Positions 1-34,642 of a stretch of DNA of 34,642 bases are shown here, in pieces. Below the pieces are notes generated by a model, which was not told where the DNA came from, did not search any database, and worked only from the letters and a program-made list of their open reading frames with translations. Source of the DNA: Deltaproteobacteria bacterium (lineage in GTDB: Bacteria > Myxococcota_A > UBA796 > GCA-2862545); the NCBI GenBank assembly GCA_011376105.1, contig DRPG01000296.1, positions 1 through 34,642 of the forward strand. The letters run 5' to 3'. Position 1 is the stretch's first letter, and each line of letters begins with the position of its first letter. The position numbers were made by a program, and so were the translations under genes.

Positions 1-1
1 C

Positions 2-1273
2 CAGGCCGCCCCACCCCGGGATCGAGACAACGCCACCGCCCCCCCACCACCGGGCGGAGACGACCAGCCTGAGGAGCTGATCGCCTACGTCCGCACCGAG
101 GCCAGCGACGCCATCGCCCAGGCCCCCGCGGGGGTGACCACGATCAGCGCCCGGCACACCCACGCGCCGGTCCCGGTCCGCGCTCCGGTGACGTCGGAGC
201 GCTCTGGGCCTCTGCGTCCCCTGTCCGAGGGGGTGGCCCACGACGGAGGGCAGCACAGCCTCGATCGTCGCGAGGGCACGCTCGACACGTCGAGGGGCAA
301 CCGCGCGGTGGCCACGATCCTGCCTCAGCCTGTCTCCGCCGGAGGCGGGGGTGGAGGCGCCCGGGGCCGGGGGCGCAGCGCCGGGGGCGCAGGGGCCGCA
401 GGCCCCCGCCTGGAGGGCGGCCAGGCCGCGGCAGCCGCCTCAGGGGCCAGCGCAGCTGCGGGGGGGGGCGGTGCAGGGATCGGCCCCCAGCCCCGGGCGG
501 CTCAGCCCGCTCCGCTGGGCACTCGCCCCACCCCCGACGCACCGGGGTGGTGGCGACCGCTGGCGGCGCGGGTGGTCGAGCCCCGCCGCCCCGCCCCCGC
601 GACCCAGGCCGCCAGCGTCGCACCGGCCACCACCCGGGGGGTCCGCCGTGCGGTGATCGAGCGACCGGGCCAGCGTGCTGATCTCGGTGGCGCCGACACC
701 ACCCCCGAGCGCGGGGCCCTGCCCGATCCGATCGCGCCCGCCCCAGGCCTGGGCCACCCGATCGCCGCACCGGGCACCGCCGATCCAGTCGAGGAGCTGC
801 GTGAGGCCCTGGGGTTTGGCCCTGTCGATCGGGAGCAGCTGTCGGCCCGCCCGGCGTGGGCTGGCCCCGACGGCGCCCACGGGCGCTCGGACAGCTCCCC
901 CCAGGCCGTCGCCGACGTCCCCATCGCCTGGACGACGGCGGTGAGCACGATCGGGACCCCGCTCGGCGCCTGGATCCAGCGCTGCGAGGCTTTGATCGCC
1001 CAGCGCTGGCGGAGCCGCGATCTCGATCCCCACGCTCGGGCCCTGGGGCTGCAGGGGCAGGTGACGGTACGCTACGTCATCCAGGGCACCGGCCGGGTGT
1101 CCGAGGCGAAGGTGACCCGCTCCAGCGGCAACGCCAACCTGGATCAGATGGCGCTGGACGCGATCCCCGCCAAGCTCCCCAGGCTGCCACGGGGGCTGCG
1201 CAGCGTGCCCCTGCACCACCAGATCACCCTGCGATACCGGAACCCCTTGGTCACGACGGGATCTGAGCCCTGA
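2..1273 (+). CDS. TonB C-terminal domain protein, 5' end outside the window
   Basis: The reading frame is open from the window edge to the TGA at 1271-1273, so the gene probably starts upstream; a GTG at 134 is an internal alternative. About 300 residues are low-complexity, rich in Ala, Gly, Pro and Arg with a poly-Gly tract. The last ~100 residues resemble a TonB C-terminal domain: an amphipathic stretch with IAQRW, then GQVTVRYVIQGTGRVSEAKV, a serine turn and LDQMALDAI. TonB-type proteins span the periplasm and transmit force from an inner-membrane motor to outer-membrane receptors; in myxobacteria many such domains are stand-alone or serve gliding and secretion machines. The next gene carries the same domain class, so the two may work together. 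The domain call is fairly sure; the partner is unknown. Confidence 0.75.
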   Translation, partial: QAAPPRDRDNATAPPPPGGDDQPEELIAYVRTEASDAIAQAPAGVTTISARHTHAPVPVRAPVTSERSGPLRPLSEGVAHDGGQHSLDRREGTLDTSRGNRAVATILPQPVSAGGGGGGARGRGRSAGGAGAAGPRLEGGQAAAAASGASAAAGGGGAGIGPQPRAAQPAPLGTRPTPDAPGWWRPLAARVVEPRRPAPATQAASVAPATTRGVRRAVIERPGQRADLGGADTTPERGALPDPIAPAPGLGHPIAAPGTADPVEELREALGFGPVDREQLSARPAWAGPDGAHGRSDSSPQAVADVPIAWTTAVSTIGTPLGAWIQRCEALIAQRWRSRDLDPHARALGLQGQVTVRYVIQGTGRVSEAKVTRSSGNANLDQMALDAIPAKLPRLPRGLRSVPLHHQITLRYRNPLVTTGSEP

Positions 1274-1365
1274 GGGTCCCGGGCCCAGGTTGTCACAGGA
1301 CGACACCGACGTAGGTTAGACTCAGGGGGAGGTGGACGCTGCGCGCGACAGGGCCAGGACGAGGG

Positions 1366-2391
1366 GTGCCCGCTCGTGTGCCCCGCAGGCGACACTCCCC
1401 CTACAAGCCGCTGTGGATCCTGGTGGCCCTGCTCCTGCACACCGTGGGGGTGGGGATCGCAGCGGCGCTCTTCCCCTACCTCGCCCCCCCCGAGAGGAAG
1501 GGCCGGAGGCCCGTCTCGCTGGTCATCCTCGATCCCCCCGAGGTGAAGGAGCCCGAGGAGGAGGAAGAGGAAGAGCCCCCCAGGTTCGATGGTCAGATCG
1601 TGGAGATCGCCCCCCCGGAGATCGAGGAGATCCCTGAGGAGGCAGACTACCTCTCGAGGTACGATCAGGTGGTCGAGGAAGAGACCCGCTCAGAGCGGTT
1701 CGAGATCAACCCCGAGGTGCTGGCGCGGATCCACAGCGAGGAGCAGCAGGCCGAAGAGCAAGACGTGATCGATCTCAACGTCGAGGAGGAGTCGACCGGC
1801 GCCACCGTCGGCAACCACCGCTTCGATCCCAACGTCGATGGCTCGATGGCCGCCCTGCCCTCCCCCTGGGAGAAGACCAACCGGGAGGGTCCCCTCGATC
1901 CAGTGCGCTCGTCGCAGCGCGAGGCCGCGCTCTCGGGCTCCCCCCAGAACGATCTGCTCGACGAGCGGCGTGGGGAGATGGTCGCCCTGAACACCAACAA
2001 GTACCCCTACGCCGGCTACATGGAGCGGATCCGGCGTCAGGTCAACTACTGGTGGCGCCAGAACCTCGACAACCTCCCCTCCTCGGTCCGGCTGTCCCAG
2101 TCCAGCTACCTGACCGAGGTGGAGGTGATCCTCAACGCCGACGGCGCGCTCGAGTTCATCGAGGTCACCAAGGAGAGCAGCTCGGACGAGGTCGACGACT
2201 GCGTGGTGCGGGCCTTCCGGCTGGCCGGCCCCTTCGAGAACCCTCCGGAGGGGCTGATCCAGAAAGATGGGCGGGTCTACCTCCCCGACTTCGACTTCAC
2301 CCTCAACCTGGGGACCGCTCAGATGCACTACCAAGGGATCGATCCCCGGGCCGGGGTCCAGTTCCCGGGGATCCTGAAATCCCCTCGCTGA
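1366..2391 (+). CDS. TonB-family protein with N-terminal membrane anchor
   Basis: A 341-residue protein from GTG 1366; GTG 1378 is an alternative start four codons in. The order is a basic N-terminus (PRRRHSPYK), one hydrophobic helix (about residues 16-38), an acidic stretch (EPEEEEEEEPP) and a Glu/Asp-rich linker. The C-terminal ~120 residues have TonB-domain character: RIRRQVNYWWRQNL, then VEVILNADGALEFIEVTKES and a pairing strand DVVRAFRLAGPFENPP-like. TonB linkers are usually Pro/Lys/Glu-rich, so the very acidic linker is somewhat unusual. This fits an inner-membrane-anchored periplasmic protein. It lies 92 nt after the preceding TonB-domain gene on the same strand, so co-transcription is likely. 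No ExbB/ExbD partner is visible. Confidence 0.75.
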   Translation: MPARVPRRRHSPYKPLWILVALLLHTVGVGIAAALFPYLAPPERKGRRPVSLVILDPPEVKEPEEEEEEEPPRFDGQIVEIAPPEIEEIPEEADYLSRYDQVVEEETRSERFEINPEVLARIHSEEQQAEEQDVIDLNVEEESTGATVGNHRFDPNVDGSMAALPSPWEKTNREGPLDPVRSSQREAALSGSPQNDLLDERRGEMVALNTNKYPYAGYMERIRRQVNYWWRQNLDNLPSSVRLSQSSYLTEVEVILNADGALEFIEVTKESSSDEVDDCVVRAFRLAGPFENPPEGLIQKDGRVYLPDFDFTLNLGTAQMHYQGIDPRAGVQFPGILKSPR

Positions 2392-2472
2392 TCCCGAACT
2401 CCAGGGGGGTGAGCGAAGACTTGACTGGTGCTCCGGCGTCCCTGCGATACACCGCCCCCACGGGGTCTGTCG

Positions 2473-2898
2473 ATGCCTTCGATTCGCCAGCAGATCAACA
2501 TCGCCGCACCCACCCGGGTGATCTGGAACCTGCTGACCACCGCTGAGGGGTGGACCCACTGGTGGGCCGAGGAGGCCCGGCTCGAGCCCCGCAGCGGGGG
2601 GCGGATCGTGCTGACCATCGAGGGCGACGACGGCGAGCCGATCGAAGAGCGCGGCGTGTTCCACGAGATCCGGCCCACCCGGAAGCTCGAGATCGCCTGG
2701 GACTCGACCAGCCCCGCCAAGACCCGGGGCACCCGGGTGCAGCTCACCATCTCCCGCGACGGCGACGAGGCCCGCCTAGCCCTGATCCACTCCGGCGGAG
2801 GGATCCTCGACGACGAGGAGGCGCGGGCAGCCCTCGAGCGGGAGTGGCGCAGCGCCCTACGGGCCCTGCGATCCCACCTCGAGAGCGGCAGCGGCTGA
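2473..2898 (+). CDS. SRPBCC / AHSA1-like domain protein
   Basis: A 141-residue cytosolic protein. ATG 2473 is chosen because the domain begins immediately after it (SIRQQINIAAPTRVIWNLLT), and the 15 codons upstream in frame look non-coding. The pattern is that of the AHSA1 branch of the START/SRPBCC fold: first strand and helix (VIWNLLTTAEGWTHWW), GGRIVLTIEGDDGE, a RGVFHEIRPTRKLEIAW strand pair, and a long C-terminal helix with LEREWRSALRALRSHLE. These domains bind hydrophobic ligands or act as co-chaperones; nothing here identifies the ligand. It lies 81 nt after the TonB-family gene and converges on the minus-strand operon that ends at 2994. Confidence 0.8.
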   Translation: MPSIRQQINIAAPTRVIWNLLTTAEGWTHWWAEEARLEPRSGGRIVLTIEGDDGEPIEERGVFHEIRPTRKLEIAWDSTSPAKTRGTRVQLTISRDGDEARLALIHSGGGILDDEEARAALEREWRSALRALRSHLESGSG

Positions 2899-2993
2899 GC
2901 TCCGGGCGCGGGCCGTGGGACCCTGTCCGGGGCACAGCCGGAGCCGGTGATCAACCACGTACGGATCAGGCCGAGCCGGTCGATCGGCGGGCC

Positions 2994-3995
2994 TCAGCGC
3001 ACCAGCCAGTCCTCGAAGCCCAGCGCCCTGCGGACCAGGGGCACGGTCGAGCGCCGTCCATCCCGCTCGAGCTCCAGCTGTACCTCGCTGCCGGCGGCTC
3101 CCCCGGTGGCCAGGTGGAAGCCGTCGGGATCGTCGGGCACGGGTGCGCCATCCACCGCCAGGATCCGGGCTCCGACCAGCTGCTCGTCTCCCTCCCACAC
3201 CGCCTCGATCCGACCCCCGGCCACGATCAGGGGCAGGACGGCCTCGAACCCGGGCACCTCGATCTCGACCATGGCGTCGTCCCCCACCTGTGGGACCACC
3301 TCGACGGTGTCGGACCACGCCCACACCCCATAGTGGCGCCGTGCCTCGACCACACAGATCTCTCCGGGGACCGCGGCAGCGTAGAACCCTCCGTCGTCAT
3401 CGAGGGAGACCGGCTGACCACAGGCGGTCAGCCCCAGGGCCGCGCTGCAGCGCTGGCAGCCCACCACCGTGCCCAGCACCCCCGCCTCGGCGGGCTGCAG
3501 GCTCAGGGGATCTGGCTCGCAGCGCCCCTGGCCTCCCCGGGCCCCGGACCAGCGGATCGGAGCCGGGGCGAAGCCCTCCACCCGGAGCATGCCGGAGCCC
3601 GCCTCGGGGATCTCGGACAGCACCAGCACGTCGCTGCGCACCGCGGCGACCGCCAGCCAGCCCCCTGGCTCATCGAGCTCCAGCCTCGCTGTGCCCCCCA
3701 GCACCCTGGGCTCGACGCCACAGACCACCCCATCCGCCCCCGCCAGCTCCCGGGCGACCTCGGCGAGGGGCTGCTCCTCTCCGGCCAGCGCGGCCTCGAG
3801 CCGGGTCTCGAGGGCCGGGGGCCCCGGCGCCACCGGCGTCACCGGCGTCACCGGCGCCACCGGCGTCACCGGCGTCACCGGCGTCGCCGGCGCGGGGGGA
3901 GCCTCCGTCCCGTCCGACGCCCCCCACAGGGCGACGAGCGCCACGACGACGACGCATCCCCCCCCGATCAGCAGCGCTCGATGTCGTGGGTTCAC
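2994..3995 (-). CDS. membrane-anchored protein with Pro-rich repeat and C-terminal PDZ-like domain
   Basis: 333 residues from GTG 3995, which overlaps the stop of the upstream gene as GTGA (3992-3995), a sign of translational coupling. The N-terminus is a single hydrophobic anchor (HRALLIGGGCVVVVALVALW) followed by a PVTPVTPVAP repeat tract. A middle region contains Cys pairs (GCQRCSAALGLTACG) and a beta-rich segment like a carboxypeptidase regulatory domain (PVSLDDDGGFYAAAVPGE). The last ~80 residues look PDZ-like: GARILAVDGAPVPD, then GSEVQLELERDGRRSTVPL. It is last in a four-gene operon with radical SAM, BON and helix-hairpin-helix genes. It is probably periplasmic with one anchor. The PDZ call is moderately sure and the role unknown. 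Confidence 0.7.
   Translation of the reverse strand: MNPRHRALLIGGGCVVVVALVALWGASDGTEAPPAPATPVTPVTPVAPVTPVTPVAPGPPALETRLEAALAGEEQPLAEVARELAGADGVVCGVEPRVLGGTARLELDEPGGWLAVAAVRSDVLVLSEIPEAGSGMLRVEGFAPAPIRWSGARGGQGRCEPDPLSLQPAEAGVLGTVVGCQRCSAALGLTACGQPVSLDDDGGFYAAAVPGEICVVEARRHYGVWAWSDTVEVVPQVGDDAMVEIEVPGFEAVLPLIVAGGRIEAVWEGDEQLVGARILAVDGAPVPDDPDGFHLATGGAAGSEVQLELERDGRRSTVPLVRRALGFEDWLVR
3829..3899 (+). repeat. 9-bp tandem repeat inside the PDZ-protein gene
   Basis: About seven copies of a GGCGTCACC-like unit with GGCGCCACC and GGCGTCGCC variants. Read on the minus strand it encodes alternating Pro-Val-Thr and Pro-Val-Ala triplets just after the membrane anchor. The unit length keeps the frame. 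Confidence 0.9.
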
Positions 3996-4741
3996 GGGCC
4001 CCCATCCTGTGTCTCGGACAGCTCGCGGGCCTGCAGCAGCCAGCCATCCTGCTCCATCCGCCGCACCGACAGCTGCAGGGCCTTCGCGACGACCTCCAGA
4101 TCGTCGTCGGGGAGCCTGGCCAGCTGCTCGAAGCGGGTGAAGCCCAGCTCCCTGAGGGCGTCGCCCAGCTTGGGGCCGATCCCCCGGAGCTGGCGCAGAT
4201 CGTCGTGGGCTCCGCCGGGGCCCGCGGCGCGGACGGCCAGCGCCTCGACGTAGGCGCGCGCCTCGGCCAGGGACATCTCGTCCGCTGGGGGGCGGGTGGG
4301 CAGCGGCCGGATCCGATCCTCCAGCTGGCGCACCCGCCCCTGCGAGGACGCCAGCGCACGCTCGAGGGCCTGTAGCTGAGCTCTGGCCCGCTCCAGCTGC
4401 TCCGAGCGCACCTCGACCGCCTGACGGCTCGACGCCAGCGCCCCCTCGAGATCCTCGAGCATGCGCTGCTTCCGGGCCAGGGTCTCGGGGAGCGCGTCGT
4501 CGGACACCTCCACCGCGGGCACGGCGCGCTCGCGGAGCTGGCTCCGGGCGCGCTCGAGATCCTCCTGGAGCCGGGCCGCGAGCACGATCTGCTCCTGGAG
4601 CCGCTGCCTCAGGAGCGCGGCTGGATCCCGGGGGCCGCGGTGCCAGCGCTCGACATACCCCCTCGACATCCACCCGATCAGGGCCGCGAGCTGGCTCAGC
4701 AGGACGATCGGCAGGAGGATCTCGCCCACGACGTAGCTCAT
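3992..4741 (-). CDS. membrane-anchored coiled-coil protein with C-terminal helix-hairpin-helix domain
   Basis: 249 residues from ATG 4741, which overlaps the stop of the upstream BON gene as ATGA (4738-4741). One N-terminal membrane helix (GEILLPIVLLSQLAALIGW) leads to about 120 residues of coiled coil (LQEQIVLAARLQEDLERARS and LERARAQLQALERALASS). The C-terminus holds a helix-hairpin-helix segment, LRQLRGIGPKLGDALRELGF, followed by TRFEQLARLPDDDLEVVAKA. This is the pattern of DUF4332-like and ribosomal-protein-associated HhH domains that pack against nucleic acid or protein. A cytoplasmic HhH tethered to the membrane by a coil is the simplest topology. Function is unknown; the tight coupling to neighbours suggests one complex or pathway. 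Confidence 0.75.
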   Translation of the reverse strand: MSYVVGEILLPIVLLSQLAALIGWMSRGYVERWHRGPRDPAALLRQRLQEQIVLAARLQEDLERARSQLRERAVPAVEVSDDALPETLARKQRMLEDLEGALASSRQAVEVRSEQLERARAQLQALERALASSQGRVRQLEDRIRPLPTRPPADEMSLAEARAYVEALAVRAAGPGGAHDDLRQLRGIGPKLGDALRELGFTRFEQLARLPDDDLEVVAKALQLSVRRMEQDGWLLQARELSETQDGGP

Positions 4742-5070
4742 CGGCGTGCCCCGCCCTCGATCACCAGGGCGGTGGCGTCGACCCGGTGGACGCCGGGCAC
4801 CCCCGCGGCGGCGATCCGCGCCCGGGCCTGGGTCATTGGATCGGGGACCGCCCCGATCAGCCACACGTCTCGCTGGTGGACTGAGACCCCGAGGTGGGAC
4901 AGCCCGGAGGCCTCCAGGGCGGCGGCCACGTCGTGCTGGAGCGAGACCTCGAGCTGGTGTGCGCCCCACGACGTGGTGGCGCCTACGCCCAGGACCCACA
5001 GGGCGCACAGCCCCAGGAGCCTCAAGCGCTCCTGGTGTTGCTCCTGCAGATCGTCTCCCTCGCCCGACAC
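4738..5070 (-). CDS. small membrane-anchored BON-domain protein
   Basis: 110 residues if GTG 5070 is the start, chosen because a GGGAGGG Shine-Dalgarno lies about five bases upstream; a TTG at 5094 would add eight residues. A hydrophobic N-terminal segment (LRLLGLCALWVLGVGATTSW) is followed by one BON-like domain: LQHDVAAALEASGLSHLGVS, then VWLIGAVPDPMTQARARIAA and a valine-rich strand (VHRVDATALVI). BON domains usually bind phospholipid or act as periplasmic adaptors. It sits 33 nt after the radical SAM gene and overlaps the next gene by four bases, so it belongs to the same operon. The domain call rests on the repeated helix-strand pattern and the GxV/GxxP turn; moderately sure. Confidence 0.65.
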   Translation of the reverse strand: MSGEGDDLQEQHQERLRLLGLCALWVLGVGATTSWGAHQLEVSLQHDVAAALEASGLSHLGVSVHQRDVWLIGAVPDPMTQARARIAAAGVPGVHRVDATALVIEGGARR

Positions 5071-5103
5071 CCTGCCCTCCCCGCGGCCGGACAAGGTACC
5101 GCG

Positions 5104-5976
5104 TCACAGCCCCCGGGCGTGCTCGGGACGGAGCGGGATCCGGCCCGCCAGCGCGTCGTCGATGACCGCCACGATCCGGTCGCGGTCCCGGGGGAGGCGC
5201 CCGGCGAGGGGTAGGTGGTTGGAGGCGTGGTTGGTACGGAACAGCGCGTCGCTGGGGCTCGTCCCGGCGACGATGGTGCGCAGCTCCCCCAGGAGCTGGG
5301 GCAGCCCGGGCAGCACGAAGCGCCCCCGCTCCACCAGCCGGGCCTGGGGCGTGTCCGGCACCACGGTCAGGGTCAGCGCAGCGAAGAACTCAGGATCCAT
5401 CTCGGTGACCAGCGCCGCCGTGGCCTCAGCGTGCTCCGTGGAGCGCTCGATCCCCCCCGCCCCCAGCAGCGCGATCACCGACAGCTCCATCCCCGCCGCG
5501 TGGGCCCGCCGGGCCGCCAGGACGTGATCCTCGTGGGTGGCCCCCTTCGCGATCCGCCGCAGGGTCTCAGGATCGCCGGACTCGGGCCCGATGTACAGCC
5601 GGGCCAGCCCCGCCTCCCGCAGCGCCGTCAGCTCTGCCTCGCTCTTGTCGAGCACCGCCGGCGCGGTGGCATAGCAGCTCACCCGACGCAGCCGGGGGAG
5701 GCCACGCGCAGCAGCCCGCAGGATCGGCAGCCAGTGATCCAGGGGCATCACCAGCGCGTCCCCGTCGGCGACGAACACCTTGTCCACTGCGTCACCGGCG
5801 ACCACCGCCGCGGCCTGTAGATCCTCGAGGGTGTCGGCCAGCGCCCGGATCCGGAACGCCTTGTCGCGGTACATGTCGCAGTATGTGCAGTGGTTGTAGG
5901 AGCAGCCGATCGTCGCCTGGAGGATGTAGGCGTCTGCCTCGGAGGGAGGCCGATAGATGCGACCCTCATACCGCAT
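5104..5976 (-). CDS. radical SAM protein (COG1032-like, CX4CX2C cluster motif)
   Basis: 290 residues from ATG 5976, set by a GGGGAGGGGGG Shine-Dalgarno just upstream. The cluster motif near residue 28 is GCSYNHCTYC, that is C-x4-C-x2-C rather than the textbook C-x3-C-x2-C; a subgroup of COG1032-type radical SAM proteins with GCSxNxCTFC has this spacing. Further landmarks are VFVADGDALVMP, RRVSCYATAPAVLDK, the GLARLYIGPESGDPETLRRI strand (SAM-binding side), and VIALLGAGG. Radical SAM enzymes cleave SAM at a [4Fe-4S] cluster to start radical chemistry; the substrate cannot be told. There is no B12-binding domain. It is first in the operon with BON, HhH and PDZ genes. Confidence 0.85.
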   Translation of the reverse strand: MRYEGRIYRPPSEADAYILQATIGCSYNHCTYCDMYRDKAFRIRALADTLEDLQAAAVVAGDAVDKVFVADGDALVMPLDHWLPILRAAARGLPRLRRVSCYATAPAVLDKSEAELTALREAGLARLYIGPESGDPETLRRIAKGATHEDHVLAARRAHAAGMELSVIALLGAGGIERSTEHAEATAALVTEMDPEFFAALTLTVVPDTPQARLVERGRFVLPGLPQLLGELRTIVAGTSPSDALFRTNHASNHLPLAGRLPRDRDRIVAVIDDALAGRIPLRPEHARGL

Positions 5977-6632
5977 CGCGCCCCCCTCCCCTGTGGCTCG
6001 TCGGAGCCCGGAGGGCACAGAGCGCACACAGCCAGACCTTTGCTTGGAGCATCGAGCCCCGGGATCGTCGCGACCGAGGCAACCAGCTCTGGCCACAGGG
6101 CTTGGTCGTCGGTGTAGATGTCGCCATGAGCTCCCCGAGCATGCCCGACCGGGCTCTCTTTAGCCCGTCCCGGGCGCCTGTGCTGTCCCGGGCGTCTGCG
6201 CTGTCCCGGGCTGCGCGCGACCATGAGGGCCGGTCGGCCGAGGGGGGCTGCCCTGCAGCAGAGGGGGGCTGCCCTGCAGCAGTTGCTCGGGTGCGTGCCA
6301 AGGGTCCTTCCCGGGTCGCCAATCCCAGGAGGCTCTGACTCCAACATCTAGACCACCTCGAGGTTTTTGAGGTCCCAAGCGACGAACCAGTGAGGGTGGA
6401 GCCCCATGGGCTTCACCGTGGCTGTGAGGTACCCAGGCTCTGCGAGTGTGGGCCTGTGCGTGGGGACGTCCGTGGTCGGGGAGTCTTCGGGCAGAGGGGG
6501 CGTCTGGATGGTTGTTGTCCCGGCGAGCGGCTCACCGTGTGAGCTGGACAGCCAGAGCTCCGCTGTCCAGGTTCGGTTCGGGTGGGGTGGGCCCGGGACT
6601 GTGGCCGGGGCGAGCCGAGGTGCTCGCCCTCG
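5977..6632 (+). other. 656-bp intergenic region with short direct repeats
   Basis: No gene is supported here between two minus-strand genes. It holds a perfect 21-bp direct repeat (6240-6260 and 6261-6281, unit beginning GAGGGGGGCTGCCC). It also has three diverged copies of a GTCCCGGGCG-type unit at about 6168-6216. On the minus strand a stretch near 6000-6145 reads with coding-like composition (for example DIYTDDQALWPELVASVATI) but lacks a convincing start and stop; it could be decayed coding DNA. Confidence 0.6.
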
Positions 6633-7538
6633 TCAGCCGTCGCCTCCCTGCTGGAGGCACCCGAGCGCCCAGTCCCACACCGCGGCGACCCGTGGAGCGT
6701 GCCGCAGCACCCGGTGGGCCACCAGGTACAGGCGCCCCTCGGGCGCCGGCTGGGGCATCGGCAGCGCGGTGAGGCCATACCCCTCACCGAGGGGGGCCGC
6801 GGCCACGACGACCCCGATCCCCTCGACCGCAGCGCGCAGCAGCACATCGAGCCCCGAGGATCGGAAGCAGATCCGGGGCTCCGCCACCGCGCCGCGCAGC
6901 CACATCGACTCTGGCTGGGCGTGCATCTCCTCGGCCCAGTCCACCCACGGCCAGGACGAGGGCGGGCAGGAGGCGAGCTCAGCGGCGAGGGGGGAGGACG
7001 CATAGGCCCCCAGGGGGAACCGAGCGACCTGCCGGGCCACCAGATCGCCCGAGGCAGGGCGCGACAGGCGCAGGGCCAGATCCGCCCGCCGTCCCTCGAG
7101 ATCCACCACCGCCGACGCCGGCAGCAGCTCCAGGATCAGCGCAGGGTAGCGCGCCCTGAGCCGACACAGCCCCGGGACGAGCACGCTCGAGGCGAGGACC
7201 GGCAGGGTCGCCAGGCGCACCACCCCCTCCGGGCGGGACTCGAGCCCCGCCACCTCGCGGCGCACGTCGCGGCACGAGGCCTCGATCTGCTCGAGGGCGG
7301 GCACGATCCGCTCCATCGCCCGAGTCGGCCGCATCCCGCGCTGGAGCCGATCGAAGAGGCGACACCCGAGCTCTCCCTCCAGCCGCTCCAGGCGGCGCAG
7401 CACCGTCGCGACCCCCACCCCCAACCGCTTCGCGGCCGAGGTCGCGCTGCCGAGGCGGTGGACCGCTAGCGCGGCCGGGATCCCCTCGAGGTGCTCGATC
7501 GGTATATCGTTATTGGAATGATCTATTCCAAATTTCAT
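6633..7538 (-). CDS. LysR-family transcriptional regulator
   Basis: 301 residues from ATG 7538, supported by GGAG seven bases upstream. The N-terminal winged helix-turn-helix is clear: LAVHRLGSATSAAKRLGVGV, then TVLRRLERLEGELGCRLFDR. It is followed by the linker helix and a periplasmic-binding-like effector domain (GVVRLATLPVLASSVLVPGL, then RADLALRLSRPASGDLVARQ). It is of the CrgA/DsdC-like subgroup length. It lies divergent to a small gene and an NAD-dependent epimerase-like gene, the usual arrangement for a LysR regulator and its target. An AT-rich island with an inverted repeat covers its first codons and probably holds the operator, allowing autoregulation. The inducer is unknown. Confidence 0.93.
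   Translation of the reverse strand: MKFGIDHSNNDIPIEHLEGIPAALAVHRLGSATSAAKRLGVGVATVLRRLERLEGELGCRLFDRLQRGMRPTRAMERIVPALEQIEASCRDVRREVAGLESRPEGVVRLATLPVLASSVLVPGLCRLRARYPALILELLPASAVVDLEGRRADLALRLSRPASGDLVARQVARFPLGAYASSPLAAELASCPPSSWPWVDWAEEMHAQPESMWLRGAVAEPRICFRSSGLDVLLRAAVEGIGVVVAAAPLGEGYGLTALPMPQPAPEGRLYLVAHRVLRHAPRVAAVWDWALGCLQQGGDG
7513..7531. promoter_or_regulatory. inverted repeat in AT-rich divergent promoter region
   Basis: TTGGAAT-GATCT-ATTCCAA is a perfect 7-bp inverted repeat with a 5-bp spacer, in an island (about 7500-7575) that is strikingly AT-rich for this DNA. It overlaps the first codons of the LysR gene and lies about 60 bp before the divergent start at 7589. It is a candidate LysR operator by position. 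Confidence 0.5.
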
Positions 7539-7588
7539 AGAAGTACTCCATTTTTGAAAAAGCTATCTAGATCTGCGAGGAGCACAGC

Positions 7589-7896
7589 ATGAACCCTCTG
7601 CAGCTCACCCTGGCGGCGCTGCTCGCCCGACCAGCCACAGCAGCGGAGCCCTCGATCGAGGGCTCTGTCCGGGTGGCCGATCCTGAGGCCCCGGCGTCCG
7701 CCCACCCCTGCACCGCCCGGTCCTCCGCCGAGGGGTCCCGGATCGACGCCCACACCGTGGCCGCGGCAGCCCGCTCGTGCCTGCGGGACGGGGCACCTCC
7801 AACGACGTCGTGCACGCGCTGCGCGCCCCCTCCCTCGAGGAGCCCGCGGTGGAGCTGATCGACGGGGGTCGGCGGGAGATCGAGGTGCACCGATGA
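7589..7896 (+). pseudogene. small exported protein gene with a probable -1 frameshift
   Basis: ATG 7589 has a good Shine-Dalgarno (GAGGAG) and begins a signal-like segment (MNPLQLTLAALLARPATAAE), so the start looks real. In this frame the product ends as an 89-residue protein at 7858 with an unconvincing Cys/Pro-rich tail. Adding one G to the GGGG run at 7790-7793 restores a sensible tail, GGTSNDVVHALRAPSLEEPA followed by VELIDGGRREIEVHR. That frame's TGA overlaps the next gene's start as ATGA (7893-7896). The coupled stop strongly suggests the intact gene used the second frame. This is either a true frameshift or a sequence error in a G run. No family is recognised. Confidence 0.55.
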
Positions 7897-8834
7897 GCCC
7901 AGGGACACACGTGATCCTCGGCGCAGGCCCCGTGGGCCTCGCCACCGCACGAGCCCTCACCAGGCGTGGGGAGGAGCCCATCGTCGTCAGCCGCACCGTC
8001 GGGGTCTCCGTCCCGTCCGGCGCCCGGCACCGGGCCGGGGACGTGCTGGATCCAAGCTTCCTCGAGTCCACCATCGCCCCGGGTGCGGTCGTCTACCAGG
8101 CCCTCAACGCGCCATACCACCGCTGGCGGCAGGACCTCCCCCCGCTCCAGCGCGCGGTGGTGGGCCGGTGCCGGCGTGCGAGCGCCCGGCTGGTGAGCTT
8201 CGAGAACATGTACATGTACGGGGCCCCCGGCGGGAGCCCCCTCGGCGAGGACGCACCCCACCGCCCGTGCTCGATCAAGGGCCGGGTCCGCTCTGAGATG
8301 GCGCTGGAGCTCGCCCGTGCCCGCGAGGCGGGCACGCTCGAGGTCATCCAGGTCCGGGCGAGCGACCTGTTCGGGCCCGGTGTGCACGCCTCTGCCCTCG
8401 GAGACGAGGTCTTCGGCCGGATCGCGCAGGCGCTCGCGCCCCGGGTCGCCGGAGATCCCGACGCACCCCACAGCTGGACCTATGTCGAGGACTGTGCACA
8501 GACCCTCGTCGCAGCGGCCCTGCACCCCGATCCACCGCCGGTGATCCATGTGCCCAGCGAGCCCCCTGTGTCGGCCCGTGACGTCGTCGCGCTGGCCTCG
8601 GCGCTCTCGGGCCGGCCCATCACGCTCAGGGTGACCCCGACCTGGGTGCTTAGGCTCCTCGGCATCTTCGATCCCCTGATCCGGGAGCTCCCCGAGATGA
8701 TCTACGAGTTCGATCGTCCGTTCGTCGTCGCAGACACCGTGGCCCGCGGGCAGCTCGGGCTGACGTCGACCCCCTTCGAGGTGGCGGTGGCCCGGACCCT
8801 CGAGGCCTTCGGGGTGATCCGGGCCACCGCGTGA
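7893..8834 (+). CDS. NAD(P)-dependent epimerase/dehydratase-family oxidoreductase
   Basis: 313 residues. The N-terminus has the Rossmann dinucleotide loop in the form VILGAGPVGLATARALTRRG. It continues with a short-chain-dehydrogenase/epimerase pattern: GDVLDPSFLESTIAPGAVVY, YQALNAPYHRW, LVSFENMYMYG (strand before the active site), a KGRVRSEMALELARA helix, and VRASDLFGPGVHAS. The extended-SDR YxxxK is not clearly present: the position reads S-I-K-G-R, so catalysis may be altered or the protein may only bind NAD(P). The C-terminal part (HSWTYVEDCAQTLVAAAL) is typical of the epimerase family. It is translationally coupled to the frameshifted gene upstream and divergent from the LysR regulator, its likely controller. 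Confidence 0.85.
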   Translation: MSPGTHVILGAGPVGLATARALTRRGEEPIVVSRTVGVSVPSGARHRAGDVLDPSFLESTIAPGAVVYQALNAPYHRWRQDLPPLQRAVVGRCRRASARLVSFENMYMYGAPGGSPLGEDAPHRPCSIKGRVRSEMALELARAREAGTLEVIQVRASDLFGPGVHASALGDEVFGRIAQALAPRVAGDPDAPHSWTYVEDCAQTLVAAALHPDPPPVIHVPSEPPVSARDVVALASALSGRPITLRVTPTWVLRLLGIFDPLIRELPEMIYEFDRPFVVADTVARGQLGLTSTPFEVAVARTLEAFGVIRATA

Positions 8835-8861
8835 GGGCTCGTGAGCTCACCGCCGGGACAC

Positions 8862-9048
8862 CGGCCCCTGATCCGCCACAGGTAGACCCGTCGAGGCCGA
8901 GCTGGGCCGGGATCAGCAGGAGATCCCTGGGCTCCACCGCCTGATCGGAGATCGAGGTGTGGATCCCACCCTCAGCGTCGTCCCGGATCGACTCCATCGA
9001 TCCACTGCGGTCCACCACCCGGGTGATGTCGGTCAGATCGTCGCGCAC
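8862..9048 (-). pseudogene. decayed 5' fragment of a vWA-domain gene
   Basis: On the minus strand a GTG at 9048 with AGGAGG four bases upstream starts MRDDLTDITRVVDRSGSMES, followed by IRDDAEGGIHTSISDQAVEP. This is recognisably the beginning of a von Willebrand factor A protein with the DRSGSM MIDAS motif. After about 60 residues (around DLLLIPAQLG) similarity is lost, and the frame runs on antisense into the epimerase gene. Domain-body features such as the later Thr and Asp MIDAS residues are absent. Start site and ribosome site survive, so decay looks recent. The rest of 8835-9179 shows no other gene. Confidence 0.6.
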
Positions 9049-9179
9049 GGACCCTCCTCGTCGCGGCGCCCGGCCCGGCGGGGGGCGAGGTGTGTCCTCA
9101 CCCCCCGGGGATCCAGCGCCGGGGATCGGCGAGCAGGACGCCGGGGCCTCAGGGGGCTACGGGGTTGGACGGAGGCCCT

Positions 9180-10118
9180 GTGCTCACCATCTCCCTCTTC
9201 GCCGCCGCCTGCCGCTCTACGTCTGCGCCCGCGCCCGAGCCCGAGCCCGCGCCCGAGCCCGCGCCCGAGCCCAGCGCCCGGGCGATGCGCTTTGGGATCC
9301 TCGGAGATCAGACCGTGATCCTGCCCGATCCGGAGGGTCGGGTCGTGGTCGTGGAGATGGTGCGATCCATCGACTGGTGACCCTACTGCGTCGCGCAGGT
9401 GCGCGCATGGAAACAGTCGAAGAGCCAGCTCGAGGCCGCCGGCGGGCGGCTGCTGCTGCTGTCGTCCGATCCCCTGGACCAGCTGGAGGTCCTTGTGGCG
9501 AGGCATGGCTTCGAGTCCCTCGACATCGGGCACGCGACCCCCGAGGACTGGGTGAGGTTTGGCGTGACCAACCCCGAGCGCCAGCACCTCCCCCACCCCA
9601 CCACCCTGGTGATCGCCCCCGACGGGGCTGAGCTGATGCGCGCGGTGCACGACAACTACCGGCAGCGCGCCGATCCCGGCCAGGCGATCGCGGTCACCAG
9701 GGCCTGGCGTGCGGGCGCGCCGATCCCCAGTGGGCCTAGGCCCCCCACGCCCCCCTCCGCCCCCGACTGGGAGGCGGCCGCCAGCATCTCGTTGGCCCGC
9801 ACCGGCTCCACCCTCTCCCTCACCGCGGTGATCGCACCTGGCTACCACCTCTATGGTGCGAGCGAGGAGCAGAGCATCCCGCTGTACCTCAGGACCGACT
9901 CGGGCCAGCGGGCCCCGGTACCCGGGGGCACCCGCCGGGACTGGCCCCACGGCACGTCCTGGGTCCTCGAGGACACGGTGGAGCTCAGGCTCGAGGTGCC
10001 CGCAGATCGACCCGTCTCGGGCCAGGTCGGCTGGCAGCTGTGCACTGAGCAGCTGTGCAGCGCCCCCCGAAACGAGCGCTTCTCCCTCGCCCCTGAGGAA
10101 GGACGTGTGATCCGCTGA
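9180..10118 (+). CDS. selenocysteine-containing thioredoxin/AhpC-like lipoprotein fused to a DsbD-alpha-like domain
   Basis: 312 residues from GTG 9180 (GGAGG four bases upstream), reading UGA 9378-9380 as selenocysteine. The N-terminus is a short lipoprotein signal (LFAAAC, Cys11) and a Pro-Glu/Pro-Ala repeat tether. The thioredoxin-fold part begins near residue 37. Its active site reads D-W-U67-P-Y-C70, exactly the DWCPYC motif of AhpC/TSA-like redoxins with the first Cys replaced by UGA. It continues with LLLLSSDPLDQLEVLVARHG and the cis-Pro region HPTTLVI. From about residue 197 a second domain resembles the N-terminal domain of DsbD (APGYHLYGASEEQSIPLYL, then CTEQLC with two cysteines). 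A SECIS-like hairpin follows the UGA. I infer a periplasmic or outer-membrane selenoenzyme that reduces peroxides or disulfides. Reading UGA as a stop would leave a 66-residue stub. Confidence 0.85.
9381..9410 (+). promoter_or_regulatory. candidate bacterial SECIS element of the redox lipoprotein
   Basis: Directly after UGA 9378-9380, bases 9392-9405 form a perfect stem-loop: CGCGC, loop AGGU, GCGCG. A further pair G9390-C9406 forms if U9391 is bulged. The GGU lies 18-20 bases after the UGA; in E. coli fdhF, as I recall it, GGU is 19-21 bases after. A bulged U below a GGU apical loop is the SelB recognition feature. The hairpin is coding (VAQVRA). Confidence 0.75.
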
Positions 10119-10285
10119 TCGGTTGGTTCAGGCGGGATACACCTCCTGGGTTCCCGAGGGCTCGGGGGCAGGGTGGATCCAGATCGAAGCAACACCCCAC
10201 CCCTGACGTCCACCCCCTCTCCCCGCTCCCTGTCCTCCGCGGCAGGGTCTCCACCCTCCCCCAGGAACCTCAACCCGGAGAGCCC

Positions 10286-11371
10286 ATGCGCAACCTGATC
10301 AGCAGCCTCGCTCTCGTGCTGCTCGCGTCCTGCAAGAGCAACCTCCCGAGCCAGCCCGCGACGGACAAGCGTCCCGGCGTGGAGACGCGGGTGGTGGATC
10401 TGTGCGTGGACGGTGACGCGACGGAGGGCGTGGCCTCGTTCGTGCTCCGCTACGTCGACGGCACCACGATCCCCGCGAGCTCGACCACGATCGAGCAGTC
10501 GATCGACGGCGACACGCCGGGCAGTGGAAAGTGGGAAGGCGGCCAGTCGCTGGGATCTGAGAACCTGTCGAGCGATCTGCACGTGACGCTGGTGCTGGAC
10601 GCGAGCTCGAGCATCGTGGAGGACGGCCTGTTCGACGAGATGAAGAGCTCGGCGATGGCGCTGCTGGAGCAGGGCGCGGCGGCCTGGGAGGGTCGCCCGG
10701 GCACCTTCAGCTGGCAGGTGATCTGGTTCAACCAGTGGGTGTGGGAGGCCGACAGCGACTGGTCGCTGTCGGACATCGAGACGATCCCCGGCCCGGCTGA
10801 GGGCGACGACGGCTTCACCCGGATGTATGCGGCGATGGACTTCGCCGTGCTCGAGGCCGATCGTCAGCGCCTCGGCGGCGGCGTGGCCTCGGGCCCCCGG
10901 GACACACACCTGCTGGTGGTGTTCACCGACGGGCAGGACAACTCCAGCGGCCGCGACAGCCCCGACGTCCCCGCCCCCACCGGCGCCACCTCGTCGGGCG
11001 CGGGGTACACCACCCACGCCACCACCGTCACCACCCAGCGCGACGTCGAGCAGCTCCTCGCCGCCAACAACGACTGGCTGCAGGTCTCGATGCTGGGCCT
11101 CGGCGCAGGCGTCGATCGCACCGTGCTGGAGTCCTTCGCCCAGGCCGGCGGAGGCAGCGTCTTCGAGGCCGACAACGTCGGGGTGCTGTTCGAGCAGGCA
11201 GAGAAGTCCTTCGAGACGCTGCAGACCGTCGGCTGGAGGCTCCCCCTCAACCCCGGCGACACCCACGACTGGAGGCTCTCCTTCTCCGTCGATGATCTCC
11301 CCAAGTCCACCACCGTCGATCTCAGGGTCGGGCGGAACAACGGCACCCCTGAGTGCGTGTCGGCGGAGTAA
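10286..11371 (+). CDS. vWA-domain lipoprotein
   Basis: 361 residues from ATG 10286 with GGAG upstream. A lipoprotein signal peptide ends in LLASC (Cys16). A short beta region (about residues 36-95) precedes a von Willebrand factor A domain beginning LHVTLVLDASSSIVEDGLF, which contains the D-x-S-x-S MIDAS motif. Later landmarks are the conserved strand THLLVVFTDGQDNSSGRD, with the MIDAS-like Asp, and LQVSMLGLGAGVDRTVLESF. About 60 C-terminal residues form a further small beta domain. MIDAS domains bind a metal and mediate adhesion or complex assembly, here at the membrane surface facing the periplasm or outside. The gene stands alone, 167 nt after the selenoprotein gene. It is unrelated in sequence to the vWA remnant at 9 kb. 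Confidence 0.85.
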   Translation: MRNLISSLALVLLASCKSNLPSQPATDKRPGVETRVVDLCVDGDATEGVASFVLRYVDGTTIPASSTTIEQSIDGDTPGSGKWEGGQSLGSENLSSDLHVTLVLDASSSIVEDGLFDEMKSSAMALLEQGAAAWEGRPGTFSWQVIWFNQWVWEADSDWSLSDIETIPGPAEGDDGFTRMYAAMDFAVLEADRQRLGGGVASGPRDTHLLVVFTDGQDNSSGRDSPDVPAPTGATSSGAGYTTHATTVTTQRDVEQLLAANNDWLQVSMLGLGAGVDRTVLESFAQAGGGSVFEADNVGVLFEQAEKSFETLQTVGWRLPLNPGDTHDWRLSFSVDDLPKSTTVDLRVGRNNGTPECVSAE

Positions 11372-11712
<341 letters not shown>

Positions 11713-12141
11713 GTGTCCACCCCTCTCCCTGGTCATCACCTCAACAGCGAGCTTGAGCTCAGGGCGCTCCTCGACGGCGCAGGGCTGCGCCCCACCGCTC
11801 AGCGCCTGGGGCTGACCGGGCTGCTGTTCGGCGGCGCCCACCGCCACGTCACCGCCGGGGAGCTCCACCTCGAGGCAGCCCACCGGCGGCTGGCTGTGTC
11901 CGTGGCCACGGTGTACAACACCCTGAACCAGCTGGTGGCCACCGGGCTGCTGACCCAGGTCCAGGTCGAGGCCGACTGCACCTACTACGACACCAACACC
12001 GAGCCCCATGGCCACCTGTTCTACACCGACACCGGAGAGCTGGTGGACACCCCCCTGCCCACGATCCCCAGGCCCCTTCAGCTGGAGGGGGTCGAGCTGT
12101 TGAGCGTCGATCTCCTCTTCCGGGTGCGGCGCCGGCGCTGA
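11713..12141 (+). CDS. Fur-family regulator, Irr-like
   Basis: 142 residues from GTG 11713, preferred over TTG 11674 because GGGGG lies just upstream and the domain starts after it. The DNA-binding half has GLRPTAQRLGLTGLLFGGAH and LAVSVATVYNTLNQLVATGL, the Fur recognition helix pattern. The dimerisation half reads TYYDTNTEPHGHLFYTDTGE, close to the TYFDTNxxxHHHF signature of Irr. Canonical Fur CxxC zinc pairs are absent. Irr proteins sense iron through haem and control iron and haem genes in alphaproteobacteria; the usual HHH is here H-G-H. A sulfatase-fold gene begins 19 nt downstream. Assignment to Fur family is firm; Irr versus PerR/Fur is an inference. Confidence 0.85.
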   Translation: MSTPLPGHHLNSELELRALLDGAGLRPTAQRLGLTGLLFGGAHRHVTAGELHLEAAHRRLAVSVATVYNTLNQLVATGLLTQVQVEADCTYYDTNTEPHGHLFYTDTGELVDTPLPTIPRPLQLEGVELLSVDLLFRVRRRR

Positions 12142-12160
12142 TCCCGGGGGGGTGCTGACT

Positions 12161-14029
12161 ATGGGCGCCGTCCGCCGCGCTGTGAGGATCGGGATCGAGC
12201 TGGGGGTGTGCGTCGGGCTCGCCTCGGGGAGCTGGAGCGTCGCCCGGCAGGGGTGGATCCCCCAGGGCCTGTGGCACCTCGCGGCCCGGAGCCTAGCCCA
12301 CGAGCTGGTGCTCTGGGGCGCCCTGATCCCCATGGCGAGCCTCTGCGTGGCCCTGCTGTGGCACGCCAACCACCACCCGGGGCGGCGCGGGGGCCTCGTG
12401 GCCCTCGGGGCTGGGATCGTCCTCGCTGCGGCGCCCCTGTGGGCGATCCTGGGCCGCCTGCGGCCGGGGCTGCGGCTGAGCAGCTATGCAGAGGGGGCGG
12501 GGTTCCCTGTCTTCCTCGGGCGGGTGCTCTCAGAGTCCACGGGCGCGGTGTGGCTGTTGCTGAGCGTCGCGCTCTTCGTCGTCTGGCTCACGGTCCCACC
12601 CCTGCGGGCGCCCACAAAGCTGCGGCGCGTCACCGAAGCCCTCGATCGACCCCAGCTCATCGCGGGGATGGGTGGCCTCGCGGCCCTGTGGGTGATCGGG
12701 GTCGCGGCCGAGCGCACCCTGAGGGTCCCGACCGGTCCCGACGTGGTGGTGATCGTGGTCGACACCCTGCGGGCGGATCACCTCAGCCTGCACGGCCACG
12801 ATCGCCCGACGGATCCAGCCCTGGTGGCCCTCGCCCAGGACGCGATCTGGTACCCGACCGCCCAGGCCCCCGCCCCCTGGACCACCCCGTCGGTGACCGG
12901 GGCGCTGACCGGCCTGCACCCCGCCCGCTTTGGCTTCCGCAGCCGCCCCCTGCGCCTGCCCGATCGCAGCGTCCTGATCCCGGAGCTCCTCCAGGACGCG
13001 GGTTGGAGCACCCACGGGATCGTCTCAAACCTGATCGCGGGCAGCACCGTCGGCTTCGATCAAGGCTTCGACACCTTCGACGAGGGCGACGCCCTCGGTG
13101 AGCAGCACGTCTCCTCGCAGTCCCTGACCGACAAGGCGCTGGCGCGGATCGCGGACGCGGGCCGCAGGCCGATGCTGTTGTGGGTCCACTACTTCGATCC
13201 CCACCTGAGCTTCATGGATCACCCCGAGCTGCCCTGGGCCGGCGCCACCCCCGTCGGCGGCGCACGCTCGGGTATGAGCGCGCCTGAGATCAAGGAGATT
13301 ACCCCGACCCTCACCGACGCTGAGCGGGATCACCTGACCGCGCTGTACGACGAGGAGATCCGCTACACCCTAGATCACATCGATCGCCTGCTCAGGGGCC
13401 TGCGGGCGGCGGGGCGCTACGACGACGCGCTGATCTTGTTCTTCGCCGATCATGGCGAGGCCTTCGCCGAGCGCCCCGACACCCCCTGGATCGGCCACGG
13501 GATCGCCCTGTGGCAGGAGCTGCTGCATGTCCCCCTGATGGTGAAGCTCCCCGGCAACGCCCGCGGGGGCACGGTGGTGGAGCAGCCCGTCGGGCTGTTG
13601 GATCTCGCCCCCACCGTCGCAGCCGCGGTGTCCGTGCCCTGGCCCGGGCCGGTCGATGGGCTGTCCCTGCTACAGCCACAGCTGCCCACCCGGGCGCTGA
13701 TCTCCGAGACCCGCCACCCCGACGCCTGGCTCCGGTCCGCCTTCGACGGTCGTTATAAGCTAGTCAAAGACCTCCAGACCGGGCAGAGCCGGCTCCACGA
13801 TCTGCAGCGCGATCCGATGGAGGAGGAGGACCTGAGGCGGGATCTCCCCGGGCGCCATCAGCAGCTGGCGCGGCTCCTGCACACCTTCGACGCCGGGATC
13901 GGCTCCCCCGGCGCAGCCGACGCGATCTCCTTCAGCGCCGACGACGTCGAGCTGTTGCGTGCGCTGGGCTACGTCGTCGACGAGCCCGGGACCCCACGGG
14001 GCGAGGCCCCGGCGACCTCGGATCCCTGA
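12161..14029 (+). CDS. membrane-anchored sulfatase / alkaline-phosphatase-superfamily enzyme
   Basis: 622 residues from ATG 12161, about eight bases after a G-rich ribosome site; GTG 12152 would add three residues. Around five hydrophobic helices occupy residues 1-190. The catalytic domain starts DVVVIVVDTLRADHLSLHGH with the metal Asp pair. The nucleophile region reads PAPWTTPSVTGALTGLHPAR: the C/S-x-P-S-R motif appears as T-T-P-S-V, so the nucleophile would be Thr, as in LtaS and EptA-type enzymes, and not formylglycine. Further metal ligands are LLWVHYFDPH, LILFFADHGEAFAE and IGHGIALWQELLHVPLMVKL. It probably transfers or hydrolyses phosphate, sulfate or a phospho-headgroup outside the cytoplasm. 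It follows the Irr-like gene closely. Confidence 0.85.
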   Translation: MGAVRRAVRIGIELGVCVGLASGSWSVARQGWIPQGLWHLAARSLAHELVLWGALIPMASLCVALLWHANHHPGRRGGLVALGAGIVLAAAPLWAILGRLRPGLRLSSYAEGAGFPVFLGRVLSESTGAVWLLLSVALFVVWLTVPPLRAPTKLRRVTEALDRPQLIAGMGGLAALWVIGVAAERTLRVPTGPDVVVIVVDTLRADHLSLHGHDRPTDPALVALAQDAIWYPTAQAPAPWTTPSVTGALTGLHPARFGFRSRPLRLPDRSVLIPELLQDAGWSTHGIVSNLIAGSTVGFDQGFDTFDEGDALGEQHVSSQSLTDKALARIADAGRRPMLLWVHYFDPHLSFMDHPELPWAGATPVGGARSGMSAPEIKEITPTLTDAERDHLTALYDEEIRYTLDHIDRLLRGLRAAGRYDDALILFFADHGEAFAERPDTPWIGHGIALWQELLHVPLMVKLPGNARGGTVVEQPVGLLDLAPTVAAAVSVPWPGPVDGLSLLQPQLPTRALISETRHPDAWLRSAFDGRYKLVKDLQTGQSRLHDLQRDPMEEEDLRRDLPGRHQQLARLLHTFDAGIGSPGAADAISFSADDVELLRALGYVVDEPGTPRGEAPATSDP

Positions 14030-14057
14030 TGGGTGTGGCGAGATCCTGGGCGGGGCC

Positions 14058-14074
14058 GATCGTCGGCGACGATC
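14058..14074 (+). terminator. possible hairpin after the sulfatase-fold gene
   Basis: GATCGTC-GGC-GACGATC gives a 7-bp stem 29 bases after the stop at 14029. There is no T-run, so termination function is uncertain; it may be incidental in this GATC-rich DNA. Confidence 0.25.
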
Positions 14075-14195
14075 CGGTGGGCACGGTCCGCGACGCCCAC
14101 AGCCGGATCGACGATCCGATCGCCCCGACCGGGCTCTACGGATCGGGGCCCCACCGCGTCCCCGGGGTGCGATACTGTCCCGCGCAGGAGGCCCC

Positions 14196-15710
14196 ATGGA
14201 GCGCAAGGGCGCACGACGCGAGCGCATCCTCGAGCTGCTCGAGGAGCACGGAGGGCTGCGCGAGGGCGTCGCAGCAGCGATCAGCGCAGAGACCGGGGTG
14301 CCCGAGGCCGACGTCTACGGCGTCGCGACCTTCTACACCCTGGTGTCCCGGCCGGGCGTGGGGGTGCGGATCTGCCAGGGCCTAACCTGCAAGCTCGCAG
14401 GCGCCGACGCCCGCGCGGCCGAGCTGCAGGGGCACGGCGTCGATCACGAGTGGGTCAGCTGCCTGGGCCGGTGCGATCGAGCCCCTGTGGCCCTCGATCC
14501 CGAGCTGGAGCTGATCCCCTGGGGGGCCCGGGGCGCGATCAGCCCCGACGATCCCGAGCTCCCGATGAACCTCGGGGGTGCCGATGACGCGTCGTACCGT
14601 GCCCTGGCCCGGGCCCGGGGGATCGGCGCAGCGCAGGTCATCGAGCAGCTCCGGGCGGCGGGCCTGCAGGGCCGGGGAGGGGCAGGCTTTCCCGCCCACA
14701 TCAAGTGGAGCGCGGTCCGGGGCGAGGCCGATCCGGTCCGGTACGTGGTGGTCAACGCCGACGAGAGCGAGCCGGGCACCTTCAAGGATCGGGAGATCCT
14801 GCTGCGGAGGCCCCACCTGCTGATCGAGGGCGCGGCCATCGCCGCCTGGGTCGTGGGGGCCTCGATCGTGTACGTGTACATCCGCGGGGAGTTCACCGAC
14901 GCACGGCGTAGCCTCGAGGCCGCGCTGGAGGCCGCAGCACCCCACCTCGACGGGATCGAGATCCGGATCGTGGCGGGCCACGGTGCCTACATCTGCGGCG
15001 AGGAGACGGCGCTGCTCGAGGCCATCGAGGGCCGCCGCGGCATGCCGCGGCTCAAGCCCCCCTACCCCACCCGGTCGGGCCTGTGGGGCAAGCCCACCCT
15101 GATGAACAACGTCGAGACCCTGGCCTGTGTCCCCTCGATCCTGCTCCGGGGCGGCGACTGGTTCCAGTCCTGGGGCCGTGACGAGCCCGGGTCCAAGCTG
15201 TACTGCCTGTCGGGCCACGTGGCGCGGCCCGGGGTCTACGAGCTCCCCCTCGGCGTCACCCTGGACGAGCTGGTGGAGGCCGGCGGAGGCTATGTTGGCA
15301 CCCCCAGGGCGTTCTCGCCGGGCGGGGCCGCGTCGGGGTTTCTGCCGATCTCCGAGCGCTCGCGGCCGCTGGACATGGGTGGGCTGGCCGCCGCGGGCTC
15401 GATGCTCGGCTCAGCGGGGGTGGTCGTCCTCAACGACACCGTCGACATGGCTCAGGCCGCCCGCTGGCAGGCGATCTTCTTCCAGGACGAGAGCTGCGGC
15501 CAGTGCGCGCCCTGCCGGATCGGCTGCTCGCTGCAGCGGCGCTCCCTCGATCGCTGGATCGACGATCGCGATCCGGCGACGCTACAGCACGTCGAGGAGA
15601 TCCACTGGGAGATGGAGGAGGGCTCCATCTGCGGGCTGGGCATGACCGCGAGTCTGCCGCTGGTCACGGCGATGCGTCACTTCCCCGAGGACTTCAGGAG
15701 CCAGCGATGA
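14196..15710 (+). CDS. NuoE-NuoF fusion, NADH-side subunit of formate dehydrogenase
   Basis: 504 residues from ATG 14196 with AGGAGG five bases upstream. Residues 1-115 are a NuoE/thioredoxin-like domain with the [2Fe-2S] ligands CQGLTC (60, 65) and CLGRC (89, 93). From about residue 150 a NuoF domain carries the FMN/NADH sites GRGGAGFPAHIKW and HGAYICGEETALLEA, an SLBB-like middle (GVYELPLGVTLDELVEAGGG), and the 4Fe-4S ligands ESCGQCAPCRIGC with the fourth Cys in SICGLG. NuoF and NuoE are usually separate in complex I; fused forms occur in soluble hydrogenase and formate dehydrogenase diaphorase modules. Its stop overlaps the start of the alpha subunit as ATGA (15707-15710). It moves electrons between formate-derived clusters and NAD(P). 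Confidence 0.9.
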   Translation: MERKGARRERILELLEEHGGLREGVAAAISAETGVPEADVYGVATFYTLVSRPGVGVRICQGLTCKLAGADARAAELQGHGVDHEWVSCLGRCDRAPVALDPELELIPWGARGAISPDDPELPMNLGGADDASYRALARARGIGAAQVIEQLRAAGLQGRGGAGFPAHIKWSAVRGEADPVRYVVVNADESEPGTFKDREILLRRPHLLIEGAAIAAWVVGASIVYVYIRGEFTDARRSLEAALEAAAPHLDGIEIRIVAGHGAYICGEETALLEAIEGRRGMPRLKPPYPTRSGLWGKPTLMNNVETLACVPSILLRGGDWFQSWGRDEPGSKLYCLSGHVARPGVYELPLGVTLDELVEAGGGYVGTPRAFSPGGAASGFLPISERSRPLDMGGLAAAGSMLGSAGVVVLNDTVDMAQAARWQAIFFQDESCGQCAPCRIGCSLQRRSLDRWIDDRDPATLQHVEEIHWEMEEGSICGLGMTASLPLVTAMRHFPEDFRSQR

Positions 15711-18448
15711 GCCAGAGCGTCCGGATCACCGTCGACGGCGTCGAGGTCCAGGTCGAGCCCGGGGCCACGGTGCTGACCGCCGCCACCACGGCGGGGATCG
15801 CGGTGCCCACCCTGTGCCACGAGGCCAGGGTCGATCCCATGGGCTCGTGCCGCATGTGCCTGGTGGAGATCGAGGGCCAGCGGCGGCTACAGCCCAGCTG
15901 TGCCTTCCCCGCCTCCGACGGCATGGTGGTGCACACCGACAGCGGGCGGGTCAGGCGACACCGCCGGGTGCTGCTGTCGATGTACCTCGCCGATCACGAG
16001 CTCGACGAAGATGGCCTGCCCAAGGAGCGGGGCACCGGCAACCGTCTCCGGCAGCACGTGCTGGAACATGGCACCGGCCCCACCCTGCCTCCGATCGCAG
16101 CCGATCGGTCCTACCGCGAAGACGACAACCCCTACGTACACTTCGATCCAGAGGCCTGCATCCTGTGCAACCTCTGCGTGCGCTACTGTGACGAGGTCGA
16201 GGCGGTCTCGGCGATCACGCTGGCGAACCGGGGCTCGCACACCACGATCGCCACCGCGGATCAACGCTCGCTGCTCGACACCTCCTGTGAGCTGTGTGGA
16301 GGCTGCATCGCGGTGTGTCCCACCGGCGCGATGACCGAGCGCCCCGCCCTGGGGCTCGACTGGCGGCGCGAGGAGAAGATCCGCACCACCTGTAACTTCT
16401 GCGGGGTCGGCTGCCAGCTCGATCTCCACGTCGCAGACGATCGGATCGTGCGGATCACCTCGCCGGAGCCGGGTCGGACCGTCAACGACGGGAACCTGTG
16501 CGTCAAGGGGCGGTTCGCCTACGAGTTCGTCCACCACGACGATCGGCTGACCACTCCCCTGATCCGGGGCGGAGACGGTGAGCTGCGCCCCGCGAGCTGG
16601 CCCGAGGCGCTGGCCGCCGCCGCCGCCGGCCTGCTGGGGGTCAAGGAGCGCCACGGCGCAGATGCGCTGGGCTTCGTCAGCTCCAGCCGCTGCACCGGGG
16701 AGGAGAACTACCTCGTCCAGAAGCTCGCCAGAGCCGCGTTCGGCACCAACAACTGCCACCAGTGTGCGGCCACTTGACACGCGCCGACGGTCGCCGGTCT
16801 GGTGACCATGTTTGGAGCAGGCGCGATGACGAACTCGATCCCCGAGATCCGGGACACGGATCTGATGTTCGTGATCGGGTCGAACACCACCGAGGCTCAC
16901 CCCATCATCGCGATGGAGATGAAGCGCGCGGTGCGGCGTGGTGCGAGGCTGATCGTCGCTGATCCCCGGGCCATCTGGCTGTCGGAGATCGCCGATCTGC
17001 ACCTGCAGCTCAAGCCCGGCACCGACGTCGCGCTGCTGCTGGCGATGTCCCACGTGATCATCGCCGAGGATCTCGTGGATCACGCGTTCATCGACACCCA
17101 CACCGAGGACTTCGGGGCGGTGGTGGAGGCCAGCCGGGACGCGACGCCACAGTGGGCTGAGACGATCACCGGCGTCGCCGCGGACGACATCCGCACCGCC
17201 GCCCGGTGGTACGCCACCACCGAGCGGGCGGGCATCTACTACACCCTGGGGATCACCGAGCACACCCACGGCACCGACAACGTCTACGGGCTGGCCAACC
17301 TGGTGCTGATGACGGGTCACCTCGGCAGGCACGCAGCGGGCATGAACCCCCTGCGGGGCCAGAACAACGTGCAGGGAGCGAACGACGCAGGCGCGAGCCC
17401 GGTGTTCTACCCAGGCTACCAGCGGGTCACCGATCCGGAGGCCAGGGCCCGGTTCGAGGACGCCTGGGGGGTGTCCCTGCCCCCGGAGGAGGGGCTGAAC
17501 CTCAACGTGATGATGAAGGAGATGGCCCGGGGGCGGATCAAGGGCCTGTACGTCGTCGGAGAGGACCTCGTGCTGTCCGAGCCCAACGCCACCGAGGTCG
17601 AGCGTGGGCTGAACCAGTGCGAGTTCGTGGTGCTCCAGGACATCTTCCTCAACGAGACCGCGCGGTTTGCCGACGTGATCCTGCCCGCGGCCTGCTTCGC
17701 TGAGAAAGACGGCGTGTTCACCAACTCGGATCGCCGGGTGCAGCGGGTGCGCAGGGCCGTCTCCCCCCCCGGAGAGGCCCGCGCAGACTGGGAGATCCTC
17801 TGCGATCTGGCGCGGGCGGTGGGCTACCCGATGCCCGACTACGCCAGCCCTGCTGAGATCTACGCAGAGATGGCGGCGCTGTCCGACAAGTTCTCCGGGA
17901 TCAGCCACGCCCGGATCGACGCTGAGGGGGGCCTGCAGTGGCCCTGCCCCACCCCCGATCACCCCGGCACCCCCACCCTGCACGGCGACGGGCCGATCCG
18001 GGGCAAGGGCGTGTTCCAGGCCATCGCCTACCGCCCCAGCGACGAGCTCCCCGACGAGGACTACCCGCTGCTGCTGTCCACCGGCCGCACCTTGTACCAC
18101 TACAACGCCGGCACCCAGACCCGCAGGGCCTCGGGACCGATGTCCAAGCAGCGGGGGAACTTCATCGAGATGCATAGGCGCGACGCCAAGATCCGCGGCC
18201 TGAGCGACGGTGATCGCGTCCGGGTCAGCTCCCGCCGGGGCGAGATCGAGGCGATCGTGTGGATCAGCCCCAGGATGCGGCGGGGCTGTGTCTGGATGCC
18301 GCTGCACTTCCCCGAGTCCCCGACCAACCTGCTCACCAACGACGCAGGCGACAAGATCACCGGCACCGGGGAGTACAAGGTCTGTGCCGTCACCCTAAGC
18401 CCGGTGGAGGGCCCGGGCCTCGAGGCCGAAGCCCCCGCGGCCTGCTGA
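15707..18448 (+). CDS. fdhF: selenocysteine formate dehydrogenase alpha subunit (NAD-linked type)
   Basis: 913 residues when UGA 16775-16777 is read as selenocysteine (residue 357). The N-terminus is a NuoG-like module: [2Fe-2S] with C37, C48, C51, C65; then two 4Fe-4S motifs, CILCNLCVRYC and CELCGGCIAVC. The molybdopterin domain opens with its own cluster (TTCNFCGVGC and NLCVKGRF). The active site reads C-A-A-T-U-H-A-P-T-V-A-G-L, matching E. coli FdhH VUHGPSVAGL, with the essential His next to Sec. The conserved Arg lies in NPLRGQNNVQG. The C-terminal domain (LLSTGRTLYHYNAGTQTRRA) ligates the cofactor. It oxidises formate to CO2, or reduces CO2, at Mo or W and passes electrons to the NuoE-NuoF partner. 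The His/Cys3 cluster motif expected after the 2Fe-2S domain lacks its cysteines. No fdhD is visible. Confidence 0.95.
16778..16810 (+). promoter_or_regulatory. SECIS element of the formate dehydrogenase gene
   Basis: Bases 16789-16807 fold as GGUC-G-CC, loop GGUCU, GG-U-GACC, a seven-pair stem including one G-U. The GGU is 19-21 bases after the UGA. As I recall the E. coli fdhF element, position and loop (GGUCU) match it. This supports SelB-dependent decoding. Confidence 0.85.
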
Positions 18449-18781
18449 ATGAGCGACGACGCGATCCGTGCCCGGCTGCTGGCCCTGCGCGCCGAGCTCG
18501 AGGCCGTGGCGACGAGCACCCGCGATCAAGGCGGCACGGTCGAGCTCGATCAGGGGGCGGTGGGCCGGCTGTCGCGGATGGACGCGCTGCAGCAGCAGGC
18601 GATGGCCCAGGCCCAGGAGCAGCGCACCCGGCTCCGGCTCGATCAGATCCACAGCGCCCTGCTCCGGCTCGATGCCGGCGACTACGGGACCTGCGCCCGC
18701 TGCGGGGAGGAGATCGCCGAGGGCAGGCTCGCCGCCCGGCCCGAGGCCCCGTTCTGCCTGGAGTGTGCAGCCGGGCGCTGA
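18449..18781 (+). CDS. TraR/DksA-type zinc-finger protein
   Basis: 110 residues; ATG 18449 follows the formate dehydrogenase stop with no gap, so it is translated from the same message. The N-terminal helix pair has ELDQGAVGRLSRMDALQQQA, the pattern of short DksA-like proteins. The C-terminal C4 zinc finger is CARCGEEIAEGRLAA followed by FCLEC (C82, C85, C103, C106). DksA proteins bind the RNA polymerase secondary channel and modulate initiation, often with ppGpp. This short form is common in proteobacteria and its targets are unclear. Position at the end of the fdh operon may be incidental. Family assignment is secure. Confidence 0.9.
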   Translation: MSDDAIRARLLALRAELEAVATSTRDQGGTVELDQGAVGRLSRMDALQQQAMAQAQEQRTRLRLDQIHSALLRLDAGDYGTCARCGEEIAEGRLAARPEAPFCLECAAGR

Positions 18782-18862
18782 GCGCTGGTGCTCGTCCCTG
18801 CCGGGGACCACTGGCGACGTCGACGCTCGACGTGGCCCGCCGGCGGATCGGCACCCCCTCGT

Positions 18863-18887
18863 GGGATTTGACTGCTTGTCAAATCCC
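18863..18887. terminator. perfect 10-bp inverted repeat, possible terminator or operator
   Basis: GGGATTTGAC-TGCTT-GTCAAATCCC lies 82 bases after the DksA-like stop. It is relatively AT-rich for this DNA. No T-run follows, so it could be a factor-assisted terminator or a protein-binding site. Confidence 0.5.
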
Positions 18888-18930
18888 GACGCTGGCTGAT
18901 CAGACACACAACCCCAGCAGAGGGCTCACG

Positions 18931-18986
18931 CTGCGCTCGGGCCAAGGCCCCGCAGGTGCTGCGCTCGGGCCAAGGCCCCGCGGGTG
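18931..18986 (+). repeat. 28-bp direct repeat, two copies
   Basis: Units 18931-18958 and 18959-18986 (beginning CTGCGCTCGGGCCAAGG) differ at one base. They lie in the gap between the DksA-like gene and the membrane-protein gene; no coding role is seen. Confidence 0.85.
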
Positions 18987-19010
18987 CCGCCGCCCCATGG
19001 CGCATCCGAG

Positions 19011-19577
19011 CTAGCGCTTGTCCCCGCCGATCAGGCCCAGGCCCGACAGCAGCGCCACCACCACGAACACACCCCCGATGGGGGCCACGAACCGGGAGCG
19101 TGAGGAGAGCGTGTACAGCGTCTCGGTGAACAGGGCCGCATGGATCGGCTCCCCCATGGAGAGCAGGTTCATGATCTTCAGCGCAGGAGGGATCACCAGC
19201 AACGACAGCAGGATCGCTCCGATCCACAGGAAGGTCCCGTTGCGGGAGAACACGTTCAGCCCCGCCTTGCGGGAGCGGCTCAGGGTCAGCAGGCTAAGCA
19301 CCACGATCCCGTTGAGGCTCAAGAACACCGCCCACAGCGTGTACTGAGCCCCGAACAGGGCCGCCTCCATCAGCGCGTTGCGCTCTTCGATCGGGGCAGC
19401 GTTCACCGCCCCGATGCCCTCGAGCAGGTACATCGAGATCGACAGGAAGCCACCCGCGAGGACTGCGAGGCCGCTGCCCGCCCCCAGCCCCGGCAGGGGG
19501 GTCTCCGATGCGATGGAGAGCGCCACCGCGTGGACGATGAGCGCGGGGACGATGAACACGAACACCACGAGCGACAC
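19011..19577 (-). CDS. multi-pass membrane protein of unknown function
   Basis: 188 residues from GTG 19577, chosen because a perfect AGGAGG lies six bases upstream; the in-frame extension further upstream is Arg/Pro-rich and unlike membrane protein. About five hydrophobic helices are seen: VVFVFIVPALIVHAVALSI, LAVLAGGFLSISMYLLEGIG, YTLWAVFLSLNGIVVLSLLT, FLWIGAILLSLLVIPPALKI and the C-terminal FVAPIGGVFVVVALLSGLGL. The loop between helices 2 and 3 is charged (NAAPIEERNALMEAAL). No known transporter motif is recognised. It stands downstream of an 11-bp repeat array and a tail-anchored protein gene on the same strand. Confidence 0.75.
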   Translation of the reverse strand: MSLVVFVFIVPALIVHAVALSIASETPLPGLGAGSGLAVLAGGFLSISMYLLEGIGAVNAAPIEERNALMEAALFGAQYTLWAVFLSLNGIVVLSLLTLSRSRKAGLNVFSRNGTFLWIGAILLSLLVIPPALKIMNLLSMGEPIHAALFTETLYTLSSRSRFVAPIGGVFVVVALLSGLGLIGGDKR

Positions 19578-19737
19578 GGGGAACCTCCTCTCCGAGGCCA
19601 GGGCTTGGCTCCGGGCCCGAGACCTCCTCGGAGCGCCGGGATCTGGCGCCGGGGACTGTAATCCAGATCCACCGAAACCCACACGCACGTCCTCCACAGC
19701 CCAGAGATCACCTCCAGCTCAGCCCCTCCGGCGGCCC

Positions 19738-19825
19738 GGTGTGGGCCCGGTGTGGGCCCGGTGTGGGCCCGGCGTGGGCCCGGCGTGGGCCCGGTGTGGG
19801 CCCGGTGTGGGCCCGGTGTGGGCCT
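19738..19825. repeat. 11-bp tandem array, eight copies
   Basis: Eight head-to-tail copies of GGYGTGGGCCC (mostly GGTGTGGGCCC, two with GGCGT; the last ends CCT). It begins five bases past the stop of the tail-anchored protein gene and lies upstream of the membrane-protein gene. Each unit holds the palindrome GGGCCC, repeating about once per helical turn. Confidence 0.95.
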
Positions 19826-19829
19826 GCGA

Positions 19830-20279
19830 TCAGAGCGCCAGGGAGGCCAGGTAGAGCAGCGGCGGCAGGGCCAGGGCGAGCAACAGCAGGGACAGCCCCA
19901 GGGACACCAGGGGCCTGCGCCGGGCCGGCTCTGTGGGGGAGAGCAGGACTGGATCTGCTCCGAGCTCTGTGAGATCGATCTCCGTGGGGAGGCCCGCCTC
20001 CCCCGGCTCCCCCGCGGCGATCAGGGAGGTGAGGTGGCGCAGATCGTGCAGCGCGGTCGGCTGATCCGAGAGGTGGTATAGCACGACGGTCTTGTCGTCG
20101 TCCAGATCTTGCATGGGTGCAGAGACGACAGCCCGGGCTGCACCGGCAGCCCGCTGAGCCGACCTCGAACCGTACTTATCAGACACAGACCAGCTCATCG
20201 CGGGCATGACGAAGGCACGCCAAGTGCGAGCGTCTTCGGTATCCTCTTCAGTCTCCCAGGCCGCATATCGAGAGGTCAC
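19830..20279 (-). CDS. tail-anchored protein with W-x-V-S-D-K motif (paralogue 1)
   Basis: 149 residues from GTG 20279, set by GGAGGAGG five bases upstream; an internal ATG at 20114 would give 94 residues but lacks a comparable site. The protein has an acidic N-terminus, the segment MSWSVSDKYGS near residue 28, and a hydrophilic middle (LYHLSDQPTALHDLRHLTSL). After RRRPLVS it ends in one C-terminal membrane helix, LGLSLLLLALALPPLLYLAS. No N-terminal signal is seen, so a cytoplasmic body with a C-terminal anchor is likely. The next minus-strand gene upstream (21528) shares the WxVSDK element and a similar tail, so the two look like diverged paralogues. No family is recognised. Confidence 0.65.
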   Translation of the reverse strand: MTSRYAAWETEEDTEDARTWRAFVMPAMSWSVSDKYGSRSAQRAAGAARAVVSAPMQDLDDDKTVVLYHLSDQPTALHDLRHLTSLIAAGEPGEAGLPTEIDLTELGADPVLLSPTEPARRRPLVSLGLSLLLLALALPPLLYLASLAL

Positions 20280-20490
20280 CGACGCCTCCTCCGTGGGTTC
20301 ATGGACGCTCCACGGCTCTACCCATGAACCTGAATCTTAGTGCAAACTTGGCAGGAGCCCAACCCCTCCGGTCACATCGGCGGGTACATGGGCCCAGGAT
20401 CAGCATCGTTGCAGGCTGCAGCCGATGATCCGTGGGAAACCCGAGCAGCTCACTCCTCGGCAACCCTCCGTCGGGAATGAAAGCTCTGTC

Positions 20491-21528
20491 TCAGCCGCCG
20501 ATCAGAGAGACCACCAGAAAGATCAGGGGAGGGATCCCGAGCAGCAACAGCCCGACAGAGATCCACCGGGACGGGCGCCCTTGCCTGTCCCCCGCCGGGA
20601 GCAGCTGCGTCGCCCGGGGGTGGATCACCGTGTGCTGCTCTGGGAGCTCGGCGATCACCGCGGTGGGGGCTTCGCTGGCGTTCCACACCCTGCGGGCGCT
20701 GCGGGGTGAGGACGAGCTCCGCTCCACCGAGCGAGGCGTGGACGAGCTCCGCTGCTGTGGCCCGGCCCGCCCCGGAGCTCCGGGCACGCTTGGGGCCCAC
20801 AGCGCCGGAGACGGGAGCGCCGGAGACGGGCGAGGCGGAGACGGGAGCGCCGGAGACGGGCGAGGCGGAGATGGGCGAGGCGGAGACGGGAGCGCCGGAG
20901 ACGGGCGAGGCGGAGACGGGAGCGCCGGAGGTGGTGGACGGGTGGGCCGGACCGGCTCCACCCACCGCGCTGCTCCACGGCGCATCCCCTGGGAGGGGGG
21001 CTCGGAGGGGCGGAGCTCGGTCCGATGGGTGTGCCCGGGGCTCTCCCGGAGGATCGAGCCCCATCGGCTCGACACGCCCCTGCCCTCCCGGGGCCCGGAG
21101 CCCCGATCCGGAGCAGACCGCTCAGGGGGCCCGGGGGAGCGGAGCGCTCCAAGGGGATGGAGGCCCCCAGGGGGACGGAAGGGCGCCACGGCCCGGGAGG
21201 TAGCCCCGGACCGGAAGGGGGCAACCCCCGAGGGCACAGGATCAGGCGCCACCGGCTCAAGCTCTCCGGACGACCCCGTGGGGTTTGCTCCCGTGGGGTT
21301 TGCTCCCGTGGGGTTTGCTCCCGTGGGGTTTGCTCCCGTGGAGGGTAGCTCTGGAGGGAGGGGATCGGTGGGCTCCAGCGCTGGGGAAGACGCCTCGGGG
21401 GGCGGAGGCTCCAGGCTCTCGGGGGCGAGACTGTCCCGCTTGTCGGACACAGCCCAGTAGGCACGGTTCCAGGAACAGTGCTGTGTCGGGGGCTCGTCTG
21501 GGTCCCAGTCTCGGCCGCGGTGGGCCAT
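20491..21528 (-). CDS. Pro/Ser-rich tail-anchored protein with W-x-V-S-D-K motif (paralogue 2)
   Basis: 345 residues from ATG 21528 with GGGAGGA five bases upstream. The N-terminus reads SWNRAYWAVSDKRDS. A ~250-residue low-complexity region follows, with a TGANP repeat (15-bp DNA unit, four copies) and a PSPPR/PSPAL repeat (15-bp unit, eight copies). A better-ordered segment (WNASEAPTAVIAELPEQHTV) precedes a single C-terminal helix, ISVGLLLLGIPPLIFLVVSL. Start motif, end helix (…PPLIFL versus PPLLYL) and strand match the 20279 gene. It is probably a membrane-tethered protein whose disordered linker has expanded by repeat slippage. Role is unknown; antisense frames across the repeats are long but not genes. 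Confidence 0.65.
   Translation of the reverse strand: MAHRGRDWDPDEPPTQHCSWNRAYWAVSDKRDSLAPESLEPPPPEASSPALEPTDPLPPELPSTGANPTGANPTGANPTGANPTGSSGELEPVAPDPVPSGVAPFRSGATSRAVAPFRPPGGLHPLGALRSPGPPERSAPDRGSGPREGRGVSSRWGSILRESPGHTHRTELRPSEPPSQGMRRGAARWVEPVRPTRPPPPALPSPPRPSPALPSPPRPSPPRPSPALPSPPRPSPALPSPALWAPSVPGAPGRAGPQQRSSSTPRSVERSSSSPRSARRVWNASEAPTAVIAELPEQHTVIHPRATQLLPAGDRQGRPSRWISVGLLLLGIPPLIFLVVSLIGG
20806..20925. repeat. 15-bp tandem array, eight copies of two alternating types
   Basis: Units CGGAGACGGGAGCGC and CGGAGACGGGCGAGG alternate nearly regularly, with one CGGAGATGG variant. The minus strand encodes the PSPPR/PSPAL tract of the tail-anchored protein; the frame is kept. Confidence 0.95.
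21276..21335. repeat. 15-bp tandem repeat, four perfect copies
   Basis: Unit CCGTGGGGTTTGCTC, four identical copies followed by a diverged one. The minus strand encodes repeated Thr-Gly-Ala-Asn-Pro in the same protein. Identity of the copies suggests recent expansion. Confidence 0.95.
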
Positions 21529-22133
21529 CGCTGTCCTCCCAGGGTCTCGGTTGGGTCAGTGTAGGGTCTACAGGCGGGAGGATCTGCTCAAGACGGTGAC
21601 AGCGTGGGGTACATCGCCCAGGGTTTGCCAGAGGTCCCCGGCCTGTGGTGTGCCCCCGGGCATGCTGCAGGCCTCCGTCGAGGCCACCGGACACCGTGAG
21701 ATCTCACTGCACACCGACATGATGAGCTTCATCGCAGCTGGCTTGAGCACCTGACCCTGGTGGAGCCCTCGTCCAAGCCCGACGGCGACGACGCGCTCGG
21801 TCCGGCAAACCGGAGGTTGTAGCTGGCGCAGCTACGGGGGAGCCGCGTCCGGCGGTGGCCCACCCACGGTCCGGTGGCCCGCCCACGGTCCGGTGGCCCG
21901 CCCACGGTCCGGTGGCCCGCCCACGGTCCGGTGGCCCACCCACGGCCCGGTGGTCCCCCTGGGGCTGACCAACCGGCTGGATCTGCTGCTGGAGCGCTCT
22001 AGCTAGCGGCCCTTCGCACAGCTGGTGGCTATCGCGTCGGCGTGGCAGCTCGAGGTGCTGTCGTGGATCGCAGACACGCCGACGAGGTGTAAGACGGAGC
22101 AGCGGCCTCCGTTGTCTCACCTGGAGGTGCTCC
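21529..22133 (+). other. intergenic region with decayed coding-like sequence and a 19-bp array
   Basis: There is no intact gene. The plus strand shows coding-like pieces broken by stops: near 21575-21750 (SVEATGHREISLHTDMMSFI) and 21965-22110 (LTNRLDLLLERSS, stop, then AQLVAIASAWQLEVLSWIAD). The 19-bp array lies between them. This could be the wreck of one gene interrupted by the array. Confidence 0.45.
21854..21948. repeat. 19-bp tandem array, five copies
   Basis: Unit GGTGGCCCGCCCACGGTCC, with A for G at position 9 in the first and last copies and CCC at the end of the last. The unit length is not a multiple of three and no gene spans it. Confidence 0.95.
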
Positions 22134-23279
22134 TTGATCCCATGGCTATGGATCTCACCGGCGCTGGCCGTGTCCTGGTGTGCGGCCCCGCTGATCGTCC
22201 ACGAGTGGGGGGTGGCGGTGCTGCGGACCGACGGCGTGGAGGCGGTGGGGGCACCGATCCCCAGCTGGTTTCACACCGAGGCACCGCCTCCAGCCGTGGT
22301 GGAGACGGCGGTCCGGCACCTGCCCCCCGACTCCGGGATCCGGACCCTGCCGGTGGTCCAGCTCTATGCACCTCCGATGTGGAGCGATCCTGTCCCGGTG
22401 GCGCTGGAGGTCGGGTTCACCCAGGGCAGCGCCTCGGTGTGGTACCCCCAGGTCGACGAACACAGGCCCGCGGCCGAGGCCAACGGGGCGATCGCGTCGG
22501 CGGCCCGGGCCCGCCTGGTGGCCCAGCGTGCAGAGCGGATCCCCTACAGACCCCAGACCCTGCCCCCGCTGCCGCCGGATCCAACCCGCCAGCTGGCCTG
22601 GCACGCGCTGACGCTACAGCGCACCCCCACCGCGCCGGTTCACCCCGCACGGCTGGGCTGGGTCCAGGCCCTCAGGGAGACGCCGGGGTCCTTGTGGATC
22701 GAGCAGGGAGGGGTCTCTGAGCGGTTCTTGTTCTACGAGGCCGACACCCGGGAGATCCCCGCCCTGCGGCTGAGCCGGGCCCCGCGCTCTGGAGCGGATC
22801 GTGCGCTGGTGGTGCGCAACCGCTCGGACTGGATCGTGCACGACGTGATCGTGGCCTCCGGCGGCCGGGTGGCCACCCTGCCCGCGGTCCCAGCGGGGGC
22901 CACCGCCACGATCCACCTGGACACCCCCCTCGATCGAGACGCGCTGCTGGACTGGCTGCGGCACCGCTGGATCGATCCCGATCAGCCCGGCCCCCCGACC
23001 GATCACCACACGGCGCTCGACCCCTGCGAGATGATGCGGGATCCGGCCGTGCCCCTGGAGCGGTCCGACACCCACCGACTGTATGAGGCCGAGCTGGAGG
23101 TGCTGCTGTCGGTGTGGGCCGATCGGCTCCTGGAGGCGAGCGACACCCACCTGGTCTACCGGGAGGACACCGCCGCGCTGGACGCCGCCATGCCGCTGTC
23201 GCTGTACACCGACATGTACCACTTCATGCAGCTGTCGCGGCTGGGGGTGGTGCTGGTGGAGGGGCTACAGCTGCCCTGA
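22134..23279 (+). CDS. exported protein of unknown function with HEWG motif
   Basis: 381 residues from TTG 22134, supported by GGAGG six bases upstream. A signal-like N-terminus (MIPWLWISPALAVSWCAAP) is followed at once by LIVHEWGVAVLRTDGVEAVG. This recalls exported proteins of planctomycetes and other bacteria that begin the mature chain with HEWG(T/V). The body is a beta-rich chain (ALEVGFTQGSASVWYPQVDE, FLFYEADTREIPALRLS, ALVVRNRSDWIVHDVIVASG) and the C-terminal part is helical (HRLYEAELEVLLSVWADRLL). No catalytic motif is recognised. It is convergent with the PhoD-like gene, leaving a 38-bp gap. Function is unknown. Confidence 0.75.
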   Translation: MIPWLWISPALAVSWCAAPLIVHEWGVAVLRTDGVEAVGAPIPSWFHTEAPPPAVVETAVRHLPPDSGIRTLPVVQLYAPPMWSDPVPVALEVGFTQGSASVWYPQVDEHRPAAEANGAIASAARARLVAQRAERIPYRPQTLPPLPPDPTRQLAWHALTLQRTPTAPVHPARLGWVQALRETPGSLWIEQGGVSERFLFYEADTREIPALRLSRAPRSGADRALVVRNRSDWIVHDVIVASGGRVATLPAVPAGATATIHLDTPLDRDALLDWLRHRWIDPDQPGPPTDHHTALDPCEMMRDPAVPLERSDTHRLYEAELEVLLSVWADRLLEASDTHLVYREDTAALDAAMPLSLYTDMYHFMQLSRLGVVLVEGLQLP

Positions 23280-23317
23280 GGTCTCAGCGCCTGCGATCGC
23301 GGCTCCATAACCCCGGC

Positions 23318-24727
23318 TCATACCCGCAGCAGGGTGCGCGCCGCCAGGACCCGACCCGCAGCGTCCACCAGCTCCACCGTCAGCTCCCCCGCCCCTGGAT
23401 CCGCCCGGAAGCGGGCGTAGCTGTAGGTGTCGATCAGCACGTCGTAGGCGTCCGCCGGGTGACCCTGCTCAGCCAGCCACCCGGCCAGATCCCAGGGGCG
23501 GGACCCGGCGGGCCCAGCGGCCACCCCCCACAGCCCCGCCCCGACCTCGCCGGGGGCCCCCACCCGCTGGATCCCCCCGTAGTGCATGTCGCCGCTGATG
23601 ATCGCCACCCCGGGCACCTCCTCACAGGCAGCCAGCAGAGCTGAGCGCTGCTCGGGGTAGCCCTGCCAGCGATCCCAGGTGTCGTCGGTGTTGTTGGGGA
23701 ACGACAGCCGCAGGGCGTGATCGGTGAGGTGTACGCCGGTCACCACCAGCTTGAACCGGCAGGTGCTGGCCCTCAGGGTCTCGATCGCCCAGCCGAGCTG
23801 CGCGGTGGAGACGATCGAGGTCTCGGTGCGCTCAGCCCGGGCGTCGAGCAGGATCAGCTCGAGGGTGCGTCCAAAGCGCAGGCTCCGCCACAGCCCCACC
23901 CCATCGGCTCCGATCCGCTGGGGCAGGGCCTCACAGAACGCGATCCGGGCGGCCCTGAGCTGGGCGGAGGGGATCGGGATCTGGCCCGGCGGCCCCGGGC
24001 CCACGATCCAGTTGTCGGCGACCTCGTGATCGTCCCACATCACGACCAGGGGGGTGGCGGTGGCCAGGGCCCGGAAGCTGTCACGGGCCAGCAGCGTGGT
24101 GTAGGCTCCCCGGTAGCCGGACAGCGTCGTGGCCTGGGTGTAGATCGCATCACCGAGGATCAAGAACGCGTCGAGATCGTCCGCTGCAGCCGCCCACAGC
24201 AGGGGGAGGGTGGGCTCGGCGTTGCCCAGGCAGCTGGTGGCACCCAGACACACCACGCGCTCGGTGTCCGGCGCCGGGGCGGTCCGGTAGGTGCCCAGGG
24301 CGCTGCGGCGCAGCCCGTCCATGGAGACCAGGGCGAAGGCGTGCTCGGTGTCGGGCTCCAGCCCGTCGACCTCGATCCGGACGAAGCCGCCGACGGGCAC
24401 CAGGGGCCCCCGCCCGGGGAGGGCGACCCACCGCCCCCCCCGGGCCGCAGCGCCGCTCAGCACGACCCCGGGCTCCAGGGTCCGGCCCGAGAGCACCAGC
24501 CCGTCCGGCCCTGGATCCCCGCCCCGCAGGCCCGAGGGGAAGGCGACCTCGTCGAGCAGCCCCGACAGCGCCCAGGGCTCCGTCGGCGGCGTCCCCGGGG
24601 CGCAGCACCCACCGGGCGGGGCCCCTGGCAGTGTCCCGGGCGGATCCTCCAGCGCACCGGACCCCTCGCAGGCGATCGCAGAGCACAGCCCCGCCAGCAA
24701 CGTTCGCCGCGTCAACCCATCGTCCAT
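23318..24727 (-). CDS. PhoD-like metallophosphatase, Tat-exported lipoprotein
   Basis: 469 residues from ATG 24727, with GGGAGGG just upstream. The N-terminus (LTRRTLLAGLCSAIAC) has the twin-arginine pair and a lipobox-like SAIAC, suggesting Tat export with lipidation. A PhoD N-terminal beta domain covers about residues 50-150 (FPSGLRGGDPGPDGLVLSGR). Metallophosphatase landmarks follow: LILGDAIYTQ, VVMWDDHEVADNW (the WDDHE/N signature), GVHLTDHALR and IISGDMHYGGIQRV. PhoD enzymes hydrolyse phosphodiesters or monoesters using Fe/Ca outside the cytoplasm. It is divergent from the START-like gene with 75 bp between, and convergent with the HEWG gene. Family call is secure; substrate unknown. Confidence 0.88.
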   Translation of the reverse strand: MDDGLTRRTLLAGLCSAIACEGSGALEDPPGTLPGAPPGGCCAPGTPPTEPWALSGLLDEVAFPSGLRGGDPGPDGLVLSGRTLEPGVVLSGAAARGGRWVALPGRGPLVPVGGFVRIEVDGLEPDTEHAFALVSMDGLRRSALGTYRTAPAPDTERVVCLGATSCLGNAEPTLPLLWAAAADDLDAFLILGDAIYTQATTLSGYRGAYTTLLARDSFRALATATPLVVMWDDHEVADNWIVGPGPPGQIPIPSAQLRAARIAFCEALPQRIGADGVGLWRSLRFGRTLELILLDARAERTETSIVSTAQLGWAIETLRASTCRFKLVVTGVHLTDHALRLSFPNNTDDTWDRWQGYPEQRSALLAACEEVPGVAIISGDMHYGGIQRVGAPGEVGAGLWGVAAGPAGSRPWDLAGWLAEQGHPADAYDVLIDTYSYARFRADPGAGELTVELVDAAGRVLAARTLLRV

Positions 24728-24802
24728 CGGCCCTCCCGCTCCATCGTACAGCGGCTCGCCATGGGGGAAGATCGTGGTCGACCCACGCGTTACCTTCGCA
24801 CC

Positions 24803-25519
24803 ATGCTGACGACCCTGCTGATGTGTGCCCACGCCGCGACCCCGGAGGAGGTGCTCGCCCGCGTGTCCGAGATCTCCCCCCTGCGCGGCGATCGCCTCAC
24901 CCAGGGGGCCCCGCCCATCCCCGAGGAGATGTACCGCGAGGCTGCAGCGGGCAAGGTCCCCACCGGCCTGATGAGCGTCGAGGGCGCCGCGGCCAAGAAG
25001 GCCTATGGTGTCGCCATCGTCGACGTGCCCATCGACCGCCTGTGGGCAGCGATCAACGACGACGCGGGCAAGCTCGAGGTCACCCGCCTGTCCTACGCCG
25101 AGATCCTCGAGGGCAGCGCCTGCTCCGCCCCCAGGACGATCTTCCAGTACCTGCCCACCCCGATGGTGCTCGCCGATCGCTGGTGGGTGGTGGACATCGC
25201 CTACAACCACCCGGTCTCCGAGGCGAGCGGAGGGCGGGTCCGCGAGATGCGCTGGAAGAGCGACGGCACGCGCAAGCCCACCACCGGCGAGGCCGCCACC
25301 TGGGCAGAGCGGGGCGTCCCGCTGGAGTTCAACGAAGGCGCCTGGCTGCTGATCGATCTCGACGGAAGCTCTACCCTGATCGAGTACTTCACCTGGTCGG
25401 ATCCAGGGGGGAACCTCCCGGCGGGCCTGGTCAGCAGCTTCTCCGCCGGAGGGATCTCCAGGCTGCTCGAGGACGTGGCCCAGCTCGCACGATCCGGCCC
25501 GGGCTGTCCCATCCAGTGA
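24803..25519 (+). CDS. START/SRPBCC-like exported protein
   Basis: 238 residues from ATG 24803; an ATG at 24761 would add a charged stretch before the signal and is less likely. A short signal-like N-terminus (MLTTLLMCAHAATPEEV) is followed by an SRPBCC-type domain: KAYGVAIVDVPIDRLWAAIN, EILEGSACSAPRTIFQYLPT, LADRWWVVDIAYN, a variable loop, LEFNEGAWLLIDLDGSSTLI, EYFTWSDPGGNLPAG and a C-terminal helix (SRLLEDVAQLA). Lipid or hydrophobic ligand binding is typical of the fold. It is divergent from the PhoD-like gene, and the two probably share a promoter region. It is distinct from the AHSA1-like protein at 2.5 kb. Confidence 0.75.
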   Translation: MLTTLLMCAHAATPEEVLARVSEISPLRGDRLTQGAPPIPEEMYREAAAGKVPTGLMSVEGAAAKKAYGVAIVDVPIDRLWAAINDDAGKLEVTRLSYAEILEGSACSAPRTIFQYLPTPMVLADRWWVVDIAYNHPVSEASGGRVREMRWKSDGTRKPTTGEAATWAERGVPLEFNEGAWLLIDLDGSSTLIEYFTWSDPGGNLPAGLVSSFSAGGISRLLEDVAQLARSGPGCPIQ

Positions 25520-25745
25520 GCCTGGGCGCCTGGGCCGGCCTGGGCGCCGGCACAGGTGCGTCTGGATCGTGTGCTGGATCGTCTTTGGGCCGTCGTGGAT
25601 CGCTCGGAGGATCGACGACGAGGCGGGCACGATCCCATGCCTCTCCCCACAGCGCGCCTCCTCGACATCTCCTGCGCGTGACCGGCCGACGGAGGACAGC
25701 GATCCGTCGGGACGCGAGGCGACGGCGGCGTGCACGACCGGCTGC

Positions 25746-27260
25746 CTAAGTCCGCCCGAAGCTCGGGATCCAGCGGAGGACCCCACGCAGCAGCCGGGCC
25801 AGGGAGCCCTCGGGCTCGTCCCTGGGGAGCGGGCGGGGCTCGGGGGCCGAAGATCGCTGGAGCTCGCGCAGCTCCTCGAGATCGGGGCCCTTGAGATCGT
25901 TGTCCTCCAGCGCCCACACCATGAGGCTCGGGATCGCGGACACCAGGGCCCTCGCTCCCTCGGCCCCGACGTGGTTCTGCCGTAGATCGAGGTGCTCTAG
26001 ATCCTGGAGGATCGGAGCGCCCGCCAGCGCGATCGCGCCTCGATCGCGCAGGTGGTTCCTGCACAGCTCCAGCACCCGCAGGGACGACGGAGGGGCTCGG
26101 CGCGCCAGCGCGATCGCCCCCTCGCAGGAGAGGTAGTTGTCGGAGAGCCGCAGGCGCTCGAGGGAGCTCAGGAGGCCCGACGCGGCGAGGGTGGAGATCC
26201 CGCCGTCGCCCAGCTGGTTACCGTGGAGCCGCAGCTCGGTGAGGCCCCGCAGGCCCTCGGCCGCAGCCAGCGCCGCGCTGCCCTGTGGGCCGATGCCGTT
26301 GAAGCCGACGTCCAGCGTCTCCAGGCCCCGCAGCGTGTCGGAGCGGGACAGGGCGGCCAGCCCCTCGTCGCCGATGTCGTTGCCATACAGGGACAGCTCC
26401 GACAGATCGCTCAACGCGGACGCCTCGGCGATCTCGCGGGCGCCCTCCTCCCCGAGGAGGTTGTCGGACAGATCCAGCGCGGTGAGGCCCGCCAGCGCCC
26501 CGGAGCGGCTCAGCCGCCGGGCCCCCTCACACCCGATCGCGGTCCGCCGCAGCCGCAGCCGGGACAGGGAGCGCAGCCCCCGGGCTGGAGCGTCGGCCAG
26601 GAGCTCAGCGCCGGACGGCCCCAGCGGGCTGTGGGACAGATCCAGCTCCGTCAGCCCCTCGAGCAGGCCCTGACCTCGCCACAGCAGGGCCTCAAGGCCT
26701 CCAGGTCCGAGGCCATCGAGCTTCAGGGCGGTCAGACGATCCACCGCCGGGCTGCCCACGAGCTGCTCGACCACCGCGACGTCCAGCGGGAAGAAGCCCA
26801 GGCTCAGGGAGCGGGGGGGGAGGGCCGCGATCGCGTCGAGCAGGGGCTCGGGGATCTCTGTGGGGGGCAGGCGCTCCACCTCGATCTCCGACAGCAGGCG
26901 CCCCACCGGGTGCACCGCCAGCGCCTGCAGGGCCTCGATCACCCCTCCACCGGGCCAGAAGAAGCTCACCCCCACCAAAAAGCCATGCCGCCACCGCAGC
27001 CGCGTGCTCCTCGGCAACACCAGGCCCTGGAGCCAGTCCGGCTGGTGCTGATCCCACAGGGCGTTCATCCGATCCAGGATCTCCATGCGCTCGACGGCGT
27101 GCAGCTGATCCACCTCACACCGCCGCTTCAGGCCGATGAGTTGCCCGCGGACGTCGCCATGATCGAGCAGCCAGTCGGCATACACCAGCCAGCTTCTCCA
27201 GTCGTCGGGGGAGGCCCGAAGCCGCGCCTCGAGTGCCTCGATGGATGTTGGATCCCTCAA
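25746..27260 (-). CDS. leucine-rich-repeat protein with TIGR02996-type N-terminal domain
   Basis: 504 residues from TTG 27260. The first ~50 residues (IEALEARLRASPDDWRSWLV, YADWLLDHGDVRGQLIGL) match the repeat-companion domain found ahead of repeat arrays in Myxococcota and Planctomycetota. From about residue 180 there are at least ten ribonuclease-inhibitor-type leucine-rich repeats, e.g. LRGLETLDVGFNGIGPQGSA and LSDLSELSLYGNDIGDEGLA, with the LxLxxNxIGxxGA consensus. The C-terminus is basic. No signal peptide or membrane helix is seen, so it is likely cytoplasmic and mediates protein binding. It lies 55 nt after the small gene that is coupled to the SPFH gene, so the three probably form an operon. 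Confidence 0.88.
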   Translation of the reverse strand: MRDPTSIEALEARLRASPDDWRSWLVYADWLLDHGDVRGQLIGLKRRCEVDQLHAVERMEILDRMNALWDQHQPDWLQGLVLPRSTRLRWRHGFLVGVSFFWPGGGVIEALQALAVHPVGRLLSEIEVERLPPTEIPEPLLDAIAALPPRSLSLGFFPLDVAVVEQLVGSPAVDRLTALKLDGLGPGGLEALLWRGQGLLEGLTELDLSHSPLGPSGAELLADAPARGLRSLSRLRLRRTAIGCEGARRLSRSGALAGLTALDLSDNLLGEEGAREIAEASALSDLSELSLYGNDIGDEGLAALSRSDTLRGLETLDVGFNGIGPQGSAALAAAEGLRGLTELRLHGNQLGDGGISTLAASGLLSSLERLRLSDNYLSCEGAIALARRAPPSSLRVLELCRNHLRDRGAIALAGAPILQDLEHLDLRQNHVGAEGARALVSAIPSLMVWALEDNDLKGPDLEELRELQRSSAPEPRPLPRDEPEGSLARLLRGVLRWIPSFGRT

Positions 27261-27315
27261 CCTGCCCCCGCCGCCGTCGCTGGGTCGCCGCGCCTACAGA
27301 GCGCGCCACACCACC

Positions 27316-27609
27316 TCACCCTCCACCAGCGTAGCCACGGGAGAGAAGCTGCACCGTGTCGGGCCTGATCCAGGCCCGAGCCTCCTCGGGATCGTCGTGT
27401 ACCGACGCGATCCGCCCGTCGATCACCACCACCGAGGGCGCCCCGATCACCACCCGATCGGCGCTGATCCGGGCGAGCCCCCCACCGGGGGGCGCGAGGA
27501 CGGCGCCCCGGGCGGGCGAGCCACAGCGCGACAGGGAACATGGAGCCTCCGGGAGCAGCCGGAGGGTACCCCCCGTGGGCGGAGACAGCCCCCGGCCGAC
27601 GATCTTCAC
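27316..27609 (-). CDS. small protein coupled to SPFH gene; possible C-terminal frameshift
   Basis: 97 residues from GTG 27609, whose GTGA overlaps the stop of the SPFH gene (27606-27609). The chain is beta-rich (ADRVVIGAPSVVVIDGRIAS) and ends RPDTVQLLSRGYAGGG. In the next frame, just before this stop, DNA reads SPVATLVEGEVVWRAL and ends at a TAG (27294-27296). That looks more like a natural C-terminus, so a one-base indel near 27330 is possible. The alternative tail recalls the C-terminal strand of amidohydrolases, but the chain is too short to be one. No family is recognised. The coupled start argues it is a real gene. Confidence 0.5.
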   Translation of the reverse strand: MKIVGRGLSPPTGGTLRLLPEAPCSLSRCGSPARGAVLAPPGGGLARISADRVVIGAPSVVVIDGRIASVHDDPEEARAWIRPDTVQLLSRGYAGGG

Positions 27610-28421
27610 CGCTTCAGGCCGGCCAGCTCCACCAGGGTGCCTCCACCGGAGGTGACCTGGGGCAGCACGCCGTTCCAGCGACGGACCGCCTCCAGCTCCA
27701 CGAGCTGATCGCTGACAGTGCCCTTGAGCAGCTCCTGACGCTCAGCCTCGGCCTTGGCCTCCACCAACATCGCGTTGGCCCGACCCCGGGCCGACGCCTC
27801 GGCCTGCTTGGCCTCGACCTCGATCCGCCGCAGATCGTTGGTCGCGGCCTGGGCCTGCTGCTCGGCGACCTGCTTGGCCTCGACCGCCTGCTGGTACTGC
27901 GCATCGAACTCGAAGTTGACGATGTTCAGATCCACCACGATCAGGTTGGAGCGTGCCAGGACCTCGGTGACATACTCGACGATGGCGGCCTTGACCTCGG
28001 GCCGCTTGGTGATCAGCTCCTCGGCGTTGTAGCGCGCGGTCGCGGTCTTCACCGCCTCCTGCAGCACTGGATCGATGATCCGGGAGTCCACGTCTGCGAG
28101 GCGCCCGATCTCGCTGTACACCACCGCCGCCTTGTCGCGCTCGATCCGATAGTTCAGGGCGATGATCGTGGTGACAACCTGCAGATCGCGGCTCGAGGCG
28201 GTGGCGCTGCTCTCCTTCTTCAGGACCCGGGCGTCCATCGGCACGATCTGATCCCGAAACGGCATGTTCCAGTACAGGCCAGCCTCCACCGGCGTGTCGT
28301 CCACCGAGCCCCACTTCGTCCGAACCCCCATGTAGCCAGAGTCCACCACCGCAGGGACGCAGCCACCGAGCACCACACCGAGCACCACACCGAGCACCGA
28401 GCACCAAAGGGCCTTGGGCAT
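27606..28421 (-). CDS. SPFH / band 7 (prohibitin-like) membrane lipoprotein
   Basis: 271 residues from ATG 28421, with AGGAGG four bases upstream. The N-terminus is a hydrophobic lipoprotein signal (SVLGVVLGVVLGGC) whose VLGVVLG part is encoded by a 12-bp DNA repeat. The SPFH domain follows: DSGYMGVRTKWGSVDDTPVE, AGLYWNMPFRDQIVPMDARV, DLQVVTTIIALNYRIERDKA, then VEYVTEVLARSNLIVVDLNI. A long Ala/Glu/Gln-rich coiled coil comes after it (YQQAVEAKQVAEQQAQAATN). SPFH proteins form large ring assemblies on membranes and scaffold proteases or lipid domains. A lipoprotein anchor rather than an N-terminal membrane helix is the less common form. It is first in an operon with the small gene and the LRR gene. 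Confidence 0.88.
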   Translation of the reverse strand: MPKALWCSVLGVVLGVVLGGCVPAVVDSGYMGVRTKWGSVDDTPVEAGLYWNMPFRDQIVPMDARVLKKESSATASSRDLQVVTTIIALNYRIERDKAAVVYSEIGRLADVDSRIIDPVLQEAVKTATARYNAEELITKRPEVKAAIVEYVTEVLARSNLIVVDLNIVNFEFDAQYQQAVEAKQVAEQQAQAATNDLRRIEVEAKQAEASARGRANAMLVEAKAEAERQELLKGTVSDQLVELEAVRRWNGVLPQVTSGGGTLVELAGLKR

Positions 28422-28566
28422 CCAACCTCCTGGTCCTCCGTACGGCAGGAAGCGGTGACTATTGCGCCGGGACACCAACCCGGGGGACGTCGGGCCCGGC
28501 CTGGATCGGCGACCCTGGAACCGTCGGTGGCGTCGAGGTGTCCATCCCAAGAACCCTGGAGGTCTA

Positions 28567-28845
28567 GTGCGTCCCCTCACCGCCTTGCTCTGCCTCGTCC
28601 CCGCCGCGGCCCTCGCCCAGGATCCTGCACCCTCCGGTGCACCCCACGTCGAGCCAGCTCCCGGGGTGCGCTACGCCCAGCGCACCGAGATCGACTTCCT
28701 CGACGAGCTACAGCTCGAGGGGCTCCTGCTCAAGCCCCGGATCCAGATCACCATCGAGCGGATCGAGTCGAGCTTCAACCCCCTGATCAAGCTCCGGCAC
28801 AGCTTCGATCGAGAGCTCCTCGAGTCGGTGTCGGAGGTGCGCTGA
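28567..28845 (+). CDS. small secreted protein, conserved hypothetical type
   Basis: 92 residues from GTG 28567, supported by GGAGG four bases upstream. The signal peptide is clear (RPLTALLCLVPAAALAQ). The mature part reads TEIDFLDELQLEGLLLKPRI, then IERIESSFNPLIKLRHSFDR and ELLESVSEV. I recall similar short proteins (TEIDF…GELVKP…FNPLIRLR.DF…ES..EV) as conserved hypotheticals in myxobacteria; I do not know a function. Its last 138 bases are overlapped antisense by the 3' end of the subtilase reading frame. It is divergent from the SPFH operon. Confidence 0.75.
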   Translation: MRPLTALLCLVPAAALAQDPAPSGAPHVEPAPGVRYAQRTEIDFLDELQLEGLLLKPRIQITIERIESSFNPLIKLRHSFDRELLESVSEVR

Positions 28846-31047
28846 TCCCCGGCAGCACGCCGTCGTCCCCAGGGTGTGCCCCCGGACCCGGGTCCCGCTG
28901 GAGCCAGGCAGCAGCCCCGCGCCGATCAGGGTCGAGGCTCCCCCCGATCCTCCGGTGCTCCAGCCCCCCGAGCGCAGCAGCGCGTCGAACCGGGGCCCCA
29001 CCGCCTCCCCCGGGCGACCGTCCAGGGGCACGAGCCGGGATCCAGTGAGCTGGACCGTGCTGGCCCGCAGATCCTGGGGCAGCGATCGCCCGGTGGCGTC
29101 GAGGAAGGCGACCCGGGGGAGCCGGAAGCCCAGGGGCGGCGAGGCGATCGCCCTCCGGGTGTCCAGCAGCTGGACCGAGATCCCCCCCGCCTGCACGGTC
29201 TCCAGCTCCCCCAGGGCCCCCAGGGCGCTGGGCAGGATCAGCAGCCCCAGGGGTGGCGAGGCATAGCCCGCGCCCCCATCGATCAGGGTATAGGCCGGTG
29301 CGACCTCGCCCAGATCCCGATCGAGCCCTCCGTCCCAGGACCAGCCCAGGACGAGATCCTCCAGCCCCGGGCCCTGGACGAGGGCCTCGATCACGGCCTC
29401 GAGGGCGGGCTCGACAAACATCGCGGCCCGGGGCCGGTGGATCCATCCGTCGATCCGCACCCCCTCCACCGAGAACACCAACGCGGACGGCGCGCTCACA
29501 TCGATCGGGGCCACACGGACGGTGCACAGGCCCCGGGCGTCGGCGGTGCAGCTCCGCACCTCGGAGCGGATCCCCTGGACGCTGACCAGCGCCCGCGCCC
29601 CCGCGAGGGCCCGACCGCCCTCGTCGACCAGGCGCACCCGTGCGCTGGGGACCGCCCCGTCGGGGGTGGCCGCGAGGAAAGGCAGCAGGCCCACATGGGG
29701 TGCCCTGGCCGGGCCCCGCTCCCGGGGCGGCTCCCGGGGCGGCTCCCGGGGCGGCTCTGGGCGTCCGCGCTGCTGCAGCGCGAGGTACACCTCGGTGGAG
29801 GGGATCCCGTCCTCGAGCAGCCGCACCACGAGCCCGGAGGCCACCGCGGCGGCCTGGCTGGTGCCGGCCATGAACCAGTAGCCCAGCGTGCCTGGATCGC
29901 CCGGCGCGATGGCCTCGGCGAGGATCCCGTCGAGGTAGCCGTCTCCGTCTGCGTCGCGATCCAGGGCGCCGCCGGGCGCGAGCAGATCCACGCTGTGGCT
30001 GGCGTTGCTGTATCCGGCGGCCTCGCACAGCCCTCCGCCCGCCGGACGGCAGGCCCCGACCGCGATCACCAGCGGGCTCGCCGCTGGCCAGCTCGTGCTG
30101 CTCAGGCCGTCGTTGCCCGCCGCGGACACCACCACGATCCCAGCCCTGTGAGCCGCGGCCAGGGCCCCGAGCAGCGCCACCGAGGGGCGATAGCCCGGAT
30201 CGAACGCCAGGCTGAGGTTGATCACGTCCGCGCCGTGATCGATCGCGTGCCAGATCCCCTCGACCAGCGTCAGCTCAGTGCCGGTGTTGTCCGCCTCCAG
30301 CACCTTCACCGGCATGAGCGCCACGCCCGGTGCGATCCCCCGGATCGCTCCCCTCGAGGCGATCACCGAGGCGATGTGGGTCCCGTGCTGGTGATCATCG
30401 TAAGCTTGATCGTCACGGTGGACCAGATCGATCGGAGCGACGATCGCGCTGCCCGCCAGGCTGGGGGCGGCCACATGGCGCACGCCGTCCACCATGGCCG
30501 AGGCATAAGCCACCCCGGTGTCCAGCACCGCCACCACCCCGGCGCTGTGCCCGGATCGATCCGGCGATCCCGCCCACCGCCCCACCACAGGGACGTGCCA
30601 CTGCAGCGGCCCGGGATCAAGCCCCAGGCCTGCGCCCCGCACGATCCCATGGGGACCCACCGCCACGAGCCTCCGATCGGCGGCGGCGGCTCGCAGGGCC
30701 CGCGGTGGGCCCGCCAGGACCCCGTGCCCGCTGCGGCCCACGGGCTGCAGCACCTCCAGGCCATGATCCCCGGCGATGTCCTGCAGCGCGATCCCCTCAG
30801 CCGGGGCCACCATCAGCTCCCCCGGGCGCCAGGGACCTGCGGCGTCCCCCCCCGGAGGAGAGCTGGTGGCGTCGAGGTACAGCGCAAGCTCGGATCCCGG
30901 AGCCCCGAGCCCGGGGGCATCGGCTGAAGGGCCCCCGCCGGGGCCAGCCACGCTCAGGCTCGCCCACAGCCCCAGGGGCCACCGCAGGTACGCGCTGACC
31001 CGACGCCTGATCCACCCACCGATCATCCGCGCCCCGGGCACGGACAT
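28708..31047 (-). CDS. subtilisin-like (S8) serine protease, 3' end overlapping the convergent gene
   Basis: 779 residues from ATG 31047; GTG 31077 and ATG 31026 are possible starts and none has a decisive ribosome site. A hydrophobic N-terminal stretch (LRWPLGLWASLSVAG) suggests export. The S8 catalytic triad is complete: Asp in AGVVAVLDTGVAYA, His in YDDHQHGTHIASVIAS, Ser in WFMAGTSQAAAVASGLVVRL; the oxyanion Asn lies in VVVSAAGNDGLSS. A PREPP repeat links to ~350 residues of beta-rich sequence (ARVRLVDEGGRALAGARALV). The final ~46 codons lie antisense to the small secreted gene and read like a shadow, so the true stop may have been lost. It lies 118 nt after the kinase-like pair. Confidence 0.85.
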   Translation of the reverse strand: MSVPGARMIGGWIRRRVSAYLRWPLGLWASLSVAGPGGGPSADAPGLGAPGSELALYLDATSSPPGGDAAGPWRPGELMVAPAEGIALQDIAGDHGLEVLQPVGRSGHGVLAGPPRALRAAAADRRLVAVGPHGIVRGAGLGLDPGPLQWHVPVVGRWAGSPDRSGHSAGVVAVLDTGVAYASAMVDGVRHVAAPSLAGSAIVAPIDLVHRDDQAYDDHQHGTHIASVIASRGAIRGIAPGVALMPVKVLEADNTGTELTLVEGIWHAIDHGADVINLSLAFDPGYRPSVALLGALAAAHRAGIVVVSAAGNDGLSSTSWPAASPLVIAVGACRPAGGGLCEAAGYSNASHSVDLLAPGGALDRDADGDGYLDGILAEAIAPGDPGTLGYWFMAGTSQAAAVASGLVVRLLEDGIPSTEVYLALQQRGRPEPPREPPREPPRERGPARAPHVGLLPFLAATPDGAVPSARVRLVDEGGRALAGARALVSVQGIRSEVRSCTADARGLCTVRVAPIDVSAPSALVFSVEGVRIDGWIHRPRAAMFVEPALEAVIEALVQGPGLEDLVLGWSWDGGLDRDLGEVAPAYTLIDGGAGYASPPLGLLILPSALGALGELETVQAGGISVQLLDTRRAIASPPLGFRLPRVAFLDATGRSLPQDLRASTVQLTGSRLVPLDGRPGEAVGPRFDALLRSGGWSTGGSGGASTLIGAGLLPGSSGTRVRGHTLGTTACCRGSAHLRHRLEELSIEAVPELDQGVEARLDPLDGDLDPGLEQEPLEL

Positions 31048-31165
31048 CGGATCACCACCGCCGGGCCTCCAGCCCACAGCGACCCAGGTCCGATGGCTCC
31101 AGCCCGGAGGGCCACCGCAGCGGACCCCACGCGGGCCTCAGCGCCGCCTGGATCCAGCCCCCGGA

Positions 31166-32143
31166 TCAGCGCCGCATCAGGATCGCCTCGAGCTCAGCGG
31201 CGAACACCGCGCCGTTGGGGTACCGATCGGCGGGCTTCTGTGACGTGGCACACCCGATGATCGCGATCACTTCGTTGCCGATCCCGATGTCGGCGGTGCG
31301 CCGCATCACCCGATCCAGCTCCATCGCGAACAACACCTTCGCCCCCAGGATCGTCTGATCGTCACCCCGGGCTGAGGGGGGGGCGGGGACCGCCCGGGCC
31401 AGCGGCATCTCCTCGTCGTCGAACGCACCGATGGCGGTGATCGCGCTCAGGGACGCGCCGGCGTCCTCGATCCCAGCAGGTCCCGGGGCCCGGGGCATCA
31501 GGATCGAGGGAAACCGCGAGCGGATGAACAGCGAGTAGAGCATCACCCCCAGGGCATAGACGTCGGACGAGAACAGCATCGGATCCCCAGCCACCTGCTC
31601 CGGGGAGGCATAACGGGCAGAGAACGCCTCGAACTTCGGCTCACCCGGCTCCTGGGCGAGGCGGAGATCCCACAGCAGCGTCTGGAGAGGATCCGCGCTC
31701 CAGTGCACCGCCTCGGGCTTGAGATCCCCGTGTAGCCAGCCCCGATCGTGGATCGCGCCCACGATCTCCGCCAGCCGGACGAACGAGCTCAGCAGCCAGC
31801 GGAAGTCCAGCGGGTAGACCAGCTCGTGCCGCTCGGACCAGGCCAGGCCGGCCATCAGCTCCTCGGACCCGGGCCGGGCGGACCACAGCAGCGGAGGCAG
31901 CCCCTCGAGCTCGCCGAGGCGGCTGAGGACATCGAGCTCGTTGAGGAGGAGCTCGACGGCGGCCTCCCCCCGGGCGTGGCGCACCAGCTCCCGGGTGCCC
32001 CGGGGGCGCTGGCCGACCCAGGTGAACAGATCGCCCTCCGAGACGGCGCGCACCCGGCGCAGGGAGCGCAGCGGGCGCCACCACCAGCGCACCGGCCGGT
32101 GCCTGCGCAGGCGCGCCTCGAGCTCACGGGTCAACAACGTCAC
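31166..32143 (-). CDS. degenerate Ser/Thr kinase-like protein (probable pseudokinase)
   Basis: 325 residues from GTG 32143, overlapping the preceding kinase gene by 20 bases; TTG 32137 with GGAGG five bases upstream is an equally good start. The kinase fold is visible in GAIHDRGWLHGDLKPEAVHW, FEAFSARYASPEQVAGDPML (activation segment with SPE) and FSSDVYALGVMLYSLFIRSR. Key residues are altered: no glycine loop or VAIK lysine is found, the catalytic loop reads HGDLKPEAV with no Asn, and DFG reads DLR. Phosphotransfer is therefore doubtful. It may act as a regulatory partner of the upstream kinase-like protein. The order kinase-like, pseudokinase, subtilase suggests a common unit. Confidence 0.8.
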   Translation of the reverse strand: MTLLTRELEARLRRHRPVRWWWRPLRSLRRVRAVSEGDLFTWVGQRPRGTRELVRHARGEAAVELLLNELDVLSRLGELEGLPPLLWSARPGSEELMAGLAWSERHELVYPLDFRWLLSSFVRLAEIVGAIHDRGWLHGDLKPEAVHWSADPLQTLLWDLRLAQEPGEPKFEAFSARYASPEQVAGDPMLFSSDVYALGVMLYSLFIRSRFPSILMPRAPGPAGIEDAGASLSAITAIGAFDDEEMPLARAVPAPPSARGDDQTILGAKVLFAMELDRVMRRTADIGIGNEVIAIIGCATSQKPADRYPNGAVFAAELEAILMRR

Positions 32144-33359
32144 CTCCGGTCACCTCGCCCAACAGGGCGGCGACGGCGGCCCCCATCGAGGCTGCGTCTG
32201 GGTACCGATCCGATGGATCGATGGCGGTGGCGCGCTTGACCACAGCGAGGATCTCCCCGGTGAGCCGGATGTCGGCGTTGACGTCGGCGGTGCGCGACAG
32301 CTCTGAGCTGAACAGGTACTTCGCACCGAGCACCCGGCGCTCCTGCAGCCCGTCGTCGCCCCCCAGCTGCTGCAGCCTGGCCAGCTTGCCCTTGTAGACC
32401 GTGCCCTCGCTCAGGAACGCGCGGTTCATCGCTGGACGGGCCTGCAGCAGCTCCACCATCCGATCCACGTGGCCCTGCTCCTCCAGCACCGCCGGGAACC
32501 GATCATGGGTGAACAGCAGGTACAGGATCACACCGACGGCATACAGATCCACCCGACCATCGATCTCGTCGCCGACGATCTGCTCGGGGGCTGCAAACAA
32601 CGGCGTGAAGGCGTCGAACAGGCTGGGCCCGGGCGCCTGGGCGATGTTCCAGTCGATGATCACCGGCGTGTCGTCGTCGCGCAACAGCAGGTGGGCGGGC
32701 TTGAGATCCGCATGCACCACCCCGCACCGGTGCGCGTGGGCCAGCGTGTCGAGCACCGACGAGACGATGCGCAGCAGCCGACCGATCGCCACAGGGAAGC
32801 GGATCGTGGTCCGCGGGACGTGCTCGAAGATCGCGATGGAGCGCTCATCGTCGGCCCGAGCCTCGATCAGACGGGCCACCCCCGGGTGATCCTGAAGGGC
32901 CCGGATCCTGGTGATCTCGTTGTCGAGCAGGCGACGCCCGCTGCGGCTGCGGGCGATCTTCACAAAGGCCCGGGTGCCGTCGGGGCAGATCCCGATGAGG
33001 TGCTGGACCCGACCGTCGTGCACCACCTCGGTGGATGAGAACCGCCGGAGCAGATCCTCCCGCCGGCGGCGGCGACGGGCATCGGCGGCGGCGGACATTG
33101 CATTGAGCTTCTCGCCGACCCGCTCCGCCGACAGCTCGAGCCCACAGCTGACGCAGTACCCCATCCGCACGTGGCTGTCGTGGCTGCAGCGGGGGCACGG
33201 GAAGCGAAGCTGCTTGCCACAGGAGGCGCAGAAGCTGCCCTCGAGGGGCGCGGGCTGCTCGCAGGCGTCGCAACGTAGCGGGCCCGAGCCCTCCCCCGCC
33301 TCGGCCAAGAGCTTGCGGGCTTCCCGCACCAGGGACAGCAGCTCGTTTGGGCTCGGCAT
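32124..33359 (-). CDS. zinc-ribbon Ser/Thr kinase-like protein, atypical active site
   Basis: 411 residues from ATG 33359; a TTG at 33416 upstream is less likely. Two zinc ribbons occupy residues ~28-75 with CDAC, CASC, CPRC and CVSC pairs. A basic linker (ARRRRRREDLLRRF) leads to a kinase-like domain: lysine in GTRAFVKIARS, helix-C Glu in LDNEITRIRAL, catalytic loop HADLKPAHLLLRDDD, VIIDWNIAQAPG in place of DFG, and FAAPEQIVGDEIDGRVDLYA. The catalytic and metal Asp are kept, but the metal-binding Asn is His and DFG is DWN, so activity is uncertain. It is first gene of the cluster with the pseudokinase and subtilase. A palindromic operator-like pair lies upstream at 33393-33434. Confidence 0.85.
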   Translation of the reverse strand: MPSPNELLSLVREARKLLAEAGEGSGPLRCDACEQPAPLEGSFCASCGKQLRFPCPRCSHDSHVRMGYCVSCGLELSAERVGEKLNAMSAAADARRRRRREDLLRRFSSTEVVHDGRVQHLIGICPDGTRAFVKIARSRSGRRLLDNEITRIRALQDHPGVARLIEARADDERSIAIFEHVPRTTIRFPVAIGRLLRIVSSVLDTLAHAHRCGVVHADLKPAHLLLRDDDTPVIIDWNIAQAPGPSLFDAFTPLFAAPEQIVGDEIDGRVDLYAVGVILYLLFTHDRFPAVLEEQGHVDRMVELLQARPAMNRAFLSEGTVYKGKLARLQQLGGDDGLQERRVLGAKYLFSSELSRTADVNADIRLTGEILAVVKRATAIDPSDRYPDAASMGAAVAALLGEVTGGDVVDP

Positions 33360-33392
33360 GGGCGGAGCATACACCCGCTCCCCTGAGGGGAC

Positions 33393-33434
33393 CAAGGAAC
33401 TTTCCTTGACAGACAAGGGGACCTCCCCTTACAG
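33393..33434. promoter_or_regulatory. tandem pair of 21-bp palindromic operator-like sites
   Basis: Two palindromes, CAAGGAA-CT-TTCCTTG (33393-33408) and AAGGGGA-CC-TCCCCTT (33415-33430), sit in a 21-bp direct repeat (CAAGG…CCTTGACAG, CAAGG…CCTTACAG). Their centres are 22 bp apart, about two helical turns, so a dimeric regulator could bind both on one face. They overlap the plus-strand promoter and lie 34-75 bp upstream of the kinase-like gene's start. Confidence 0.6.
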
Positions 33435-33435
33435 T
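33406..33435 (+). promoter_or_regulatory. sigma70-like promoter towards the tRNA genes
   Basis: TTGACA (33406-33411), 18 bp, TACAGT (33430-33435). The second palindrome fills the spacer. The first tRNA begins about 170 bp downstream, a long but possible leader. Confidence 0.5.
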
Positions 33436-33611
33436 GGATCCAACCTCTGGAGACTCCGTGCCCCTCTCCTTCAACACCAAGATAGGTCACTCCCCCATAG
33501 ATCCAGCGGGGATGGACAGGTGCAGACGGGGCGAGCTCCCCGGAGGCCTCAGGTAGCGTGCTCCCAGCGCCGCCTCGTGGCCCGGCCTCCAGACTGGAGC
33601 CGGGCCTCTCT

Positions 33612-33684
33612 ACATCCGTAGCTCAGCAGGAGAGAGCATCGGCCTCCTAAGCCGAAGATCGGGGCTCGAGCCCCCGCGGGTGTG
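33612..33684 (+). tRNA. tRNA-Arg (CCT)
   Basis: 73 nt cloverleaf: acceptor ACATCCG/CGGGTGT with one G-U pair, D stem GCTC/GAGC, anticodon stem TCGGC/GCCGA with loop CTCCTAA (anticodon CCT, 33646-33648), T stem CGGGG/CCCCG, discriminator G. The T loop reads CTCGAGC, with C instead of the near-universal T54. No CCA is encoded. Confidence 0.85.
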
Positions 33685-33731
33685 CACGCGCTGTGGGTGA
33701 TCAGTTCACCCATGCAACCTCAATCTGTGTT

Positions 33732-33750
33732 GGATCCTGCCGCAGGATCC
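33732..33750 (+). other. perfect hairpin between tRNA genes
   Basis: GGATCCTGC-C-GCAGGATCC, a 9-bp perfect palindrome arm pair around one base, directly before the tRNA-Glu-like element. A second short hairpin (TGGGTGA/TCACCCA, about 33692-33712) precedes it. They may be processing or termination structures. Confidence 0.4.
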
Positions 33751-33752
33751 AG

Positions 33753-33823
33753 GTCCCCGTCGTCTAGCCGGCCCAGGACACCGCACTCAAAGCGGAGACG
33801 TCGGCTCGGATCCAGTCGGGGAC
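33753..33823 (+). pseudogene. degenerate tRNA-Glu-like element
   Basis: The acceptor GTCCCCG/CGGGGAC and D arm (GTCT…GGAC) match tRNA-Glu closely, but the rest is damaged. The anticodon stem is four pairs (CCGC/GCGG) with loop ACTCAAA. The T stem GTCGG/CCAGT has two Watson-Crick pairs, and the T loop is CTCGGAT. CTC is present but out of register; in register a seven-base loop would show TCA, with C at position 33. The length is 71 nt. Probably a pseudo-tRNA; functional use cannot be excluded. Confidence 0.55.
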
Positions 33824-33828
33824 ACCCC

Positions 33829-33902
33829 GGCAGTGTAGCTCAGTCGGTCAGAGCACCCGGCTCATACCCGGAGGGTCGTGGGTTCGAGTCCCACCACTGC
33901 TA
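33829..33902 (+). tRNA. tRNA-Met (CAT), elongator type
   Basis: 74 nt: acceptor GGCAGTG/CACTGCT (one G-U at the end), D stem GCTC/GAGC, anticodon stem CCGG/CCGG with a C-A mismatch at its base, loop CTCATAC (anticodon 33863-33865), T stem GTGGG/CCCAC, loop TTCGAGT, discriminator A. The first pair is paired (G-U), so it is not an initiator. An Ile2 tRNA modified to read AUA is the alternative. Confidence 0.88.
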
Positions 33903-33926
33903 CTCCTACACCCCAGCCTCCGCCGG

Positions 33927-33946
33927 CGGTGTCTAGCTCGACACCG
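33927..33946 (+). terminator. hairpin after tRNA-Met
   Basis: CGGTGTC-TAGCTC-GACACCG, a 7-bp perfect stem 24 bases past the tRNA. No T-run follows, so terminator function is tentative. Confidence 0.4.
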
Positions 33947-33989
33947 TCGATCGGCTCGCTCCCCAGGGCTGATCTGCGGAGAGAGACGC

Positions 33990-34322
33990 TCAGCTCCACA
34001 ACCACCACCCCAGCGCCCCGACGAGCCCGAGCCCGACGAGCCCCAGCGCCCCGATCCGGCGCCAGTCGGGCTCCAGCTCAGACCACACCAGCGGTCCCTC
34101 CTCGAGGGGCACCGCGACCAGCCGCTCCGGCGTCACCACGGCCCCACAGCTGCACCGCACGTGGTCATACGAGGCCCCACAGCCACAGGAAAACCCGTCG
34201 GGGTGCAGCGCAAACAGCGCCTGGCGCCCGCAGGCATCGCACCTCGCCCAGCTCCCGGGGCGGGCGCAGGCTGCACAGCGCAGCCGCAGGAAGGTGCCCT
34301 CTCGGGCCGCCGTCGGTTCCAT
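33990..34322 (-). CDS. small zinc-ribbon protein with C-terminal membrane anchor
   Basis: 110 residues from ATG 34322, with GAGGAGG seven bases upstream. Cys pairs appear as CAAC, CDAC, CGC and CSC (LRLRCAACARPGSWARCDAC; FSCGCGASYDHVRCSCGAVV), enough for two zinc sites. A short linker follows, and the chain ends in one membrane helix (IGALGLVGLGLVGALGWWLW). No signal peptide is present, so the ribbon faces the cytoplasm and the tail anchors it. This is the third C-tail-anchored protein in the window. Zinc-ribbon tail-anchored proteins are often structural or sensory; no function can be named. It lies downstream of a CDF-like gene on the same strand. Confidence 0.7.
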   Translation of the reverse strand: MEPTAAREGTFLRLRCAACARPGSWARCDACGRQALFALHPDGFSCGCGASYDHVRCSCGAVVTPERLVAVPLEEGPLVWSELEPDWRRIGALGLVGLGLVGALGWWLWS

Positions 34323-34400
34323 CTCAAGACCTCCTCTGGTGGTTCGATCCACTCCCCGGGCTCACCACGGCAGGGGCAGGGACGCCATGGACCGGGGCGC

Positions 34401-34642
34401 TCACGACCGAGGAGACCGCCCGCGGCGACCCGCGTCGGGCTCCAGCGCGATGTTGTGGGCCTGAGGCATCTCCTCGCGGATCTTGGCCTCGATCCGATCG
34501 ACCTCGGCGCCGATCTGGTCCAGCATCGCGTCGCCGTACTCCACCAGCAGCTCCCGCAGCTGCTCAGGATCCCCGGCCCGTCGGCTGATCTCGCCCAGAT
34601 CGCGACCGGCGAGGTACCTCTCAGCGATGTAGCGACCCTCGA
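34401..34642 (-). CDS. C-terminal part of a probable cation diffusion facilitator
   Basis: The frame is open from the window edge to TGA 34401-34403, giving about 79 residues of a gene that starts outside. The chain reads RYIAERYLAGRDLGEISRRA, LRELLVEYGDAMLDQIGAEV and DRIEAKIREEMPQAHNIALE. The DRIEAxI…P.A.(H/N)I.LEPD pattern resembles the cytoplasmic C-terminal domain of ZnT9-like cation diffusion facilitators. These export Zn or other divalent metals. The tail is Arg-rich. The identification is from memory of the family pattern and is moderate at best. Confidence 0.45.
   Translation of the reverse strand, partial: EGRYIAERYLAGRDLGEISRRAGDPEQLRELLVEYGDAMLDQIGAEVDRIEAKIREEMPQAHNIALEPDAGRRGRSPRS

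Follow-up and report, generated by a model that had tools for sequence, protein, structure and literature searches.

Does an in-frame UGA codon within a gene for a two-domain redox protein specify selenocysteine (Sec) and, if so, what could the resulting protein do in the cell envelope? This question is raised by positions 9180–10118 (+) of a stretch of 34,642 nucleotides from an environmental bacterium, which is referred to in its full length as the window. A first-pass annotation, made from the sequence alone, had described one frame broken only by UGA 9378–9380, and this description holds: translation gives a protein of 312 residues with the TGA at residue 67 as its sole internal stop (the terminal stop is also TGA), and a simple codon-usage gene caller, which had learned from long frames in the window and in five homologous loci, called 9180–9380 and 9381–10118 both as coding in one shared frame. 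A likely ribosome-binding site, read from the sequence, lies 4 nt upstream of the GTG at 9180 (GGAGG, 9171–9175, +). The UGA falls on the place of the first Cys in a W-C-P-Y-C motif, with D-W-U-P-Y-C matching exactly and the U-P-Y-C redox motif, seen in translation and alignment, covering 9378–9389 (+); the redoxin sequence also runs on unshifted past this codon as had been claimed, with an AhpC-TSA match to residues 43–149 (9306–9626, +; E 9e-8, 32.5 bits against a Pfam cut-off of 26) spanning residue 67. This Prx-like domain is preceded by a tether rich in Pro, Glu and Ala (9213–9287, +), noted earlier as a Pro/Glu tether, and is followed by the anticipated DsbD N-terminal-like domain: residues 198–304 (9771–10091, +) match DsbD_N (PF11412), the Ig-fold alpha domain of DsbD, with E 6e-9 and 36.4 bits against a Pfam cut-off of 25. 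Within this domain, C-T-E-Q-L-C (residues 288–293; 10041–10058, +) forms a C-x4-C motif, in which C288 and C293 are the presumed redox pair and both Cys are invariant in all five fused members of the window clade. A full-length DsbD is excluded, as AhpC-TSA and DsbD_N were the only domains found in the window protein at E 0.01, with neither a transmembrane (TM) nor a gamma domain.

A predicted structure and its PDB matches support the fold assigned to each domain. An AlphaFold2 model based on 49 aligned rows has a mean pLDDT of 89.2 and a pTM of 0.63, the latter value leaving the relative placing of the two domains uncertain. U67, modelled as Cys, is predicted directly before helix 68–86, which is the expected active site of a thioredoxin fold. 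Foldseek matched the model to peroxiredoxins and thiol peroxidases (5ovq, 3hjp, 1psq), to a ResA-like Bacillus thiol-disulfide oxidoreductase (4nmu) and to solved nDsbD structures of Neisseria and E. coli (6dps, 1l6p); a sequence search of the PDB gave nothing useful. The window protein matched no NCBIfam model at E 0.01, and at E 0.1 only DsbD (NF001419, E 0.014).

Were the TGA a true stop, the locus would hold a decayed or split gene in two pieces, or a sequencing error. The in-frame TGA itself speaks for such a reading, as does the presence of a GTG that opens the downstream piece (9399–10118); against it, a start at this site would, judged from the model, sever the thioredoxin fold behind its active site, and codon bias and domain scores are kept in both halves. 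Homologues bear on the same point. Matches at E 0.001 were found in 19 of 93 related genomes, and a profile of five fused proteins gave matches at E 1e-10 in 12 of 71 genomes of the class and 86 of 377 genomes of the phylum; all phylum-search matches listed were taken, loci from L020 onward were re-searched at E 1e-6 and 16 duplicate loci were removed. In the 140 aligned rows, of which the window is one, the Sec column holds U 129 times, Cys 10 times and Thr once; five more rows, from four DsbD_N proteins that stand alone and from the second L099 piece, are gapped there. The predicted conservation of Cys or Sec at residue 67 is thus seen in 139 of the 140 rows. The profile scores Sec as Cys and so should not favour U, while all five rows used to build it carry TGA and so it favours their kin. 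The remaining four fused members of the window clade (L021, L022, L023 and L025) all keep TGA at the Sec place, and the recurrence of TGA there in independent genomes makes a sequencing slip unlikely. We consider a true stop very improbable.

Some genetic codes assign UGA to Trp or Gly, which counts in favour of decoding by such a code, or of unspecific readthrough. In opposition to this, TGA is also the terminal stop of the gene, 10 of the 11 rows from relatives lacking the in-frame TGA have Cys at the aligned place, and the genome combines a full Sec machinery with synonymous conservation just past the UGA, as described below. The source genome (6.7 Mb in 766 contigs, 80.7% complete) was searched for selA, selB, selC and selD, the check that the first-pass annotation had proposed, and all four are present: tRNA-Sec (63.1 bits; anticodon TCA as read by ARAGORN), selB (290.5 bits), selA (475.5 bits) and selD (366.9 bits), each scoring over its cut-off. 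The selD gene (L018, 948–1898, −) has an in-frame TGA of its own (CAGUASK), and SelD of this genome appears to be a selenoprotein itself. Across the phylum, selA was detected at E 1e-50 in 241 of 377 genomes overall versus 73 of the 74 genomes with a U row, although the genomes are related and a Fisher test overstates the significance of this co-occurrence. The sole U-row genome without a selA match is G223, which is 85% complete and has three U rows; among genomes having Cys rows only, the phylum search found selA in four of seven. Decoding other than as Sec appears to us even less credible than a true stop. Pseudogene, sequencing slip and alternative code were all rejected on the grounds of the conserved TGA, the codon bias, the terminal TGA and the Sec machinery. 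Assignment of UGA 9378–9380 (+) as the codon for U67 is supported by the alignment, by this machinery and by a putative SECIS hairpin that follows the codon within the gene.

In bacteria, the SECIS element is located after the UGA, and the rule given in the accessible part of PMC13188914 calls for a loop of 3–9 nt with a G among its first two bases, a distance of 16–37 nt and a minimum free energy at or below −7.5. The DNA just 3' of the UGA (CCCTACTGCGTCGCGCAGGTGCGC in the window) is nearly identical across the window clade (clade A) and contains a candidate hairpin at 9389–9409 (+), whose apical loop AGGU (9397–9400) lies 16 nt past the UGA; within clade A, the loop reads AGUU in L021. The hairpin of the single-domain relative L028 has different paired bases from the window clade and a 5-nt loop. 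The window conforms to the rule with −10.8 kcal/mol, as do 127 of 129 U rows and 4 of 10 Cys rows in a scan covering distances of 16–24. When the rule was applied to a control stretch lying 60 nt farther downstream in these genes, 22 of the 129 U rows and 4 of the 10 Cys rows passed, and synonymous shuffles pass at rates of 52–76% in the four U groups (clade A 76%) and 23% in the Cys rows: the rule is weak in DNA this rich in GC. Of 60 synonymous shuffles, 9 equalled the window hairpin; no more than 3 of 60 were as good for 34 of 129 U rows (A 1/6, B 20/36, C 8/78, D 5/9) and for none of the 10 Cys rows. Unconstrained folding was no better than shuffles, with z scores of 0.38 (9378–9428), 1.22 (9378–9440) and −1.10 (9372–9422). 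Third-base conservation is the stronger test, in which the agreement of third bases was counted at fourfold codons shared by sequence pairs, the pairs not being independent. In clade A (six rows), third bases agree in 45 of 55 comparisons over codons +3 to +9, whereas the remainder of the N-domain gives 219 of 495 and DsbD_N gives 104 of 248. The corresponding values for clade B (35 rows) are 1298 of 1556 for the SECIS codons, 10409 of 22959 and 11967 of 27633. The case for the hairpin is comparative, and on this ground the SECIS-like hairpin of the first-pass annotation can be retained in its in-gene form right after the UGA; the stretch beyond the final stop was also tried as a SECIS and rejected, since its folding is ordinary (10119–10190, z −0.33) and bacterial SECIS elements follow the UGA (accessible part of PMC13188914).

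The homologues fall into several groups. Clade A comprises five fused proteins (window, L021, L022, L023 and L025, the latter four being 31–40% identical to the window protein) and L024, an exported single-domain UPYC relative without nDsbD, whose frame ends at a TGA read here as its stop. Clade B (36 rows in 31 genomes, for example L035, L054, L074 and L086) carries W-U-P-P-C and is fused to DsbD_N with a C-terminal extension; both Cys columns of the DsbD domain hold Cys in 32 of the 36 rows in the profile alignment. The starts of L035 and L086 read MT(I/V)ERD, and no signal peptide is seen in these two starts, which is odd for a DsbD_N domain. A tree built from 139 N-domains places A (including L024) and B in distinct clades with SH-aLRT values of 99 each, although this tree was quick and unfinished and its long branches meet, so that two origins of the fusion are unproven by it. 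Group C consists of single-domain rows, mostly H-W-U-P-Y-C; three proteins of this single-domain type (L028, L031 and L032) have hydrophobic N-termini that, by eye, are probably membrane-spanning. Group D comprises nine U-x-x-T rows (L158, L159, L162, L163, L165, L167, L171, L174 and L176), in which the motif is mostly V-D-W-U-P-F-T, i.e. without a resolving Cys in the motif. One of the ten Cys rows is fused: L141 shows W-C-P-Y-C together with C-x4-C and stems from genome G348, which gave no selA match. This protein is a natural Cys counterpart of the Sec fusion. The 49-row alignment A4 (five fused clade A rows, 35 of the 36 clade B rows, L141 and eight single-domain rows) matched AhpC-TSA in all 49 rows and DsbD_N in 41, a count that equals the number of fused rows without the rows being itemised. 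Clade A itself looks rare: the exact TGA-bearing pattern hit five contigs among the genomes of 84,980 species, seemingly those of L021–L025, in a scan from which contigs under 3 kb are absent and the source genome possibly so. Back-translated patterns across the Sec place matched no contig, probably since such patterns cannot match TGA, and a plasmid collection gave one weak single-domain match only.

The location of the protein has to be judged largely through these relatives. In the window, a short hydrophobic N-terminus (9180–9212, +) leads to Cys11 and could be a lipoprotein signal, albeit an atypical one as the GTG start leaves just 10 residues ahead of the Cys, none of them positively charged. 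Ordinary lipoprotein signals are visible by eye in L021, L022, L023 and L024, while L025 has a hydrophobic start without a lipobox Cys. The lipoprotein signal proposed in the first-pass annotation is thus seen by eye in ordinary form in four homologues, while the window itself has a possible signal in atypically short, uncharged form; of the lipid-anchored periplasmic selenoenzyme proposed there, the Sec part is supported by the conserved TGA and the machinery and the lipid anchor draws mainly on the homologues. The fused protein is probably exported and lipid-anchored, and the bacterium appears to read a stop codon as Sec in a fused protein that is probably periplasmic.

In order to place such a protein in an electron pathway, the rest of the genome was considered. 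One further DsbD_N protein runs off the start of contig C102, and a protein with DsbD_TM and a thioredoxin-like domain enters at the start of contig C412; the same Gly-Ala-Ala repeat occurs at the ends of both pieces (L185, 1–1203, −; L187, 1–1377, +), which suggests that a single DsbD gene of the alpha-TM-gamma type was broken in two by the assembly. No support comes from gene order, as a scan of 18 neighbouring proteins (ten around the window gene and the L021–L025 homologues, the others further along the window, together a subset of all neighbours) found no DsbD/Dsb, thioredoxin-like redox or Sec gene. Further along, window positions 11674–18448 hold a FUR regulator and a sulfatase, followed in a row by NADH-dehydrogenase/hydrogenase-like genes, including a Nuo51 with 2Fe-2S and an Fe-S/molybdopterin oxidoreductase in two pieces (15707–16777 and 16802–18448). 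By eye, no adjoining thioredoxin-like gene was recognised at the standalone DsbD_N loci L026, L029, L030 and L050, and a TlpA-like lipoprotein with W-C-E-P-C (1420–2214, −) lies near the single-domain UPYC gene of L027.

Sec usually sits where the substrate is met. Given this tendency, and the existence of the single-domain exported relative L024, nDsbD is favoured as the donor: we lean slightly towards a reduction of the U-domain by the fused nDsbD. In such a scheme, a DsbD-type transporter would bring cytoplasmic electrons to the periplasm, where the fused nDsbD would take them up and hand them on to U67-C70 in its oxidised selenenylsulfide form, just as nDsbD serves the thioredoxin-fold proteins DsbC, CcmG and DsbG; the selenolate of U67 would then reduce a substrate in the envelope, whether a (hydro)peroxide or a protein disulfide, and C70 would resolve. 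The fusion would hold donor and acceptor together, such that a fast selenoenzyme is not limited by partner finding. A thioredoxin-fold Sec domain next to nDsbD fits the E. coli nDsbD interface in either direction, and the opposite flow can also be drawn, with the UPYC domain as a stand-in for DsbD gamma that receives electrons from a membrane transporter and hands them through the fused nDsbD to several periplasmic clients. The pairing of a thioredoxin fold with nDsbD is the same as in E. coli, where, according to the accessible part of PMC7347389, nDsbD receives electrons from the thioredoxin-fold gamma domain and the Ig-fold alpha domain passes them on to DsbC, CcmG and DsbG. Nevertheless, the source genome seems already to hold an alpha-TM-gamma DsbD, in two pieces, and the exported L024 without nDsbD suggests that a U domain can act on a substrate alone; we hold this opposite flow to be unlikely, and any other mechanism somewhat less likely again.

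For the preferred reading, with nDsbD as donor, the substrate is somewhat more probably a protein disulfide than a peroxide. A protein that serves mainly as a Sec peroxidase of the periplasm, with nDsbD built in as its reductant, is a tentative alternative: in the PDB, the N-domain is matched best by peroxiredoxins and thiol peroxidases, its Pfam match is AhpC-TSA, and a route from the DsbD-like ScsB through TlpA to a peroxiredoxin has reportedly been described in the Caulobacter envelope. On the other hand, ResA-like thiol-disulfide oxidoreductases match too (4nmu), the motif is UxxC, in which Sec occupies the position of the Thr, and the peroxiredoxin motif PxxxTxx(C/U), as given in the accessible part of PMC13188914, is absent from the window protein, which reads R-S-I-D-W-U-P-Y-C here.

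Taken together, the locus very probably encodes a genuine selenoprotein in which a Prx-like UxxC oxidoreductase is joined to a DsbD-alpha domain, and we assign a probability of roughly 0.8 to the reading as a whole, namely an exported, probably lipid-anchored selenoprotein with two redox domains that would work by the nDsbD-donor mechanism. At even odds, the picture may be widened to an envelope reductase selenoenzyme wired into the DsbD pathway with its own nDsbD donor and with a parallel WUPPC clade in the phylum, the pairing being either favoured at least twice or ancestral and the sampled family nearly all Sec. If true, Sec catalysis and DsbD-driven envelope reduction would be joined in one chain; this would point directly to what reduces a Sec family that is otherwise an orphan, and would make it possible to test why an oxidising envelope employs Sec. 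With UGA in 129 of 140 aligned rows, standard gene callers could cut such genes at this codon.

As the first-pass annotation had stated, Sec in UxxC proteins of PF00578 is already known (accessible parts of PMC13188914, PMC9312934 and PMC2398784): Prx-like thiol:disulfide oxidoreductases with PF00578 and UxxC/UxxU are listed in Table 1 of PMC13188914, and "Prx-like 1" with UxxC in the ocean survey (accessible part of PMC2398784). The pairing with DsbD_N, which that annotation did not list as a described selenoprotein, was likewise not found described in the accessible open-access literature searched, supplements excepted; Table 1 of PMC13188914 gives one domain per family, and such a fusion could hide there under "Prx-like thiol:disulfide oxidoreductase" or "Redoxin family protein". 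Judged from the sequences and from that part of the literature, the fusion is a new architecture whose single-domain Sec relatives are already known. The ocean survey does contain a fusion, "Prx-like 3/Unknown_3", in which a Prx-like Sec domain is accompanied by an additional domain that bears Cys (accessible part of PMC2398784); Unknown_3 has CxxC and is not called DsbD there, which sets it apart from DsbD_N by description, although the two may be identical. TsoB, a rhodanese/DsbD fusion-like selenoprotein (NF045694, Table 1 of PMC13188914), resembles the window protein in being a selenoprotein named as a DsbD-like fusion, but differs in its listed partner, rhodanese, and in its Sec motif, UxxxxU: in the window protein, Sec lies in the thioredoxin-fold domain and the DsbD domain holds Cys only, and NF045694 is absent both from the NCBIfam matches of the window protein (E 0.1) and from the family list of A4. 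The SelL-related redox proteins (NF040769) are matched by 42 of the 49 A4 rows at E 0.01 or better, a threshold used in place of the curated cut-off, and not by the window protein at E 0.1. Compared with the alpha domain of DsbD/ScsB, the window protein shares the DsbD_N match, the paired Cys and the PDB matches 6dps and 1l6p, and lacks TM and gamma domains in its chain; its Cys pair is C-x4-C as opposed to C103/C109 in E. coli DsbD, and where the E. coli cap loop (residues 68–72) ends in E-F-Y-G (accessible part of PMC7347389), the window reads, by eye, Y-H-L-Y-G without the Phe. With the Prx-like PF00578 selenoproteins, whose defining features it shows (PF00578 over its cut-off and UxxC), the window protein has in common the AhpC-TSA domain and Sec as the first residue of UxxC, and it differs from them in its fusion to DsbD_N and its probable export.
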